NCBI GenBank assembly: GCA_009929375.1
Contig: SAAO01000015.1
Span: 1-64,000, forward strand
Direction of reading: 5' to 3'
DNA length: 64,000 nucleotides
Source: Bacteroidia bacterium
GTDB lineage: Bacteria; Bacteroidota; Bacteroidia; Bacteroidales; Paludibacteraceae
The position numbers and the translations under genes are program-made. Numbering within the stretch: position 1 is the stretch's first letter; each line of letters starts with the position of its first letter. The notes below the pieces were generated by a model, which saw only the letters and a program-made list of their open reading frames with translations, did no database searches and had not been told where the DNA came from. Shown here piece after piece: positions 1-64,000 of the stretch.

Positions 1-1
1 A

Positions 2-274
2 CCGACAATTGAAACAACTTCCGAACAACCTACAGTAGAAGCTGAAACTGAACAGGCAAAAGTGGAAACAGGAACTGAGCAGGCAACTGTTGAACAACCA
101 ACAGTAGATGTAACTACTGAGGAAGCGGAAACAGAACATGTAGAATGTATGTATTGTGGCATTTCAGTACAATCAGATGTGGCAATAACTGACCATAATG
201 GCAAAACATTTTGTAGTCAGGAGCATGCCGACACTTATGCTCAAACCATGAAGCAAATCAACCACACTTATTAA
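2..274 (+). CDS. Phage structural-region protein with acidic tail and zinc-ribbon-like C-terminus (5' truncated, gp35 position)
   Basis: The frame is open to the left edge, so this is the C-terminal end of a longer protein. A GTG at 62 is only an internal codon. The visible part has degenerate Thr/Glu/Gln/Val-rich repeats (TEQPTVEAETEQ-like) followed by a compact domain with CMYCG and FCSQEHA, which resembles a YHS/TRASH or MYM-type zinc ribbon (two Cys, then Cys and His). It lies directly before the gp36-like gene, the place occupied in Mu-like phages by gp35 (downstream of the major head gene). The function is unknown; a minor head or head-decoration role is inference from position only. 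Confidence 0.7.
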   Translation, partial: PTIETTSEQPTVEAETEQAKVETGTEQATVEQPTVDVTTEEAETEHVECMYCGISVQSDVAITDHNGKTFCSQEHADTYAQTMKQINHTY

Positions 275-281
275 TTAAAAT

Positions 282-336
282 CACATAGGTACATAGAAAT
301 CAATATAAAAAACTTTGTGAACTATGTGCCTATGTG
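282..336. repeat. 15-bp inverted repeat between two late genes
   Basis: CACATAGGTACATAG at 282-296 is matched at 14 of 15 positions by the reverse complement of 322-336 across a 25-bp AT-rich spacer, so the RNA could fold into a long hairpin. There is no T-run after it, so a terminator is unlikely. It overlaps two candidate start codons (GTG 317, ATG 332) of the next gene, which argues for the ATG at 356 instead. Similar CTATGTG-type sequences are common dispersed repeats in Bacteroidetes (recalled, not checked). Confidence 0.6.
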
Positions 337-355
337 GTTAAAAACAACACACACG

Positions 356-739
356 ATGCAACAGAAATTCATTTTTTGGCTGGCCAAACTCATAGCACCA
401 TTCATTATCAAATGGCGCGGAAATTTATTCCACTTTAAACGGGCAATACGCGAGGCCGAAAGAAAAACGCGTAATTCAAAAGGCAAACAAGGCAAACGCC
501 ACTACATATACTTTTTCGGAGGGCGATACAGAGTTTTAAACCGGAAACAAATTCAGTACTGGAGAAATAAGAAGGTATTAAAACACAACCTATCTGTAAG
601 CCGGATGACAGGCATTCAGCTTTACGACACAATGGGACACGTAAACAGTCACCCAACTTACACACAGGTAGACATAAAAGGCATTTTAATTATTTATAAA
701 AGGGCAAAAGATTTATGTACATCCAAACCAACGAAATAA
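356..739 (+). CDS. Hypothetical phage late protein, basic, N-terminal hydrophobic helix
   Basis: About 127 residues. The N-terminus has a hydrophobic stretch (FIFWLAKLIAPFII, about residues 4-17), followed by a strongly basic region rich in Arg/Lys and aromatic residues (RHYIYFFGGRYRVLNRKQ). I do not recognise the family. The start at 356 was chosen because upstream candidates fall in an inverted repeat. Its end overlaps the gp36-like gene by 25 bp, which indicates translational coupling in the late operon. A role in head or neck assembly is possible from position only. Confidence 0.6.
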   Translation: MQQKFIFWLAKLIAPFIIKWRGNLFHFKRAIREAERKTRNSKGKQGKRHYIYFFGGRYRVLNRKQIQYWRNKKVLKHNLSVSRMTGIQLYDTMGHVNSHPTYTQVDIKGILIIYKRAKDLCTSKPTK

Positions 740-1125
740 CAACTCACCTCGGAGTTGAACAAATTGAAGCCATCAGCGATGGCGACAGTACAATGCTTGA
801 AGAGGCAATAAATTCGGCATTGGTTCAGGTGCGTGGCTACCTGAAAGGAAAGTATGACATAGCAGCCGAATTCACCAAAACAGGTACAGCCCGGAACTCT
901 CTGTTGGTAACATATGTCAAGGACATTGCAGTTTGGCATTTCATTAATATCTGTCACGTAAATACTTCAATCGAAGAACGTGCTAAAAGGCGCGACGATG
1001 CTGTAAAGGACTTAATGAAAGCCCAAAAAGGCGACTTCGATTTTGAATTGCCGGCATTACCTATTGAGCAAAAAACGGATACAATCACATTTAGTTCAAA
1101 CCCCAAACGCAATAATCATTTTTAA
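715..1125 (+). CDS. Mu gp36-like protein (DUF1320 family)
   Basis: A 136-residue protein with the DUF1320 layout: N-terminal segment with an LGVEQIEAISDGD-like helix pair, central ALVQVRGYLKGKYD motif, and a helix with YVKDIAVWHFINI followed by ERAKRRDDAVKDL. In phage Mu, gp36 is encoded in the head/neck region between the major head protein and tail genes, and HK97 gp6-like connector folds have been proposed for this family. It is followed two bases later by the portal/MuF fusion, so the order head protein, gp36, portal differs from Mu, where the portal is upstream of the major head protein. Confidence 0.85.
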   Translation: MYIQTNEITTHLGVEQIEAISDGDSTMLEEAINSALVQVRGYLKGKYDIAAEFTKTGTARNSLLVTYVKDIAVWHFINICHVNTSIEERAKRRDDAVKDLMKAQKGDFDFELPALPIEQKTDTITFSSNPKRNNHF

Positions 1126-1127
1126 AA

Positions 1128-3629
1128 ATGGCAAAGCAGGCGAAAATAGTAGAGCAGGAGAAAGCTCCACAAGGTATAATTATCAATCAAATTACGGTCA
1201 ACCGGGTTAACCGTCAGGTATTAGATGTAGGCAAACTACGAACCGCTCAGCTTTCAGCTGATATGGATCGTTGGACTCTGCTTTACGATATTTACGACGA
1301 TTTATTAATAGATGGTCGCTTATGGGATGCCATTGACCGCCGAATAAGAGCCGTTACGGGGGCAAATCTTACATTCCAGTTTAAGTCAGGCGAAGAAAGC
1401 CAGGAGATGATTGATTTAATCGACACAATCGAATTTGAGCAACTATTGCGGCAAATTATGTGGACAATCTTTTGGCGTGTTTCCGGCATTCAACTCGATT
1501 TTACAGGTGGAAATTTGAGCGTTTACAACGTGCCTCGAAAACACATCAGGTCAAAACAGCGAGCTATTGCAATACTTCAAAACGACGTTGAAGGTAAGAT
1601 TCTGTTTAACGAAATACAAAACTTTATTTTTGCCGAAACAAAAGACGATCCATACGGCTTGCTTTTCAGAGTCGCGCCCTATGTTATTTTAATGCGTGGC
1701 GGCATAAGCGACTGGGCACAAATGGTCGAACTCTTTGGAATGCCTCAACGCATCGGTAAGTATTCAATCTACGATCAGGAAGCGCGCAAACAACTCGAAC
1801 AGGCTTTCAAAGAACAGGGCGCAGCTGCCAGCATGGTAGTGCCTAAAGAAACGGATATTGACACGGATAACGGAAGCGCAAATGTAAACAGCTCTATCTA
1901 TAAAGACTTCATGGCCGAACTGAAAGAAGCCATGTTGGTAACTGTATTGAGCAACACAATGACTACGCTCAACGGTTCGAGCAGATCACAAGGCGAAGTG
2001 CACCAGGACGTAGAAGATGCGCTGCACAAAGATGATTTAAAGTTTGTACAGCGAATTCTTAACAAGTCGCTAAAACCCATTTTGGAAGCTCGCGGATACA
2101 AAGTGAAAGATGGTTCATTTGTTTTTCCAAAAGCATTAAAAGACTTAACTGTAGATGAATTAATATCATTAAGCGATATCATTGAAATACCTGCTTATTA
2201 TTTTCAGGAGAAATACGGACTTCCGCAAGCCGGCAAAGGCGACAAACTGGCGCGAAAATCACAACCTGAAGCTACCGAACCCAACAATACTAAAAAGGAA
2301 GAAGTAGAAGAGGTCGAAGAGGAACCGGCTAATAAGAAGGAAGAAAAAGAGCCTAAAAAACCGAAGGAAGCCAAAGAAAAGGAAATAAAGCTGGGCGACA
2401 AAGATCGTAAACTATTAGAACGCTTTTTCGATTTTTTCGTAAACGCCCGGACAATGGGGAGCCGGGCATTGAGCGCACTGAACTTGAACGACAAATCGAC
2501 GAACAATACAGAGAGCATTGCGAAGATCACAGGCATTGATATTGATAAACTGATTGAACAAGCCATCAAAGAGGTATATGGCAACAAAGGCGAAAATGAG
2601 GTAGTAAACAAGCATCTATTTCAATCAAATTTCAAACCTCTTGAAATAGCAATTAATCGGGAATTAAACAATGTCGTTGACTCTGAATTCATTCGTCAGT
2701 TTCGTACTAACACAGCCGTATTTTCAGCATTTAAGGCACACCAACATTCAAAGGCAATTGCCGACCTTCTTATTGATGAAAAAGGCAAACTAAAGCCTTT
2801 CTACAAGTTCAAAAAAGAAGCGTTGCAAATAAGCAAGAAGTGGAAAGAAAGCTGGCTGCAGACCGAATATCAAATGGCCGTTCGTCAGGCGCGATTAGCA
2901 GCAAATTTAAAAGAGTGGGAAAAGAACCTCGACGTATATCCAAACCTTGAGTATATCGAAACCACATCTTCAGAACCTGATCACAAACATCTCACGTATG
3001 TAGGTACTGTATTGCCTTTTCACCACCCATGGATGAAAGCACACATGCCACCAAGCCGATGGGGTTGCCAGTGTTCAGTGAGGCCAACGCGAAAAGCTGT
3101 TACTGAAGTTCCGGATGGAGACTACAACGACCCGGCTTTTGCAAACTCGGTGTTGGACATAGCAGCATTTGTTGATATAACTGAAACGCCCTACTATAAA
3201 AACACTGAAGAGGAACTTCGTGAAGCGATAGAGAATGAAGCTGAAAGGCTTGCAAAAGAGCTCCGGAAGGAACAGCGTGCCGAAACCCTTAAAAAAGTAA
3301 TGAAGCTAAAGGGGAAAGAGGTGACAAACAAAGAAACAGGAGCTAAAATCGGATTCACAGTAAAAGGACTGAAAGATGCTATTAATAATCCTTTTGCGAA
3401 TTATACTGCCAAACTGGAGTATATAAAACAAATTGATAAAGCTCTGAAAAGTGCGGAATACATTGGTGAAGGTGCTAATATCAAAACAGGCAGTAAGCCA
3501 CATGTTCTGAAGTATCATTACTACAAAGCTTTGATTGATGGTCAGGAGGCAGCAATTGTAGTTAGTCAGGATAAGTGGGGGAAACAAACCTTTTATTCAA
3601 TATCCGAAAAAAGAAAAACAACCGAATAG
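1128..3629 (+). CDS. Portal (Mu gp29/DUF935) fused to MuF minor head protein (gp30) with C-terminal nuclease-toxin-like domain
   Basis: 833 residues, three parts. Residues about 1-390 match the DUF935 portal (RTAQLSADMDRWTLLYDIYDD, AQMVELFGMPQRIGKY, LSNTMTTLNGSSRSQGEVH). A charged linker (about 390-440, runs of Glu and Lys) leads to a MuF/SPP1-gp7 minor head domain (about 480-710) with the WLQTEYQMAVRQAR helix and the Cys/His motif HMPPSRWGCQCSVRP. The last roughly 105 residues (GFTVKGLKDAI ... KPHVLKYHYYKALIDG ... VVSQDKWGKQTFYSIS) resemble the phage-associated barnase/EndoU/colicin E5-D/RelE-like nuclease domains found at MuF C-termini. In Mu, gp29 and gp30 are separate genes, so this is a fusion. 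The portal forms the DNA entry ring at one capsid vertex. The toxin assignment is family knowledge plus visual similarity, and the catalytic residues are not established. Confidence 0.85.
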   Translation: MAKQAKIVEQEKAPQGIIINQITVNRVNRQVLDVGKLRTAQLSADMDRWTLLYDIYDDLLIDGRLWDAIDRRIRAVTGANLTFQFKSGEESQEMIDLIDTIEFEQLLRQIMWTIFWRVSGIQLDFTGGNLSVYNVPRKHIRSKQRAIAILQNDVEGKILFNEIQNFIFAETKDDPYGLLFRVAPYVILMRGGISDWAQMVELFGMPQRIGKYSIYDQEARKQLEQAFKEQGAAASMVVPKETDIDTDNGSANVNSSIYKDFMAELKEAMLVTVLSNTMTTLNGSSRSQGEVHQDVEDALHKDDLKFVQRILNKSLKPILEARGYKVKDGSFVFPKALKDLTVDELISLSDIIEIPAYYFQEKYGLPQAGKGDKLARKSQPEATEPNNTKKEEVEEVEEEPANKKEEKEPKKPKEAKEKEIKLGDKDRKLLERFFDFFVNARTMGSRALSALNLNDKSTNNTESIAKITGIDIDKLIEQAIKEVYGNKGENEVVNKHLFQSNFKPLEIAINRELNNVVDSEFIRQFRTNTAVFSAFKAHQHSKAIADLLIDEKGKLKPFYKFKKEALQISKKWKESWLQTEYQMAVRQARLAANLKEWEKNLDVYPNLEYIETTSSEPDHKHLTYVGTVLPFHHPWMKAHMPPSRWGCQCSVRPTRKAVTEVPDGDYNDPAFANSVLDIAAFVDITETPYYKNTEEELREAIENEAERLAKELRKEQRAETLKKVMKLKGKEVTNKETGAKIGFTVKGLKDAINNPFANYTAKLEYIKQIDKALKSAEYIGEGANIKTGSKPHVLKYHYYKALIDGQEAAIVVSQDKWGKQTFYSISEKRKTTE

Positions 3630-3739
3630 CCTTTCACTTAGAGGATACAGTCCAATGCACTGGGGCTAAACGATTGTTTCTTTAGACTACAAATATACAA
3701 CTGTTTTTCTGAAATTGTTCAACATCAATCAATTTTTAA

Positions 3740-4210
3740 ATGAATATCGACGAATTTGCCAAAATGTTTCCGGACAAAATGGAAGAAATAACAGCTTTTG
3801 TACAGGGGGATACCATAAAAGATATCATTGGGACTGAAGCTGTAAATCATTTTAAGCAGTCATTTGTAAACGAAGGATTCACTGATAAAACGCTTGAAAA
3901 GTGGCCGGAAGTTGAGAGACGTAAGCCCGAAAGTGCATGGTATAAAAAAGGTGCTGATTCTGCGAGAAAGATATTAAGTGGCCCAGTAAAGGAACTACAA
4001 GACTCTTTGACTTTTCAATACATAGCCGATGGTGTGAAAATTTCAAGTCCTAAAATATATGCCCCGGTTCACCAGTTTGGTGAAACTGCTAATGTGTTTG
4101 GTAAAAAACCCTTCACAATGAAAGCACGTCCTTTTATTGGGCATTCTGAGGTAATGAAAGTGAATATTGAAAATGAAATACAAACAGAAATTAAAAAGAT
4201 CATATCCTAA
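3740..4210 (+). CDS. Phage virion morphogenesis protein (Mu gpG / P2 gpS-like tail completion)
   Basis: 156 residues, the usual length for this family. It has an N-terminal helix with FKQSFVNEGF, then KWPEVERRKPESAWYKKG, a GPVKELQDSLTFQYIADGVKISSPKIYAPVHQFG block and an RPFIGHSE motif near the C-terminus, which are typical of the gpS/gpG family that completes tail or head-tail joining. A 110-bp gap without a gene precedes it, after the nuclease-tailed MuF protein. The stop codon overlaps the next start (ATGA-type), showing tight coupling. Confidence 0.85.
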   Translation: MNIDEFAKMFPDKMEEITAFVQGDTIKDIIGTEAVNHFKQSFVNEGFTDKTLEKWPEVERRKPESAWYKKGADSARKILSGPVKELQDSLTFQYIADGVKISSPKIYAPVHQFGETANVFGKKPFTMKARPFIGHSEVMKVNIENEIQTEIKKIIS

Positions 4211-4656
4211 TGAAAACAATATACAAAGCCATTTCGGCGAGACTGAAAACTGAAGTTCCGGAACTTGCATGGATTGATTACGACAAAGGGCAAATGAACG
4301 TGAAGCCGGGAGAACGCCCTGCATTGAAATTCCCTGCAGCTCTTTTACGCATTGAAGTACCAACGGCTTCAGATATTACTGATACCACCCAGGATGCTTC
4401 AGCTCGTATAACAGTGCGTTTAATTTTCGAGGCTTTGAAGTCGGAAACAGCAACGGCTTACAGCGAAGCTAAACAAGACAAATCGCTCGAACCATACGAT
4501 GTGATTGCCGATGTTTACGCAGCGCTTCAGGGTTATGAAACAAACCACTTCAATGCTCTATCCCGTAAAAGCTCGAGCGATGAAAAACGAACCGACGGCT
4601 ACTTTGCATATCAACACATTTTTACTTGTACATACGAAGATTTAACAGCGGATTAA
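4210..4656 (+). CDS. Tail terminator-like late protein (Mu gp37 position)
   Basis: 148 residues. It begins with KTIYKAISARLKTEVPELAWIDYDKGQ and contains a predicted beta strand segment ALLRIEV, a DASARITVRLIF strand, and a C-terminal YFAYQHIFTCTYED strand. This alpha-beta pattern (N-terminal helix, then paired strands) is what tail-terminator/gpU-type proteins show. No signature motif identifies it firmly. It overlaps gpG by one base and lies two bases before the tail hub gene, so it belongs to the same late operon. Confidence 0.55.
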   Translation: MKTIYKAISARLKTEVPELAWIDYDKGQMNVKPGERPALKFPAALLRIEVPTASDITDTTQDASARITVRLIFEALKSETATAYSEAKQDKSLEPYDVIADVYAALQGYETNHFNALSRKSSSDEKRTDGYFAYQHIFTCTYEDLTAD

Positions 4657-4657
4657 T

Positions 4658-7600
4658 ATGAAAATATATAATTATTTAGGAGTCGAATTACTCGACATTG
4701 AGGTCGATGACAAAAGTTATCGTTACAAAGAGCTGATGTCCGACAATCAGCTTTTTCTTTATTTCAGCCTGCCGTATTTCGTCGAGCTGCCAATTGGTGC
4801 GTATGCCGATTTTAAGGCCGAACGCTACTACCTATCAGATCCGGAAAATTTCAAAATGAATCACACCCGCGACTGGGAATATACCGTGGTGCTCGACTCG
4901 TATATTGCGTTGACCAAAACCACCAAGTTTAAGTTTTTTACCGTGATTGGTGGTTTAGCTGAAGGCGACTTCGAGCTTAAATTTTCATTGACCGAAACAG
5001 CTGCTGAATTTGCAAGGCTATTTGTGCAAAATATGAACCATGCCGACCCCGATGGCGGATGGCAGGTGGGAGACTGTATCGAAAGCGAACCAATAACAAT
5101 CGACTTTAATCACACATTCTGCTACGATGTGTTGAGCGAATTGGCCGACAAATTTAAAACAGAATGGGAAATTGAGGGAAAGACACTTCACATTCGGAAA
5201 GTGGAAAAGGAGAAAGAATCCCCAATATCACTCACGTATGGTTACGACTCCGGATTAATACCCGGATTTCAGCGAAGTAACGCCGGAAAGAAGAAAGCAA
5301 ACAGGCTATATGTAGAAACATCGGAGCGTAATATAGATTGCGCCACATACGGGCGCAAAACGCTTGGTTTGCTAAAATCGGCAACCGTAGTACACAACGG
5401 AATTAATTACGTTACTGATGCTTCAGGATCATACATCGAACGACAGAACCGAACAGGCTTAATACTTGAAAACAGCATAGACCTCACACATATATATCCA
5501 AAACGTGTGGGTACTGTTACCAATGTAATTACTGTGAATGCAGAAAAGCACTTGTATGATATTGTAGATTTGGGAATTGAAAATGGTTTGAATTACAATG
5601 ATTTTCTCATTGCCGGCGAAACCATGACGTTGATTTTTCAAACCGGTGATTTGGCTGGTTTAGAATTCGATGTAAAATATATTCATGCCGACCGTCGGTT
5701 CGAACTTGTGCCGATCACTGAGACTGGTGTTATATATCCGGCGGATGCTTTGCTTCCGGCAATTAATGACGAATATGCCGTATTTCATTGTTCACTACCT
5801 GGTATCTACATTACCAATGCAGAGACTGAAGCAACAAACGAGGCAGCTGCAGAACTGTACGAACAGGAACAGGACAAATATACATATAACGGTACACTCG
5901 ACGAACTTTACGCAAAACGTCATTGGCTCGAAATAGGTGGTTTTCTAAATGTGGGATATTTTGTACGTCTGACACTGCAGGATGCTATCAGCAATCCTGT
6001 CGATATTCGTATTGTGGCAGTAAAAGATTATGTAAACAAGCCACAAAAACCCGAAATCACACTCAGTAACGAAGCTTCAGGTAAACAACTGGGTTCAGCG
6101 CTTGCAAGCGTAAAAAACAAAGAGCAAGCCGTTAACCGGATGAATAATAACACCACTCGTTTTGCACGACGTGGATTCCGCGAAGCTATGGAAACGGCCG
6201 CCATGCTTCAGAACTCTATGCTAAACTTCAGCGGATCAATTAATCCGATTACAGTTCAGGCGATGCAGTATGTGGCTGGCGATGCAAGTCTTCAGTTCGA
6301 TTTCGTGGCAAACAGTAGTTCCAAAATACCGGTTGCCCACGTCGAAAGCTACGACCCGGCAACGAAGAAATTTACTTCAGCTGCAGGTGTTATTATGCAC
6401 AAAACTTTAGGCATCGATACACTTTCGAGTTCATATCCGGCATCGGCATATAAGACGTGGACGATGGCTGCTTATATTTCACCCGTGCTCGATAATGCCA
6501 ACAAAAGTTACTATCTGTATGCTAAAGTGAGCAAAACGGAAAATACAGGTGTATTCCTATTATCCGAAACAGCTATCGCTATGGAACAGGTAGCCGGGTA
6601 TTATCATCTGCTAATGGGCTTGCTCAATTCAGAGTTCGATGCCGATCGTTCTTACTCTCCCATGTATGGATATTCCGAATGGTCACCAGGGCGATTCACT
6701 ATAAGAAAAATCGTATCACCTGCAGGCGGTGTATATTTTGACCTCGAGAAAAACGATGGTCAGGGCGAAATAGGTGGATTTATAAAATTTCGTGCTTCTG
6801 ACAATTCACTCAAGACAGTCGAACAGGCTATTGACGAAGTGGAAGTCGGGGGTGCAAACCTAATAGTTCAAAGCAACACTCCCGTATCAACAACCGCCTA
6901 TTATCTTCGCTCTTGCGTTACGTCCGAAAATATTGTCACAGGCAAAGAGTACACATTGAGTATCAAAGGAGATGTTGGGCGGACGTATGATATATGGGTA
7001 AACTGGGGCTCGAATCGCATTGGTGCTACAACCGACAAAGGAAATGGATTGCACACAATTACATTCGTTGCACCTGCATTTGTTTCTGGCTTGGAGAAGC
7101 TTATTAATGTTTACAGAATGTCGAATGCCGACACAAGTGTGGCATCTATTCAATGGGTTCAGCTCGAAAAAGGCAATAAAGCAACCGATTGGTCGCCATC
7201 CTCCGAAGATGTAGCAGCCGACGCAACAGCAAAAGCAAACGCAGCACAAACAGCCGCACAAAATTATGCACTCGCCAAAGCCCAACTTGCAGAAGTGACA
7301 GCAAAAGCGCATGCCGATGGCATTGTAGATGCCGAGGAAGCTCGTGCAATTGCCGATGCAACTGCCAAAGCCGAAGCCGCAAGAGTCGCAGCCGTGAACG
7401 CAGCAGCAGTAGATGCAACATCAAAAGTGAATGCGATTGATATTGGTGACAGAAACTTAGTACTCGACAGTCTTGGTACTTATTCAGGGATAAATGCGCT
7501 GAAGTATTATAATCTTTCAGAACCTCTTGTAATCGGTCAGCAATATGCCATTTCAGTCAAGGGCGATGTGGGTGCCGGGGCAAACTTCAATGTGTGGATA

Positions 7601-9730
7601 AATTCAGATATAACTCATGCCCTTAATCTGCCTGCAACTGGCATCGCTAAAGGCACATTTATATATCAAGGGGGAGCTAATCCGTCTCGAATTTCTGTGT
7701 TTTCGGAAAACTCTGCCAATCCATCAACTGTTTATTGGGTTAAAATTGCAAAAGGAAACAAAGCAACATCTGATTGGTCTCCCGCACCGGAAGACACTCA
7801 AAAGGTTCTCGATGAAATGTCATCTGACAATAAGTTGACAGCACAAGAAAAGTCAGTTGCATTGAAAGAATGGCAGGCGATTCAGGGCGAATATACAAGG
7901 CTTTCGACTTTGGCTACACAGCTCGGAGTAACGAATACACTTTCGACACCATACACAAATTTAGCGAATTACATCAATCCGCTATTGTCGAGTATGACCG
8001 TCACAAGCGATATTGTCGGTTCTACATTCAGGTCGTATTTCACGGCTTACTATAATGCCTCTACCGACTTGCAAAACGCTTTGACAAGCAAAGTTCAATC
8101 AAATGTGACTAACCTGAAACCAGCCGGCAAAAACTACCTTATAGGCTCACGAACCGACAGTTTGGTTGGTTGGGGTGCGTATGGTGGAACGATGAGTGTT
8201 GTCACTGATGCGCAATACGGCAAAGTTGTCGAATACTCACGTCCGGCAGGTGGTGGCGATTTTATGAAAGTGTTCAGCATTGACACGTCAGAATTGAAGA
8301 ACATAGAACTTGTTTATTACTGCATTGCAAAACCGCCAACAAGCGGAATGGCTGTATTTAATTTCGGAGGTTGGAGTGAAACGTTCACTATGTTGAACAA
8401 TAATTCGCCATATCGCGACCTCGGGAACGGTTGGCGAATGTATTACAAAGTGTTCACGGCTGGCAACGCAATTGCATCGGGAACAACCTTTGGTTTGAAC
8501 TCAGTTGGCGGTACTTGGAGATTTCACAGCTTTGGCGTTGCAAAAGGTAATACGCCTCCGGCTGACTGGGATGCAAGTCCGAAAGAGATTGATTTTCTGA
8601 AACAAGGCTATCAGGCTTCGACCGACATCGAGGGTGGTGTGGTGCAAACGGCTGTTCTTTTGCTCCGAAATTTGGCTGAACAGATTACGGCAGGGATGTC
8701 AGGACTTGGGGATGACAATATCGGAATGTGGGCAGGTGGAACGTATCAGGAAGCGCTGAATAGCATTGCGAAAATCATACTTCGCAAAGATGGAAGCGGA
8801 CAACTTGCAGGTGGAAATATCACTTGGGATGCAGCAGGTGCGCTCGAATTGCTTGGTAAGATAACGGCTGGCAGTGGCAAAATCGGTGGCCTTGATATTT
8901 TTTCAAATTCGTTGAAATCCGCTTCAATGTCATTCAGCGAAACGCCCGTTGAATCGTTGGCCTCGCTGATTACTCCTGCAACTGTGCCGCTCGGCTTCCA
9001 TTACACACAAAATGCTTCTGCAAACAATACGACAGCGATTGCATACACAAACAATTTTGCCATCCCGTGGGATGCAAAGATTAAGTTCAGAGCGACAACA
9101 GGCTGGGGCGTTTCATGGCCTACCACTGAAAAAGGAAAGTGGACTGTATTGGTAAAGCAGGTCGGTGGAAGTACCGTTTTCAGTCAGACAGGAAATGACG
9201 TTATCAGTAATCAGCTATTCGAAGTAAGCGTTCCGGCAGGCACATATATCATAGAGGTTCAGTCGAGGTCTGTCACACCGATACCTTTAGGGGAGAGTAC
9301 AACGGCATCGGCTTATATTACAGGCGAATCGAGTAGTACGATTTATGCGTATGGCTACAACTTCCAAACCAAAATAGGGAACAACGGGTTTTACTCGTTT
9401 TGGGATGCGCTGAAATTCCTGTATTACAATCCTGACACAGGGCTTGTAGTTCGTGGTGCAACCGACATTCCCGCTGGGCTGGGCGGGGCTTCGATTAATA
9501 GTAGTGGCACTGTTGTCTCTGTATGGGGGAAAATCACAAGTACAGGACAAGTTGTAAAATCCGGTAGTAACTATACTATTACGCACAACATAGGCGATAC
9601 CGATTACAGCCTTATATTAACGCCAAAAAGCGCAAATGTCCCCTATTTTCTTGACGCAAATAGACTGGCTAATACAATCGTAGTTACATGTGCCGGAGGG
9701 TTCGATTTTGTGTTGATTCGTACCAAATAA
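4658..9730 (+). CDS. Large tail hub/tip protein with carbohydrate-binding-like repeats
   Basis: 1,690 residues. The first 500 or so resemble the tail-associated hub/endopeptidase proteins of siphophages and Bacteroidetes prophages (FKMNHTRDWEYTVVLDSY, GWQVGDC, FCYDVLSELADKFKTEWEIE, KKANRLYV). Two jelly-roll-like modules with near-identical ends (SIKGDVG ... VQLEKGNKATDWSPSSED, about 730-855, and SVKGDVG ... KIAKGNKATSDWSPAPED, about 925-1050) flank an alanine-rich coiled coil. A third degenerate module (FGVAKGNTPPADWDASP) follows, then a TAGSGKIGGLDIFSNSLKS segment and a C-terminal beta-rich domain. It probably forms the distal tail tip that binds the host surface. It is the last late gene before a terminator. 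Confidence 0.75.
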   Translation: MKIYNYLGVELLDIEVDDKSYRYKELMSDNQLFLYFSLPYFVELPIGAYADFKAERYYLSDPENFKMNHTRDWEYTVVLDSYIALTKTTKFKFFTVIGGLAEGDFELKFSLTETAAEFARLFVQNMNHADPDGGWQVGDCIESEPITIDFNHTFCYDVLSELADKFKTEWEIEGKTLHIRKVEKEKESPISLTYGYDSGLIPGFQRSNAGKKKANRLYVETSERNIDCATYGRKTLGLLKSATVVHNGINYVTDASGSYIERQNRTGLILENSIDLTHIYPKRVGTVTNVITVNAEKHLYDIVDLGIENGLNYNDFLIAGETMTLIFQTGDLAGLEFDVKYIHADRRFELVPITETGVIYPADALLPAINDEYAVFHCSLPGIYITNAETEATNEAAAELYEQEQDKYTYNGTLDELYAKRHWLEIGGFLNVGYFVRLTLQDAISNPVDIRIVAVKDYVNKPQKPEITLSNEASGKQLGSALASVKNKEQAVNRMNNNTTRFARRGFREAMETAAMLQNSMLNFSGSINPITVQAMQYVAGDASLQFDFVANSSSKIPVAHVESYDPATKKFTSAAGVIMHKTLGIDTLSSSYPASAYKTWTMAAYISPVLDNANKSYYLYAKVSKTENTGVFLLSETAIAMEQVAGYYHLLMGLLNSEFDADRSYSPMYGYSEWSPGRFTIRKIVSPAGGVYFDLEKNDGQGEIGGFIKFRASDNSLKTVEQAIDEVEVGGANLIVQSNTPVSTTAYYLRSCVTSENIVTGKEYTLSIKGDVGRTYDIWVNWGSNRIGATTDKGNGLHTITFVAPAFVSGLEKLINVYRMSNADTSVASIQWVQLEKGNKATDWSPSSEDVAADATAKANAAQTAAQNYALAKAQLAEVTAKAHADGIVDAEEARAIADATAKAEAARVAAVNAAAVDATSKVNAIDIGDRNLVLDSLGTYSGINALKYYNLSEPLVIGQQYAISVKGDVGAGANFNVWINSDITHALNLPATGIAKGTFIYQGGANPSRISVFSENSANPSTVYWVKIAKGNKATSDWSPAPEDTQKVLDEMSSDNKLTAQEKSVALKEWQAIQGEYTRLSTLATQLGVTNTLSTPYTNLANYINPLLSSMTVTSDIVGSTFRSYFTAYYNASTDLQNALTSKVQSNVTNLKPAGKNYLIGSRTDSLVGWGAYGGTMSVVTDAQYGKVVEYSRPAGGGDFMKVFSIDTSELKNIELVYYCIAKPPTSGMAVFNFGGWSETFTMLNNNSPYRDLGNGWRMYYKVFTAGNAIASGTTFGLNSVGGTWRFHSFGVAKGNTPPADWDASPKEIDFLKQGYQASTDIEGGVVQTAVLLLRNLAEQITAGMSGLGDDNIGMWAGGTYQEALNSIAKIILRKDGSGQLAGGNITWDAAGALELLGKITAGSGKIGGLDIFSNSLKSASMSFSETPVESLASLITPATVPLGFHYTQNASANNTTAIAYTNNFAIPWDAKIKFRATTGWGVSWPTTEKGKWTVLVKQVGGSTVFSQTGNDVISNQLFEVSVPAGTYIIEVQSRSVTPIPLGESTTASAYITGESSSTIYAYGYNFQTKIGNNGFYSFWDALKFLYYNPDTGLVVRGATDIPAGLGGASINSSGTVVSVWGKITSTGQVVKSGSNYTITHNIGDTDYSLILTPKSANVPYFLDANRLANTIVVTCAGGFDFVLIRTK

Positions 9731-9731
9731 C

Positions 9732-9797
9732 CATCTTCCTGACGTCAGGAAGATGATACAAAAAAAGGTCAGGAAGTATTTTCCTGACCTTTTTTTA
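9732..9797. terminator. Double hairpin terminator closing convergent late and early operons
   Basis: A perfect 24-bp palindrome (CATCTTCCTGAC and its complement, 9732-9755) starts one base after the tail gene. It is followed by a second hairpin AAAGGTCAGGAA...TTCCTGACCTTT flanked by A and T runs (9760-9790), which can stop transcription from both directions. The second hairpin reuses the same CAGGAA core, so the two arms could also cross-pair. Confidence 0.85.
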
Positions 9798-9798
9798 T

Positions 9799-9834
9799 TC
9801 CCCTTTAGAGCTTGCCCGCCGTGGCGGGGGTTAG
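9799..9834. repeat. REP-like palindromic element (type 1)
   Basis: GC-rich island in AT-rich sequence: cccctttagag, then CCCGCC-GT-GGCGGG hairpin, then gttag. It is closely related to the element at 12811-12852. It belongs to the CCCCCTAA/TTAGGGGG class of dispersed Bacteroidetes repeats and lies between the terminator and the cargo lipoprotein gene. Confidence 0.65.
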
Positions 9835-9841
9835 AGATAAT

Positions 9842-10414
9842 TTAGTTTTGCCCGTTTGCTTTCAAAGCTCTCCATTCAGCTCCCGTGATTGGTGTGAAAG
9901 TATATGCTTCGTTGAAAGCTCTGTAACACTCTTCGATATCCTTTGTTTCATATGCTGCTCGTATGGCCGTTTCCGCAGACCTTAAAACCTGATTTGGAAT
10001 GTAGGCGATTGTGTCTCGTTTTGTTGGTGTATTTAATTCGTAATGCACCAATACAACATCAGTTGCTGTAATAAAATCAGTCTGAAGCGTACCATCGAGC
10101 ATTATAACATCAGTGGCCCACATCAATAGTTTTGGTGGTGTAGAAACCGTATCTCGCTGCTCTTTTGCGAAGCTCCTACCAACGGGCTTACTTATCTCCG
10201 CCCAAATATAACTTATTTCAGTTGTTTGCTTCACAATCTCCAACGCACTCAAATGAATGTCATCCGCTTTTACTTTTTGCGGAGTATTGGCAGCACTGGC
10301 AGCGGGGCGAATGCTTATCATGTCTGTGTCTTTAATACTGAACGCTTTCGGTTCGTTGCTTTCGCAGGCTGCAAAAATAGCGGCCAATACTGTGATAAAT
10401 AGAATTTTTTTCAT
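9842..10414 (-). CDS. Exported lipoprotein, prophage cargo
   Basis: 190 residues starting MKKILFITVLAAIFAACES, a lipoprotein signal peptide with the lipobox AAC, so the mature protein is predicted to be anchored to a membrane. The remainder has no motif I recognise. It is the last gene of the minus-strand operon and follows another exported protein by 12 bp. Surface or periplasmic lipoproteins at prophage operon ends are often lysogenic-conversion cargo, such as superinfection exclusion factors; that role is inference only. Confidence 0.7.
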   Translation of the reverse strand: MKKILFITVLAAIFAACESNEPKAFSIKDTDMISIRPAASAANTPQKVKADDIHLSALEIVKQTTEISYIWAEISKPVGRSFAKEQRDTVSTPPKLLMWATDVIMLDGTLQTDFITATDVVLVHYELNTPTKRDTIAYIPNQVLRSAETAIRAAYETKDIEECYRAFNEAYTFTPITGAEWRALKANGQN

Positions 10415-10426
10415 TGTGGCGTATTA

Positions 10427-10960
10427 TTAAAAATCATCATTTACACTCATAGTCTTAACTATTGATGCCCCAATTTCGCGGTACTTTTGGTCAAGCTCGA
10501 TAGCTCTTTTCACTGTTGCATCTGAGAACTTATCATCATAGAATTTTTTGTAGCCGGACATTGTGACATTGTGGTTTGTCGTTTTGCCGCCAACGGTGAT
10601 TACGGTCTCAAATACAATGTCGCTAATTTTGTATCGGAATTTTTTATCTTTACAATCTATTGTTATAGTAAACTTTTCCGTGGTTGTCAGCAACTTTCCG
10701 GGTTCAACGTTTACAATCTTTGCAATAATTTTACCCGATGCTGGATCCTCCAAATCTACGGACCGCTTATAACTGTTGAGGTTTGTCGCTAACCAAACTT
10801 TGGCGTTGCTAAACAGTTTATCCTTGCTTAGTGGCGTCTCTTTTACTTCTGTATAATACGATTCGCCGGTGATTGAATCATATGGTATATTAATCTCAGT
10901 CTGAGAATATGCCATAATACTCGACATAATTACGATACATAAAGCCATTACTTTTTTCAT
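10427..10960 (-). CDS. Exported DUF4468-like protein, prophage cargo
   Basis: 177 residues with a cleavable signal peptide (MKKVMALCIVIMSSIMAYSQ). The mature part resembles DUF4468 (TBP-like fold) proteins, which are common exported proteins in Bacteroidetes: LFSNAKVWLATNLNSYKRSVDLEDPASGK, then paired strands FTITIDCKDKKFRYKISDIVFE. The biochemical role of the family is unknown. It is co-transcribed with the lipoprotein downstream and separated by a gap of about 83 bp from the operon upstream, so the two cargo genes may have their own promoter. Confidence 0.72.
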   Translation of the reverse strand: MKKVMALCIVIMSSIMAYSQTEINIPYDSITGESYYTEVKETPLSKDKLFSNAKVWLATNLNSYKRSVDLEDPASGKIIAKIVNVEPGKLLTTTEKFTITIDCKDKKFRYKISDIVFETVITVGGKTTNHNVTMSGYKKFYDDKFSDATVKRAIELDQKYREIGASIVKTMSVNDDF

Positions 10961-11043
10961 AAGACATAATTTTTAAAATTGATTAATAATTTGCAAATCT
11001 ACCAATTCCGCCCGAATTAACAAGCGGAATTGGTCTTTTATTT

Positions 11044-11253
11044 TCAAGCCGATAGCTTTTTGGCCTGCTCCTCGTCGGGTATCATAGCGCGCAGCAGCTC
11101 CAGCAGATAATAGTAGTTTTGTGCGCCCCGCATATCGGTGTTAGAGGCCTGCAGCACGTCGATAATATCGTTTATAGTGCCCACGTAATTATCAACGGGC
11201 AAGCAGCCTGTGTGTACTTCTACAGTAAAGCTCGTTTCATTAAATGTGATCAT
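11044..11253 (-). CDS. Small hypothetical phage protein
   Basis: 69 residues (MITFNETSFTVEVHTGC... LLELLRAMIPDEEQAKKLSA), mostly helical in its second half. Its ATG overlaps the stop of the gene upstream (ATGA), a coupling also used by the next pair, so the antirepressor and two small proteins form one translation unit. I do not recognise the family. Confidence 0.6.
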   Translation of the reverse strand: MITFNETSFTVEVHTGCLPVDNYVGTINDIIDVLQASNTDMRGAQNYYYLLELLRAMIPDEEQAKKLSA

Positions 11254-11462
11254 ACGGCTGCCTCCTTTCTTTTTGCCACCCAGCCCCCTAAAGGGGGAGT
11301 AAGACGCGGTATACGTGTGCCGTGTTCCTCGTTCAGGTAATCTATCAGCAGGTTTGGGCTGTGTGCCCTGAGCACCTCTTTAAAGCTCTCCACATCGGCG
11401 GTAATCTTCAGGCGGTCATCGTCCAGATGTTCCCACCTTTTGGCATATATGGTTAATATCAT
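11250..11462 (-). CDS. Small hypothetical phage protein with REP-derived C-terminus
   Basis: 70 residues (MILTIYAKRWEHLDDDRLKITADVESFKEVLRAHSPNLLIDYL...). The last residues, TPPLGGWVAKRK, are encoded by a CCCCCTAAAGGGGG repeat at 11280-11302, so the original C-terminus was probably replaced when a REP-like element inserted. It overlaps both neighbours by 4 bp. The function is unknown. Confidence 0.6.
   Translation of the reverse strand: MILTIYAKRWEHLDDDRLKITADVESFKEVLRAHSPNLLIDYLNEEHGTRIPRLTPPLGGWVAKRKEAAV
11278..11302. repeat. REP-like palindromic element inside a coding region
   Basis: CAGCCCCCTAAAGGGGGAG: a perfect CCCCCT/AGGGGG palindrome of the dispersed Bacteroidetes class. It is read in frame as TPPLGGW at the end of the small protein at 11250-11462. 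Confidence 0.65.
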
Positions 11463-12187
11463 TGTGCGCCTCCTTTCCGTGCATTTTGGTTGCCTGTGCC
11501 GCCATGTTTTACGGTGGGTATAGCATGGGGCAGCGCCACCACTTCGTCGCGGCTAAGGCCAAGCAGGCGGTTGCGCATTTCGGCAGGTTGCGCGTACATG
11601 GCCATAGTTTCGCGGTTGGCCTGCGCCCGTTTGTACAGCGCGTGCAGTATGCGGTTGCTGCGTTGCAGCCCGTTGAGCACACGGTTGATGCTTTGCACCG
11701 ATACGCCAATTTCAATAGCCACGGCTTTTTGATCGCCATGGTTCAGGAACTCGCCAATAGTCCACAGCAAACTCAGCATATCGGCATTTACCAACTCGCC
11801 ACGGCTTATGCGCTGCCGTGTGTGCACAGGCATGGTGTAAGTACCCGTTTTGCGAATGCTTGGCAAAACCTCGGAGGTTACCCATTTACGGAAAGCTTTT
11901 GCTTCAGGTTTGCGACTTTGAAAAATCAAATTGTAAAGCCCGGACTCGTTGACAAGTGTCATTGTCTGTTCTCCTGAGGGGGTCGGTACTGCCGACCCCC
12001 TTCGTTCGTCGTCATCTAAGCGGCTTAATGCGTCTTTGTGGTTTACAATTGAAATTGCCGAACACACATCTTTTCCGGCGAACCAAGGCTCATTGTCAAT
12101 TACTTTAACCCTGATGGGTTGGTTGGAGGGATTGAAGGTAAATACCTTCGGCAAACTCATGGTTTGCGTTTCATTGTTTTTGTTCAT
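11459..12187 (-). CDS. BRO-N domain antirepressor
   Basis: 242 residues. The N-terminal half is a BRO-N domain: VFTFNPSNQPIRVKVIDNEPWFAGKDVCSAI, HKDALSRLDDDERRG, VNESGLYNLIFQSRKPEAKAFRKWVTSEVLPSIRKTGTY. The C-terminal half is a separate helical segment that includes a Ser/Arg-rich helix-turn-helix-like stretch (AVAIEIGVSVQSINRVLNGLQRS). BRO-N proteins in phages typically act as antirepressors or DNA-binding regulators that antagonise CI-type repressors. It starts just after a long potentially structured leader, and its 3' end overlaps the next small gene by 4 bp. Codon use is more GC-rich than in neighbouring genes, which suggests recent acquisition. Confidence 0.85.
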   Translation of the reverse strand: MNKNNETQTMSLPKVFTFNPSNQPIRVKVIDNEPWFAGKDVCSAISIVNHKDALSRLDDDERRGSAVPTPSGEQTMTLVNESGLYNLIFQSRKPEAKAFRKWVTSEVLPSIRKTGTYTMPVHTRQRISRGELVNADMLSLLWTIGEFLNHGDQKAVAIEIGVSVQSINRVLNGLQRSNRILHALYKRAQANRETMAMYAQPAEMRNRLLGLSRDEVVALPHAIPTVKHGGTGNQNARKGGAQ

Positions 12188-12392
12188 TTTTTAGAAGATT
12201 TTTTTAGCGTGTGGTAACGAAAAACGGCTTACCACGTCCCGTTGCTAAAGTCCTCTTCCGGGGGCTTGAATCCGCCATTACAACGAATTCACGGGGTTAG
12301 TAAGCCGCATATTGTGATGCAGTCCGAGCATAAAAAATGCCCAACGCAACGCTTGAGCAGTAACCTGCTCCCGGAATTTAGAAAACTTTAGC
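12188..12392 (-). ncRNA. Putative structured 5' leader RNA of the antirepressor mRNA
   Basis: A gene-free stretch of about 205 nt between a promoter-like -7 box and the antirepressor start. Read on the minus strand it has nested long-range complements: GCTAAAG (12392-12386) with CTTTAGC (12250-12244), and TTCCGGG (12376-12370) with CCCGGAA (12262-12256). Between them lie hairpins GAGCAG-GTTA-CTGCTC (12370-12355), GGGCAT/ATGCTC (12342-12326) and GCAT/ATGC (12320-12307). A further hairpin, GTGGTAA/TTACCAC (12235-12211), lies just before the start codon. GCGTTGC in the middle can pair either with the 5' GCAACGC or the 3' AGCAACG, so two structures compete. I do not recognise a known RNA class. 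The fold was done by eye. Confidence 0.5.
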
Positions 12393-12396
12393 GTTG

Positions 12397-12404
12397 CAAA
12401 CATA
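12397..12404 (-). promoter_or_regulatory. Bacteroidetes -7 promoter box for the antirepressor transcript
   Basis: TATGTTTG on the minus strand fits TAnnTTTG and would start transcription close to 12,392, which is the first base of the outermost leader stem. No clear -33 TTTG is visible. A 10-bp inverted repeat TACCACACGC/GCGTGTGGTA flanks the whole region (12421-12430 and 12207-12216). Confidence 0.5.
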
Positions 12405-12492
12405 CACAATATTTTTTATATACCACACGCTTGCGGTTATTTTTTTAGTGTAATTGGTAAAATTCGGTTAATTCGTAGTTCGTTTTATGGGT

Positions 12493-12726
12493 TTAGTCAA
12501 ATAATTTTAGTTGATTGGGGTCGGGTGGCGGTGGCAGTTCTGCCTCTACTTCGGTCATTAGTCGCCAAAATGTGCGCTCACTAATGCCAATCACCGGTCG
12601 AACTTTGGTGCGATATATAGCGAGCTTGCACCTGTCCTGCCTGCCCGGCTCGTAATGTTCGCGTATAATCTCCTTTACACGTTCCGAACGTAGCTGTGTG
12701 CTTTTAAATCGTTTTTTTCGCGCCAT
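12493..12726 (-). CDS. Small DNA-binding-like phage protein
   Basis: 77 residues, very basic N-terminus (MARKKRFKSTQLRSERVKEIIREHYEPG) and a central helix-turn-helix-like stretch (GISERTFWRLMTEVE) ending in PPPPDPNQLKLFD. A nucleic-acid-binding role is inferred from charge and the HTH-like segment. No family is recognised. It precedes the antirepressor leader by about 90 bp, with an intervening promoter, so it is probably the end of the upstream transcript. Confidence 0.5.
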   Translation of the reverse strand: MARKKRFKSTQLRSERVKEIIREHYEPGRQDRCKLAIYRTKVRPVIGISERTFWRLMTEVEAELPPPPDPNQLKLFD

Positions 12727-12747
12727 TTAATCACTGTTTAAATAACC

Positions 12748-12855
12748 CTGCCCCCTAACCCCCTAAAGGGGGAAAAAGATAGCAGTTTGTTTTCACTATT
12801 AATTTCTTATTCCCCCTTCAGAGCCTGTCCGCCGTGGCGGAGGGTTAGGGGGCTT
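12748..12855. repeat. Pair of inverted REP-like elements
   Basis: CCCCCTAACCCCCTAAAGGGGG at about 12751-12773 faces TTCAGAG...CCGCC-GT-GGCGG...GTTAGGGGGC at 12811-12852 across a short AT-rich spacer, the typical inverted-pair arrangement of bacterial REP elements. The right copy resembles the one at 9799. It fills the gap between the HAD phosphatase gene and the small DNA-binding-like gene. Confidence 0.7.
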
Positions 12856-13243
12856 ACAAATATCCTTCACGTGCAATCTTATCGGCGTACAATGGGTGTC
12901 GGTCTCGTACTGTTTCCATTATTTCAGGCCACGGTGGCAACGGGTGCAATCCCCGGTCATCGATATACATATCAGCAAATATCTTTCTCGAATCCACATT
13001 GCCATACATACGGAGGTTAGCCGGGGAGCTTTCATTAATTCGGTGATACTTTATACCATTTTTCGCCAGCCACTCTACAGCTTCCAACATGCGTATATGC
13101 GTGCGACTTGTCCAAATTATAATCTCATATCCCATCGAGTAGAGCTCGTTGATTGCCTCTTTCGCTCCCGGAATCATTTTCCCGATGTCGGGAAAACGAT
13201 CTTCCACTATTGTGCCGTCAAAGTCTATTGCAAGAATCTTCAT
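12854..13243 (-). CDS. HAD-superfamily hydrolase, BT0820-like
   Basis: 129 residues, a minimal HAD fold without a cap. Motif I is DFDGT (residues 7-11), motif II is the Thr/Ser in IIIWTSRTHIR, and the C-terminal acidic motif is DMYIDDRG. Members of this small family from Bacteroides are Mg-dependent phosphatases of uncertain substrate. In phages such HAD genes are often found among nucleotide or DNA-end processing genes, but no substrate can be named here. Confidence 0.8.
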   Translation of the reverse strand: MKILAIDFDGTIVEDRFPDIGKMIPGAKEAINELYSMGYEIIIWTSRTHIRMLEAVEWLAKNGIKYHRINESSPANLRMYGNVDSRKIFADMYIDDRGLHPLPPWPEIMETVRDRHPLYADKIAREGYL

Positions 13244-13436
13244 AAATCTGTATTTTTTGTTGTTTTAAAATTTCTATCTCTTTTTCGAGCTCCCCCTTTA
13301 TGGGGTCGGGGGGCAGGTTAATCAGCCACTCTATCTGCGAATCTATCTCTAAAATGCTGAAGGCCGTCGTCCGGGTCAATTTCGGAGGGTGCGAGTTCCT
13401 TTTTGAGTTCTCTGAAGTTATCATCAATAAATTCAT
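13218..13436 (-). CDS. Uncertain small reading frame, possible frameshifted tail of the gene upstream
   Basis: A 72-residue frame in which only the second half looks protein-like (IDSQIEWLINLPPDPIKGELEKEIEILKQQKIQIYED, a probable coiled coil). It overlaps the end of the 13318-13818 gene in another frame and runs 26 bp into the HAD gene. The LPPDPIKGELE segment is encoded by a REP-like CCCCCTTTATGGGGTCGGGG element at about 13291-13316. It may be a small gene, or the natural C-terminus of the upstream protein after a frameshift. Confidence 0.3.
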   Translation of the reverse strand: MNLLMITSENSKRNSHPPKLTRTTAFSILEIDSQIEWLINLPPDPIKGELEKEIEILKQQKIQIYEDSCNRL

Positions 13437-13818
13437 TAAGTTTTTCAGCCGTTTTATTCATTATAATGCACTCTTTCTTGTACTCTCCAAAGTCAATCAT
13501 GCTTTTTTCAACTATTGCCCCCCTGCCACTCCATGTATGAAAACACACTCTGTATCGTTTTATGTCCAGCCCACGGGTGCGCGTATCGGTAAATAGTGCA
13601 CCAATGGAGTGAATTATCAGTTTCGGTTTGCTTTCCCCCTCGCCCGTGGGAGAGGGGTCGGGGGTGAGGTATTCCTCCGCCCTATCATATCCCTCAAACT
13701 TCCACTCGATCGGTAATTTGAGTAGCGAGAAAAACTCCACTGCCAGCCGGCTAAGTTCCTCCGGGCTTTTTGCCGCTTCGCGCCCCCATGTTCCTTTACT
13801 CTTTGGAAGGTTGTTCAT
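13318..13818 (-). CDS. Hypothetical phage protein carrying an in-frame REP-encoded peptide
   Basis: 166 residues with segments PEELSRLAVEFFSLLKLPIEWKFEGYDRA, KLIIHSIGALF and an Ile/Lys/Glu-rich helical C-terminus. Between them is LTPDPSPTGEG, the peptide produced when the common Bacteroidetes REP-like repeat (13634-13668) is read in this frame, so the repeat appears to have inserted into the gene without breaking it. The family is not recognised. It follows the zinc-ribbon gene by 4 bp in the early operon. Confidence 0.55.
   Translation of the reverse strand: MNNLPKSKGTWGREAAKSPEELSRLAVEFFSLLKLPIEWKFEGYDRAEEYLTPDPSPTGEGESKPKLIIHSIGALFTDTRTRGLDIKRYRVCFHTWSGRGAIVEKSMIDFGEYKKECIIMNKTAEKLNEFIDDNFRELKKELAPSEIDPDDGLQHFRDRFADRVAD
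13634..13668. repeat. REP-like element within a coding region
   Basis: TTCCCCCTCGCCCGTGGGAG followed by AGGGGTCGGGGGTGAGG: a GC-rich imperfect palindrome. It encodes the inserted peptide LTPDPSPTGEG in the gene on the minus strand. Confidence 0.65.
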
Positions 13819-13822
13819 GTCA

Positions 13823-14257
13823 CTAAGCAGTTTTAGAAAAGGAAAGCGGACGGCATACGGGTGGCGATATGCCTTTACTCTTGCTGGAGCTCCGCTTTCT
13901 TGAGTTATAATTGAATCTTCTTATTTTCTCACACTCTTTGCAGTTGTTGCACAAATACATGAATCCCGTTCTTGAATCGACCCTTTGATAAAACTCCGAT
14001 ACCGGCTTTGGCAATTGGCACTCGTTGCACACTTTTTCGCCAGTTAATTCAGTCTTTCGGCGCTGCTGCCTTAATGCCAGCAATCTCCTTTTTTCTTTAA
14101 AAACCACATCTCTCACTACTTTTACCACATCTTCTTCAGAACTGTATCCGATTACGTATACTTCGCTTACAATGTCTTTTACTGTTGTTACTGTACCAAA
14201 ACTTTTCAAGTTCCGGTCATACAGTATATTTGCGTATTTCATTATTAGATCGTACAT
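13823..14257 (-). CDS. Phage early protein with zinc-ribbon (CxxC) module
   Basis: 144 residues. The N-terminal part is helical (MYDLIMKYANILYDRNLKSF, VVRDVVFKEKRRLLALRQQRR). The centre has a CNECQLPKPVSEFYQ ... YLCNNCKECE module with two Cys pairs, as in the short zinc ribbons that precede HNH-type or DNA-binding domains in phage proteins. The C-terminus is Ser/Arg/Lys-rich. Nucleic-acid binding is likely, but no HNH active site is visible. It starts after a roughly 230-bp gap that contains a decayed gene copy. Confidence 0.6.
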   Translation of the reverse strand: MYDLIMKYANILYDRNLKSFGTVTTVKDIVSEVYVIGYSSEEDVVKVVRDVVFKEKRRLLALRQQRRKTELTGEKVCNECQLPKPVSEFYQRVDSRTGFMYLCNNCKECEKIRRFNYNSRKRSSSKSKGISPPVCRPLSFSKTA

Positions 14258-14375
14258 AATTTTTTTCTTTGCTTTTCTGTTGCGAGCGTTCGCCCTGCTT
14301 TCGCAGGGCTACCAGCACACATTGAAATTTGTTATTTTTTGCCAAGTGACAAGGCCTTTGCTTTTGTATTTCTTT

Positions 14376-14465
14376 TTAGCATAGGTGCGAGGTGTTACCT
14401 GCATTCGCATTCGAGTTATCGTAATTCGTATCGTTGAAAACGAAGCCCCTGGAAGACAACCTCAC
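14376..14465 (-). pseudogene. Decayed third copy of the SGGFVF-motif phage gene
   Basis: On the minus strand this piece reads RLSSRGFVFNDTNYDNSN...AGNTSHLC-stop, clearly related to RLSSGGFVFGDTYCAYSF...AGRASRLCF in the gene at 14488-14868 and to the one at 14902-15384. Only the central motif is left, with substitutions and an early stop, and no start codon. Confidence 0.7.
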
Positions 14466-14487
14466 AAAAGCAAACAGCCTCTTTTAA

Positions 14488-14868
14488 TTATTTCAGAATA
14501 ATTCTGCTGTACACATCAGTGAAATGCCGTCCTGCATATTCTGCCAGTTCCTCCGTTGGGAAGCAAAGGCGCGAGGCGCGACCCGCAACCGCAAACGAGT
14601 AAGCGCAATACGTATCGCCGAAAACGAAGCCCCCGGAAGACAACCTGTCAAACCAAGGAAACCATTTACGCTGACTCCAGTCATTCCAGTCAGGCTTCCA
14701 ATTGCCCACCAAAGCTTTGGTTATTACTACCGCCTCATAAACGGCCTTCATATACTCACGTAGTTCTTCGGGAACTTCGTTGAATTCAGGTGTTGCCGGC
14801 ATTCCGGTCACATTACAAGCATCTTCTATTGTTTTGATGCTTTCCATTGTTACTTCTTGTTTTTCCAT
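14488..14868 (-). CDS. Conserved phage protein of unknown function (SGGFVF family), copy 1
   Basis: 126 residues. It has an N-terminal helix (MESIKTIEDACNVTGM), a middle LVGNWKPDWNDWSQRKWFPWF segment, and the conserved C-terminal block SSGGFVFGDTYCAYSF...ASRLCFPTEELAEYAGRHFTDVYSRIIL. The same layout is seen in its neighbour, and such proteins are frequent in Bacteroidetes phages (recalled), but no function is known. A start at an internal Met (14847) is also possible. Confidence 0.65.
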   Translation of the reverse strand: MEKQEVTMESIKTIEDACNVTGMPATPEFNEVPEELREYMKAVYEAVVITKALVGNWKPDWNDWSQRKWFPWFDRLSSGGFVFGDTYCAYSFAVAGRASRLCFPTEELAEYAGRHFTDVYSRIILK

Positions 14869-14901
14869 GTGTCAAAAAATTGTTTTTATGCCTTTCGGCG
14901 G

Positions 14902-15384
14902 TTATTGATAGAGAATGTAATCAGAGTATAGTTTTAAAAACTGTTTGCCTGCATATTCAGCAAGTTCGCTGCTTTTAAAGCAAAGGCGCGAGGCGTCACC
15001 CGCACCCGCATACGAGTGAACGTAATTCGTAGCGCAGAAAACGAAGCCCCCGGAAGACATACGGAAATAAGGGTAGTGTTTATACTGATCAGAATTTGTC
15101 CAATCGGGCTTCCAACCTTCGTTTAATGCTTCGGTAATGGTTTTTATCTCTCTGAGATAAATCTCATCGGTTGTAAAGCCGGCATCTTTCATTTCGTCAA
15201 AATCAATCGGCTCAATACCGAGTTCCTTACAAGCATCCTCGTATGTTTTAATGCGATCAGTGATTTTCTGCGAGAAAAACTCTTTTCCAAAGGTTGTTTC
15301 AAGCATTTGCTTAAATTCGGCTGACGCGGTTCTGTAGAGACCTCGAGCCTGTGACTCTTCAACTAATAATTGTTTTGTTTTCAT
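14902..15384 (-). CDS. Conserved phage protein of unknown function (SGGFVF family), copy 2
   Basis: 160 residues. It carries the full family layout: an N-terminal helix pair ending KTYEDACKELGI, then EGWKPDWTNSDQYKHYPYFRMSSGGFVF, and DASRLCFKSSELAEYAGKQFLKLYSDYIL. It is a tandem paralogue of the gene 33 bp downstream and of the fragment at 14376-14465, which implies local duplication. Aromatic-rich conserved patches suggest a compact binding domain, but the role is unknown. Confidence 0.68.
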   Translation of the reverse strand: MKTKQLLVEESQARGLYRTASAEFKQMLETTFGKEFFSQKITDRIKTYEDACKELGIEPIDFDEMKDAGFTTDEIYLREIKTITEALNEGWKPDWTNSDQYKHYPYFRMSSGGFVFCATNYVHSYAGAGDASRLCFKSSELAEYAGKQFLKLYSDYILYQ

Positions 15385-15390
15385 GTTAAT

Positions 15391-15657
15391 CTATTTATTT
15401 GTGTTATATAAAATTTCAAAATCATCATCGCTTTTAGTGGGGTCGGGCAAAATTCTGACACCTCTGAATCTGAGCATATCATACTCCGGATTGTAAAACA
15501 CTGACATTTCGCCCATGGCAATACGCATCTCTTTCAGTCGATTAATGCTTACCAGTATAAGGTCAGGTTCGTGTTTTCTTTCACCTCTTCTATATCGTTC
15601 CACTATTGCAGCATTAAACTGCTTCCATAATAGCTCTGTAAATTGTTTTAGTTCCAT
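15391..15657 (-). CDS. Small hypothetical phage early protein
   Basis: 88 residues from the Met in MELKQFTELLWKQF. The upstream alternative start adds a low-complexity Asn-rich leader (SKNSNNNTH) that is less likely. The middle contains EPDLILVSINRLKEMRIAMGE and the end ILPDPTKSDDDFEILYN. It is probably helical. No family is recognised. It lies in the early operon, 6 bp before the SGGFVF gene. Confidence 0.55.
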   Translation of the reverse strand: MELKQFTELLWKQFNAAIVERYRRGERKHEPDLILVSINRLKEMRIAMGEMSVFYNPEYDMLRFRGVRILPDPTKSDDDFEILYNTNK

Positions 15658-15670
15658 GTGTGTATTATTG

Positions 15671-15871
15671 TTAGAATTTTTCGACAATCACTGTTTTTTC
15701 AGTGTGGTGAATCAGCAACTGAGCTTTATCCGACATAATGAATCGCTTTGTGTATGCCTTTCCGCAATTAAGTATCATTTGTGTTCCGGCCATATATGAT
15801 TGAATCTTATCTGTCAGCTCAGAACCATAGTTCAACAGATCGGGGCTTTTAATTTCAATGATTCGTTTCAT
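15671..15871 (-). CDS. Small hypothetical phage early protein
   Basis: 66 residues from the start MKRIIEIKSPDLLNYGSELTDKIQSYMAG. Longer versions of the frame would overlap the DUF4494 gene and start with unlikely sequence, so this ATG is preferred. No family is recognised. Confidence 0.5.
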   Translation of the reverse strand: MKRIIEIKSPDLLNYGSELTDKIQSYMAGTQMILNCGKAYTKRFIMSDKAQLLIHHTEKTVIVEKF

Positions 15872-15927
15872 GTTTTGATTTTTGTCTTTAGTATCCCGGA
15901 AGCCGTCACCGGCTGCCGGGCTTATTG

Positions 15928-16359
15928 TTATGCTGCCTCGTACTTGTAAATGTCCATTATCGGGGTTTCGGCCACTGTATGTATTTCCCAATCGGCCATA
16001 GAGCCTTTCATGCCTTCGATAATACCTTCAACCGCTGATTTGACATCTGAAGCCTGAACCAACATTGTGACTCCGCTACGTTTTTCAACTCCTTTTTCTT
16101 CGTCGAGCGTAATGAAGTTGACTTTTGCGCGATACCATTTGTCGCCATCTTCGTTGTAGAAAATCTCGGCTATTTTCTTTCGAGCCACTTTTGACACCTG
16201 AAATTCGCCGCTGATAAAAGGCTTCATTTCTTCAATAATTTTGTTCTCAGCTTCAGCGTGAGTCAGTGCATCTACTAAGTAGTGCTCGGTCGATTTTACA
16301 ATTCGGCCTTCGAAGCCAGTTTTTTCGTAGGATACTACGGTTTCAAACCATGTGTGCAT
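15928..16359 (-). CDS. DUF4494-like phage protein
   Basis: 143 residues with the DUF4494 pattern: MHTWFETVVSYEKTGFEG, VKSTEHYLVDALTHAEAENKIIEEMKPF, DKWYRAKVNFITLDEEKG, and SAVEGIIEGMKGSMADWEIHTVAETPIMDIY. The family is found in Bacteroidetes phages and integrative elements, and its function is unknown. It follows the DUF3164 gene by 34 bp in the early operon. Confidence 0.75.
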   Translation of the reverse strand: MHTWFETVVSYEKTGFEGRIVKSTEHYLVDALTHAEAENKIIEEMKPFISGEFQVSKVARKKIAEIFYNEDGDKWYRAKVNFITLDEEKGVEKRSGVTMLVQASDVKSAVEGIIEGMKGSMADWEIHTVAETPIMDIYKYEAA

Positions 16360-16393
16360 ATTCTTATTTTTATGCCCGTGTGGGCGGTTAGTA

Positions 16394-17056
16394 TTAAGCC
16401 TTAGTGGCCGATAATGGGAGTTGTTTCATTTGTCCGAGTTCATCCTTTTTGAATACACGAACCGATACGCTTGTCATCTCTTTGTAGAGGCTTTTCTTTA
16501 CAGCTTCAGCTGCTTTGTTCAGTAGTTCCTGGTCGAACTCTTCAGCGGAGCTTACAAACAGCAACAGCTTATCGGTGCTGTATGTGCCGGTTCGCGATTG
16601 GCCAAGCAAATTCTCAATAATAGTGGTCATCATTTGCATTTTCTCGCTGTCATCGGCCTGTTCGTCCAGCCATTGCTTTGCAAGCTCCATAGCAGCGTGA
16701 ATGCCATCGTCGAACTTCAGCGTTTCGTTATAATCAACCACCACTTTCATGTCCTTGCTTTTGGTGCTGAATGAGTACGAACGCTGTTTGTCGGCTGCCT
16801 TTGCATGTTCTGTTTTCATACGCATCAGCGGTTCGAGTTTCTTAATGCACCGGTGTTTGAAACTTACAATAGCATTCGAAACCGTTTCTACCTCTCCAAA
16901 GATTTCGGCCACCGCTTCATCTTCCATTTGCAATAGTGCTACACGATCTGCAGCTTTTTTCTCGGCATCTGCTTTTTGTTTTGCCTTAAATTGTCGTTCA
17001 AGTTCTTTGAACTGTTCCGGAGTCAAGTCCGGGAGTGTTACTTTTTCGTTTTCCAT
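16394..17056 (-). CDS. DUF3164 protein of Mu-type phages
   Basis: 220 residues. The N-terminus is charged and helical (LTPEQFKELERQFKAKQKADAEKK). The core has FKHRCIKKLEPLMRMKTEHAKAADKQRSYSFSTKSKDMKVVVDYNETLKFDDGIH, and the C-terminus ends RVFKKDELGQMKQLPLSA. This matches DUF3164, which is a regular member of the early region of transposable phages. The molecular role is not established. Confidence 0.82.
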   Translation of the reverse strand: MENEKVTLPDLTPEQFKELERQFKAKQKADAEKKAADRVALLQMEDEAVAEIFGEVETVSNAIVSFKHRCIKKLEPLMRMKTEHAKAADKQRSYSFSTKSKDMKVVVDYNETLKFDDGIHAAMELAKQWLDEQADDSEKMQMMTTIIENLLGQSRTGTYSTDKLLLFVSSAEEFDQELLNKAAEAVKKSLYKEMTSVSVRVFKKDELGQMKQLPLSATKA

Positions 17057-17072
17057 TTTCTATAATTGTTTG

Positions 17073-17213
17073 TTATTCGTCAAATCCGTGGGCTTCCTCT
17101 TCGAGCCTTTGCAGCTCTGCAAATTTTTCCGGATAATCCGGATCATCAATTTCATTGTTTTCGAGCCAATCTGTGAGCTCATCAATACGCTGTTCTAATG
17201 TCTGTTCTTCCAT
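17073..17213 (-). CDS. Short acidic early protein
   Basis: A 46-residue frame, MEEQTLEQRIDELTDWLENN...EEEAHGFDE, between two firmly called early genes, one base away from the upstream stop and 16 bp before the DUF3164 start. It is nearly all charged and helical, probably one or two amphipathic helices. The tight spacing supports it being translated. Confidence 0.6.
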   Translation of the reverse strand: MEEQTLEQRIDELTDWLENNEIDDPDYPEKFAELQRLEEEAHGFDE

Positions 17214-17214
17214 A

Positions 17215-17697
17215 TCAATTGAGTGTTGTTAGTTTATCTATCATTTCCTGTGTCATTTGCTTTACTTTGCCCATATCCTTTTTCATGTGTGTGAATGCGT
17301 TGTAAAGGCTTTGTAGTTTTACTTCAGGTATCGAGTTAAAGCGAATACTCAAGGCATAACCTTCGGGGACTTCTGCAGCCCGGCATGCAATCGCTTTTAC
17401 AAGGTTCATATCAGCCGGAGCTCCAAGGCTCGCACGCCATGCAAATATTGAAGCTATCAGGCGTTTGCGCATAGTGTCAAGTTTTGCAAGTTCGTCATCT
17501 TCCTTTTTGCCAAAGGTTCGCTCTATTGCGTCACAGGCCTGAGCCAACTGGTCAATACTAAGGTTGAGCGATGTATCAACTCCAAATGTGCCGAGAATGG
17601 TCAATTTGTCCTCATTGCGAATGGAGTACTTGCTTAGGAGTGTGTGAAACTTCTTTACAAGATTTTTGTGGGTTAATTCTGCCGTGGTTGTTTTCAT
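17215..17697 (-). CDS. Conserved early protein of Bacteroidetes transposable phages
   Basis: 160 residues. Notable segments are KLTILGTFGVDTSLNLSIDQLAQACDAIER and KRLIASIFAWRASLGAPADMNLVKAIACRAA, followed by FNSIPEVKLQSLYNAFTHMKKD. The length and location between the ATPases and DUF3164 recall the GemA/gp16 (DUF1018) position in Mu-like phages, but sequence similarity is not clear enough to assign it. Confidence 0.55.
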   Translation of the reverse strand: MKTTTAELTHKNLVKKFHTLLSKYSIRNEDKLTILGTFGVDTSLNLSIDQLAQACDAIERTFGKKEDDELAKLDTMRKRLIASIFAWRASLGAPADMNLVKAIACRAAEVPEGYALSIRFNSIPEVKLQSLYNAFTHMKKDMGKVKQMTQEMIDKLTTLN

Positions 17698-17707
17698 TGT
17701 CGTAATT

Positions 17708-18343
17708 TTATTTGATTGTCGGGGGCGTTCCCCAGTAGTTTAGTGCTCTTTCAGGCCATATATCGTATTCCTCTTTCGGCCCTTTATATCTTCCGTGGCT
17801 AAATGCCCGGTAACCTTCCACCCATATCTTCAATCCTGCATCAAACTTTACGCTTTTAGCGCTCCGGCCTGCCGGATTCTTCCCATCGGCATGGCTGATA
17901 AAGATTATGAGTTTATCCGGGAACTGACTTTTAAATTCGATATAATCCTTATAGCTCATCATCATGTACTGAAAGGAATCAATAACCACTATTCTCGCCG
18001 ATTTCTTCATTTTAAGGCGTGTTGTAAGGTCATTTATCGGTTCGTCAACAAAATGCACCTTGTTGTCTTTTGCCTCGCTCATATTGAACTTTATGAGGTT
18101 TTCCTGCATGGTATGTTTTGTGCCTTCCTCCCTGCTGTTAAGCAGTACGTTGTCGAATTTTGCAAGCTCTTTTATCAGCTGGATCACAAAACTTGTTTTT
18201 CCGTTCCCGGAGTTTCCCCAAATAAACCAAACACCTGTCATTTCCGGTTTTTTAAAGGCATCGTACCAGGCGCCGGTAAAGTCAATAAGTTTGTATTTTT
18301 TATCAAGTATGTTTTGTACTGTGAGAGCTCGTTTTAGTGCCAT
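17708..18343 (-). CDS. Phage RecA-like P-loop ATPase
   Basis: 211 residues. It has a classic Walker A GNSGNGKTS (about 43-51), a Walker B ARIVVIDSF (about 116-124) and a sensor-like LIIFISHADG. It lacks the N- and C-terminal domains of true RecA or DnaB, so it is a minimal RecA-fold nucleotide-binding protein of the kind found beside DNA-metabolism genes in phages. It sits directly after the MuB-like gene, separated only by a REP-like element, so it probably assists replicative transposition or DNA handling. Confidence 0.7.
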   Translation of the reverse strand: MALKRALTVQNILDKKYKLIDFTGAWYDAFKKPEMTGVWFIWGNSGNGKTSFVIQLIKELAKFDNVLLNSREEGTKHTMQENLIKFNMSEAKDNKVHFVDEPINDLTTRLKMKKSARIVVIDSFQYMMMSYKDYIEFKSQFPDKLIIFISHADGKNPAGRSAKSVKFDAGLKIWVEGYRAFSHGRYKGPKEEYDIWPERALNYWGTPPTIK

Positions 18344-18377
18344 GTATAAGTGTCGTTGTAGTTACCGTATCGTTCGC

Positions 18378-18415
18378 GTTTCCCCCTCTCCACATTGAGA
18401 GGGGGCAGGTGTGGT
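18378..18415. repeat. REP-like palindromic element between ATPase genes
   Basis: TTCCCCCTCTCCACATTGAG followed by AGGGGGCAGGTGTGG: an imperfect palindrome of the same class as the other GC-rich repeats in this prophage, filling the 76-bp gap between the MuB-like and RecA-like ATPase genes. Confidence 0.6.
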
Positions 18416-18419
18416 GTCA

Positions 18420-19280
18420 TTACCGCATTTTGTTCAACTCAATTTTCACCCTCGTAAGACTTCCGTTTACCTTTGCAATCATTGCCGGGATATTGACATT
18501 CGGATTATTGGCCTTTGCCACCATTGCCACCTGTTCGCGTACAAAATCATCATAGGCATCAGCGCCATCGGGTGTTACTTTCTGATATCTGCTGCCATAT
18601 CTTCTGAAAATTTCAGAGAAACCAACCTTGCTCAAGTCTTTTCCCCGTTTGATTTTTTCACGAAGTCCATCAGCGCCCATCATGTACCAGCCACAAGCTC
18701 CCTCGGTAGCGTTCCACAATGCTTTTAGCTCTAAGAATGCCGGATAGTCCAGGTCGCCGGCTTCGTCAAGTATGATAATGGGGTTGGGAATAGATCGCAG
18801 ATAAAACACCAAATCCGCGTACACATCGCTGTACTTTCCTGTGTTTCCCAACCCCAGTTCTTTTGCTATTTGGCGGATAAGTTTTTGTTTCGATTTTACT
18901 TGTGAGCAATCAATGTACACTGCGTATTTGTTTTCTTTCACAAAGCAACGGGCGGTATGTGTTTTGCCTAAATCGGCCACATCGCAAAGCAACCCGCTCA
19001 GACTGTTTTTCTGACATGCCAGCAACTGAGCATAAATGAATTGATAAGCCGGTGTTTTAGCAGTCACCCATACAGGCTCATCTCTGAGCTGTACATCAAG
19101 CCGGCGGGCTATGCTGAACCATTTTGCATCGGTTAGTAAACCTTCAATTTCGCCATTAAAAATCCTGCTCAGTACAGATGAGCTTATCTCGAGCGATACG
19201 GCCATTTTGGCGTTACTGTCGTAGTTTGTTCGGGCGGTTCTCATTGCCTCTACTACTCTTTGTTTTGTTTCCGTGTTCAT
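18420..19280 (-). CDS. MuB-like transposition ATPase (target-capture/activator)
   Basis: 286 residues. An N-terminal HTH domain (about 1-70, SLEISSSVLSRIFNGEIEG) is followed by an AAA+ core. The Walker A position reads CDVADLGKTHTA, where the usual first Gly of GxxxxGKT is replaced by Asp, and Walker B is PIIILDEAGDL. MuB-type proteins bind target DNA with ATP and deliver it to the transposase. It follows the transposase gene and a triplet of 12-bp repeats that span its upstream untranslated region. Confidence 0.85.
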   Translation of the reverse strand: MNTETKQRVVEAMRTARTNYDSNAKMAVSLEISSSVLSRIFNGEIEGLLTDAKWFSIARRLDVQLRDEPVWVTAKTPAYQFIYAQLLACQKNSLSGLLCDVADLGKTHTARCFVKENKYAVYIDCSQVKSKQKLIRQIAKELGLGNTGKYSDVYADLVFYLRSIPNPIIILDEAGDLDYPAFLELKALWNATEGACGWYMMGADGLREKIKRGKDLSKVGFSEIFRRYGSRYQKVTPDGADAYDDFVREQVAMVAKANNPNVNIPAMIAKVNGSLTRVKIELNKMR

Positions 19281-19284
19281 TATT

Positions 19285-19320
19285 TTGGTGTTTTAATTGG
19301 TGTTTTAATTGGTGTTTTAA
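19285..19320. repeat. Three perfect tandem 12-bp repeats between transposase and MuB-like genes
   Basis: TTGGTGTTTTAA is repeated three times without interruption, directly upstream of the MuB-like start codon. CGTTTAAAG follows at 19324. The core GGTGTTTTA recurs near the prophage end at 22689-22735, and CGTTTAAAG recurs at 23082, which suggests a shared protein-binding site (transposase or repressor). Confidence 0.75.
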
Positions 19321-19326
19321 TGTCGT

Positions 19327-21360
19327 TTAAAGGCTGTTTAATCCCCATTCAGCAGCATCGGCTTCAAAGCTTTCGTCATGGTCAAAATATTGCTCTGTTG
19401 CTGTTTCCGGTTTTGCGGTTTCAACTTCAATGGTGGCATATTGATCCAAATTTTGCATCAGCTGAACTCTTGATATTTTTTCGCGACCATCTTTAATCAT
19501 TCTGTCGAATTGTGCGATATATTTTGCCTGTTCAGTCATTGCCTCCGTATCGGCATCAGTCCATTCTGCATGCGATGTATTGTATTTCACAATTTTCTTA
19601 GCTTCACACAGATAATCGTCATGCTGATACAAATACACTTCGTCTATTTGGTTTTCCCCATTAGCATTCATTGGCATGTAATAAGCCTGAACCGTGTAGT
19701 TGTTTGGCTGTAGTCTTCCAAGAACTTCAGGGTTAGGAAGCATATAGTCTGAGTGCTGAACCTGACAGTACATATTGCGTTGAATGCTTGTAGTAGTACA
19801 TTCGCCAATGTAGCGAACCAACAAAGGGCGGTTAATGCTTGCAAGGTTCGGATTGAGGTTTTCTTCCATTACCTGCATGCGTGTTTTTCCTTTGTATTTT
19901 TTCTGATCCCGGTGCAGTCCGTTATTGTAAAGAGCTATTGTGTGAATATCGTCGGCCACTAACTGTTCAAAACTGTATGTTTTTTCCTTAACAGTATACC
20001 TATTGTTAGCTTCGTCGTAAATACGCTCACCACCTGTTTGGTTAGCTTCGAGTTTTCCGTACCAGCGACCGATACCATCCTGATAGCGCTTTTCGTAGCC
20101 ATATTTCTTTTGTCGGTTAAGTTGCTCGGCGTGTTTCTCCTGCGAGTTACTTGGTGCACACCAATGGACAAATGGGAACACAACCCCGGCTTTCATCAAA
20201 TCATCCTTAAAGTTGCTTACAAGGTGATGTTCAACTTCCATTTCGAGGGGCATTCCCCAACCGCGCGAGTCAATAAATCGAAACATTTCACGAATACAAC
20301 CGATAAACAGACCTACATCTTTGCGTACCGAGTAAGAAGCACCAATCAGGCATCCACTTGCAACATCATAAGCATAATAGGCTTTAACACGGTCGCCGTT
20401 GTGCATTTTGCGCGGTAGATCACGGTCATCGAGCGATATTTTACTCAGCGAGAAATTAGGTGCATGGCGATGCATGTGTGGGCGGATAGTAGATAAGAAT
20501 CTATGACCGGCAGCGCGATAGCTGTCAACAATAGCTCTGTTTTTAGGCTTATTGATGTAGTTCCAGCAGGTTTTATCCGATACGGTTATAAACTCTCCGC
20601 GATTTTCATTGTAAAAGTCCATACGGTTGAAAATTTCACCCGTTTGAATGTTCACAACCTCAATTTCGCCTTTAGTGAATCGCTCATAATCCTCCGCTAC
20701 CCAACTTGCATAAGGCTTGTTACTCATACAGTACACTGAAAGAATAAGCATTTCAAGCCTTTCGTCAACGATTCGCGAATTTTGGTTACAGAAATTCCGG
20801 TGTATCAAAACTTCGTAACCACCTTTTTGATATTGGTTGTATCTGTCTTTTAATCGACGGTCATTCATTGGCAATGAGTGCGGGTATTGTTCGCGATCAA
20901 TGTCCATTACATTTTTGGCTATAGTTGGCCAATAAGCTTTTACAGTGCCTCCACACATTTTTTGAAGTGATCGGCGCGAGTTCAGCAATAAATGAATGGC
21001 ATTCAGCACACACGCGTTAGCGTAGTATTCTTTTATCGTTTCAGCCGGCAGGTACCTGTCGTCGTCCACCTCGTATGAGCTATAAAATTCAATAGCCTTT
21101 GTGTCCTGACCAAGAAACTCATCAAGTGCGTTTGTGCTTTTCTCGGCTTTAGGATCGCCAAAAACAGTCTCCATAACCCTACGGAATCGCTCCGGGAAAC
21201 TCGAAAAATCAGCCAACGCTGGAGTACCAAGACATCCGCGTTGTAATACCTTCACTTTTTTACGAGCTACCAGCTGATCATAATTTGACTTGCTAATGAT
21301 TCCAGCTTCTATAATTTGTCTTACTGGAACCGCTATGGCGTTATTATAACTTTCGTACAT
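19327..21360 (-). CDS. MuA-like DDE transposase
   Basis: 677 residues from the ATG at 21360; an upstream in-frame TTG at 21366 overlaps the stop codon of the small membrane protein and is less likely. The N-terminal part has a transposase HTH-like region (VPVRQIIEAGIISKSNYDQLV). The catalytic core shows the first Asp in SKISLDDRDLPRK, an acidic site in EMEVEHHLVSNF where the second Asp is expected, and the Glu in NSQEKHAEQLNRQKKYGYE. The C-terminal domain is basic then acidic. The protein cuts and joins the phage ends during integration and replicative transposition. Confidence 0.9.
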   Translation of the reverse strand: MYESYNNAIAVPVRQIIEAGIISKSNYDQLVARKKVKVLQRGCLGTPALADFSSFPERFRRVMETVFGDPKAEKSTNALDEFLGQDTKAIEFYSSYEVDDDRYLPAETIKEYYANACVLNAIHLLLNSRRSLQKMCGGTVKAYWPTIAKNVMDIDREQYPHSLPMNDRRLKDRYNQYQKGGYEVLIHRNFCNQNSRIVDERLEMLILSVYCMSNKPYASWVAEDYERFTKGEIEVVNIQTGEIFNRMDFYNENRGEFITVSDKTCWNYINKPKNRAIVDSYRAAGHRFLSTIRPHMHRHAPNFSLSKISLDDRDLPRKMHNGDRVKAYYAYDVASGCLIGASYSVRKDVGLFIGCIREMFRFIDSRGWGMPLEMEVEHHLVSNFKDDLMKAGVVFPFVHWCAPSNSQEKHAEQLNRQKKYGYEKRYQDGIGRWYGKLEANQTGGERIYDEANNRYTVKEKTYSFEQLVADDIHTIALYNNGLHRDQKKYKGKTRMQVMEENLNPNLASINRPLLVRYIGECTTTSIQRNMYCQVQHSDYMLPNPEVLGRLQPNNYTVQAYYMPMNANGENQIDEVYLYQHDDYLCEAKKIVKYNTSHAEWTDADTEAMTEQAKYIAQFDRMIKDGREKISRVQLMQNLDQYATIEVETAKPETATEQYFDHDESFEADAAEWGLNSL

Positions 21361-21362
21361 AA

Positions 21363-21503
21363 TCAAAACTGTTGAGGGTCACGTGGCCAAATTACACCTG
21401 TTATCATATTGATCACAAAAGCGATTGATAGTATAAGAAGCAGCCACTCATATATATTGGATTTGAAATGCACGTACAGTGCAGATATAATTTTCTTTTT
21501 CAT
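21363..21503 (-). CDS. Small single-pass membrane protein
   Basis: 46 residues: MKKKIISALYVHFKSN, then a hydrophobic helix EWLLLILSIAFVINMITGVI and a short tail WPRDPQQF. The start lies one base from the stop of the gene upstream, and its stop is 4 bp before the transposase ATG, so it is translated within the early operon. It may be a membrane-directed phage factor, but no family is recognised. Confidence 0.6.
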   Translation of the reverse strand: MKKKIISALYVHFKSNIYEWLLLILSIAFVINMITGVIWPRDPQQF

Positions 21504-21504
21504 A

Positions 21505-21723
21505 TTATTCAAATTGTTTTTCAAATCGTCCGACAGCTATTTTGCGAATTTTCTTTGGTTGTATTTCCATTCCTCCAAGCTCAATGGCCTTTTCACGTAT
21601 ACGCACGCATTGTGGGGTGTTTTGTTTGCCGGCCAGCGCCTTGCGTATAGTAGGATAAGTCCCAATCTCTAAAAGCATCCCTTTAACCTTGTAATCCACA
21701 ATAATTTTGTTGCCTTTTTCCAT
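21505..21723 (-). CDS. First early-operon protein, small and basic
   Basis: 72 residues: IIVDYKVKGMLLEIGTYPTIRKALAGK...CVRIREKAIELGGMEIQPKKIRKIAVGRF. It is the first gene after the early promoter, where Mu-like phages often carry Ner-type regulators, but it has no obvious HTH. The function is unknown. Confidence 0.55.
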   Translation of the reverse strand: MEKGNKIIVDYKVKGMLLEIGTYPTIRKALAGKQNTPQCVRIREKAIELGGMEIQPKKIRKIAVGRFEKQFE

Positions 21724-21776
21724 CTTATTACTTTTTTTGTACTTTTACCGTTTCAAAGTGTTTTTGTTCTCAAATG

Positions 21777-21845
21777 TTTTGCAAATATATACGCTTTTGC
21801 GAATACTTGCAACAGATTCCCGATTTATTTTTCGCATTTGCGTAA
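21777..21845. promoter_or_regulatory. Early promoter with overlapping repressor operator sites
   Basis: On the minus strand TATATTTG (21782-21789) is a perfect TAnnTTTG -7 box, with a TTG about 20 bp upstream (21810-21812), driving the early operon. Overlapping or beside it are TTTTGCAAATA (21777-21787), TTTTGCGAATA (21795-21805) and the near-palindrome TTCGCATTTGCG (21831-21842). The same GCAAATGCGAA core also occurs inside the repressor gene at 22018-22031. Together these look like an operator array for the divergent S24 repressor. Confidence 0.65.
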
Positions 21846-21858
21846 TATAATTTATGTT

Positions 21859-22578
21859 ATGACTATAAATCAGCGTTTTAAAAAAGTAATTGACGAGCTA
21901 TACAATGGCAACAAAAGTGCTTTTGCTAAGTCAATTGGAGTTGCACCGACAGTTATTGAGAATATTGTAGGCACAAGACAAGGGAATCCATCGTTTGAAG
22001 TAATTCAAAAAATATTATTCGCAAATGCGAATATCTCTGCCGACTGGTTGATTACTGAGCGTGGAAGGATGTTGGATGTTCAAAAAACAGAAGTGTCCGA
22101 TGAAATACAGATTTTAAGTGATCGAAATACTGATTACAAGAAAATTCAGAAACAACTAATTCCAATATACAATATTGAAGCTGCTGCCGGACTTGTATCA
22201 TTATTCCAATCTCCGGGTAATTTTATACCTATTGACTACATTACGCTCCCGAATATGGGTAAAGTTGATGGAGGGGTATACGCTGTTGGAGATTCAATGT
22301 ATCCATTGATAAAATCGGGAGACATAGTGATCTTCAGAAAGATTAATGACATGGAAAACAATATATTTTGGGGAGAAATGTATTTACTTTCGTATGATTT
22401 AGAAGGCGAAGAGTATATTGTAATTAAATATTTACATGAATCTGAAAAACCTGGCTTTATTAAACTCGTTAGTCAAAACCAATATCACTCACCCAAAGAC
22501 ATACCACTTAATAGAGTCAGAGCATTGGCGCAAATTAAAGCCAGTGTACGCTTCAATACAATCAGACCTAACCAATAG
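21859..22578 (+). CDS. CI/LexA-like phage repressor with S24 autoprotease domain
   Basis: 239 residues from the ATG at 21859; an upstream TTG at 21838 lies inside an operator-like palindrome and is rejected. The N-terminal HTH (FKKVIDELYNGNKSAFAKSIGVAPTVIENIV) is followed by a C-terminal S24 peptidase domain with the catalytic Ser in GDSMYPLIKSGDIV and a likely catalytic Lys in EEYIVIKYL. This architecture represses lytic genes and is inactivated by RecA-promoted self-cleavage. It is divergent from the early operon and shares its promoter region. Confidence 0.9.
   Translation: MTINQRFKKVIDELYNGNKSAFAKSIGVAPTVIENIVGTRQGNPSFEVIQKILFANANISADWLITERGRMLDVQKTEVSDEIQILSDRNTDYKKIQKQLIPIYNIEAAAGLVSLFQSPGNFIPIDYITLPNMGKVDGGVYAVGDSMYPLIKSGDIVIFRKINDMENNIFWGEMYLLSYDLEGEEYIVIKYLHESEKPGFIKLVSQNQYHSPKDIPLNRVRALAQIKASVRFNTIRPNQ
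22018..22031. promoter_or_regulatory. Operator-like palindrome inside the repressor gene
   Basis: TTCGCAAATGCGAA repeats the operator core found at 21831-21842 in inverted orientation, here within the coding sequence for FANAN. A repressor bound here could act as an auxiliary operator looping to the early promoter about 240 bp away. Confidence 0.4.
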
Positions 22579-22769
22579 GACACACAAAAAGTCCAGTCAC
22601 ACGCACAAGTATCGGCCATTATTGATCATATATACATGTTTATCAGCCATATAAATACTGTATCAAATCACACAAAAATGAATTAAAGGGTGTTTTATTC
22701 GTGTTTTATACCTGTTTTTAACCATGTTTTAAGACTTAAAGGACAATATATTTGTATATTTTATTGCTA

Positions 22770-22805
22770 ATTTGTAAGCCCATTTGTAAGCCCATTAGTA
22801 AGCCC
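22770..22805. repeat. Three tandem 12-bp repeats near prophage end
   Basis: ATTTGTAAGCCC, ATTTGTAAGCCC and ATTAGTAAGCCC in direct tandem. The unit length equals that of the other 12-bp array (19285-19320), although the sequence differs. Confidence 0.75.
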
Positions 22806-22902
22806 AACGTGTATTTATGTACTTTTTTAAGCCATTTCGCACACCATTTTCCGGCCCGAAGAACAATGAAAAACTGCAAAACATTATACAAGATTAGCAC
22901 AT

Positions 22903-22935
22903 AAAAAAAAGCCCCAAAACAAGCGTTTCAGGGCT
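22903..22935 (-). terminator. Rho-independent terminator on the minus strand
   Basis: Read on the minus strand: AGCCC-TG-AAAC-GCTT-GTTT-TG-GGGCT followed by eight T. Nothing on the minus strand between here and the host junction encodes a gene, so it may block host transcription from entering the prophage or end a small RNA from the prophage end. Confidence 0.75.
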
Positions 22936-23118
22936 ATCACAAAGCTTTTTAAGTGTCTTTTAAAGAGTAATTAAAGAAGGGCACTAATATATGAGCAAAT
23001 TTGCTCCCAAAATTAAACCAAAATTAAAGCAAATGTACAAATCGTTTTTATTTTTATTTTCTCATTTCTTTGTTTTTCAGCCGTTTAAAGATTCGGCTTT
23101 TGTACATTCTGTTTTTCA

Positions 23119-23966
23119 GTCTTTATACTGCTGCCAAAGAAACGCTTTGTAAAGAGTTGGGCATTGAATATGTGGTGAGCAAACGTGTGCCTCATGGTGG
23201 ATTACCCGCGCGTTCGACTACTGCTTTGCGACAGGAGTGCCGGATTCCGTATCGCATCGATTTGGCGGGTGGATGGCTCGATCAGCCTTATGTGAGTAAA
23301 ATGGCTGCCGGCTCGGTGATTACGTTGTGTATTGAACCCGATTACGATTTCAACGATAGGAGCGGAATGGCCACCAGTAGCCGTAAAAAGGCCATTGAAC
23401 TGTGGCAGACTGATGTTCCGCAGGGAGATAGTGAAAAATTAGCCAAAACATTGTTCTGTTTCGAGAACCCTCCGGGAACCGAATATGTGAGTGGTTCGCA
23501 GGATGCATTGGGTATTGTGATGCCGGGATTGAATAAATTTGATTATGTTGGAAATTTCTGGCCAGAGAAAATTCATTCCTGCATCAACGAAGATTTATTT
23601 CTCTGGCTCGAGACGCATATCTGGATGATTCCGCTTTATCCGCGTCATCAGGGCTACGATGTGTTGGCCAATACGCATATTACTGCTGAAGCTGCTCAGA
23701 AACTTGCTGAGGCTACTGAGAAATGCTGGTCGGCCATTCAGAATATGAATGCTGTAGAAACAGGTTGCGCTATGACTGAAAGTTTCGAGGCTCAGATTGC
23801 CATGTTCCCCGAAATGGTGAATGCTGATATTCTGGCTCAGATTGAACAGTTTAAACCCGATGTACTTGGTTGGAAAGTAAGTGGAGCAGGAGGGGGCGGT
23901 TACCTGATTTTCTTTAGTGAAAAGCCTATCAGGAATGCTATTCAGATAAGAGTGAGGCGGAGTTGA
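23119..23966 (+). pseudogene. 3' remnant of host nucleotidyltransferase/GHMP-kinase fusion gene disrupted by the prophage
   Basis: The frame continues AAKETLCKELGIEYVVSKR (end of a cytidylyltransferase-like domain) into a GHMP-type sugar kinase: IPYRIDLAGGWLDQPYVS near the N-terminal substrate site, PRHQGYDVLAN, and the C-terminal glycine-rich KVSGAGGGGYLIFF motif. Such bifunctional genes make nucleotide-activated sugars or heptose-type precursors in Bacteroidetes. The 5' part of the nucleotidyltransferase domain is missing because the prophage sits there; it would be expected beyond the prophage's other end. The apparent start at 23070 lies in phage sequence. Confidence 0.8.
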
Positions 23967-23987
23967 CAATGATTACAATAAGATATT

Positions 23988-24022
23988 AAAAAGGATGACC
24001 CTGAATGGAGTCATCCTTTTTT
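23988..24022. terminator. Bidirectional terminator between kinase remnant and amylase
   Basis: AAAAAGGATGAC, a 10-base loop, then GTCATCCTTTTTT: a perfect stem flanked by A and T runs, serving the convergent genes on both sides. Confidence 0.85.
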
Positions 24023-24045
24023 ATGAACTTAAAATCTCTGAAAAA

Positions 24046-26829
24046 TTATTCCTTTATAACTTTATGCGTAGTGTTTCTCTCTGTGGTTTGAACTTTCAGA
24101 ATATATAATCCATTGGCAAAGCCGCTTAAATCAACTTCAGCAATGTTTCTTACTGTTTTTACATGTGAACCTTGCAGGTTGTACACATTTATTTCGCGTA
24201 CATCGTTTTGACTGCCGATAAACACTTTTGCATTTGTAACCGCCGGGTAAACCAATACATCCGATTTATATTCAGGATTTTCCACATTATTGGGGAAATC
24301 GATTTTTCGGTCGGTGTATATCAATAACTGCCCCGGTTGCATGTTGATGGTCATCGAAGTATTGGTTACATTCAGTTCAGCTCCTGTCAATGCATTGTAC
24401 CATGTGCCGGTTTTGCTGAAATTCGGGTTGGCTGTAATGCTTGCGTCGGCCTGGAAGTTACCCAGAACCACCATGTTCAGATCATTGTGAGTAAGTGAAA
24501 TACGGCGTCCGTTAGCCCAATCGGCAGAGCCAATATTAAGAGCGAAATTTCCCTGTGTAAATGCTGTGGGATACAATTTACGAAGTGTAATAATTTTCGA
24601 CGACATATCATAAGCTGCTTTTCGGTGAGCCAAATTCAGATACGACCATGCCGAAGGTTTCTCGTTGGTGCGTCCGCCCAATGCATCGATAGAATAATCG
24701 TAACCCATTTCGCCAAACTGCCATACCATTTTAGGTCCGGGAACCAAAGTTGTAAAGGCAATATTCAAAGGTACGCGACTGATACGATAAACGGAGTCAG
24801 TTTTTACGGTGCCAAATCCATATGCTTTCGCTTTGAAAAAATTGCGTTCTTCATCGTGACTTTCGGCAAAGCCCACCCAGCGACGTGGAAGACTATTCAT
24901 GCCACCAAAATCGCTATCGGACTGATAGCCCATTGCTGCCTGTGAATACGCATTGTTTACATTACGCCACAAATACATGCCGCGATTGGCCAGTTCGGTT
25001 TCTTCGCTTGCAGAACAGAAATGCTCCAAAATAAACATTACATCCGATTTAGCTGCTTTAGCAGCATTGTAATAATCGGTCAATATATTTATGCGACTTT
25101 CATCGTAATTCGATGCTGTTGCTTCGGTCGAACTTTTTTGCGTAAAACCTTTGGTCAGGTCGAGGCGATAGCCATCAATTTTATATTCGTTGATCCAGTA
25201 TTGCAATACACGTTTAAAATAATCACGTGTAGGCTGATATTCGTGATTGAAATCGTGGAATACGCTGTATGGATGTGGTGCAGTGACATTAAAATAGGGA
25301 TTGTTGGCATCAGTTTGATTGCTTGTCGCATTCCACCACATTTTGGCATAAGGGAATTCACCGGTAGCATGGTTGAAAACCACATCGAGAATCACTGCAA
25401 TACCACGTTTGTGACATTCGTCGATAAAACGTTTGTAGGCCTGTTCGGTTCCGTAGGCTTTATCAGGCGCAAAGAAATGATTCGGGTTATAGCCCCAGCT
25501 GTTGTTTCCGTCGAATTCCTGCACAGGCATTAGTTCGATGGCAGTAATGCCCAGATGTTTCAGATAATCGAGCTTTTCAATAGTCGCTTCGAGCGATTTT
25601 TCAACAGTAAAGTCGCGTAGCAGAAGCTCATAAATCACCATATTGTCGCGATTATGCATTTGGAAATTGGGCACTTCCCAGTTATATGCGGGTTTGTTTG
25701 TTTGCAGTGTAGCCACAAGACCTTCAGTTTTTCCTTCGGGATAAGCTTTCAGATTAGGATAAATATTATGTTTCTCGTTGATCCATTTGTCGTTCCGTGG
25801 GTCGAGTACCATTTCGGCATAAGGATCGGACACGCGGATAGTGCCATCTACCAGATACTGGAATCCGTAAATATGGCCCGGAGTCAGATTGCTGAGTGTT
25901 GTCCAGAAATAATCACCATCTTTTTTCATCTGGTAGGCATTTAGTTGCATCCATTCGTTGAATTCTCCCAATACAAACACGTTTTGTTTTCCGGGTGCAT
26001 GCAGTATCAGAGTTACAGTATTGGCATCGATGTAATTAATACCGGGCTGCGTGCCGGCAGGGCGAGCCTGAGTAGTGACGGGTTGAGGTACACATACATA
26101 AGCTGTGTCGCGTACGGTTTGTCCACCCAGAATACCTTCGGCAATTAAAGTATAATCGTCGGCAGTGGCAAAAGTGTAGGTGTGTGTAAGCGTTGAGTAT
26201 CCGTTGAGAGTTTTAACGATAGTTCCATTTACGTATAAGTTCAATGTAGTGACAGCAATAGAAGTAGTTACCGAAATATTATAGGCTTCGCCGACTGTAA
26301 GCGTTATATTGCCATCGGGGCGCTGGAAACCGATATTCAGTCCGGCTTCGAATACATCGACAAATATATTGCCACCCGATGCTGTTCTGCCTGCTTTTGA
26401 ACCATCGGTGTTGCGGAATACAAGAGCAATTTTCTGTACTTTTTCGCCGGTTGGAACACCGAAAAACGCACGCACACCTCCGGTGATTACTAATTTGTAT
26501 TTATTGTTGCCTAAAGACGCAAGTTTATTTTTAGTTGTATTGGCTTGTGAATTATTGACGATTATATTGTCTTCGTTTAGCTCTGGCCATGTAGTTACCA
26601 CATATTTCCAATCAGATCCGCTGGTGCTTTTGTCGGTAATTACTCCGATATGTGCATACACATCGCCGGTAAAATCTTTCAGTCCGGCATTCCCCTGAGT
26701 AGCATCGAAAATAATTTCTACGTCTCCGGTATAGGCTTCGGTGATAAATGCAGGGCTTGTGGACGAAATCTGAGCCTGTACAATATATCCAAAGCAAAGG
26801 ATAAGAAGTGTGAGTAAGGTTTTTTTCAT
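24046..26829 (-). CDS. Secreted GH13 alpha-amylase family enzyme with CBM48-like module and T9SS sorting domain
   Basis: 927 residues. Order: signal peptide (MKKTLLTLLILCFGYIVQAQ), an unassigned N-terminal beta-rich region with an Ig-like segment (to about 260), a CBM48/E-set module (about 265-345, NVFVLGEFNEWMQLN), a GH13 catalytic barrel (about 395-790) with nucleophile Asp in DGYRLDLTKGF, acid Glu in FILEHFC and transition-state Asp in AESHDEERNFF, and a C-terminal T9SS sorting domain (about 855-927, VLVYPAVTNAKVFI to YILKVQTTE). It should be exported to the cell surface or medium and cut alpha-1,4 or alpha-1,6 links of starch or glycogen. A LacI-type operator upstream ties it to the alpha-glucan locus 30 kb away. 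Confidence 0.9.
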   Translation of the reverse strand: MKKTLLTLLILCFGYIVQAQISSTSPAFITEAYTGDVEIIFDATQGNAGLKDFTGDVYAHIGVITDKSTSGSDWKYVVTTWPELNEDNIIVNNSQANTTKNKLASLGNNKYKLVITGGVRAFFGVPTGEKVQKIALVFRNTDGSKAGRTASGGNIFVDVFEAGLNIGFQRPDGNITLTVGEAYNISVTTSIAVTTLNLYVNGTIVKTLNGYSTLTHTYTFATADDYTLIAEGILGGQTVRDTAYVCVPQPVTTQARPAGTQPGINYIDANTVTLILHAPGKQNVFVLGEFNEWMQLNAYQMKKDGDYFWTTLSNLTPGHIYGFQYLVDGTIRVSDPYAEMVLDPRNDKWINEKHNIYPNLKAYPEGKTEGLVATLQTNKPAYNWEVPNFQMHNRDNMVIYELLLRDFTVEKSLEATIEKLDYLKHLGITAIELMPVQEFDGNNSWGYNPNHFFAPDKAYGTEQAYKRFIDECHKRGIAVILDVVFNHATGEFPYAKMWWNATSNQTDANNPYFNVTAPHPYSVFHDFNHEYQPTRDYFKRVLQYWINEYKIDGYRLDLTKGFTQKSSTEATASNYDESRINILTDYYNAAKAAKSDVMFILEHFCSASEETELANRGMYLWRNVNNAYSQAAMGYQSDSDFGGMNSLPRRWVGFAESHDEERNFFKAKAYGFGTVKTDSVYRISRVPLNIAFTTLVPGPKMVWQFGEMGYDYSIDALGGRTNEKPSAWSYLNLAHRKAAYDMSSKIITLRKLYPTAFTQGNFALNIGSADWANGRRISLTHNDLNMVVLGNFQADASITANPNFSKTGTWYNALTGAELNVTNTSMTINMQPGQLLIYTDRKIDFPNNVENPEYKSDVLVYPAVTNAKVFIGSQNDVREINVYNLQGSHVKTVRNIAEVDLSGFANGLYILKVQTTERNTTHKVIKE

Positions 26830-26891
26830 GATTTGCGATTTTTTATATAAATGATTGTTGTTAATTATCAGCTCTTTACAATATGTGGCTG

Positions 26892-26968
26892 CAAATATAA
26901 CCGATTGAACATTCTTTTGTTTATATAAACAGGATGCAATGAAAGTATTTTAGCTGCAAACGATTGCA
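26892..26968 (-). promoter_or_regulatory. Amylase promoter with LacI-type operator
   Basis: The minus strand has TATATTTG (26892-26899), a perfect TAnnTTTG -7 box 63 bp upstream of the start codon. About 56 bp further upstream, TGCAAACGATTGCA (26955-26968) is a near-perfect palindrome typical of LacI-family operators. It is the reverse complement of the site before the second SusC gene with one mismatch. Confidence 0.7.
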
Positions 26969-26981
26969 GAATCACACAAAC

Positions 26982-27020
26982 AAAAAGAGCAGTGCGGGTT
27001 GGTGGCCGACTGCTCTTTTG
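26982..27020. terminator. Terminator downstream of prmA
   Basis: AAAAAGAGCAGT, a 15-base loop, ACTGCTCTTTT. On the minus strand the T-run comes after the stem, so it ends the prmA transcript. Confidence 0.8.
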
Positions 27021-27050
27021 TTGTGATAAATAATGAGTTTTGTTACATGT

Positions 27051-27890
27051 TTACTTTTTTACGGACTTTACAACCACCCAGTTGTTTTTTTCTTTAAAAT
27101 CAATTAGTTCCAGTCCGTTGCGGTTTAGTTCAGCTTCGATTACGGGAATGTCGGCTTTGTAGAATCCGCTCATATAGAGTTCGCCACCTGTAGTCAGACA
27201 GGCAGCATATTTTTCTATATCGGCCAGCAATATATTGCGGTTTATATTGGCCAGAATAATATCGAAGTGCAATCCCTCCAGTAGTTCTGCACCTCCGAGT
27301 TTCACTTCGATTCCGCTAACGTTATTAAGTGCGATGTTTTCGAGCGAATTTTCTGTACACCAGTTGTCAATATCAATTGCCAATAGTTCGGTAGCTCCGC
27401 GCATGGCAGCCAGAATAGCAAGTACGGCAGTACCACAGCCCATGTCCAGCACTTTTTTATTGGTAAGATCCATTTTCAGAATTTCTCCGATGACAAGACT
27501 TGTGGTTTCGTGATGTCCCGTTCCAAACGCCATTTTAGGGTCGATGATAATGTCGTATCTGGCTTCGGGTACGTTTTTGTGAAACGAACTGTGAATAACA
27601 CATTCATCGCCAATTACAATGGGTTCGAAATAATGTTTTTCCCATTCTTCGTTCCAGTTTTTCGAAGCGACAGTAATAATCTCGTACGATACAGCAACTT
27701 CGATAGGATAGTCTGCTATAAGCTGTTTAAGACTGCTTTCGTCAAATTTATTTTCAGGAATAAAGGCCTGCATTCCGTTTTCGCCGGGAACAAAGCTATC
27801 GAAACCGATTTCGGCCAGTTCGGCTGCGAGTATATCGGCCATAAATTCTTCAAAAGGCTCGAAACTAAAGTTTACTTGTATAAAATTCAT
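27051..27890 (-). CDS. prmA: Ribosomal protein L11 methyltransferase
   Basis: 279 residues. The N-terminal substrate-recognition domain (about 1-100) leads to a class I SAM-dependent methyltransferase core: motif I VLDMGCGTAVLAILA, acidic loop LLAIDID, and the PrmA signature KMAFGTGHHETTSL and ILANINRNILL. PrmA trimethylates ribosomal protein L11 in the cytoplasm. It is a single gene with its own terminator; the usual length for Bacteroidetes PrmA is about 280, so it is intact. Confidence 0.95.
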   Translation of the reverse strand: MNFIQVNFSFEPFEEFMADILAAELAEIGFDSFVPGENGMQAFIPENKFDESSLKQLIADYPIEVAVSYEIITVASKNWNEEWEKHYFEPIVIGDECVIHSSFHKNVPEARYDIIIDPKMAFGTGHHETTSLVIGEILKMDLTNKKVLDMGCGTAVLAILAAMRGATELLAIDIDNWCTENSLENIALNNVSGIEVKLGGAELLEGLHFDIILANINRNILLADIEKYAACLTTGGELYMSGFYKADIPVIEAELNRNGLELIDFKEKNNWVVVKSVKK

Positions 27891-27899
27891 TTGTTGTGA

Positions 27900-28215
27900 T
27901 TTGTTTTTGTGTAAATGAAACGTACAAAATTACTACAAATAATTGTATCGTCACAGCAACTTTCATATTTCAGTTGGTATTTTTATTCTGATAAAATGTG
28001 TTTTTTAAGTACGAAACAACTTTAATGCTTTTTAATTTATATAGTTTGGCTCTTAAGGCCCGATTTTTGTTATAAAACTGTATATTTGTATATGCTGAAG
28101 TAATGAGCAAATAGCATGAAAAAAATATTCGTAATTTGTTGAATAATTATACTTTGTGGCATGATTATTGTTTATTTAAACTGAAATAAATCTTTCAATT
28201 ATAGGAGGAATCATT
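27900..28215 (+). promoter_or_regulatory. Upstream region of the Tyr/Gly/Ser-rich protein: -7 box and strong ribosome-binding site
   Basis: This 316-bp gap holds TATATTTG at 28081-28088 (TAnnTTTG class) and an AGGAGG Shine-Dalgarno sequence at 28203-28208, seven bases before the ATG. Canonical Shine-Dalgarno sites are rare in Bacteroidetes, so this stands out. A short ATG-AAAAAAATATTC frame at about 28115 stops after 8 codons. Confidence 0.5.
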
Positions 28216-29787
28216 ATGAAACCAACCACCATTACTTTACTTATGTCATTTCTTTTATCACTTGGGTTGTTTGCCCAGGATAAAGAGTTTGTGGATGACA
28301 TATATTTCAAACCGTCTGACGCAAAAGCTATGATCAAAGAGCGTAAAAGTAAACCCACTACGCGACCAAACGTCAAAAACGGAGCACGGGAAATAGTTTT
28401 TTCCGACGAGCTTGAAGATAGTACTTATCTTGAGTCAGATTCACTCGCTCTGAGATCACAACCTCTGGACTCTACAGATGAAGCCGGATATTATCTCAAT
28501 GGATTTAACGGTAGCGAATCGGATTTGGAATATGCCAACAGAATTCGTAAATTTCATAATCCGAAGTATACTATCTTTATTGGTGATCCGGCTTACAATG
28601 ATATTTATTTTCTGAATAGCTGGGACTGGAATGTGTATATTGATGGATCATATGCATGGGTAACTCCAACCTGGACTAATCCCTATTGGTTCGATTACAT
28701 GTATAGTCCGTACAGCTATAGCAGCTGGTACTGGCGAAATAGTTTTTACTCTCCGTACTATGGTGGTTTCTACGGAGGATATTATGGAGGATATAACCCA
28801 TGGTATTATGGAGGATATTATGATCCGTGGGGATATGGATATTATGGTTACGGATATGGTTACGGCTATGGTTATGGCTACAATGGTTGGGGATATCCTT
28901 ATTACGGATCTTATTGGGGACATTCAAACTGGACTCCATCTTACGGAAGTAATTCGCGTAACTATAATGAAGGTAGCCGACGTGACTTGTATACACAGAG
29001 TGGACGTGGATCGGTACGAAATACTTCCACATCTACAACTATTGGTGGAAGCCGGAATAACTACAGTGCAAATACATCAACCGGAAGAAGTGGATATACA
29101 CGTTTAAGTTCGGATGTGAATAACAATAATCCACGCAGTTCGTCTTATACTTCGATAAACAGAACTTCTACAGGAAGAGCTGTAACTCAGGGTAACACAT
29201 TCAGAGCTGGTGAAGGATCGGCACCGCGATCGGGATACACAAGAACAAACCCGCAAACGACCAATAGAACATCTACTTTTTCGGGTGATGGAGTTAACCG
29301 CTCGTCATATGGTACAGGACGTACAAATACTGACGGTTATCGCACTTCAAACTCTACCGGTGACTACAGAAGTTCAGGCCGCGTTTCCACAAGTCCGAGA
29401 ACCGGAACTGTGAGCTCTGGATCAAATACGCAGGGAACAACCCGTTCGTCTTCTACTTATTCGACAGGCAGAACGCAGTCAACGTATTCAGGAGGAACGT
29501 CTACGCCACGTCCAAGCTATTCAACGGGTTCATCAACTCCGCGTAGTTCGTACTCTACCAGTTCTTCGTCGTCTTCGTCCTCTTCAAGCAGAAGTAGTTA
29601 TCAGAGTAGTAGTCCATCACGCTCATCGTCGTCAGGATCGTCCTATTCAGCACCATCATCGTCGTCTTCCTCTTCTTATTCTTCATCCTCTTCCTCTTCG
29701 TCCTCCTCTTCTTCAGGATCATATTCCGGTGGAGGTGGTGGTGGATCATCTTCAAGAGGAGGTAGCTCTTCAGGTGGAAGAAGGTAA
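28216..29787 (+). CDS. Exported low-complexity protein (Tyr/Gly-rich then Ser-rich)
   Basis: 523 residues with a signal peptide (MKPTTITLLMSFLLSLGLFAQ). Residues about 22-150 are ordinary. Residues about 150-245 are a Trp/Tyr/Gly-rich aromatic tract (GGYYGG, YGYGYGYGYGYN). The C-terminal half is Ser/Thr/Arg-rich (TSTGRSGYTR repeats) and ends in long Ser runs and GGGGGGSS. No enzyme domain is visible. The composition is typical of surface or extracellular-matrix-like structural proteins, but the function is unknown. The poly-Ser tract uses alternating TCG/TCT/TCC/TCA codons, so the DNA repeat is partly masked. Confidence 0.8.
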   Translation: MKPTTITLLMSFLLSLGLFAQDKEFVDDIYFKPSDAKAMIKERKSKPTTRPNVKNGAREIVFSDELEDSTYLESDSLALRSQPLDSTDEAGYYLNGFNGSESDLEYANRIRKFHNPKYTIFIGDPAYNDIYFLNSWDWNVYIDGSYAWVTPTWTNPYWFDYMYSPYSYSSWYWRNSFYSPYYGGFYGGYYGGYNPWYYGGYYDPWGYGYYGYGYGYGYGYGYNGWGYPYYGSYWGHSNWTPSYGSNSRNYNEGSRRDLYTQSGRGSVRNTSTSTTIGGSRNNYSANTSTGRSGYTRLSSDVNNNNPRSSSYTSINRTSTGRAVTQGNTFRAGEGSAPRSGYTRTNPQTTNRTSTFSGDGVNRSSYGTGRTNTDGYRTSNSTGDYRSSGRVSTSPRTGTVSSGSNTQGTTRSSSTYSTGRTQSTYSGGTSTPRPSYSTGSSTPRSSYSTSSSSSSSSSSRSSYQSSSPSRSSSSGSSYSAPSSSSSSSYSSSSSSSSSSSSGSYSGGGGGGSSSRGGSSSGGRR

Positions 29788-29887
29788 AAAGGTCTGATGA
29801 TGTTTCACAATGGATTGTCGAAGTTTGGCAGTCATGAACGATTTGAGAGTTTTTAAAATCTGATTTTATACATTAAGATAATATATT

Positions 29888-31477
29888 ATGAAACGAATAC
29901 TATTAACACTGGCTTGTGCTTCTGCTTTTTCGGTTGCTTTCTCGCAGGTGGAACTTGATGCACTGAAGGTATCACAAACAGAAATTATGGGAACTGCTCG
30001 ATATACAGGAGTTGCCGGAGCTTTCGGGGCTCTCGGGGGCGATGCTTCTGCTATCAAGGACAATCCTGCCGGACTGGGAGTTTTCCGCAAGTCGGAACTT
30101 ACTGCTACTGCCGATATATTAATCCAGAATGTTAATTCTGGGTGGAATGGTTCCACCGGTTACGATGATTTGTTCAAATATGGTTTCAATAATTTTTCAT
30201 ATGTCATTGCATTGCCAACATGGCGTTCGGAAAGTGGTTATGAAGGTTTAATGAGTTCGAATTTTGCATTTTCATATAATAAAATAAAGAATTTCAACCG
30301 TAGTTTAGCCATTCGAAGCAATGCAGCTGCATCGTCGATGACTGATTATATGGCTCAGTTTACAAATCGTAATTACGGTTATTACACAAACGATTTGTCG
30401 AGTTTTTATCTCAATCCGGATAATTATCCAATGGATGGAGCTAAAAACCCGTATGAAAACATCAAAATACCCTGGATATCGATCATGGCTGCCAATTCCC
30501 ATTTGATTAATGAAAATATTGATACGACTACCAATAAAACAATGTATTGGTCACCTCTTTTAGGAGATGCTGAACAGGTTACTCCAACGTACACGCTTCG
30601 TGAGCAGGGTGGGGTTGATGAATATAATTTTGGTTGGTCGGGTAATTTTAGTAACCGATTCTATTTCGGAGCAACTCTTAATATGCAATCGCTGTATTAT
30701 CGTTCGGATGCTATTTATTCCGAAAGTTTTGGTAATGGTGGTAATATGAGCCTCAACAATACTGTAATTATGAATGGTACAGGTTTTAATCTGAATGTGG
30801 GAACAATCTTTATTCCGGTTGACTTTATCCGTTTCGGATTGGCTATGCATACTCCGATGATTTATAATTTGTCTATGACTAATTATGCTGATCTTTATTC
30901 GTCGGAAGGAAATACGCAGAAGTCACCTGAAAATATGGTAAAATACAAACAGGTGTCGCCATTCCAATTGAATGCAAGTGCAGCTTTCTTACTTGACAAC
31001 AGAGGATTCCTGAGTGCAGAGTATGTGTTTAGTAACTATAAAGGTATGCGTTTTAAAGATGAAGAAGGAAGTTCGCTGGCTTATCCGGACGAAAATGCAG
31101 GTTTTAGCAGTATGATGAATAATGCACGAACCATAAAAGTCGGAGCTGAGTATAAAGTAACAGAGAATTTTGCACTTCGTGCCGGTTTTGCAAACAGCAG
31201 TGCAGCTACCCGGCCCGATGCTACGAAATGGTTCGTACCAAGCACAACCCGTACCGATACAGAATACTTTATACATAATCGTACCGATTACTTCACTGCC
31301 GGACTAGGCTATCGCGAAGCAGGCTGGTATATTGATCTGGCGTACATGAATAAATCGCTTAATGAAACATTCTATGCTTATAATTCAGCTATACTGGCTG
31401 CTGATTATAAAGTAAATCCGGCAACCGTTAAAACAACTAACAACAATATTGTGATTACATTAGGATTAAGGTTTTAG
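29888..31477 (+). CDS. OmpP1/FadL/TodX-type outer membrane transport protein
   Basis: 529 residues with a signal peptide (MKRILLTLACASAFSVAFSQ). The segment immediately after it has the family hallmark AFGALGGDASAIKDNPAGLGVFRKSE, followed by a beta-barrel with alternating hydrophobic strands and a terminal strand NIVITLGLRF ending in Phe, typical of outer-membrane assembly. FadL-like proteins import long-chain or aromatic hydrophobic compounds; the substrate here is unknown. It lies 100 bp after the low-complexity exported gene, in the same direction. Confidence 0.85.
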   Translation: MKRILLTLACASAFSVAFSQVELDALKVSQTEIMGTARYTGVAGAFGALGGDASAIKDNPAGLGVFRKSELTATADILIQNVNSGWNGSTGYDDLFKYGFNNFSYVIALPTWRSESGYEGLMSSNFAFSYNKIKNFNRSLAIRSNAAASSMTDYMAQFTNRNYGYYTNDLSSFYLNPDNYPMDGAKNPYENIKIPWISIMAANSHLINENIDTTTNKTMYWSPLLGDAEQVTPTYTLREQGGVDEYNFGWSGNFSNRFYFGATLNMQSLYYRSDAIYSESFGNGGNMSLNNTVIMNGTGFNLNVGTIFIPVDFIRFGLAMHTPMIYNLSMTNYADLYSSEGNTQKSPENMVKYKQVSPFQLNASAAFLLDNRGFLSAEYVFSNYKGMRFKDEEGSSLAYPDENAGFSSMMNNARTIKVGAEYKVTENFALRAGFANSSAATRPDATKWFVPSTTRTDTEYFIHNRTDYFTAGLGYREAGWYIDLAYMNKSLNETFYAYNSAILAADYKVNPATVKTTNNNIVITLGLRF

Positions 31478-31511
31478 TATTTTATTTTATCTTGTTTTAT
31501 TTTTTTTGAAG

Positions 31512-31539
31512 AGAGCAGCTTTCGGGTTGCTCTTTTTTT
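31512..31539 (+). terminator. Terminator after the FadL-like gene
   Basis: AGAGCAGCT-TTCG-GGTTGCTCT hairpin followed by seven T, 35 bp after the stop codon. Confidence 0.8.
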
Positions 31540-31800
31540 GATATATTGAGAGGAATAATAAACGATATTATTTTATTCTGATTTTTATCTACGATGTCAG
31601 TATTGGTGGGGGCTTATATGTGAATTTAAACCCTGTTGCTGATTTATGATTTCCAGACTGTTGGTTTAATTTTTTAGAAAATACTAAAAATTATCGTATA
31701 TTTGTGAACTTTTTATATGCTTTTTGTGACGAAATGAATAAAAGTGCAGTGTTTTTGATTACTTACGCATTTCAATAAAAAATCTAATGCAGTTTTCATT
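31540..31800 (+). promoter_or_regulatory. Promoter region of the AGCS symporter
   Basis: The gap contains TATATTTG at 31697-31704, a perfect TAnnTTTG -7 box about 97 bp before the start codon. No clear -33 element. No other feature seen in the gap. Confidence 0.5.
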
Positions 31801-33333
31801 ATGAGAAAATCACTACTTCTGCTATGTGGCTTATTATTTATCTTTCCTTTGTTTGCTCAGGAAACCGGGACCGATTTTCAGGGTAAACTAAATAATTTTT
31901 TTCAGCCCCTGCTTGATTTTCTCGACAAAATTCTGTTTTTCGACCCATTTGCTGCTTTGGGTTTCGAGTTTGGAGTAAAGATTCCCTTCATTATTATATG
32001 GCTGATATTTGGTGCGGTTTTCTTCACTATTTATCTGCGTTTTATAAATCTGCGCGGGTTGAAACATGCATGGGAACTCGTTGTTGGAAAATATGATAAG
32101 GATGGTCATGAAGGCGAGATTTCGCATTTTCAGGCTATTTCCACAGCCTGTGCTTCAACAGTGGGACTGGGTAATATTGCAGGTGTAGCTGTAGCCATAG
32201 CAATGGGTGGACCGGGTGCTACTTTCTGGCTTATAATTGCAGGATTTCTGGGAATGACAACCAAGTTTACAGAATGTACTCTGGGTGTAAAATATCGCAA
32301 ATTGAATCCTGATAACAGCGTTTCAGGCGGACCAATGTATTACCTTAGAGATGGCTTGGCGAAAAAGGGTTTAAAAGGTATAGGGAAAATTCTTGCATTG
32401 GTATTTGCTGTCTTTGCATCAATCGGGGCTTTTGGTATTGGTAATATGTTTCAATCCAATCAGTTGGTGGCACAAACAATTCTTGTGTTTCCAGCTTTGG
32501 GAGAATATCAGTTGTGGATTGGAATTTTAGTAGCTGTACTGGTTGGTGTGGTGATTATAGGAGGAATAAAAGGAATTGCACGTGTGAATGATAAACTGTT
32601 TCCTTTGATGGCTATACTTTACATAGTGTCCTGTTTGGTGGTTATAGGCGTAAATTATCAACATATTGGTGATGCATTTATGTTAATTCTAAAGGGAGCT
32701 TTTACGCCCGATGCAGCTAAGGGAGGCTTTGTGGGAGTGATGATTATCGGATTCAGAAGAGCTGCTTTTTCAAATGAAGCCGGGATTGGTTCAGCTGCCA
32801 TTGCACACTCAACTGTAAAAACACAAATGCCTGTTACCGAAGGCTTCGTTGCGTTGCTGGAACCTTTTATTGATACGGTAGTTATTTGTACCATGACAGC
32901 ACTTGTCATTATCGTGACAGGTATGTATCAGAATCCGTCAAACCTTGAAGGAACACAGCTTACTTCGGCTGCTTTTGCCACTGTTTCGGACTGGTTTCCG
33001 TATTTACTATTACCGGCCATTATCCTTTTTGCCTTTACCACAATTATTTCATGGTCGTATTATGGCGTTAAAAGTTTCGATTTTCTTGCAGGTGGAATCA
33101 GTGAAAAATTGTTTGGAAAGCGAATTTATGCAACCAGATTTTATCAACTCATATTTTTACTGATTACAGTTGTAGGTTCAGTGCTGAGTCTGAGTAATTT
33201 GGTTGATTTTTCCGATATGCTTGTGCTTGCAATGGCTGTGCCTAATATTATTGGTTTGTTGATATTAGCCCCTGAAGTGAAAAATGAATTAAAAGAATAT
33301 TTAATCTGGATAAAAACGCAAAAAGTCAAATGA
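31801..33333 (+). CDS. Sodium:alanine/glycine symporter (AGCS family)
   Basis: 510 residues. After an N-terminal hydrophobic segment that resembles a signal peptide (MRKSLLLLCGLLFIFPLFAQ), it has the AGCS core: GEISHFQAISTACASTVGLGNIAGVAVAIAMGGPGATFW (signature), SGGPMYYLRDGL, FRRAAFSNEAGIGSAAIAHS, and about ten membrane helices. It imports alanine, glycine or related amino acids with sodium across the inner membrane. It overlaps the downstream thioesterase gene by 4 bp. Confidence 0.93.
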   Translation: MRKSLLLLCGLLFIFPLFAQETGTDFQGKLNNFFQPLLDFLDKILFFDPFAALGFEFGVKIPFIIIWLIFGAVFFTIYLRFINLRGLKHAWELVVGKYDKDGHEGEISHFQAISTACASTVGLGNIAGVAVAIAMGGPGATFWLIIAGFLGMTTKFTECTLGVKYRKLNPDNSVSGGPMYYLRDGLAKKGLKGIGKILALVFAVFASIGAFGIGNMFQSNQLVAQTILVFPALGEYQLWIGILVAVLVGVVIIGGIKGIARVNDKLFPLMAILYIVSCLVVIGVNYQHIGDAFMLILKGAFTPDAAKGGFVGVMIIGFRRAAFSNEAGIGSAAIAHSTVKTQMPVTEGFVALLEPFIDTVVICTMTALVIIVTGMYQNPSNLEGTQLTSAAFATVSDWFPYLLLPAIILFAFTTIISWSYYGVKSFDFLAGGISEKLFGKRIYATRFYQLIFLLITVVGSVLSLSNLVDFSDMLVLAMAVPNIIGLLILAPEVKNELKEYLIWIKTQKVK

Positions 33334-33692
33334 GAAATTCTGTAAGTCAAACAATTACTGTGAGTTCGTTTCAGACCGCCGAAAGTCTTGGCTCCGGTTT
33401 GTTACCTGTTTTTTCGACACCTGCATTGGTAGCTTTGATGGAAAATACTGCTATGCAACTGATTGATACACCCGATGGAAAATCGAGTGTGGGTATTATG
33501 ATTCAGGTAAAACACCTGAAAGCTTCACCTGTAGGAGCTAAAATTACCTGTACAGCTACTTTGGTGGCTAACGAAGGTCGTGGATATAGTTTCGAACTTG
33601 TTGCCACTGATGAATCGGGTGACAGAGTAGGAGAGGGACTCCATGAAAGAGTAGTGATAGATGTGGATAAATTTATGTCGAAAGTAAAATAA
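33330..33692 (+). CDS. Hotdog-fold thioesterase (fluoroacetyl-CoA thioesterase-like)
   Basis: 120 residues, a single hotdog domain: SQTITVSSFQTAESLGSG, then the substrate-helix segment STPALVALMENTAMQLID and SSVGIMIQVKHLKASPVGAKITCTATL, followed by GDRVGEGLHERVVIDVDKF. It matches the small thioesterase family that includes FlK. The CoA substrate is unknown. Translation is coupled to the symporter (ATGA overlap). Confidence 0.85.
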   Translation: MRNSVSQTITVSSFQTAESLGSGLLPVFSTPALVALMENTAMQLIDTPDGKSSVGIMIQVKHLKASPVGAKITCTATLVANEGRGYSFELVATDESGDRVGEGLHERVVIDVDKFMSKVK

Positions 33693-33704
33693 TTTCCGGC
33701 TTTT

Positions 33705-33753
33705 CAAACAACAAACCCCGCGGATAAACTTTATCCGCGGGGTTTGTTGTTTG
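33705..33753. terminator. Bidirectional 24-bp perfect-stem terminator
   Basis: Two exact 24-bp arms starting CAAACAACAAACCCCGCGG surround a single-base loop (33729). It lies between the convergent thioesterase and GH30 genes. Confidence 0.9.
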
Positions 33754-33766
33754 AAAATATCTGTTT

Positions 33767-35143
33767 TTATTCTTTCCACTTAAAAGTTACAACTTCGCCT
33801 GGTTTGAAAGTGTAACTGAACAGTTTTTTGTCGGTCTGAATCAATACTTCTTTTGCTTCAGAGCCGTAATAAACTCCCATATATACCAATGTTCCGTCAG
33901 GATTCAGGAAAGCTGCACCTTTTACTGCTTCACCGTTTGAAACCAAACGTTTTGCATTGGGTTGAATAAACTTTCCGTAATGAGTCAGGGCATAATACTC
34001 TGCATGTTTCTTTATTTCACCCGATTTGTTGATTTCCACCACGCCATAGCAGTCCTGACAACCAAAGTTTTTAGGTCCGTTATTTTCATCGAGTGCCAGA
34101 TTCCACAGAAGTGCGTTTTTGCTCCAGCAATTCATGGCACCCACAAAAAGCTCACCCACATACCAACGTACATTCTGATCGAAATCAGGTGCCCAACCAC
34201 CTCCCGATTGCTCGGTAAAATAAACATTGCGGTCAGGATGTGCTTCATGTACCTTGCAAAGAGCCGAAATGTGTCCTTTGTAAAGATGAAAACCTGAGCC
34301 ATCCACATATTCCTTTGCTTTTGCGTCGTTCATAATGCTGATCGGATAATCGGGATTATCGCAGTTATGATCGAAAAGTACAATTTTGGTTTGCAGTCCT
34401 GAAGCTTTCAGTTTCGGACCGAAATGATCACGGATAAATACCTTTTGTTCTTCGGCTGTCATGTCCATGCAAGGATAAGCAGCAGTGCCATATTCTGGCT
34501 CGTTTTGCACGGTCATAGTATGAATATCGATACCTTCCTGTTTGTAAGCCTGAATGTATTTTATCAGATAATCGGCATACACATCGTAACAGTCGGGACG
34601 AAGTTTTCCGCCCACCATACTGTTATTTGTTTTCATCCATGCCGGAGGACTCCAGGGCGTTGCCATAATTTGCATTCCCGGATTTATAGCCAGAATTTCT
34701 TTCAGCATAGGAATCACATCTTTATGATCTTCAGCAATTGAAAAATTTGAAAGTGTAAAATCTTCGGTTTCGCTATAGCTGAAGAAATTAAACGAGAAAT
34801 CGGAAGCTCCCACAGCCAGACGAGTGTAGTTGATACCAACTCCTGAAGGTGTAAAAAGCTCTCTGAAAAGCGAGTCGCGTTTTGCAGGTGTCAGATTGTG
34901 ATGAAACACCCAGGCCGAAGCGTGAGTAAGTGCTGCACCTACGCCATGAACTGTCTGACAGGTATCAGCTGCCGAAATTCTGATAATTTCAGAGCCTTTT
35001 TTAAGATCTTTGCCAAAAAGAATTTCCTTTTCGACTAATAAACTATCGGTATCAGGCAATGAGCTCAGAACCTGAATTTTTTCGGCCTGGCTGCATGACA
35101 TCAGACCTAAAGTAAGTGCAAGTAGTGTTGATTTGAATTGCAT
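33767..35143 (-). CDS. GH30 glycosidase, lipoprotein (probable beta-1,6-glucanase/glucosidase), copy 2
   Basis: 458 residues with a lipoprotein signal (lipobox LMSC). It is a GH30 TIM barrel with a beta-sandwich: substrate-site QTVHGVGAALTHAS, MATPWSPPAWMKTN, acid/base Glu in TVQNEPEYG and nucleophile Glu in VYFTEQSGGGW. In Bacteroides, GH30 subfamily 3 enzymes of this type hydrolyse fungal beta-1,6-glucan. It is the last gene of the SusC-SusD locus and is a paralogue of the gene 14 bp upstream, so the two were probably produced by tandem duplication. Confidence 0.9.
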   Translation of the reverse strand: MQFKSTLLALTLGLMSCSQAEKIQVLSSLPDTDSLLVEKEILFGKDLKKGSEIIRISAADTCQTVHGVGAALTHASAWVFHHNLTPAKRDSLFRELFTPSGVGINYTRLAVGASDFSFNFFSYSETEDFTLSNFSIAEDHKDVIPMLKEILAINPGMQIMATPWSPPAWMKTNNSMVGGKLRPDCYDVYADYLIKYIQAYKQEGIDIHTMTVQNEPEYGTAAYPCMDMTAEEQKVFIRDHFGPKLKASGLQTKIVLFDHNCDNPDYPISIMNDAKAKEYVDGSGFHLYKGHISALCKVHEAHPDRNVYFTEQSGGGWAPDFDQNVRWYVGELFVGAMNCWSKNALLWNLALDENNGPKNFGCQDCYGVVEINKSGEIKKHAEYYALTHYGKFIQPNAKRLVSNGEAVKGAAFLNPDGTLVYMGVYYGSEAKEVLIQTDKKLFSYTFKPGEVVTFKWKE

Positions 35144-35157
35144 AATTTATTGTTATT

Positions 35158-36606
35158 TTATTTGAATTTGAATGTAACCACAGATTCGTTGTACTGGTCA
35201 TAAGTGAATTTTCGATTTCCAATACGAATACTGTATTTTTGTTTGGCTCCGCTGCGGTTGAGAACCACCACTACTTTGGTGCCGTCAGTATTCAGAAAGG
35301 AAGATACCGTGAATCCACCGGGCCAGTTGGCTGAACTGTTTTTAATACGCAGGGCATCCATTCGAACTGTTTTTGCAAAATGTCCAAGTAAATAGTATTC
35401 TTCGTTTCTCTGATATTTACCATCAATTTTTATAGTCACAACGCCACGACAATTCTGACAACCGCCCGTGGTTGTGGTAGGGCCACTTTTTTCGTTAAGT
35501 GCCAGATTCCACATTAAAAAGTTTTTCGAACCACGGTTTACCGAGGCCATCAGAAACTCCTTCATATACCAGAACATATTTCCCATACGTGTGTCGGTAT
35601 TCCAGCCTCCGCCCGATTGTTCGGTAAAATAAACGTCTTTGTCAGGGTGTTTGTCCTGCAATAAGTCAATGGCCGCTGCATTTCCTCCGTATCCGTGCCA
35701 GCCAGTTCCGGCCACATATTGTCGGGTAATGGGGTCGTTGAGAATGTTCATGGGATAATATGACATATCGAAATTATGATCCCAAATAATGATTTTTGTT
35801 TTGATATTGTTGGCAACGAATTTAGGTCCGAGATAGTCGCGGATAATTTCGTTTTGTTCCTGCCAAAGCATTTTCATGGTCGGATAACCATTGGTTTCGT
35901 GCATGGGCTCATTCTGAATGGTAATGGCATCGATATGAATTCCTTCCGCTTCGAAAGCTTTGATATACTTCACAAAGTATTCAGCAAAATCATTATATAC
36001 CTCTTTACCTTTTAAACTACCTCCGTTCATGCTGTTATTTGCTTTCATCCATGCCGGTGCACTCCAGGGACTTGCCATAATTTTTATATCCGGATTTATT
36101 GCCAGAATCTGACGTAATACAGGAATCAGATCATTGCGGTCGCGTTCGGGTATCGCAAACTGATTAATGTCGGGCTGATCGCAATAACTATATGTGCCAA
36201 TCGAAAAGTCGGAAGAGCCAATAGTAATTCGCAGATAGTTTATACCAATACCTTTTTCAGGGTCAAATAAATCCTCGAGTAAAGGCGTTCTGTCGGCCGA
36301 GTTGAGTTGATTAATCAGATAAGCTGAAGAACCTGTAAGCGCAGCTCCAAAACCGTCGATACTTTGATAAGTGGTGGTTGAGTCGAGCACGATGGTGAAA
36401 TTACCAATGTCGCGCGAGAAATTTATCGGAAGCTGTTTCTGGTGCAGATGTACTTCGTTGTCGGTTGTAAGCCATAAATTTACGTCTCCTATTGAATCAA
36501 CGGGATCCGGATCCGGGTTTGGATCCTGCGTAACCGGATCTTTACAACTATGGAAAAGGAGTATAAGAGCAAGAAAGATGAATGATATTGCTGATTTTTG
36601 TGACAT
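35158..36606 (-). CDS. GH30 glycosidase, lipoprotein (probable beta-1,6-glucanase/glucosidase), copy 1
   Basis: 482 residues from the ATG at 36606, which begins MSQKSAISFIFLALILLFHSC, a lipoprotein signal; the longer frame to 36666 would place a poor leader in front. Catalytic motifs match GH30: QSIDGFGAALTGSS, MASPWSAPAWMKAN, TIQNEPMHET (acid/base Glu) and VYFTEQSGGGWNT (nucleophile Glu). The linker after the lipobox is Asp/Pro-rich (DPNPDPDPVD). Similarity to copy 2 is high in the barrel. It probably cuts beta-1,6-glucan at the cell surface. Confidence 0.9.
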   Translation of the reverse strand: MSQKSAISFIFLALILLFHSCKDPVTQDPNPDPDPVDSIGDVNLWLTTDNEVHLHQKQLPINFSRDIGNFTIVLDSTTTYQSIDGFGAALTGSSAYLINQLNSADRTPLLEDLFDPEKGIGINYLRITIGSSDFSIGTYSYCDQPDINQFAIPERDRNDLIPVLRQILAINPDIKIMASPWSAPAWMKANNSMNGGSLKGKEVYNDFAEYFVKYIKAFEAEGIHIDAITIQNEPMHETNGYPTMKMLWQEQNEIIRDYLGPKFVANNIKTKIIIWDHNFDMSYYPMNILNDPITRQYVAGTGWHGYGGNAAAIDLLQDKHPDKDVYFTEQSGGGWNTDTRMGNMFWYMKEFLMASVNRGSKNFLMWNLALNEKSGPTTTTGGCQNCRGVVTIKIDGKYQRNEEYYLLGHFAKTVRMDALRIKNSSANWPGGFTVSSFLNTDGTKVVVVLNRSGAKQKYSIRIGNRKFTYDQYNESVVTFKFK

Positions 36607-36773
36607 AGTATTTATAAAAATAAGAAGCGTTCCCGGGGATAGTATATATGAACGCAAATTACGCAAATTTTAGTCTCCAAACCTACAAAACGATGAATAA
36701 AAATTTCAGTCAGCTTGTATGAATTAGTGGCTTATTTGCGTAATTTGTGTTCAGTGACTATTTACATAGTCTG

Positions 36774-38225
36774 TTATTTTATTTTTTCAAATGTACTGAC
36801 TTTATTGTTAATGTCAAGTACAAAACGATAAATACCGGGTAAATTTTTGAAAGAAGCTGTTCCTGCAAAATTACCTTTGTCGTTCGGTGAGGGCGAGAAC
36901 AGGTATCCGTTAGCCGGAAGCTGATAGTTTTGCGAGCTTTCTTCGCCTCCCCAACCGCGCTGGTGCATAAATTTCACACTAAATGTCAGTCGCCATGGTT
37001 CTGCTGCTGTTGGTTCAATTTCGTGTTCGGCATAGAATACCGATTCGAAAACGCCATCAGATATTTTACGGCAGAAATGATATTCGAGTGGCGAGTTCCA
37101 GTTCCACGAAGTGGTTTTTACACCCGGTGTACGGGCAGGACCCGAACCAACTCCTACGAGCCATAAAGCATCCGGATAGACAGCATTAGGCTGTTCTACA
37201 AATACATACTCAAGTCCCGGGTGGAAATAAACAGTATAAATACCTGTTTTGCCGAGGAATTTCACTGTGTTTGCACCCGTTGGTTCAAAGAATGTCGGAT
37301 TCATGCAGTTTGCTACGTCGCTGAGTCCGGTAATGGTCATTTCAGTACCTTCGCCCAGATACATAACTGTGCTTTTCCAATCTTCTTTTTTCGCAACGTT
37401 CATATGGTCAATCCATGTCAGCTGAACAGTGCTAAAATTATTGATGTTCATTGTAGTGGCCGGCATGAGTTTATCACCTTCGCCAACTACGGTAAAATTG
37501 AATAGATCGAGAGTGATCTTTTTGAAACCAACCAAAGTCGGATCGTAAAGCTTTATCACATCGCCCGACACAGTGGTAGTAGTGCCTTCCACTGTTACAT
37601 CAACCAGACTCATAGCGCCATTCACAGTCCCAAAAACCAGATTTTCAGGATTTAACCAGTCAATTTTCTTAAAGCGGTTCACTTTGGTTGCCAGTCTGAA
37701 AGTAATGTCGCTACCAAAATTCAGACCATCGGCAGTGTAAATGTGATTATCTGCATCAGTAAGCTTCATTTCTACAGTTGCAGTAGGCGTTACCAGAAAT
37801 ATCGAAGGAATTTCGGGGCGCGAAGCAATAGTGCTTGCAATAATGGTATCTCTTTTTGTTCCTTCTACATTTTCAGAAGTTAAATGTACTTCCACTTCTG
37901 CACCATGAGGCATACGGGCTACAAATGGTATCCAGTATTTCTGTGTATAAGTGGCTTTCTGACCTTTTGTTCTGATTTTTTCAGTTGCAATAATCTCATC
38001 GCCAACCACCACTTTTATGCTAAGCGTGGAAAGTGGGGTAAGCGGGTCGGATACTCCTACTGATAAGGTAATTGAATCGCCGTACATAATGGCTGTTTCT
38101 GCCACTGAGGCATTATCGAAAACGGGCATCGAAGCCGGAAAGTGAACACGAAGTTCCTCTTCCTGGCACGAAGCAAAAAATACTGCCATCAGCCCGATTA
38201 TTGTGGTTTTAAATATGTTTTTCAT
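36774..38225 (-). CDS. Surface glycan-binding-type lipoprotein of the SusCD locus
   Basis: 483 residues with a lipoprotein signal (MKNIFKTTIIGLMAVFFASC). It has several beta-sandwich-like domains: an Ig-like N-terminal part (VSDPLTPLSTLSIKVVVGDE), a middle domain, and a C-terminal domain with PDALWLVGVGSGPARTPG and YLFSPSPNDKGNF. The layout recalls the DUF5125/DUF5016/DUF5121 surface proteins that follow SusD and present glycans to the SusC-SusD transporter. No enzyme motif is visible. It lies 26 bp after SusD. Confidence 0.75.
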   Translation of the reverse strand: MKNIFKTTIIGLMAVFFASCQEEELRVHFPASMPVFDNASVAETAIMYGDSITLSVGVSDPLTPLSTLSIKVVVGDEIIATEKIRTKGQKATYTQKYWIPFVARMPHGAEVEVHLTSENVEGTKRDTIIASTIASRPEIPSIFLVTPTATVEMKLTDADNHIYTADGLNFGSDITFRLATKVNRFKKIDWLNPENLVFGTVNGAMSLVDVTVEGTTTTVSGDVIKLYDPTLVGFKKITLDLFNFTVVGEGDKLMPATTMNINNFSTVQLTWIDHMNVAKKEDWKSTVMYLGEGTEMTITGLSDVANCMNPTFFEPTGANTVKFLGKTGIYTVYFHPGLEYVFVEQPNAVYPDALWLVGVGSGPARTPGVKTTSWNWNSPLEYHFCRKISDGVFESVFYAEHEIEPTAAEPWRLTFSVKFMHQRGWGGEESSQNYQLPANGYLFSPSPNDKGNFAGTASFKNLPGIYRFVLDINNKVSTFEKIK

Positions 38226-38251
38226 TTTTATTTACGTTGAATGTTTAAAAA

Positions 38252-39775
38252 TTAATAACCAGGATTCTGAACGAGATTTGTATTCAGGTCGATAGCTGTT
38301 GAAGGTATCGGGAATAAATATGAAGTCTCGGTATATGCTCTGCGAAGCGGTAAACGACCACTGTCGCGTGAGTTGAGTGAATTCATAACTTCTTCAACTT
38401 TTTCGTAACGTACGAGGTCGAACCAGCGCTGTCCTTCGAATGCAAGTTCAAGACGTCTTTCTTTCAGAATGGCATTCAACATGCTTTCTTTCGATGCTTT
38501 TGCACTTGCGGGTAAAACCGGAAGCGAAACACGTGCTCTTACCTGATTTACAATTGCTTCAGCAGCTTCGAGATTGGCAGCACCATCCAGATTGGCAAGT
38601 GCTTCAGCCTTCAAAAGCAGAATGTCGGCAAAACGTATTTTAATAATACTGTGAGCAGACGAACGCATTTTATACATAAATGGATAATGATTTGAAGGAT
38701 AATAGTTGCTCCAGCCAGCTTCGTAATATACAATTGATTCGTTTTTACGGATGTTGTCATTTTCGGCATCAAATGCTGCAATCAGGTCGCGTGATGGTGT
38801 TACCCATTTTGCCCACGAGAAGTTCGATTCAGGATTGAGAAGGTCTTTTCCAAACATCCATGTTACCCAGTTTCCACCACCGGTGAAAAAGTTCACTTCA
38901 AGGATTGATTCTGCTGTCGATCTGTTTTTCAGGTCGGTACCAGCTGCATTCATAGCATAAATGTCTGAATAGCTTGGATTAAGTACAAAACCATCAGCAA
39001 TTACTTCGTTACAATATTGTAACACTTTAGCATAATCGCGTGCAGGTTTTTCGGCATATACTTTTGCCAAAAGTGCTCTTGCTACCGATTTCGAAAGTTT
39101 TGTTTTATCGCCGGCGTTGTTGGCAGGAGCATCCACAATGGCTTCTGTCAAATCTTTTATCATTTGTGCATAAGCCTCTGATGGTTCAGTTTGTTTCGGA
39201 TAATACAAAGGATAAACTTCCTCGATATTTTCGGCAGTAATATCGGTTCCTTCTTTCGTTACCACAGGAATATTTCCCCAAAGGCGAATCATATCGAACC
39301 ATACCAACGAACGGAAAATTTTAGCTTCAGCTTTCCACTGTTTACGTTCTGTAGCTGTAAGCGTTGGATCCGGTACTTTGTCAATGTTTTCAATCACAGT
39401 ATTTGCTTGTGCCACAGAGGCCAGATATCTGTCCCAGTCACGACCAATCACACTGTTTCCTCCATCAATCGAGTTGTTTTCCACAGGCATAACCTGCGAA
39501 CCGGTAGTACCGGCATATGAATTGTCTGAGCGTGTTTCGCAAAGCATAATCAAATCGAGATACCAATGTTCCTGGTCCTGAAGTTTCTGGTAAAGCGACT
39601 GATATTGAGAGAACATTTCGGCTTTTGTCTTGTATTTAATTGAGTCGGTGCTCGATGTTTGTCCGTATGTTTTTTCAGAAAATTCCGAAATCGGATCGTA
39701 GTCGAGCGAGCAGGAAACAGCAGTAAGTGCCAGTGCTCCTGCAAAAACTATTTTAGAAATATTTTTTGTTTTCAT
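38252..39775 (-). CDS. SusD-like nutrient-binding outer membrane lipoprotein
   Basis: 507 residues with a lipoprotein signal (KIVFAGALALTAVSC). It has TPR-like helical repeats typical of SusD (KQWKAEAKIFRSLVWFDMIRLWGNIPVV), the RagB/SusD C-terminal signature (KIRFADILLLKAEALANL, ILKERRLELAFEGQRWFDLVRY), and ends FPIPSTAIDLNTNLVQNPGY. SusD forms a lid on the SusC barrel and captures oligosaccharides. It follows the SusC gene by 14 bp, in the usual order. Confidence 0.95.
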   Translation of the reverse strand: MKTKNISKIVFAGALALTAVSCSLDYDPISEFSEKTYGQTSSTDSIKYKTKAEMFSQYQSLYQKLQDQEHWYLDLIMLCETRSDNSYAGTTGSQVMPVENNSIDGGNSVIGRDWDRYLASVAQANTVIENIDKVPDPTLTATERKQWKAEAKIFRSLVWFDMIRLWGNIPVVTKEGTDITAENIEEVYPLYYPKQTEPSEAYAQMIKDLTEAIVDAPANNAGDKTKLSKSVARALLAKVYAEKPARDYAKVLQYCNEVIADGFVLNPSYSDIYAMNAAGTDLKNRSTAESILEVNFFTGGGNWVTWMFGKDLLNPESNFSWAKWVTPSRDLIAAFDAENDNIRKNESIVYYEAGWSNYYPSNHYPFMYKMRSSAHSIIKIRFADILLLKAEALANLDGAANLEAAEAIVNQVRARVSLPVLPASAKASKESMLNAILKERRLELAFEGQRWFDLVRYEKVEEVMNSLNSRDSGRLPLRRAYTETSYLFPIPSTAIDLNTNLVQNPGY

Positions 39776-39789
39776 CTGTTTCGTAATTT

Positions 39790-42700
39790 TTAAAATTCAA
39801 CATTTAATCCTACAATGAAAGTGCGGGTTTGCGGATAGGTTCCCCAGTCGATTCCCTGTACTGTACCACTGTTTCCCCACTGATTTACTTCAGGGTCGAA
39901 ACCGAGGTAATTTGTGAAAGTAAACAGGTTCGAAGCTGTCATGTAGGGTTGAAGTTTGATAATACCCAGTTTTTTCATTTTGGCAGGAGATACATTGTAC
40001 GATAAAGTTACGTCTTTAATTCTCAGGAAGCTACCATCTTCGATATAATATGACGATACTTTCATGTCGTAACCGGCTTTAGGAATTGAGGTAATCATAC
40101 CCGGACGACGCCAGCGATCAAGCACGCGGGTCGATTGGTTTTTGGCATCGTACATACCTTCGGTTTCCATACGCGAAGCATTGTAAATGTCGTTTCCATA
40201 AGAACCCTGAAGCAAGATACTCAAATCGAAGTTTTTGTACGAGAAGAAATTGGTCATACCAAAAGTAAAATCCGGATTCGGGTCTCCGATATAAGTTTTA
40301 TCCGAAGTGGTAATTGAACCATCTTTGTTAATGTCACGATACATCAATTCACCTGTTTCAGGATCAACTCCATCACTGAAATATCCGTAGAATCCTCCGA
40401 GTGAATGACCGGGCTCGTTTCTTACCACAAATTCAGTAATGTTTTCGCTTGTTTTTGCAGCATAATATACCTGCGAAAGAACTAATTTCGTCAATTGGTT
40501 TTTGTTGGTTGAAATGTTGAAATCAGTATTCCATTTGAAATTCTTTTTGTCGATATTTCTTGAATTAATACTGAATTCAAAACCTTTGTTCGACATTTCA
40601 CCTTCGTTACGTGTAATAGTCGAAGCTGTAGAAGCACCAGCAGGAAGTGTTACATACATCAACATATCGGTTGTGTATTTTGAATAATAATCAAGCGCAA
40701 AAGTCAGTCTGTTTTTCAAAATAGTCAAATCGAGACCGAAGTTGGTTTGAGTGGTTGTTTCCCAGGTAAGGTCAGAGTTGCGTAGTTCGTTCATTGTAAT
40801 TACAGGCACTGCAAGAGCTTTCCCATCTTCCCACCAGTTCTGACGGTTGATTACAAAGCGTTGCAAATAACTATAATCACTCAGGCCGGCCTGATTACCG
40901 GTTTGTCCCCAGCCTCCGCGGATTTTTAAATCATCAATCCATGTAAGGTCTTTCATGAAATTTTCAGACGAAACACGCCAAGCGGCCGATGCAGATGGGA
41001 AATATCCCCAGCGGTGATTCGGATTCAGTTTTGATGAACCGTCCACACGCATATTTACAGTGGCCAGATATTTACTGTCGTAGTTGTATGACAAACGACC
41101 TACGTATGACATAATAGCCCAGGCTGATTCAAATGAACCACTTCCCTGCGATACCTTGTTACCGGCATTTACAGTTTTAATACTGCCATCGTGAAAGTAT
41201 TGTGAACTAACATAAGATTTACTGTAGTTTGATGTGGTAGCCGAAGTTCCACCCATGAAATCAACATTGTGTTTTCCGAATGACTCATTGTAACTTAAAA
41301 TATTGTCGTAAATCATTACAGTCCCAATCGAACGGTCGTCGCTCGCAACGCCACCCATTGTACGTCCATAGCCTGTTTTTACAGGGTCGAGGAAGCTTGT
41401 GTAATTGTTGTAAAGACGATCGAGAGTTACCGAAGAACGTAGTTTTAAATTCGGAAGGAAATTAATTTCAGCGCTTCCGGTGCTGATCAAACGGTTGTTC
41501 ATTGTTTTGTTGTCGGCTGTACGCGACATATTCTCAACAGGTGTGGTAATGTTTACACCATAGAAATTATCGTAATATTGTCCGGGGTTGTTTTCGTCCC
41601 AGATAGGAGCGTAAGTTGGTGTATTGATAACCGAAAGTACCACACCGGCACGATTGGCTCCCAATCCACTCACAATTCCATTGCTTTTATAGTCGGAGTA
41701 AGAAATATTAGCACCGATTTTCAGCCATGGACGAATCTGATTTTCAATATTGGTACGGAAATTAAAGCGTTCGAAATATGCAACTTTGATGATACCTTCT
41801 TCTCCTGTGTAACCTGCTGAAAGATAGTAATTTATTTTATCGGTAGCATTCGAAATCGAAAGCTGATAGTTCTGAGTCAGCGCATTCTGGAAAGTTTCGT
41901 CGTACCAATCTGTTCTGTCAGTAAGTGTGGCTGGCAGAGCTGTGGTCGAACCCATATCCTCAAGCAGTTCACGATATTGATCCACATTGAGTGATTCGAT
42001 ACGTTTTGTAAGGCTTGTAACCCCTGCATATGCATTCAACGAAATTTTTCCTTTTCCTTTGGCACCGTTTTTTGTTGTAATAAGAATAACGCCATTGGCT
42101 GCACGCGAACCATAAATTGCTGCCGAAGAGGCATCTTTCAATACCTGCATGCTTTCAATGTCGTTGGCCGAAAGGAATGAAATATTATCAAGAGTCACTC
42201 CATCCACAACATACAAGGGGTCGTTGCTTGAGTTCATCGAAGTGGTACCACGTACACGAATCACCATACCTTCACCGGGAAGTCCGTTCGGTTTGATAAC
42301 CGATACACCGGCAGCTTTTCCCTGCAAAGCCTGATCGGCAGAAACGATAGGGCGCTGATCGAGGTCTTTTGTCGAAACAGTAGTAATCGCAGTGGTTACG
42401 TCACGTTTTTTTACCGTTCCGAAACCAATTACCACAACCTCATCGAGTGTTTTAGTGTCTTCTTCAAGAGTAATTCTGATGTTTCTTTCCGAACCCACTT
42501 TTATTTCCTTAGGATTCATCCCAATGTAACTGATCACCAAAACGTCGCCCTGCGATGCTTCGATGCTGAACTTTCCATCGAAATCGGTGATAGTACCTGT
42601 TGTAGTACCCTTTATCAGTACGTTGGCACCGATAATTGACTCATTTCTACTGTCTGACACTACACCGTTTATTACGGCTTTTTGGGCAAACAAATTGAAC

Positions 42701-42795
42701 GGAATTGCCAATGACAATATCAGCACAAACCGTAGCAGACTTGTTCTGCCGACAGAAAAGACTGTCCTTTTTTGTTTTTTGTGAGTGATTTTCAT
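39790..42795 (-). CDS. SusC-like TonB-dependent glycan transporter
   Basis: 1,001 residues. After a signal region (LLRFVLILSLAIPFNLFAQ) comes a carboxypeptidase-regulatory-like domain (VINGVVSDSRNESIIGANV), the TonB box DEVVVIGFG, the plug domain (SADQALQGKAAGV, IRVRGTTSMNSSNDPLYVVDG), and a 22-strand barrel ending TRTFIVGLNVEF. It imports oligosaccharides across the outer membrane with energy from TonB-ExbBD. Its pairing with GH30 and GH3 enzymes points to beta-glucan import. Confidence 0.95.
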   Translation of the reverse strand: MKITHKKQKRTVFSVGRTSLLRFVLILSLAIPFNLFAQKAVINGVVSDSRNESIIGANVLIKGTTTGTITDFDGKFSIEASQGDVLVISYIGMNPKEIKVGSERNIRITLEEDTKTLDEVVVIGFGTVKKRDVTTAITTVSTKDLDQRPIVSADQALQGKAAGVSVIKPNGLPGEGMVIRVRGTTSMNSSNDPLYVVDGVTLDNISFLSANDIESMQVLKDASSAAIYGSRAANGVILITTKNGAKGKGKISLNAYAGVTSLTKRIESLNVDQYRELLEDMGSTTALPATLTDRTDWYDETFQNALTQNYQLSISNATDKINYYLSAGYTGEEGIIKVAYFERFNFRTNIENQIRPWLKIGANISYSDYKSNGIVSGLGANRAGVVLSVINTPTYAPIWDENNPGQYYDNFYGVNITTPVENMSRTADNKTMNNRLISTGSAEINFLPNLKLRSSVTLDRLYNNYTSFLDPVKTGYGRTMGGVASDDRSIGTVMIYDNILSYNESFGKHNVDFMGGTSATTSNYSKSYVSSQYFHDGSIKTVNAGNKVSQGSGSFESAWAIMSYVGRLSYNYDSKYLATVNMRVDGSSKLNPNHRWGYFPSASAAWRVSSENFMKDLTWIDDLKIRGGWGQTGNQAGLSDYSYLQRFVINRQNWWEDGKALAVPVITMNELRNSDLTWETTTQTNFGLDLTILKNRLTFALDYYSKYTTDMLMYVTLPAGASTASTITRNEGEMSNKGFEFSINSRNIDKKNFKWNTDFNISTNKNQLTKLVLSQVYYAAKTSENITEFVVRNEPGHSLGGFYGYFSDGVDPETGELMYRDINKDGSITTSDKTYIGDPNPDFTFGMTNFFSYKNFDLSILLQGSYGNDIYNASRMETEGMYDAKNQSTRVLDRWRRPGMITSIPKAGYDMKVSSYYIEDGSFLRIKDVTLSYNVSPAKMKKLGIIKLQPYMTASNLFTFTNYLGFDPEVNQWGNSGTVQGIDWGTYPQTRTFIVGLNVEF

Positions 42796-42902
42796 ATGTA
42801 TTTATTTGTTTTTGTTAATTATCAAATGATACCTGCACATTAAATTATACTGCGTGGCAGTTATAATTCTTTGCGCATGTATCATTGAATTAAATTGATT
42901 TA

Positions 42903-45206
42903 TTATTTAAAAGTTACAATTGTTTTTAATCCTCCTGTTGTCAGTTCAAATTCTCCGGGTTCTGTTATCCATGCGTTGTGTTGGTTTACGAATGCCAGAT
43001 CTTTGTCAGTAATTTCGAAGCTTACAGTTTGAGTCTGTCCCGGTTCGAGCGAAATTTTACTAAAGCGACGCAAACGTTTCATGTCGGGAGTAATTGAAGC
43101 ATAAAGGTCACTTGAATATAGCAGAACTGATTCTTTTCCAATGCGGTTTCCACTGTTTTTTACATCGACACTTACTGTCAGAACTTCGCCTGCACTAAAC
43201 TCATTTTTGGATACTTTCAGATTGCTGTATTCAAAAGTAGTGTAGCTTAGTCCGTGTCCGAACTCATATTGCGGGTTGTAATCCGACTCATATATATAAG
43301 CACCCTGAGCACGTTTTTGTTCTTCCGAAGGTTTGTGATAATATGTCACCAGCGAATTCGGATACGAAGGATATGTGTAAGGCAATTTTCCCGAAGGATT
43401 TACATCTCCAAACAGAATGTCAGCAAGGGCATCGCCTCCGTAATTGCCTGGCAGGTAAGTTTGTACCACGGCTTGCATGCTTGGCTCAACAGCACTTATA
43501 CAGCGTGGACGACCTTCGTTAAGTACCAGAATCACAGGTTTTCCTGTTTTGGCAAGTTCTTTTGCAAGGCGCAGTTGATTGGCACTTAAACTAAGATCGT
43601 TCAGGTCTCCCGGTTTTTCAGTATAGGTATTTTCGCCCACACAAAGAATTACAGCATCCACTGTTTTTGCAGCTACAACTGCATTGGCAAACTGATCTTC
43701 CACATCTTCAAAATATTTTCCATCGTTTACATAGCTTACGCCGGGAACGTATTTTACGTTTTTTGTGCCAATTTCGTTTTGTACAGCTTCGAGAATTGTA
43801 TTAAATTCTTCGGTGTAACGGTCGGTTTTTTCACCCTGCCATGAGTAACTCCATCCACCATTCAACGTACGCATACTGTTTGCATTCGGACCGGTTACAA
43901 GTACTTTTGTAGTTTTTGAAAGCGGCAGTATTTCATTGTTGTTTTTTAATAATGTAATAGCTTCTGCAGCTGCCTCATAAGCCATGCGTGCCGATTTTTC
44001 AGAACCAAATTCCGGATAATCGCTGATATTGGTAACAGGCTGCTCCCAAAGGTTGAGTTTAAGTTTAAGTTTCAGAATACGACGAACTGCATCATCAATT
44101 CTGCTTTCTTTTACTTCACCTTCTTTTACAAGTGCAATCAGATTGTCGCAGAATGTTTCGTATTCGTAGGGAACCATCGACATGTCGATGCCTGCGTTAA
44201 TAGCCAGTTTGATAGCTTCTTTGTGGTCTTTGGCAATTTTATCGCGGGTATGCAGATTAATAATGTCCATCCAGTCGGTTACCACTACACCTTCAAAATT
44301 GAGTTCTTCTTTCAGCAATTTTGTAATAATATCATGACTTGCATGTACGGTAATCCCGTTGATAATTCCCGAGTTAATCATAACCGATTCGGTACCGGAA
44401 GCAATGGCTGCTTTAAATGGTTCGAGATGATATTCACGCAATACATTTTCGGGTATGTATGCGGGCGTGCGGTCTTTTCCCGACACAGGAACCGAATAGC
44501 CCAGAAAGTGCTTCAAACACGAAGCCACTTTGTATTTTGTGTGAATGCTATCGGTGATGCCTTCGTAACCTTTAATCATTTCCAGCCCCATCATTTTTAC
44601 AAGATATGGATCTTCTCCAAACCCTTCGAACTGGCGCGAAAAGCGCGGATCGGCACCCAAATCGAGTACAGGTGAAAAATTCCAGGGAATGCTGCTGGCC
44701 CTTGTTTCGTAAGCAGTTACACTGGCCATATTGTAAGCATGTGTGGGGTTGAAAGTGGCTGCAAGCGAAATTTGCTGTGGGAACATAATAGCTCCATCAG
44801 TATAAGTAGTTCCGTGAATAGCGTCAACTCCATAGATTACAGGTATTTGCATTCTGGTTTGCTCCATGGCTACTTTTTGAATAAAAGTAATGATTTTATT
44901 CCATTGTGCAGGTGGCATTGCGTAATTGTTTGTCGTATTCAAAACCGACCCCACATGATACTCCACAATCGCTTTCCGGATGCGCGCAGTATCAATTTCA
45001 AAAGGTACTTTGCTTTCATGACGTCCTTTGCCGTTACCAATCACGTCGAGTGTTATCTGAGTCATTTGTCCGACTTTTTCTTCCAGCGTCATTTCCGAAA
45101 TGATTTTATCGATTTTCGCATCTGTTTCGTTTTTGCCCGTACTGCATGAAATGGCAAAAATGGAAAGTAAGATTAATGTCAGGCTTCTGTAAAGTGTTTT
45201 TCTCAT
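42903..45206 (-). CDS. GH3 beta-glucosidase, lipoprotein
   Basis: 767 residues from the ATG at 45206, beginning MRKTLYRSLTLILLSIFAISC (lipobox). It has an N-terminal GH3 barrel (EEKVGQMTQI, SCLKHFLGYS, nucleophile Asp in FEGVVVTDWMDI), the C-terminal alpha/beta domain (EIKLPLS-like SKTTKVLVTGPNA, CVGENTYTEKPGD) and a fibronectin III-like C-terminal domain (YTTFEYSNLKVSKNEF). It removes terminal glucose from short beta-glucans. A putative NUDIX-regulator operator lies about 100 bp upstream. It is separated from SusC by 107 bp. Confidence 0.93.
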   Translation of the reverse strand: MRKTLYRSLTLILLSIFAISCSTGKNETDAKIDKIISEMTLEEKVGQMTQITLDVIGNGKGRHESKVPFEIDTARIRKAIVEYHVGSVLNTTNNYAMPPAQWNKIITFIQKVAMEQTRMQIPVIYGVDAIHGTTYTDGAIMFPQQISLAATFNPTHAYNMASVTAYETRASSIPWNFSPVLDLGADPRFSRQFEGFGEDPYLVKMMGLEMIKGYEGITDSIHTKYKVASCLKHFLGYSVPVSGKDRTPAYIPENVLREYHLEPFKAAIASGTESVMINSGIINGITVHASHDIITKLLKEELNFEGVVVTDWMDIINLHTRDKIAKDHKEAIKLAINAGIDMSMVPYEYETFCDNLIALVKEGEVKESRIDDAVRRILKLKLKLNLWEQPVTNISDYPEFGSEKSARMAYEAAAEAITLLKNNNEILPLSKTTKVLVTGPNANSMRTLNGGWSYSWQGEKTDRYTEEFNTILEAVQNEIGTKNVKYVPGVSYVNDGKYFEDVEDQFANAVVAAKTVDAVILCVGENTYTEKPGDLNDLSLSANQLRLAKELAKTGKPVILVLNEGRPRCISAVEPSMQAVVQTYLPGNYGGDALADILFGDVNPSGKLPYTYPSYPNSLVTYYHKPSEEQKRAQGAYIYESDYNPQYEFGHGLSYTTFEYSNLKVSKNEFSAGEVLTVSVDVKNSGNRIGKESVLLYSSDLYASITPDMKRLRRFSKISLEPGQTQTVSFEITDKDLAFVNQHNAWITEPGEFELTTGGLKTIVTFK

Positions 45207-45301
45207 TTTTATGTAATTAAATTCGTTTGATAAATAGTGTCGAAATGACAATAAGAATTTCAGGCAAATTTAGAATAAATAATAATAACTCCCAAACTTT
45301 A

Positions 45302-45326
45302 TTGTGTTTATTTTACACTAAGTGTT
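45302..45326. promoter_or_regulatory. Putative NUDIX-regulator operator upstream of GH3
   Basis: TTGTGT-TTATTTT-ACACTAAG, nearly identical (19 of 21 positions) to the palindrome at 46246-46266, followed by GTGTT, so that ACACTAAGTGT is itself a second palindrome. It is located 96-120 bp before the GH3 start codon. Confidence 0.6.
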
Positions 45327-45420
45327 GAAAATATTTATGTCAATGATTTAAAATGTTGATATGTAATGATTAATGATGCTTTGGAAAGAGCTTTTTTGGG
45401 TTGAGAATTTGTCCGGAAAT

Positions 45421-46053
45421 TTATTTTTTAATAAATCCGGCTATGATTTGAGCTATTACTTTGGTTCCTTCTTCGTTGGGATGAATATGGTCAGGGAAGA
45501 GATCGTGCCTGTCTCTAAGTGGTGTATTGAGGTCGATAAGCTCAATTTTATTCTTTTTGGCAATCTGTTTTATCACCGGAATAACTCCCGCATTCAATGT
45601 TGAATCGTTGATACCCCATTGTGTGGCAAAAACCGGAACGGGTATGCACATAATTATTTCAGGAGCATTTGGCAGCGATTTTAGTGTGTCGATCAAAGCC
45701 TGATAATCGGCTTCGAAACGAGCGCTGTTCCAGTTTTGTGGTTTGGTGTCGTTCGTACCGAGTTTAATAACCACCATATCGGGTTCGAAAGCAAAAATAT
45801 TGGCAAATTCTTTGGTATTCCAGTACGAGAAATCGCCTTCTTTCTGAAGTGTTGTTCCTCCTTTGCCGGAATTTAGCACCTGAAAACTCTCGCCAAGCAA
45901 ACTGTCGAGCCGGGCAGGGTAGGAGTATTTGTTTTGTTGAAAAATTCCTGCACCTTCGGTAATGCTATCGCCAATGCAAACTATGCGGGTAGGTTTATGG
46001 GTGCAGCTTATCATCAGTAAGGCAAGTAGAGCAAAGAATGTAATTTTTTTCAT
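45421..46053 (-). CDS. SGNH/GDSL-type esterase lipoprotein
   Basis: 210 residues with a lipoprotein signal (MKKITFFALLALLMISC). The SGNH hydrolase blocks are all present: block I GDSITEG, Gly in block II NSGKGGTT, Asn in GTNDTKP, and catalytic Asp/His in DHIHPNEEG. Such enzymes remove acetyl or other ester groups from glycans. It lies in the same minus-strand cluster as GH3 and shares its upstream region with the divergent NUDIX regulator. Confidence 0.88.
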   Translation of the reverse strand: MKKITFFALLALLMISCTHKPTRIVCIGDSITEGAGIFQQNKYSYPARLDSLLGESFQVLNSGKGGTTLQKEGDFSYWNTKEFANIFAFEPDMVVIKLGTNDTKPQNWNSARFEADYQALIDTLKSLPNAPEIIMCIPVPVFATQWGINDSTLNAGVIPVIKQIAKKNKIELIDLNTPLRDRHDLFPDHIHPNEEGTKVIAQIIAGFIKK

Positions 46054-46245
46054 TTTGTATCGGATTTTGAATATAAATAGCGTTAAATGATTTCAGGTTT
46101 ATTTGTCTGTTGAACCATGAAGAACTATGAGCATAAACATACACACTGTAGAATTGTTTAATTACAAAATTTTCAATAGTGTCATAAAAACAACAAGTAG
46201 AATCTGTGCAAAAGTAAATGATAATTTTGAGATATACAAGTAAAA

Positions 46246-46266
46246 TAGTGTTTATATTACACTAAG
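46246..46266. promoter_or_regulatory. Putative NUDIX-regulator operator in the regulator/esterase divergent region
   Basis: TAGTGT-TTATATT-ACACTA is a perfect inverted repeat, then AG. It lies in the 322-bp region between the divergent esterase and regulator genes, 110 bp before the regulator start. The near copy before GH3 supports a shared regulator. Confidence 0.65.
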
Positions 46267-46375
46267 TTTTGGGTGCTCGCTGTTTGATTGTGTGTTTTTG
46301 ACACTACTGCTACTAAATGTATGAAATTATTTTTTTACCTTTGCAGCCAATAAATATTATAAAAACTGATTATTC

Positions 46376-47119
46376 ATGCCTGAAACCAATCCATTATTAG
46401 CTAATATACTTTCCACAATCTCGGTCGATTGTGTGATTTTCGGATATTTTGAAAATGAATTAACTGTGTTGGTTCGTAAGGAGTTTGTACCTCTCAATGG
46501 CGAAATAGTACAGGAGTGGAAATTACCGGGCAACCACGTTCGTCGCGATGAAGATATAAATGCTACTGCTGCCCGAATATTGAAAGAGCAAACGGGGCTC
46601 GAGGATATTTTCGTGAAGCAGTTCATGGTGTTCAGCGACCCTGACAGATTGAAACGTCGTCCGCAGGATTTTGAATGGGTGAAGCCCCGCCTGATTGACG
46701 AAAGGGTAATTACGGTAGGTTTTTATTCGCTTTTAAATGTAAACTCTATAGATAATTCGAAACTGATTGAAATTGCCAAATGGGAAAATGTGAATGAAAT
46801 TTCCGACCTGATGTTTGATCATAAGGACATACTTGATGAAGCGCTTGTAAAACTTCGTTACGATTTGTTGCACGAACCTTTGATATTCGAACTTTTACCG
46901 CCAAAATTCACGCTCACTCAAATGCAGAAAGTGTATGAGGTGATTTTTAATACAGAATACGATAAACGAAATTTCCGTCGTAAAATTAACAAAATGGATT
47001 ATCTGATTCAGCTGGACGAAACACAAAAGGGAGTTTCGCATAAACCGGCTCGTTATTACAGCTTCAATCGGGATATATACGAAAGTACGCGCACGCAACG
47101 CTGCGATTTTGGAATGTAA
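46376..47119 (+). CDS. NUDIX-domain transcription factor (AraR/NrtR-like sugar regulator)
   Basis: 247 residues. The N-terminal half is a NUDIX fold (SVDCVIFGYFENELTVLVRKEF, WKLPGNHVRRDEDINATAARILKEQTGL) with a degenerate Nudix box: the catalytic REXXEE Glu pattern is not kept, so it should sense a ligand rather than hydrolyse nucleotides. The C-terminal half is a winged HTH (FTLTQMQKVYEVIFNTEYDKRNFRRKINKMDYL). Related Bacteroides proteins regulate sugar genes such as the arabinose operon. The divergent esterase, the GH3 gene and the two matching palindromes suggest that it controls the beta-glucan locus. Confidence 0.88.
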   Translation: MPETNPLLANILSTISVDCVIFGYFENELTVLVRKEFVPLNGEIVQEWKLPGNHVRRDEDINATAARILKEQTGLEDIFVKQFMVFSDPDRLKRRPQDFEWVKPRLIDERVITVGFYSLLNVNSIDNSKLIEIAKWENVNEISDLMFDHKDILDEALVKLRYDLLHEPLIFELLPPKFTLTQMQKVYEVIFNTEYDKRNFRRKINKMDYLIQLDETQKGVSHKPARYYSFNRDIYESTRTQRCDFGM

Positions 47120-47120
47120 T

Positions 47121-47160
47121 AAAAAAGAGAGAAGGTTTTTGAACTTTCTCTCTTTTTTTT
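47121..47160. terminator. Bidirectional terminator after the NUDIX regulator
   Basis: AAAAAAGAGAGAA...TTTCTCTCTTTTTTTT hairpin, one base after the regulator stop and overlapping the end of the convergent SemiSWEET gene. Confidence 0.8.
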
Positions 47161-47440
47161 AAATCGATAACTTGTCGATTCCTCTGATCGTATTGGTGAG
47201 TTTTACTACAAATATGTATACGATAGGCACCAGCGAAAGAGCATTGGCTAAAATCAGAGGTGTGTCCACCAACATAATGCCATACACCAGCCAAAGGCTT
47301 ATACATACTACTACAATACAATACATCAGTAGCGAAATGCTGTTGGTATCTTTTGTTTTATATACTTTTATGGCTTGCGGAAACTGGTTAAGAACCGATA
47401 GGAGGGATGCCGAAAATCCTACAATCTCTACTGCTGTCAT
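47159..47440 (-). CDS. SemiSWEET-type sugar transporter (PQ-loop)
   Basis: 93 residues from the Met of TAVEIVGFSASLLSVLNQFPQAIKVYKTKDTNSISLLMY. It has three membrane helices and the PQ-loop motif FPQAIKVYKTK in helix 1, the normal length for a SemiSWEET, which dimerises to pass sugars by facilitated diffusion. A longer upstream frame would add an unlikely leader. It converges with the NUDIX regulator. The sugar specificity cannot be read from the sequence. Confidence 0.85.
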   Translation of the reverse strand: MTAVEIVGFSASLLSVLNQFPQAIKVYKTKDTNSISLLMYCIVVVCISLWLVYGIMLVDTPLILANALSLVPIVYIFVVKLTNTIRGIDKLSI

Positions 47441-47490
47441 TTGCTTAATTTTTGCTGCAAATATAATCAAATTTTCAATTCGGAAATACA

Positions 47491-47525
47491 AAAAAGCTGT
47501 TCAATAAATGCATTGAACAGCTTTT
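47491..47525. terminator. Bidirectional terminator between SemiSWEET and binding-protein genes
   Basis: AAAAAGCTGTTCAAT, a 6-base loop, ATTGAACAGCTTTT; T-rich on both outer sides. Confidence 0.85.
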
Positions 47526-47545
47526 CTTTAATGATCTGGTTTCTG

Positions 47546-48714
47546 TTATTTTACTGATACTTTTTTGGTTGCACCGTCAACTTTTACAATGTAAAGTCCT
47601 TTGTTCAGTTTATTTGAAACAAATGTACCTGAAACAATTGCCGACTGCATTACTCGTCCGCTGATATCAAAAATCTGAACATTCGACTGTACGTTTTCGA
47701 TAGTCAACATCTGATTGTTGCTGTAGATAGTGTTCTGAGCTTCTTTGATGTTTGACACAGCACTGATGCTTTTTTTCCATGCTACTACAGTTACTGCGAT
47801 GTTAGCATCTTCGGGATAAGTAGCTGAACGGTCCGGATATTTTTCTCCGTCAGTACCTGCTTCTACATAAGCCCAGTCAGCTTTGTTGTAAAGGTTATAG
47901 ATAATTTTCATTACCATAGGGATGGTGAATGTGAAAGTACCATCCTGATTTTTAGTGCCTTTCATTGCTTTTGCCATATCCCAGCCAAGGAAGTCACCCT
48001 GAATAAATACACTGTCGGTGCCGGCAGGAACAGTAGCTGTTATTGTAATTGTACCTGTTTTATCAGGATCGAAATAAGCTTTAAATGAATTTACAACTAC
48101 AGATTTTGTATTTTCTGTTGTTCCGTACACAAAGTTGTCTTTAGGATCGCCCTGTTCGTATGACCATGCCGGACCAGCCACAAATTTGAATTCCATATTG
48201 ATGGCATCCACGCTGAAAACTTTGATGCTAAAGATTTTTCCATCAACTGTTTCTGAGTCGAGAGTCATTTTGAACTCTTCAGAAGGACTTTTCCAACCGT
48301 TGAAGCTACCTACGAGGTAAAGTACTTTCACATCGTTTGGTACAAGAGCTTCTATAGTCACTTCGCGTTCGTCAGGAGTAAATACACTTGCCCAGTTTGC
48401 AACCACGTCGGCAGCACTCCATGTTCTGTCGGTAACACCAGATCCATCAGCGTTTTTTTCAATGTACTTCCAGTCCGGACCACTCAGGTACTGATATTTC
48501 ATCGTTTCAGTTGCCGTTGGCAGGTCGATGGTGTAAGTGGTTTCGTTAACTTTGGTAAGTGGTGTGGCGGAAGGACTCCAGCCATTCATTTCACCAGTGA
48601 TGTAACAAGCTTTAGTGCCTGCAGGAACTGTCACTGTATAGGTCAATGCCGATACGGATTGAACCAAAAACAACATAGCTACAAGAGCTACAAATGAAGT
48701 AAAGATTTTTTCAT
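47546..48714 (-). CDS. T9SS-exported starch-binding-like protein with a start-region frameshift
   Basis: The protein has three tandem beta-sandwich modules of the starch-binding type (TKACYITGEMNGWSPS, VLYLVGSFNGWKSPSEE, SVFIQGDFLGWDMAKA) and a T9SS C-terminal domain (VQIFDISGRVMQSA ... GLYIVKVDGATKKVSVK). It is a paralogue of the gene at 50732-51970. The natural start is the ATG at 48714, but the following A-run has six A instead of the seven needed to read MKKIFTSFVALVAMLFLVQSVSA; in the given sequence this frame stops after eight codons. The next in-frame Met (48676) would lose most of the signal peptide. It may be a sequencing error, a recent mutation or a phase-variable tract. Confidence 0.8.
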
Positions 48715-48751
48715 GATACTAATGATTAATGTTTGAAATAAAGTTTATTTA

Positions 48752-50437
48752 GGGTCTGCTTAAAAACCTTTAACAGATTATTAATCAATATTATATCGCT
48801 ATATTTGTGGAACTAAATGCAAGGAAATATGCCAACAACCCGTAAAAAGCGTGCACAAGTACCGCAATATGTAAGTCCGAAGCAATTAACTTTGGCAGGA
48901 TTTGAGAATCCATTCGACCAACAATTGAGTTTGACCAATCGCTGGGTAGTGTTAAGCAGACTCATTCCGTGGGATGAGATTTGCAATATGTATCTGAAAT
49001 TTGTACCCAAAGAACCGACAGGTCGGCCAGGCTTAAATCCACGAATTGTAATCGGTTCGCTGATCATAAAACATTTGTGTAATTTGGATGATCGTGAAAC
49101 GGTTGATCAGATATCAGAGAACATTTACATGCAATACTTTCTGGGTTACCCGAGTTTTACAAACGAAAAACCTTTCGATGCTTCTCTGTTTGTTGATTTT
49201 CGCAAGCGTCTAGGCAAGGAAAACCTCAATGCCATCAACGAAAAGATAGTTTCGTTAAAAGCAAACCTGGAAAGCACAGGCAAGAAAGTTCCTGCAAGTT
49301 CGACTTCATCAGAAGATAACAAACAGGAAAATAATCCCAAAGAAGACAATCCTGAAGATTCGAATGCAAACCCAACACACAACGGACGGGTAATTTTCGA
49401 TGCCACAGCCTGTCCACAAGACATAGCCTATCCCACAGATTTGAATTTATTGAACGATGCCCGTGAAAAACTCGAAGAGCTGATTGACCATCTTTACCGT
49501 GAGGATTTACATGAGGTAAAACCAAGAACTTATCGCGAAGTTGCCCGCAAAACCTATCTTCAAACAGCACAGAAGAAGAACAAGAGCCGCAAAGTTATCC
49601 GCAAAGCCAACCGCTCTCAGCTAAACTACGTGCGTAGAGATATTGCCATAGTAAACAAGCTATTGGATGTTTACGAACAAAACAATCTGAAATTTCCGTT
49701 AGATCAGAAACAACAGAAGTATTTCTGGGTAGTACAAACACTTTACCAGCAACAGAAAAAAATGCATGATACCAATACGCATAGTATTGAACATCGCATA
49801 GTAAGCATACATCAGCCTCATGTGCGACCCATTGTGCGGGGCAAAGCACAGGCGAAAGTAGAGTTTGGCTCCAAAATACACCTTTCAGTCATTAATGGTA
49901 TCACATTCCTTGACGAACTCTCATGGGATGCCTTTAATGAAGGAAATCACATGATGGAATATATTCAGAAATACCACAAACGCTTTGGTTACTATCCACG
50001 TGAAGTGCTTGCCGATCAGATTTATTGTACAAGAGCCAATCGTGCCGCTCTAAAAGCATTGGGCATTAAGCTCATAGCTAAGCCACTTGGCAGACCTTCG
50101 GCAATGTCAATTCATGTAAGTCCGGGAGAGAGAAATCCAATTGAAGGCAAGATTGGTCAGGCGAAAACCGGATACGGTTTGAACCGGATCAAAGCAAGAC
50201 TTAAAGGAACAAGCGAAAGTTGGATTGCCACCATTATTTTGGTGTTGAACTTAGTCAAATTGGCGGGAGTAGTACTCCTGTACCCTATACTCAACAGTTT
50301 GAGTTTTTCAGCACGCTTGCTGAAATTGGCTTGGATAAATCTAACTCAAATTTTGAAACAAAGTTATTCTTTGAATCATGTAGACGATTCTCGTCAAATT
50401 CTATATCTTAATGTAGGCTGAGTTTTTCAGCAGACCC
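48752..50437 (+). mobile_element. IS5/IS1182-type insertion sequence with 6-bp target duplication
   Basis: 1,686 bp. The ends are inverted repeats: GGGTCTGCTTAAAAAC at the left and, read inwards from the right, GGGTCTGCTGAAAAAC (one mismatch). TATTTA flanks both sides (48746-48751 and 50438-50443), a 6-bp target duplication that marks a clean, rather recent insertion. It carries one transposase gene. The IS separates the frameshifted binding-protein gene from what was probably its promoter region. Confidence 0.9.
48817..50421 (+). CDS. IS5/IS1182-superfamily transposase
   Basis: 534 residues. The N-terminal DUF772 domain (GLNPRIVIGSLIIKHLCNLD, FLGYPSFTNEKPFDASLFVDFRKRL) is followed by a DDE core: first Asp in VIFDATACPQDIAYP, second in REVLADQIYCTRANRAAL, and Glu in NPIEGKIGQAKTGYGLNRI. 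A hydrophilic spacer (SSEDNKQENNPKEDNPED) separates the two. It is full length and in frame, so the IS may still be active. Confidence 0.9.
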   Translation: MQGNMPTTRKKRAQVPQYVSPKQLTLAGFENPFDQQLSLTNRWVVLSRLIPWDEICNMYLKFVPKEPTGRPGLNPRIVIGSLIIKHLCNLDDRETVDQISENIYMQYFLGYPSFTNEKPFDASLFVDFRKRLGKENLNAINEKIVSLKANLESTGKKVPASSTSSEDNKQENNPKEDNPEDSNANPTHNGRVIFDATACPQDIAYPTDLNLLNDAREKLEELIDHLYREDLHEVKPRTYREVARKTYLQTAQKKNKSRKVIRKANRSQLNYVRRDIAIVNKLLDVYEQNNLKFPLDQKQQKYFWVVQTLYQQQKKMHDTNTHSIEHRIVSIHQPHVRPIVRGKAQAKVEFGSKIHLSVINGITFLDELSWDAFNEGNHMMEYIQKYHKRFGYYPREVLADQIYCTRANRAALKALGIKLIAKPLGRPSAMSIHVSPGERNPIEGKIGQAKTGYGLNRIKARLKGTSESWIATIILVLNLVKLAGVVLLYPILNSLSFSARLLKLAWINLTQILKQSYSLNHVDDSRQILYLNVG

Positions 50438-50443
50438 TATTTA

Positions 50444-50731
50444 TACAACGTGTCAAAAGTACACAAAGATTATTGTCTTTACAACACTTAGTGCCGAGAT
50501 TTTTGAAATAATTTCAATTTTATTTTTCTTGTTCTTTTTAAGTTGCTGTTTTTGAGGTGTTTGTAATTTCTTTTTGTTTGCGATTTTTTTGATATAAAAA
50601 ATACTAATACAGGTTGTGCGTTTCTGACTCAAAGACTTTCAGATAAATGTAAACATGGACAATGTTTTTTTACAAAAAAAACTGTTCGGGATAACTCCCG
50701 AACAGTTTATAGAACTTTGATTTGGTACTGT
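50444..50731. other. Gap right of the IS holding the terminator of the upstream gene and probable displaced promoter
   Basis: 288 bp with no gene. The right part has the terminator of the next gene; the left part (50444-50670) is AT-rich, reads continuously with the sequence left of the IS, and probably was the promoter region of the binding-protein gene at 47546 before the IS inserted. An ACACTTAGTG segment at 50484-50493 resembles the operator half-site but is not convincing. Confidence 0.4.
50679..50708. terminator. Terminator between binding-protein gene and IS
   Basis: AAACTGTTCGGG, a 6-base loop, CCCGAACAGTTT, with a T-run on the minus-strand side (A7 at 50674-50680). Confidence 0.85.
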
Positions 50732-51970
50732 TTATTTTACAGAAACTTTTTGAGTTGCACCATCTACTTTCAATACATAGAATCCTGCATTCAGTTGTTT
50801 CGATTTGAAAGTTCCTTTCAAAGCAGCCGACTGAATCATTCGTCCGCTAATGTCATAAACTTCCACATTTGAGTTCACACCTTCAACAACTACTGAATGG
50901 TTGTTGCTATATACTTTGTATTTATCACTGTTGAGTGAAGGAAGAGCATTTGGAGCAGCCTGTTTCCATGCAAATACAGTAATTGCAATAGTTGTGTTTT
51001 CGGGGAAAGTAGCTACGCGGTTATCACGTTCTTTAGTTGGGTCTGCTTCACCTACTTCAGGAAATGCCCATTCAGGAGTATTCCAGTTGTACAAACGGTA
51101 TTCCATTGACATAACGTTGGTAGCTACAAAAGTAAATGTTCCATCACCGTTTTTGGTACCTTCCTGTAAGTTAGCCCAGTTCCAGCCAAGATGACTTCCC
51201 ATGATCCAAACTCTTTCAGTTCCGGCTGGTACAGTAGCTGTAATGGTAATATTTCCAACTTTGGTAGGATCAAAAATTTTCTTGAATCCTGCTACAACTT
51301 CAGTAGCTGAAGTTTGAGTTACGTCAGGATATGCATAGTTCTTTGCACTTGTTTGTTCGTAGTCCCATGCTGGTCCGGCACAGAATTTATATTGCAGTTT
51401 GTTGGCATCGGCAGTAAAGAATGTAACTGTAAACAGTTTTCCATCAGGAGTTGTTTCAGTAAGTGTCATCTTTGTACTGTCAGTTGGGATAGTCCAATTG
51501 TTAAATGTGCCTACGATGTAAAGATCAATAACGTCAACAGGAACGAATGCGTTAATAGTCACATCCATAGGTATAGGTTCTACTTTAGGATTGAAAGTAA
51601 GAGCCCATTTGATAACTACATCCTTATTTCCTGCAGTGTAAACACGGTCTGAAATTTCAGCACCTTCAGCGTCTTTTTCTACATAAGCCCAATCGCCACC
51701 ACCACTAAGGTATTTGTATTTTACTCCACCGTCTTTAGTTACTTCAGTCTGGTTAATTTCCGATTCAGGAATGGTAATTGTGTAATGTGTTTCATCAACT
51801 TTGGTCATTTTGTGCAGGTTGTTGTTCCAGCCATTGAAATTACCTACTACCCAGCATTCGTAAGTTGGTGTCGGTACCTCAACTTCAAATACTAAATCAG
51901 CTGCAGCTGTTCTGTTGGATAATGCAAACATGCTCGCCAGAGCAATCATTAAAGTAAAAATTTTTTTCAT
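50732..51970 (-). CDS. T9SS-exported starch-binding-like protein
   Basis: 412 residues with a signal peptide (MKKIFTLMIALASMFALSN...). Three modules repeat the pattern of starch-binding beta-sandwiches: YECWVVGNFNGWNNN, LYIVGTFNNWTIPTD, RVWIMGSHLGWNWAN, each with Trp residues expected at glucan-binding sites. A linker (KVYSNNHSVVVEGVNSNV) leads to a T9SS C-terminal domain (VEVYDISGRMIQSA ... FYVLKVDGATQKVSVK). It probably takes the place of SusE/SusF in the alpha-glucan locus. It is the intact paralogue of the gene at 47546-48714. Confidence 0.85.
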   Translation of the reverse strand: MKKIFTLMIALASMFALSNRTAAADLVFEVEVPTPTYECWVVGNFNGWNNNLHKMTKVDETHYTITIPESEINQTEVTKDGGVKYKYLSGGGDWAYVEKDAEGAEISDRVYTAGNKDVVIKWALTFNPKVEPIPMDVTINAFVPVDVIDLYIVGTFNNWTIPTDSTKMTLTETTPDGKLFTVTFFTADANKLQYKFCAGPAWDYEQTSAKNYAYPDVTQTSATEVVAGFKKIFDPTKVGNITITATVPAGTERVWIMGSHLGWNWANLQEGTKNGDGTFTFVATNVMSMEYRLYNWNTPEWAFPEVGEADPTKERDNRVATFPENTTIAITVFAWKQAAPNALPSLNSDKYKVYSNNHSVVVEGVNSNVEVYDISGRMIQSAALKGTFKSKQLNAGFYVLKVDGATQKVSVK

Positions 51971-52193
51971 AATGAATTAAATTTGAAGTAATTAATTGAA
52001 AATTGTTTATTAGTTGTTTCGTTAAAGATCAAACTTCGTGTCCAAAAAACAATAAACTTTGTTTCGAAAATACTATAATATTTTTTATTTACGACATTTA
52101 CTGTTTTTTTTTCAAAATTAATTTTGTTTCGGGAATGTCATTCTTTTGATTTACAGCAACACTACCAACTATGGCAGTGTTGCTGATATAACA

Positions 52194-53819
52194 TTAATAT
52201 CCCTGATTTTGTTTAAGATTTGGATTGGCGTTCAGATCAGAAGAAGGAATAGGGAAAATGTTGAAGTCGGCACTGAAATTGACTCCGGCCTGTTCGCCAC
52301 CTTTCCATTCCCAGTTGTATCCTGTGTTACCACCAAACTTATTAAATCTAATAAGGTCAGTTCTTCTGTGACCTTCCAGGAAGAACTCACGAACTCTTTC
52401 GTTGAGAATGTCATCGAGGGTCACTGAAGTATAAAGTTTTGCTTTTGCTCTTGTTCTGAGGGCATTCATTGCTTCCAGTGGTTCGTAGTTGTTAACTTTG
52501 TTTCCACCGCGAAGTACAGCTTCTGCATATATCAGGTAAGCTTCAGCTTTGCGCATAAACGGAAAGTCCATATCCACATATTTAGGATCTTTTGTTACGC
52601 CACCATCAGCTCTCACATTGCTGAATTTTATTGCAGAATAACCTTCTTTGAACTTGCCAATGTTTGATACAGATAATGTTCTGTCTGTATCTCCGTATAT
52701 AAGAGCTCTATCATCTTTATAATTGGACGAAAGTCCGGTTGTAAGATCTTTTTTGTTACTTACCAGAATAATTCCCGGGAAGAAGGTTTTTGTAACTGTA
52801 GGACGGAGTCTGTTTCCACCCCAACCCTCTGAAGTACCCCATTCCGGCATGCCTGAAGTACGTGTAGAGGCAATGAGGAATAAAGATGAGCCCCAGCTTG
52901 TTGTTTTTATTCCATCAGCAGGAAAAGCAAAGATGATTTCCTGTGGTGCCGTGTTTACTGAAGATTCATCGAGTACTCCGGCATTGTCACCCATAAAAAG
53001 GTGTTTAAATACTGTTGCTAATTCGTACGAAGAACTTACCACTTTGTGAGCATATTCTGCAGCTTCATCGTAGTATGTCTGACCCGGTACTTCAGGAGAA
53101 TCGTTGGTTGCAGGTACTCTGGTATAAACTTCGCCGTTAAGATACATTCTGGATAATAACAACCACGCTGCTACTTTATCAACTCTGTAATATGGTGCAG
53201 TTTTGGGTTCGTACATATCAACTTCAGCAGTTTTGATTTCTGTTTCAATCCAGCTAAACAAATCTTTGCGTTTAATCTGTTGAGGAGCCACATCGGAAAT
53301 TTTATCAGTAAAAGGAACATTTCCGAAGTTATCCATCAGATAATAGTAAGCCATAGCTCTCAGAAAGCGTACTTCAGCACGTTGCTTGATTGTTTTATCA
53401 TCTGTCTTGCCTGCAGTTTGTTCCAAAAAGTGATTGCTTATGGTAACCACAAAATACAAACGGGCATACAAACCTTCGAAAGTCTGAGTGTTTGGAGTCC
53501 ATTGATTTTTATTAAGATCAATCACTTCGGCGTCTCCCCATGAGCAAACTGCTTCATCTGTAGTTAATTCACTACAGTTCCAAAGACATCTAACCAGAGA
53601 GAAACGCCCTTCATCCAGTCCTTCAATGTCACCTTTGCCGGCAGGTCCTTCCTGACCTGTATGCGAGAAAGACATATATACTTTTGCAAATACATCATCC
53701 TGCACAAATTTTTGAGTTACCTGAGGATTTATTGGTGTTACGTTCAGATCGTCCACGCAGGAGAAGAACGAAATAACCGGTATCAGGAATAATAGATATT
53801 TTACTTTATGTTTTTTCAT
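52194..53819 (-). CDS. SusD-like outer membrane lipoprotein of the alpha-glucan locus
   Basis: 541 residues with a lipoprotein signal (YLLFLIPVISFFSC). SusD family motifs: EVRFLRAMAYYYLMDNFGNVPFT, KAEAYLIYAEAVLRGGNKVN, ILNERVREFFLEGHRRTDLIRFNKF, ending FPIPSSDLNANPNLKQNQGY. It acts with the SusC-like protein 13 bp upstream. Starch or maltodextrin binding is inferred from the neighbouring starch-binding and GH13 genes. Confidence 0.95.
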   Translation of the reverse strand: MKKHKVKYLLFLIPVISFFSCVDDLNVTPINPQVTQKFVQDDVFAKVYMSFSHTGQEGPAGKGDIEGLDEGRFSLVRCLWNCSELTTDEAVCSWGDAEVIDLNKNQWTPNTQTFEGLYARLYFVVTISNHFLEQTAGKTDDKTIKQRAEVRFLRAMAYYYLMDNFGNVPFTDKISDVAPQQIKRKDLFSWIETEIKTAEVDMYEPKTAPYYRVDKVAAWLLLSRMYLNGEVYTRVPATNDSPEVPGQTYYDEAAEYAHKVVSSSYELATVFKHLFMGDNAGVLDESSVNTAPQEIIFAFPADGIKTTSWGSSLFLIASTRTSGMPEWGTSEGWGGNRLRPTVTKTFFPGIILVSNKKDLTTGLSSNYKDDRALIYGDTDRTLSVSNIGKFKEGYSAIKFSNVRADGGVTKDPKYVDMDFPFMRKAEAYLIYAEAVLRGGNKVNNYEPLEAMNALRTRAKAKLYTSVTLDDILNERVREFFLEGHRRTDLIRFNKFGGNTGYNWEWKGGEQAGVNFSADFNIFPIPSSDLNANPNLKQNQGY

Positions 53820-53832
53820 ATTGCGTCAGTTT

Positions 53833-56800
53833 TTAAAAGTTGAGAGATAAACCTACAATTGTCATTAGAGGTCTTGGATAAATTGTTTGATCAATTCCAC
53901 CATAAATTTCAGGGTCAAGACCTTTGTAACCAGTAACTACAAACGGATTTTGAACTGTTGCATAGAAACGACCGCCTGAAATAACATTGAAAAGTTTGTT
54001 GAAAGTGTAACCTAATGTAATGTTGTCGCATTTCAGGAATGAACCATTTTCTACATAGTAATCAGACATAAAAGTGGATGTAGAAGTTCCTTTGAAATTA
54101 GTTTCGACAGCAGAACTCAGTTTGTTTTGCAAATATCCCAGAGAATATACGCCAGCGGTTCCAACATCATTGCTACCTGCTGCTACTCCGTTATAAACAT
54201 AATTTCCAATATTGGAGCGGAGCGTAAATCCAAGGTCAAATTTTTTGTAAATAAGTTTTGCCGATAATCCCATCATATAGTCCGCATGAGCATCGTGATA
54301 ATAGTATTTATCTTTATCGTTGATTACTCCATCTTCAAACCGGTCAACAAAAGCATCGGTGTCTTTGTAAGTACCGCCATCAGGATTAACGCTTCCGGCT
54401 TCAATTGGTCTGCCGTTTGCATCATACTTTTGCTGATATACCCAGAATGTATTTGAAGACTGTCCGACAGTATGTACCTGTACTGCGCCCTGGAATGTAC
54501 CTCCGGATGTAATGTAGTAGTCGTCACCGCTTCCTGTTGTAAGTTTTGTAATGAGATTACGATTGTAAGTAAGGTTAAAGCCAAGATCAAGGGTTATGTC
54601 TTTTTTGGAAATGGGTTTAGCATTTACCGTGAATTCAATACCATTGTTCTGTAGTGAGCCTACGTTGCTGATTACTTTGTTTTTAAAATTAGTACCAGCA
54701 GGAACCTGAACCACATTTATCAAATCGTTTGTTACTCTGTGGTAATATTCAATTGATGATGTAATACGATTGCTCAGGAATCCTACATCTAGTCTTCCGT
54801 TATAAGTAGTTGTCGATTCCCACTTAATGTTTGAGTTGTAAGCGTCAGGACGTGCAGTACTTACATATTCATTACCAAACTGGTAGTATGCTCCGTTGAT
54901 ATTGGTCGTATATACAGGAATGTAAGGATAATCTCCCTGGTTAATTTCCTGTTGTCCGGTAACACCATAACCTGCACTAAGCTTAAGTTCCGAGATTTTA
55001 TCAAATTGTCTTATGAAATCTTCTTCGTGCATTTTCCATGCAACTGCGAATGCGGGAAATAATCCCCAACGGTTATCTTTCGAAAATCTGGAAGTTCCGT
55101 CGTTACGAAGTGTACCTGTAATAAGATATTTGTTTTTGAACGCATAATTAAAACGTCCGAAAAATGAAACGAGGTACGATTCTGTTTTCCAACGGGTAGC
55201 AGTAGGATAGATGTGATTGAAGTAATCGTCGGTGTCGTCCACAAGACCATCGTTGTTGGTGTCAGATTTAATCAATCCACGATATTCGCTTTCTCCCTGA
55301 CGATAGAAATGTTGCCATTCGTATCCTGCCATTATGTCGAAATTTGACTGAGAGGTTTCTTTGCTATACTGAGCATAAAAGTTCAGCAATTTATTGGTTT
55401 TGCTTTGTTCGTCCCAACCGGTTCTTCCATAAGGATAGTTTCCTGCTGAAGATGTTGGAATATAAAGCTCCTGAATACCTCCAGAGAGATCGATTGCCAT
55501 ATTCAAATGCAATCTCAATTCAGGGAAGAAATGAAGCTTATAATCCACGTCGGCACTTCCAATAAAACTTTTGGCTTTCGACCTGTCCACAACCTGATTT
55601 AAGATTGCCACCGGGTTTCTTGTAGCCATGTTGTTTACATTTTTAAATGAGCCATCTTCATTGGTGTCATACCATTCCCAATAACCATCGAATCGATTAT
55701 GAACAGTGTCGGTTGAGTTAGTAGCCGGATGTGTAGGATCCATGCGCAGAGCATTACCTATGGCACTGTTGTCAGCGAATCTGTTGTTGACAATCATTCC
55801 TTTGGCATTCAGGTTGATTTTCAGATGATCATCAAAAAGTGAAGGATTAACGTTTACAGAGCCAGTGAATCTTTCGAAATTTGACGTTTTCAAAATACCA
55901 TCCTGATTGTTGTAGCCAAGTGAAGCGCGATATGGCATGTTTTTCAGACCACCAGAAACGGTAAGATTGTGTTCGTGGCTCAAAGCTGTCTGATAAATAA
56001 GGCTTTGCCAATCGGTGTTGTCGGTGCCAAGTGAATTTCTGGCATCGATATCAGTTTGACCACTTCCGCTGAAAAGGGTGTTTACAAGGTTGCGGAATTC
56101 GTCACCGTCAAGCACATCAATGGTTTTTTTCTTGGTGCTAACCGACATGTTTCCATCGTATGATACTCTTGGTTTCGATCCTTTTTCACCTTTTTTTGTG
56201 GTGATGATAATTACACCATTTGATGCTCTCGAACCGTAAATTGCTGTTGCAGAAGCATCCTTTAAAACGGTAAAACTTTCAATATCGTTAGGGTTTATTG
56301 TGCTAAGTATGTTGGCAACCCCTTTAATTCCATTGTTATCCATAGTAAGTCCATCCACAACGATAAGAGGGTCGTTACTTGCATTAAGAGATGAACCTCC
56401 ACGAATACGAATGGTTGCTCCACCTCCGGGAGTTCCACCACCGGTTGTGACGTTTACACCGGCGATTTTACCCATAATCATATCCTGGGCGTTTGTGGTA
56501 AGGCCTTTGTTTAATTTGTCCGGTTTAATTGCAGTAACAGAACCTGTTGCGTCATTTTTGCGAACCGATCCATAGCCAATCACCATTACCTCCCCGATTG
56601 CAATTGCATCTTCCTTAAGGTTAATAGTAAATGATTTTTTACCGTTTACAGCAATTTCCTGTGGTTGATAGCCGATATATTTAACTACAATTGTAGCATT
56701 GTTGGCTACTGATAAACTGAATTCTCCATCGAAGTTCGTGATGGTTCCGTTAGTCGTGCCTTTTTCAAGAATGTTGGCACCAAGAATAGGTTCTCCCGTG

Positions 56801-56922
56801 TTTGCATCTTTTACAACTCCGGTGATGTTTGTTTTTTGAGCATAAATGGTCATGCTTACAAAAATAAACAGCAGCAAAGTGGTTAAAGACCGTTTTTTTA
56901 GCTTAAAGTCAATGTACTTCAT
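53833..56922 (-). CDS. SusC-like TonB-dependent transporter of the alpha-glucan locus
   Basis: 1,029 residues. It has a signal peptide (SLTTLLLFIFVSMTIYAQ), carboxypeptidase-regulatory-like domain (NITGVVKDANTGEPILGANI), TonB box EVMVIGYGS, plug domain (MGKIAGVNVTTGGGTPGGG, LIVVDGLTMDNNGIKG) and a barrel ending PLMTIVGLSLNF. It imports maltodextrins in the periplasmic direction. It lies divergent to the LacI regulator, with an operator-bearing promoter region between them. Confidence 0.95.
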   Translation of the reverse strand: MKYIDFKLKKRSLTTLLLFIFVSMTIYAQKTNITGVVKDANTGEPILGANILEKGTTNGTITNFDGEFSLSVANNATIVVKYIGYQPQEIAVNGKKSFTINLKEDAIAIGEVMVIGYGSVRKNDATGSVTAIKPDKLNKGLTTNAQDMIMGKIAGVNVTTGGGTPGGGATIRIRGGSSLNASNDPLIVVDGLTMDNNGIKGVANILSTINPNDIESFTVLKDASATAIYGSRASNGVIIITTKKGEKGSKPRVSYDGNMSVSTKKKTIDVLDGDEFRNLVNTLFSGSGQTDIDARNSLGTDNTDWQSLIYQTALSHEHNLTVSGGLKNMPYRASLGYNNQDGILKTSNFERFTGSVNVNPSLFDDHLKINLNAKGMIVNNRFADNSAIGNALRMDPTHPATNSTDTVHNRFDGYWEWYDTNEDGSFKNVNNMATRNPVAILNQVVDRSKAKSFIGSADVDYKLHFFPELRLHLNMAIDLSGGIQELYIPTSSAGNYPYGRTGWDEQSKTNKLLNFYAQYSKETSQSNFDIMAGYEWQHFYRQGESEYRGLIKSDTNNDGLVDDTDDYFNHIYPTATRWKTESYLVSFFGRFNYAFKNKYLITGTLRNDGTSRFSKDNRWGLFPAFAVAWKMHEEDFIRQFDKISELKLSAGYGVTGQQEINQGDYPYIPVYTTNINGAYYQFGNEYVSTARPDAYNSNIKWESTTTYNGRLDVGFLSNRITSSIEYYHRVTNDLINVVQVPAGTNFKNKVISNVGSLQNNGIEFTVNAKPISKKDITLDLGFNLTYNRNLITKLTTGSGDDYYITSGGTFQGAVQVHTVGQSSNTFWVYQQKYDANGRPIEAGSVNPDGGTYKDTDAFVDRFEDGVINDKDKYYYHDAHADYMMGLSAKLIYKKFDLGFTLRSNIGNYVYNGVAAGSNDVGTAGVYSLGYLQNKLSSAVETNFKGTSTSTFMSDYYVENGSFLKCDNITLGYTFNKLFNVISGGRFYATVQNPFVVTGYKGLDPEIYGGIDQTIYPRPLMTIVGLSLNF

Positions 56923-57005
56923 GCATTAGTTTTTTTTAAGGTTGATACATGTTTTATATCTTACAATGTTTAAATCTGTTTTTTTTAATAAAACTGATTC
57001 CGAGA

Positions 57006-57088
57006 CAAAAATATAGGAATCTTATTTATTTATGTCCGGACTTTCATTTTATTCGCTAAATTTTCTCTGCAATCGTTTGCGAACGATA
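57006..57088 (-). promoter_or_regulatory. SusC promoter with LacI-type operator
   Basis: The minus strand has TATTTTTG (57006-57013), a TAnnTTTG-type -7 box, 84 bp before the SusC start. TGCAATCGTTTGCG (57068-57081) is a LacI-family operator core that matches the amylase site, 55 bp from the -7 box. It overlaps a 16-bp perfect palindrome ATCGTT-TGCG-AACGAT (57073-57088). Confidence 0.7.
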
Positions 57089-57274
57089 TTCGCTTTTTTC
57101 AGCTAAATAATTTTATATTCGAATAAAGTATTCTACTTTTGTATTTCAAATGATTCCACTGTGTATTTTTTTGTTTCTGCTTCGAATGTTTTTTCTGACA
57201 ATATGATGCCGAAAGCGAATAAATGACAGTGGCGGGCCTTATTGATTCTGAATATTCTGAAAAACCTGTATGGC

Positions 57275-58285
57275 ATGAAAAAACCACCAATTACCATTAA
57301 AGATATTGCAAGGGCACTCAGTATTTCTCCCTCCACAGTGTCGCGTGCTCTTAAAAATCATTCTGATATCAGTCAGGATACCAAGGATGTGGTGAATCAA
57401 TACGCCAAGGAGCACAATTATAAACCTAACACCCTTGCATTAAGCCTTCGTATGAGTAAAAACAATACGATAGGTGTGATTGTTCCTGAAATTGTTCACT
57501 ATTTCTTTTCCTCCATTCTTTCGGGTATCGAGCAAGTTGCTGATGCCGAAGGTTATAATGTGATTCTGTGCCAGTCGGACGAGAATTATGAAAAGGAAGT
57601 ACGTAATACCCGTGCACTTGTAGCTACGCGGGTGTCAGGAGTGCTGGCTTCGCTGGCAAAGCACACCACCAACTACGACCATTTTCAGGAAATAATTGAC
57701 AGCGATATTCCATTGGTATTTTTCGACCGTATATGTATTGGTATTAACACCGACCGTGTGGTGGTGGACGACTATGCCGGTGCTTTTGCGGCAGTGGAGT
57801 ATCTGATACAGTCGGGTTGCAAACGTATTGCTTTTTTCAGCTCGCCACCACAACTTGAAATCTCCAAAAACCGTAAAAATGGTTATCTCGATGCGCTTCG
57901 TAAATATGGTCTGAAGGTGGATGAATCGCTGATAAGAATTTGCGATACGCGCGAAGAGGCTATCATTATCACCCCCGAAATACTCGATCAGCCTGATCGC
58001 CCCGATGGTTTCTTTGCTATCAACGACCATTGTGCTGCCGGAATTCTTTATGCCTGCAAACTGGCGAATCTACGCGTGCCCGAAGATGTGTCGATCATGG
58101 GTTTTTCGGACGGAGAACTTGCCAAAGCCTGCGACCCTATGCTCAGTACAGTGGAGCAGCATGGCTACGAAATGGGAAAATATGCAGCCAAATTGCTGAT
58201 TGACAAAATTAATGGTGTGACTCAGGGGAAATATGCCAATAAAATAGTAAAAACGAATTTGATTATAAGGGGAACGACTAAATAA
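57275..58285 (+). CDS. LacI-family transcription factor for the alpha-glucan locus
   Basis: 336 residues from the ATG at 57275; a 33-bp longer frame is unlikely because LacI proteins begin close to the HTH. The HTH is TIKDIARALSISPSTVSRALKNH. The periplasmic-binding-like effector domain follows (NTIGVIVPEIVHYFFSSILSGIEQVADAEGYNVILCQSDE ... FFDRICIG ... DGFFAINDHCAAGILYACK). It is divergent from SusC and upstream of the sugar transporter and GH13 genes, which is the usual place for a maltose-locus regulator in Bacteroidetes lacking SusR. Confidence 0.93.
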   Translation: MKKPPITIKDIARALSISPSTVSRALKNHSDISQDTKDVVNQYAKEHNYKPNTLALSLRMSKNNTIGVIVPEIVHYFFSSILSGIEQVADAEGYNVILCQSDENYEKEVRNTRALVATRVSGVLASLAKHTTNYDHFQEIIDSDIPLVFFDRICIGINTDRVVVDDYAGAFAAVEYLIQSGCKRIAFFSSPPQLEISKNRKNGYLDALRKYGLKVDESLIRICDTREEAIIITPEILDQPDRPDGFFAINDHCAAGILYACKLANLRVPEDVSIMGFSDGELAKACDPMLSTVEQHGYEMGKYAAKLLIDKINGVTQGKYANKIVKTNLIIRGTTK

Positions 58286-58291
58286 ATCAGA

Positions 58292-58381
58292 TTGGAAAAT
58301 TTGAGAATTTGAAGATTTGAGAATTTGAAGATTTGAAAATTTGAGATTTGAAGATTTGAAGATTTGAAAATTTGAAGAATA
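58292..58381. repeat. Degenerate direct-repeat tract (TTTGAGAATTTGAAGA)
   Basis: About 90 bp made of repeated TTTGA(A/G)AAT and TTTGAAGAT units between the LacI regulator and the four-helix-bundle gene. The complement of the same pattern (TTTCAAATTTTCAAA) occurs at 63757-63790. Confidence 0.8.
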
Positions 58382-58409
58382 GAGAGGTGCGAAATTAAAT
58401 CAATATATT

Positions 58410-58823
58410 ATGGCTACATATAATCGATTTGAAGATTTGGATGTTTGGAAGAAATCCCGAACAATGTGTAAGAATATTTATATTATAACAAAGAAGTCTG
58501 CCTTTTCAAGGGACTATGCTTTGAAAGATCAAATTCTTCGTTCCTCGGGTTCTGTAATGGATAATATTGCTGAAGGGTTTGAACGCGAAGGCAATAAAGA
58601 ATTTATAAATTTCCTATCAATTGCAAAAGGATCGTGTGGTGAAACAAGATCTCAATTATACAGAGCTTATGATTTTGAATATATTGACAATACGGAATGT
58701 GAAAAGTTAGTTGAAGAAACAACTCTAATATCGGCAGGAATAAAGAATTTTATGTCGTATCTTCAAAAATCAGAATATAAAGGAAATAAGTTTAAGTCAA
58801 CAGGTACAGTTTCTGAACCCTGA
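58410..58823 (+). CDS. Four-helix-bundle protein (23S rRNA intervening-sequence/IVP family)
   Basis: 137 residues. [21 protein letters not shown] is the typical beginning, followed by [29 protein letters not shown] and [28 protein letters not shown], which define the IVP/S23-type four-helix family. Members occur inside 23S rRNA genes and also as stray genes flanked by simple repeats in Bacteroidetes; their function is unknown. Here it is inserted between the LacI and MFS genes of the sugar locus, surrounded by short repeats on both sides. Confidence 0.88.
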
Positions 58824-58859
58824 AACTCTGTAACTTGAAACTCTGAAACTTGAAACATG
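58818..58859. repeat. Short degenerate tandem repeats (CTGAAACT/CTTGAAACT)
   Basis: CCTGAAACTCTG, TAACTTGAAACTCTG, AAACTTGAAAC: three-fold repeat just after the four-helix-bundle gene and up to the MFS start codon, so the unusual spacer forms the untranslated leader of that gene. Confidence 0.7.
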
Positions 58860-60401
58860 AAAAAAATGAACACGAAACCTCGTCTAAGCTTTTGGCAAAT
58901 CTGGAACATGAGTTTTGGATTTTTGGGTATTCAGTTTGGGTTTGCTTTGCAGAATGCGAATGTGAGCCGTATATTTGAAACGCTGGGCGCTGAGATTGAT
59001 CAGATTCCGGTGTTGTGGCTGGCTGCACCTGTCACGGGTCTGATTATTCAGCCAATTATCGGGCACTGGAGCGATAAAACATGGACTCGCCTGGGACGCC
59101 GAAAACCATTCTTTCTTTTCGGGGCTATTTTTGCTTCGCTGGCCATACTTTTTATGCCCAACTCGTCGACCTGGCTGATTGCTGCCGGTACGCTCTGGAT
59201 AATGGATGCGTCGATTAATATTTCGATGGAACCTTTCCGTGCTTTTGTGGGCGACATGTTGCCTTCGGAACAGCGTACACTGGGTTTTTCGATGCAGAGT
59301 TTCTTTATCGGACTGGGTGCTGTGGCGGGCTCGGCATTGCCTTATGTGCTGGCTAACTGGTTTGGAATTGCGAATGTGCCTCAGGGCGATGAATTGATTC
59401 CGGATACTGTTCGCTGGTCGTTTTATATTGGCGGTGTGGTCTTTTTTGTTTCGGTATTGGTTACTATTTTCAGTACAAAAGAATATTCGCCCGAAGAACT
59501 TGCAAATTTTGAAAAACATGAAAATGCTGCTGCAAACGTAGCTGAAATGCCTGCTGCAAAAGAAATTCCCGTTGGAAGGTTTGTGAATTTTGGATTATTT
59601 TTTGCTACACTGGCAATAGCTATCGGAGGTTTGGTTTATTTCCTGTCGCTCGATGTGCAGATTTATATTCTTACCGGTATTTTTTTACTGGTGGCTTTGA
59701 TGTTTTTTGCGGTGGCCGGCATGCAACGCGACGAAAAGCATAACGGACTTACGGAGATTATGACCGACCTGATGAATATGCCACGCACTATGGGACAACT
59801 TGCGGTAGTCCAGTTTTTTACCTGGTTGTCGCTTTTTGCAATGTGGATTTATACTACTTCGGCTGTGACGGCTTATCATTATGGAACAACCGATTCGGCT
59901 TCGGCTTTGTACAACGAAGGAGCCAACTGGACAGGCGTGCTTTTCGGAGCTTACAGTCTGTTTGCTGCTATGGTCGCATTTTTACTTCCGGTAGTAGCAA
60001 AGCATATTTCACGGAAAATGACACATTTGGTTGCGCTTATTATTGGCGGTTTGGGTTTGATATCGATGTATGTATTTAAAAATCCCGATATGTTGTTGGT
60101 GAGTATGTTCGGAGTAGGTATTGCCTGGGCAAGTATTTTGTCGATGCCCTATGCTATGCTAACCGGAGCACTTCCGGCTGCCAAAATGGGTGTTTATATG
60201 GGGATTTTCAATTTTTTCATTGTACTTCCGCAGATTCTGGCGGCGTCAATTTTGGGTAGTGTTACCAAGCATTTGTTTGGTGGTGAGGCTATTTATACGC
60301 TTGTGTTCGGAGGTGTGGCTATGATTATTGCAGGTGTTCTGACTTTGATTGTGGAGGATAAAGACGATCCTTATCAGATAAAGAAAAAGAACCGCAGGTA
60401 G
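58857..60401 (+). CDS. MFS sugar transporter (maltose-type, SLC45/GPH-like)
   Basis: 514 residues, about 12 membrane helices in two halves. Characteristic segments: FWQIWNMSFGFLGIQFGFALQNANVSRIFETLGA, LIIQPIIGHWSDKTWTRLGRRKPFF, DMLPSEQRTLGFSMQSFFIGLG, and GVYMGIFNFFIVLPQILA. In Bacteroidetes alpha-glucan loci this type moves maltose or maltodextrin over the inner membrane. The start at 58857 could instead be the Met at 58866. It is the second gene downstream of LacI. Confidence 0.88.
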   Translation: MKKMNTKPRLSFWQIWNMSFGFLGIQFGFALQNANVSRIFETLGAEIDQIPVLWLAAPVTGLIIQPIIGHWSDKTWTRLGRRKPFFLFGAIFASLAILFMPNSSTWLIAAGTLWIMDASINISMEPFRAFVGDMLPSEQRTLGFSMQSFFIGLGAVAGSALPYVLANWFGIANVPQGDELIPDTVRWSFYIGGVVFFVSVLVTIFSTKEYSPEELANFEKHENAAANVAEMPAAKEIPVGRFVNFGLFFATLAIAIGGLVYFLSLDVQIYILTGIFLLVALMFFAVAGMQRDEKHNGLTEIMTDLMNMPRTMGQLAVVQFFTWLSLFAMWIYTTSAVTAYHYGTTDSASALYNEGANWTGVLFGAYSLFAAMVAFLLPVVAKHISRKMTHLVALIIGGLGLISMYVFKNPDMLLVSMFGVGIAWASILSMPYAMLTGALPAAKMGVYMGIFNFFIVLPQILAASILGSVTKHLFGGEAIYTLVFGGVAMIIAGVLTLIVEDKDDPYQIKKKNRR

Positions 60402-60444
60402 AAAAAATGCAGATGAGAATGTGTTTCAGAAAAGTAAAATCACT

Positions 60445-60570
60445 TACAAACACAGAGAAAGTACTTACAATCACAGAGAAATCACAGAGAATCACAGACA
60501 ATTCACAGAGAATCACAGACAATTCACTTACAAATCACAGTACTATCACAGTATTATCACATACCCATCA
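60445..60570. repeat. Degenerate CACAGAGAAATCACAGA repeats
   Basis: The 294-bp gap between the MFS and GH65 genes contains many copies of (A/T)CACAGA(G/C)AAT- and ACTTACAA-like units. A 72-codon frame across it (60407-60625) is repeat sequence, not a credible gene. Confidence 0.75.
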
Positions 60571-60694
60571 CTTAGGAGTTGTTGAGAATAAAAAAGGAAT
60601 ATATGAAACGAGCCATGAGCAATAACTCACACAAAGAGATGATTATCATTGGCGAGTTCCAACTGACAAATCATAAAAATGAAAAAATAAACAG

Positions 60695-61693
60695 ATGAAA
60701 AATATCATTCAGAATGAAGCCGGAAATCTTATAGAAACAGATTTTTTGCAGCGAAAATCTTCGGATTCCGAAACGCTTTTTTCGCTCGGAAACGGAAAAA
60801 TGTTTCAGCAGGGGAATTTTGAGGAGTTTTTCTCGGGCGAAACAGTGTCGGGTTCGTACACTAAAGGACTTGACGACTCGATTTTCGAAAATTCCGGAGC
60901 CTGGAAAATGCCCTACAATCCGTTTGCCAAAATGATGATCAATACGCCCGACTGGACTTCGATAGTGCTAAGGCTGAATGACGAAATTGTGGACCTCAAT
61001 GTAAGCAAGGTTACGAATTACAGTCAGGTGCTGAATGTGCGTGAAGCATCGCTTGAGCGGGTTTTTGATCTTGAAACACCACGCGGACATCAGATAAACA
61101 TTAGTACCAAGAGGTTTATCAGTTTCGACGAACTTCATACAGCTGTGATAAGTTATAACATCAGAAGTCTGAATTTCGAAGGACGCATTTCGTTGATGCC
61201 GGTGCTCAATGGCGATGTGACGAATGATTACACTAAACTCAATCAGCTGCGATGGAATGTGCTTCAAACGCGCACTCAGCGCGATGTGGCGCATATCTGG
61301 ACACAGGTTCGCCTTCACGATTTTCATACCTGTCCGGCAATGTCGTATTCATTTTTTAAAAATAATGAAGAGATAAAAAGTATTGCGGCCAAAATTGAAA
61401 AGGAAAAGGTAGCCGGATATTCGGTTGGAGCCGATGTGCGTAGCGGCGACCGGTTGACATTATATAAATATGTAGCTTTGCTGAATTCTTCTGAATTTCC
61501 ACGCAATACACTTGCCGAGCGTGCCTGTGAGCTTTCGCTGTTTGCACGGCAGAGTGGCTGGAATGCTTTGTTCGATGCACATTTACATGCATGGAATAAT
61601 ATATGCATGGCAATAACTGAAAAATCGCAACTATCAACCGAAAAGGAAAATGAGATGTTGTTGCACTTATTGAACCAATATTGTAAGTATTAA
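60695..61693 (+). pseudogene. Truncated GH65 (maltose/kojibiose-type phosphorylase) - N-terminal domain only
   Basis: 332 residues against about 700-780 for a full GH65 phosphorylase. The N-terminal beta-sandwich is clear (SDSETLFSLGNGKMFQQGNFEE, SGSYTKGLDDS, VLNVREASLERVF, ISTKRFISFDELHTAVISYN) and breaks off after AWNNIC in the first helical part. The catalytic barrel with the acid Glu and phosphate-binding sites is absent. The last 28 residues (MAITEKSQLSTEKENEMLLHLLNQYCKY) do not look like GH65. A deletion has probably removed the rest, including any downstream phosphoglucomutase. Confidence 0.8.
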
Positions 61694-61703
61694 TGTTTTG
61701 AAT

Positions 61704-63557
61704 ATGAATAGAATAAATTTTATTATTACAGTTTTTTTGTTGAACTTTTTTGTTTTATCGTTTGGGGCAAATGCCAAAACAAAGACATGGGTGAACCGTC
61801 TGGAACCGACGAATTGGTGGTCCGGTATGCAGCACAATGAATTACAGTTGATGTTGTTCGGCCCGAAAATAAGCGATGCCATTGTTACAGTGGATTATGA
61901 AGGCGTTACGCTGAAACGTAAAGTGCTGACCGATAATCCCGATTATGCATTTTTGTATCTTGCGATAAATGAAAATGCAAAACCCGGCACAATGAATATT
62001 GTACTTAGTCGTGGCAAGAAGAAACAAACTATTGCTTACGAACTTAAGGCGCGCCGCGAGGGTTCGGCATTGCGCAAAAGTTTCTCTGAAGCTGATGCGG
62101 TGTATCTGCTTATGCCCGACAGGTTTGTGAATAGAAATCCGGCAAACGATTCTATAAAAGGCTATCATCAGGGAGTGAATCGTATGGATTTGGGTAAACG
62201 TCATGGTGGTGATATTGAAGGCATTATTTCTAAAATTCCGTATCTGGCCGATTTGGGTGTAACTGCTTTGTGGACCACACCTTTTTTTGATAATAACGAT
62301 ACGCAATATTCTTATCATCATTATGCGGTGTCCGATTATTACAAAATTGACCCGCGTATGGGCACTAACGACGATTTTGTGCGTATGACCAAACTTTGTC
62401 ATGACAATGGCATAAAATACATTCTCGATGTGGTTCCCAATCATTGTGGCGGTGCGCACTGGTGGCTGCAAAGTAAACCCTCGGCCGACTGGTTCAACGA
62501 ATGGCCTCAGTTTACTTCGTCGAATTATCGCATGACAGCCTGGACCGATCCGCATCGGTCGGAAGCTGATCTGACACGTCTTACAAAAGGATGGTTTGCG
62601 CCCAATATGCCCGATTTCAATCTGAACAATCCGTTGGTGTTCGATTATTTGCTTCAGGCTTATGTGTTCTGGATTGAACGTTCGTATGTGGCCGGACTTC
62701 GGGTGGATACGTATCCATACAACGATATAAAATTGGCAGCAAAATTTATACAATCCATTCGCGATGAATATCCGAATATGAATGTAGTGGGAGAGTGCTG
62801 GGTGAAAACGCCTGCCGAAACAGCTTATTATCAGTCGGGAAACAACAATAAGGATGGATTTGATTCGCGTTTGCCGAGTGTGATGGATTTTCTGCTGAAA
62901 GATGTGTTACACGAAGCTATTAATCAATCTGAAGGCTGGGAAAGCGGCATGGCGCGCTATTATGCTCATTATGCGCAGGATTTTGTATATGCAAATACCA
63001 ATTTGTTGATGAATTTTCTGGATAATCATGATATCGATCGCTTTTCGACTGCTGTAAAAGGCGATGTGCGTAAATATAAAATGGGTTTGGCCATGTTGAT
63101 GACTACGCGTGGATATCCACAGATTTATTACGGCACCGAAATAATGCTCGAAGGTATAGCCGGTACTTACGAAGGTCACCGTTTCGATTTTCCGGGTGGA
63201 TGGAAGGAAGATGCGCGCAATGCTTTTACACGAGCCGGTCGCACAGATGCTGAAAACGAAGTGTTCGACTATTTGAAAAAACTTTTGCATTATCGTAAAA
63301 ACAATACTGTGTTGCAAAGTGGTCGTATGAAGCAGTTTATTCCACAGGATGGCATTTATGTGTATTTCCGTTACAACAATGAGAAGACTGTAATGGTAAT
63401 GACGAATAATAATGAAGTAGAAAAAGAAGTGGAAATGAGACGCTTTGCTGAAATGCTGGGTGGTAAAACAAAAGCTACAGAAATTACGTCAGGAAAAGTT
63501 ATTGACCTGAATAATGTAAAGATTCCGGCTAAAACGGTTTGGGTGATGGAGCTTTGA
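61704..63557 (+). CDS. GH13 neopullulanase/cyclomaltodextrinase (SusA-like)
   Basis: 617 residues from the ATG at 61704; a TTG two codons upstream is less likely. It has a signal peptide (FIITVFLLNFFVLSFGANA), an N-terminal beta domain (about 25-125), and a GH13 barrel with PDRFVNRNPANDS, the nucleophile Asp in GLRVDTYPY, acid Glu in VVGECWV and transition-state Asp in NFLDNHDIDRF. SusA-type enzymes act in the periplasm on maltodextrins. It lies 10 bp after the truncated GH65 gene in the LacI-MFS operon, and its substrate fits the SusC/SusD import system. Confidence 0.92.
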   Translation: MNRINFIITVFLLNFFVLSFGANAKTKTWVNRLEPTNWWSGMQHNELQLMLFGPKISDAIVTVDYEGVTLKRKVLTDNPDYAFLYLAINENAKPGTMNIVLSRGKKKQTIAYELKARREGSALRKSFSEADAVYLLMPDRFVNRNPANDSIKGYHQGVNRMDLGKRHGGDIEGIISKIPYLADLGVTALWTTPFFDNNDTQYSYHHYAVSDYYKIDPRMGTNDDFVRMTKLCHDNGIKYILDVVPNHCGGAHWWLQSKPSADWFNEWPQFTSSNYRMTAWTDPHRSEADLTRLTKGWFAPNMPDFNLNNPLVFDYLLQAYVFWIERSYVAGLRVDTYPYNDIKLAAKFIQSIRDEYPNMNVVGECWVKTPAETAYYQSGNNNKDGFDSRLPSVMDFLLKDVLHEAINQSEGWESGMARYYAHYAQDFVYANTNLLMNFLDNHDIDRFSTAVKGDVRKYKMGLAMLMTTRGYPQIYYGTEIMLEGIAGTYEGHRFDFPGGWKEDARNAFTRAGRTDAENEVFDYLKKLLHYRKNNTVLQSGRMKQFIPQDGIYVYFRYNNEKTVMVMTNNNEVEKEVEMRRFAEMLGGKTKATEITSGKVIDLNNVKIPAKTVWVMEL

Positions 63558-63565
63558 ATTTTTTG

Positions 63566-63800
63566 AGACAAAAGAACAAAGAACAAAGACAAATTTTGAA
63601 ACACGAAGACACAGAGACACGGACAGTAAGGTTTTAAGAATAAAAGGCAAGGTGATGAGTTTTGAGTCCTGAGTTTTGAGTTCTGAGAATTAAGAACTGA
63701 GAATAAAACCTGTGGCTCGTGTAATTAATTGAGAGCTATTTCTAAAGTCAGGAATTTTCAAATTTTCAAACTCTCAAATTTTCAAATTCAAACCCGGAAC
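63566..63800. repeat. Mixed degenerate simple-repeat spacer
   Basis: Contains an ACAAAGA/ACACGAAGACACAGAGAC stretch, then TTTTGAGT(C/T)CTGAG repeats (63660-63705) and TTTTCAAATT repeats (63757-63790). No promoter or gene recognised. The ATTTGAAAA-type repeat is complementary to the tract at 58292-58381. Confidence 0.7.
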
Positions 63801-63818
63801 CCGAAACACTGAATAACA

Positions 63819-64000
63819 ATGATCCACAACTTCCGACATAGTCTGGAATACGAAAGAAGCATGGCTGCCCGGGCCGATGCTTTTTATAATGATGTGTTGG
63901 GCGCAAAGATTATCAGGCGTTTCAACAGCGATTCGGATGAGGATATGAGAATGCAACGCGAGGATGTGGATGTGCTTATTGAGCGCAGGGGTATTGAATA
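63819..64000 (+). CDS. Hypothetical protein, 3' truncated by window end
   Basis: The frame starts with MIHNFRHSLEYERSMAARADAFYNDVLGAKIIRRF and continues with DMRMQREDVDVLIERRGIEY to the edge. It is charged, with a central helix. No family can be assigned with the visible 61 residues. It is preceded by the repeat-rich spacer. Confidence 0.6.
   Translation, partial: MIHNFRHSLEYERSMAARADAFYNDVLGAKIIRRFNSDSDEDMRMQREDVDVLIERRGIE

What the first reader, a model, noticed from the sequence alone, without database searches (positions are those of the whole stretch)
12188..12430. Large, possibly switching leader RNA before a phage antirepressor
Seen: a 205-nt gene-free leader starts at a TAnnTTTG box and has two nested long-range stems (GCTAAAG/CTTTAGC and TTCCGGG/CCCGGAA), three internal hairpins and one hairpin near the start codon. 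GCGTTGC can pair with either the 5' or the 3' partner, giving two exclusive folds. A 10-bp inverted repeat (TACCACACGC/GCGTGTGGTA) flanks the region. Known: phage regulators such as BRO-type antirepressors control the lysis decision. Inferred: the RNA may sense a signal (metabolite, host factor or temperature) and gate antirepressor translation. It does not match any RNA class I know.
Basis: partly seen in the sequence, partly recalled or inferred. Interest (0 to 1): 0.72.

Follow-up and report, generated by a model that had tools for sequence, protein, structure and literature searches.

The report
Phage antisense switch guarding an antirepressor
In front of a phage switch gene lies a folded RNA, apparently not described before, that carries an antisense copy of that gene's start site and a stop signal for transcription; the arrangement resembles one known from phages P1 and P4 but is built on a different RNA and occurs in another bacterial phylum.

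Summary
The leader is real, structured and conserved, but probably not a ligand-sensing switch. It belongs to an RNA family without an Rfam 15 match, with 95 non-redundant members in Bacteroidota genomes and viral contigs. Three strands define it: A after the promoter, B inside the RNA, C (a partial copy of A) at the start codon of the downstream gene. B is complementary to A and C, and this co-varies: own B-C duplex -17.4 against -11.8 kcal/mol for swapped pairs, 0 of 20000 permutations (n=91); own A-B -30.0 against -16.3 (n=88). A covarying intrinsic terminator lies between B and C. In the window RNA the A-B and terminator folds are nearly isoenergetic. Downstream genes include Bro-N, KilA-N, Rha and AntA regulators and SymE toxins. 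Best reading: a co-transcribed antisense immunity RNA working like P1/P7 C4 and P4 CI: the terminated RNA silences the antirepressor by pairing at its start site; read-through with A-B paired leaves it translatable. Trans action, transcript ends and repression are untested; the window's own B-C pairing is short. New RNA family, known kind of mechanism.

The parts
12397..12404 (-). Bacteroidota-type -7 promoter box TATGTTTG (TAnnTTTG; motif recalled)
   Evidence: sequence; a full TAnnTTTG box lies within 140 nt upstream in 60 of 95 members against 7.7 on average and at most 12 in 50 mononucleotide shuffles
12370..12392 (-). strand A (GCTAAAG...TTCCGGG), pairs with B
   Evidence: own A-B duplex -30.0 against -16.3 for swapped pairs, n=88, 0 of 20000 permutations; own B the best partner for 56 of 88 A strands
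12355..12370 (-). small hairpin GAGCAG/CTGCTC between A and the 3' half of the 5' stem
12346..12352 (-). GCGTTGC, can pair with GCAACGC at 12391-12397 (stem P1, A in its loop)
   Evidence: pairs in near homologues, but weak across the family: own 6.03 of 7 against 5.68 for swapped, 30 members with bits >=70
12326..12342 (-). hairpin 2, GGGCA...UGCUC with a U-rich loop
   Evidence: helix 1 of A5: 82.6% of cells paired, 5 of 5 pairs with double changes
12291..12307 (-). 5' arm of the intrinsic terminator stem (CGGCTTAC, then CCCGT)
   Evidence: helices 2 and 3 of A5: 96.2% and 100% of cells paired, 12 of 13 pairs with double changes; on the unfitted alignment of 11, 73.8% and 100%
12268..12290 (-). 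hairpin 3 with conserved loop TTGTAATGG
   Evidence: helix 4 of A5: 86.4% paired, 6 of 7 pairs with double changes
12244..12262 (-). strand B (CCCGGAAGAGGACTTTAGC), the antisense segment, in the loop of the terminator stem
   Evidence: complementary to A and to C; own B-C -17.4 against -11.8, n=91, 0 of 20000 permutations
12220..12242 (-). 3' arm of the terminator (ACGGG, then GTAAGCCG) and U-tract
   Evidence: at least 5 T in 8 nt at the terminator end in 91 of 95 members, against 14 of 88 at a site 300 nt downstream (the model was trained with this T run)
12211..12235 (-). alternative 3' hairpin GTGGTAA/TTACCAC with the U-tract in its loop
   Evidence: moderate support across the family: own -12.0 against -9.3, 0 of 20000 permutations, but own best in column for only 6 of 91
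12194..12208 (-). strand C (GCTAAA-n4-TCTTC), partial copy of A, ends 6 bases before the antirepressor ATG
   Evidence: pairs with B as 6 + 5 bp; composition-corrected z -4.9 for this start against -1.2 or weaker for the other window starts sampled; the exact match alone (6 nt) is not special in the window
11459..12187 (-). antirepressor gene, Bro-N domain; proposed target of the RNA
   Evidence: PF02498 E 2.7e-24; phrog_130 anti-repressor Ant E 7e-52

Best explanation
The leader is a co-transcribed antisense immunity RNA with three pairing strands. Shown by comparison: strand B inside the RNA is complementary both to strand A just after the promoter and to strand C at the start codon of the downstream gene, and these complementarities are kept while the sequences change; a covarying stem followed by a U-tract lies between B and C. 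Inferred: most transcripts end at that terminator and give an RNA of about 175 nt that shows B in the loop of the terminator stem. B then pairs with C on read-through mRNA and blocks translation of the antirepressor, and by pairing with A of nascent transcripts it removes the A-B helix that competes with the terminator, so more transcripts stop. When A and B pair within a transcript, the terminator 3' arm can pair downstream instead, polymerase reads through, C stays free and the antirepressor is made. A resident prophage would thereby keep its own and any same-specificity superinfecting phage silent; phages with other A/B/C sequences would be heteroimmune.
For: B-C: own mean -17.4 against -11.8 kcal/mol for swapped pairs, 0 of 20000 permutations, longest exact complement at least 8 nt in 57 of 91 against 3.2% of swapped pairs, up to 20 nt; the 77 members not found through an antirepressor give -17.6 against -11.9, again 0 of 20000. 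First 11 homologues: the own B was the best partner for 10 of 11 C strands. Position: when B is searched against 500 nt downstream, the single longest exact complement lies at the start codon region (-45 to +20) in 59 of 67 members that have one, and in 53 of 57 whose longest is 8 nt or more (ties counted); about 13% expected if spread evenly. A-B: -30.0 against -16.3, n=88. Composition-corrected comparison with other gene starts in the locus: own complement strictly the longest in 55 of 80, at least 8 nt in 49 of 80 against 2.6% of 781 other starts. Structure: 91.7% of 2055 cells paired, 23 of 25 pairs with double changes, 0 of 500 shuffles, covariation 0.548 against at most 0.092 when slid; unfitted alignment of 11: 0.464 against at most 0.143. 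Bistability: window terminated RNA -64.6 (A-B) against -63.1 (terminator); of 37 members with bits >=60, 35 can form at least 10 A-B pairs and 37 at least 10 terminator pairs, median difference 2.6 kcal/mol. Downstream genes that can be named are mainly phage switch genes.
Against: No expression data: transcript start, termination and trans action are unproved. Raw duplex energy does not pick the own start among all ORF starts of a locus (8 of 85 best, 6.2 expected); only the composition-corrected and exact-match measures do. The permutation signal is strong in sum but not in every member: own C is the single best for 10 of 91 B strands and own B for 25 of 91 C strands. In the window itself the exact B-C match is 6 nt, which occurs at seven places in 500 nt, and the two-part duplex is only -11.9 kcal/mol. 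Members with a weak C: L051, L105, L118, L151, L189, L205, L108; of three members fetched later, L233 has only 6 nt. Stem P1 is weak across the family and the alternative 3' hairpin only moderate. In one search C was cut out around the start codon, so its place there is by construction; one search tests the place without that.
Confidence: 0.7

Rival explanations
1. Purely cis-acting attenuator: A-B against terminator and B against A or C are decided within one transcript by transcription speed or a protein, and the terminated RNA has no role in trans.
For: All three strands lie on one transcript; the two folds are nearly isoenergetic in the window and differ by a median of 2.6 kcal/mol in 37 members.
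Against: Inside one transcript A-B (-30) is far stronger than B-C (-17) and can form first, so C would rarely be used; yet C keeps its complementarity. Among copies within one genome or contig, 13 of 15 B strands prefer their own C (exceptions L189, L117), as expected if cross-talk matters.
Confidence: 0.2
2. IsrK-like activator: the read-through mRNA is locked and the short RNA opens it in trans.
For: IsrK of Gifsy-1 has a terminator-read-through leader before an antirepressor and acts in trans as an activator (PMC4825925, abstract and passages).
Against: Here B is complementary to the start-codon region itself, and C is mostly unpaired in the predicted A-B read-through fold of the window RNA.
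Confidence: 0.1
3. Ligand-binding riboswitch or thermosensor.
For: Conserved scaffold with an invariant loop core TAATG in the first 11 homologues, and bistable folds.
Against: Downstream genes are phage regulators, SymE toxins and small ORFs of several unrelated clusters, with no shared metabolic theme seen; a strong evolutionary signal lies in antisense specificity.
Confidence: 0.06
4. DNA-level element (MITE or recombination site) whose inverted repeats fold by chance.
For: Plus strand folds as well as minus; 10-bp inverted repeat flanks the region.
Against: One copy in the 3.87-Mb genome at E 0.001; the flanking repeat is not seen beyond the nearest homologue; promoter, terminator and start-codon complementarity are all on one strand.
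Confidence: 0.02

Closest known systems
C4 antisense RNA of phages P1 and P7 (Rfam RF01695; c4-a1b1)
   Same: Antisense RNA that targets the antirepressor mRNA; a'/b' segments pair with the target around its ribosome-binding site (PMC12197685 and PMC5320573, passages). The upstream a1/b1 copies and transcription from the promoter of the target are recalled.
   Different: C4 is about 77 nt with three stem-loops and RNase P processing (PMC5320573, passages), listed for Proteobacteria and phages (PMC2864571, passages). This RNA is larger, has its own scaffold with an intrinsic terminator, does not match RF01695, and occurs in Bacteroidota.
CI RNA of satellite phage P4 (seqA, CI, seqC)
   Same: An RNA processed from a leader pairs with one sequence upstream and one downstream of it and causes premature termination (described in PMC4825925, passage).
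   Different: No antirepressor start-codon target in P4 and a different scaffold (recalled). Here C lies at the start codon.
IsrK of Salmonella prophage Gifsy-1
   Same: sRNA made by termination in the leader of an operon with an antirepressor; read-through gives the mRNA (PMC4825925, abstract and passages).
   Different: IsrK activates in trans; here pairing at the start codon predicts repression.
SymE/SymR type I toxin-antitoxin (SymR recalled)
   Same: Four genes downstream of members encode SymE_toxin proteins: three directly (L107, L232, L234) and one as a second ORF (L108).
   Different: SymR is transcribed from the opposite strand (recalled); here the antisense segment is on the same strand, upstream.
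P22 sar and phi24B 24B_1 RNAs
   Same: Small phage RNAs that restrain an antirepressor (PMC12197685, passages).
   Different: Different location and structure; no three-strand layout (recalled).

Membership tests
C4 antisense RNA (RF01695) | match to the Rfam covariance model | tested here: not met
   no RF01695 match up to E 10 in window 11900-12600 or up to E 5 in 20 member loci
C4 antisense RNA (RF01695) | lies upstream of a phage antirepressor on the same strand | tested here: met
   window gene is Bro-N; among 84 downstream ORFs of the family Bro-N 17, ANT 11, pRha 6, KilA-N 4, AntA 1, a protein can count twice; many other members stand before other genes
C4 antisense RNA (RF01695) | internal antisense segment complementary to the translation start region, with an upstream copy of that region | tested here: met
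   for the family; in the window the pairing is 6 + 5 bp
C4 antisense RNA (RF01695) | processing by RNase P to about 77 nt | not testable with these tools
   needs RNA mapping
P4 CI-type immunity RNA | pairing strands both upstream and downstream of the antisense segment, with a terminator in the leader | tested here: met
   A, B, C and terminator; the terminator lies between B and C
P4 CI-type immunity RNA | trans-acting premature termination | not testable with these tools
   no expression data
Riboswitch | match to a known class | tested here: not met
   Rfam 15
Riboswitch | ligand-dependent switching | not testable with these tools
   none
Intrinsic terminator | covarying stem followed directly by a U-tract | tested here: met

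The most novel reading that the evidence does not exclude
A phylum-wide class of bistable three-strand antisense leaders gives Bacteroidota phages an RNA-based immunity code: each element has a conserved scaffold and a fast-changing A/B/C tag at the start codon it guards, so tags define immunity groups. The same scaffold has been fitted to antirepressors of several families, to SymE toxins and to many unnamed small genes, and unrelated scaffolds in other Bacteroidota phages may have reached the same layout independently.
Probability: 0.55. Interest if true: 0.85.

Novelty: new variant of a known kind. Interest (0 to 1): 0.76.

Why it matters
If right, an RNA immunity mechanism known from a few phages of Proteobacteria is also used, on a different RNA, by many phages of Bacteroidota, animal-gut members included. 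The A/B/C tag can be read from sequence, so which phages silence each other becomes a testable prediction. It also gives a handle on the unnamed small genes behind the same RNA, and ties SymE toxins to a same-strand antisense guard.

Tried and rejected
Near DNA matches: none in the phage collection; in 100 relatives only one full-length homologue, in G022, the other listed rows being short; an exact 31-nt core pattern found nothing in viral contigs. Rfam gave only sub-threshold matches over the elements (in one search one of them, Termite-leu at 22.5 bits against a gathering score of 51, lies over the L108 element on the opposite strand). MITE or multicopy element: disfavoured, one copy in the genome. 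P1 stem as a family feature: tested, weak. Raw B duplex energy against all gene starts in the locus: negative, then repeated with composition correction and up to 12 sampled starts per locus; both are reported. First A extraction was wrong for 3 of 11 sequences (L062, L048, L090) and was redone by promoter position. First forced-fold script did not apply its constraints and was redone. Scan of 60 other antirepressor loci (L062's second leader among them) for the same layout: at least 10 nt complement in 12 of 60 against 2.9% of swapped pairs, but some of these are terminator arms or T runs, so it is only a lead. tblastn of the antirepressor in annotated phages: 1000 records, all under 60% identity, none named as a Bacteroidota phage in the 40 rows shown. 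Inverted 14-nt match between strand B and the DGR variable repeat: treated as chance.

Rows dropped: 10 cmsearch rows under 30 bits; 7 rows with E above 1; L050 as a duplicate of L049; L121 (and L059) as copies of L010; L098, L099 and L095/L100 as copies of the window, L096 and L063. 108 hits entered and 95 stayed after near-duplicates; 91 had enough flank; 88 had a usable promoter box; 86 had an ORF and 300 nt downstream.

The confidence was lowered from 0.72 to 0.70 on checking, because one search shows that the window's own exact B-C match is not distinctive.

Full report
What is there. On the minus strand, between a small gene ending at 12493 and the antirepressor starting at 12187, lies a leader of about 205 nt with no ORF of 50 aa or more on this strand. 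The antirepressor has a Bro-N domain and its best PHROG is an anti-repressor Ant. It sits in a Mu-type prophage: Portal_Mu, a phage virion morphogenesis protein and DUF3164 are in the window; calling the 679-aa protein at 19327-21366 a transposase is recalled, no Pfam match backs it. The leader folds better than 200 shuffles (z -3.4) and matches no Rfam 15 family at gathering level.

Homologues change the picture. The nearest copy (82% over 253 nt) has a core of about 60 nt almost unchanged, while both outer stems differ by compensatory changes. Further relatives came from the antirepressor searches. The 3' half of the long-range stem (strand B) is complementary to the 5' half (strand A) and again to a third stretch (strand C) at the start codon of the downstream gene. 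Between B and C stands a stem followed by a U-tract, an intrinsic terminator, with B in its loop.

The family. A covariance model of hairpin 2 through terminator (11 sequences, 127 positions) found members in 17 of 393 genomes of the order at E<=0.01, 3 of 395 of the class, 3 of 296 of the phylum and 5 of 100 relatives at E<=0.001, each count including the window's own genome, and in many viral contigs fetched by two sequence patterns. I kept 108 hits, 95 after removing near-duplicates. On the fitted alignment of 90 hits, 91.7% of cells pair, 23 of 25 pairs have changes on both sides, and no shuffle reaches the observed values. That alignment leans towards the structure, but the first MAFFT alignment of 11 shows the same signal more weakly. 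In 20 member loci scanned against Rfam nothing reached a gathering score; the one match lying over an element is on the opposite strand and far below threshold.

The antisense test. If B is an antisense to the start of the downstream gene, each B should pair better with its own C than with the C of relatives. In sum it does: mean -17.4 against -11.8 kcal/mol, no permutation of 20000 as good, exact complement of 8 nt or more in 57 of 91 against 3.2% of swapped pairs. It is not so for every member: the own B is the single best for 25 of 91 C strands and in the top 5% for 48. The 77 members found through the RNA alone give the same mean difference. Searched against 500 nt downstream without a fixed C, the single longest complement lies at the start codon region in 59 of 67 members that have one, and in 53 of 57 whose longest is at least 8 nt (ties counted). 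Two of three members fetched later (L232, L234) have 10-nt complements across the start codon; the third has only 6. A-B pairing is stronger still (-30.0 against -16.3), and A and C share 7 nt or more in 60 of 88 against 16% of swapped pairs. One measure failed: by raw duplex energy, B does not prefer its own gene start over other ORF starts in the locus (8 of 85, 6.2 expected). I attribute this to the A-rich, weakly pairing start regions of these genes. With composition correction the own start stands out (mean z -1.82 against -0.03; lowest z in 28 of 80, 8.8 expected; strictly longest complement in 55 of 80). In the window the corrected z is -4.9, which I attribute to two short matches (6 + 5 bp) that line up; its 6-nt exact match alone occurs at seven places in 500 nt.

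How it probably works. In the window the short terminated RNA (taken from 12397 to the U-tract) can fold as A-B (-64.6) or as terminator stem with B in the loop (-63.1). As nested structures these folds exclude each other. Among 37 members with at least 60 bits, 35 can form 10 or more A-B pairs and 37 can form 10 or more terminator pairs, with a median difference of 2.6 kcal/mol in favour of A-B. In the read-through RNA the terminator 3' arm can pair downstream with the U-tract in the loop; this has moderate support. I infer two states. Terminated: B exposed, an antisense RNA against C, and against A of new transcripts. Read-through: A-B closed, C free, antirepressor translated. A resident prophage would silence itself and relatives with the same tag. 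Among copies within one genome or contig, 13 of 15 B strands prefer their own C; L189 and L117 do not, and L223b barely does.

Downstream genes. Of 84 downstream ORFs, 17 match Bro-N, 11 ANT/KilAC, 6 Rha, 4 KilA-N, 1 AntA and 1 SymE; a protein can match two. The window and 13 members were found through the antirepressor, so that count is biased; among the 81 found through the RNA alone, 20 fall in the protein cluster that holds these regulators (single linkage). SymE-type toxins follow four members, in one case as the second ORF. Many others are small and unnamed.

Known relatives. C4 of P1/P7 and CI of P4 have the same logic: an antisense RNA inside a leader, for CI with pairing partners before and after it (passage in PMC4825925), for C4 likewise (recalled). 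Weinberg et al. 2010 list C4 for Proteobacteria and phages (table passage). IsrK of Gifsy-1 has a comparable leader but activates. I did not find this RNA described in the papers searched (listings, with passages read in four papers); the library lacks most subscription journals, and the paper at the DOI I recall for the 2017 survey of 224 RNA motifs is not held. The RNA fails the Rfam C4 test, so it works like C4 but is not filed as C4.

Limits. No transcript data, no trans test. The transcription start is inferred from the box only. Members without a convincing C exist (L051, L105, L118, L151, L189, L205, L108). Hits near 30 bits may include false members, although several of them carry the longest complements (L119, L114, L157: 16 to 17 nt).

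Noticed in passing
window 14378-14468, 14562-14652, 14948-15000: Diversity-generating-retroelement layout: the first two repeats differ at 19 positions, 17 of them adenines of the first copy on the minus strand, next to RT-17 RNA (RF03020, 14265-14356) and two ORFs that carry the variable copies; no RVT_1 reverse transcriptase was found in the whole genome.
   Followed up: partly
window 12254-12267 and 14627-14640: A 14-nt exact inverted match between strand B of the leader and the DGR variable repeat; not at a start codon, probably chance.
   Followed up: no
L062 ~4700-5000, L060, L061, L067, L071, L074, L031: Other antirepressor leaders in Bacteroidota loci look like different RNA scaffolds with the same A-B-C layout and a U-tract (read by eye; scan), for example a 14-nt complement in L071.
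   Followed up: partly
L104/L116/L119, L178, L189, L211, L223: Several copies of the RNA lie in one genome or contig, most of them before small ORFs of an unnamed cluster (17 ORFs; L223 belongs to another cluster); function unknown.
   Followed up: partly
L107, L108, L232, L234: SymE-type toxin genes stand behind members of this RNA family, suggesting a same-strand antisense guard for SymE in Bacteroidota.
   Followed up: partly
window 12742-12779 and 13291-13322: Copies of a palindromic repeat (CCCCCTAAAGGGGG type) between prophage genes.
   Followed up: no
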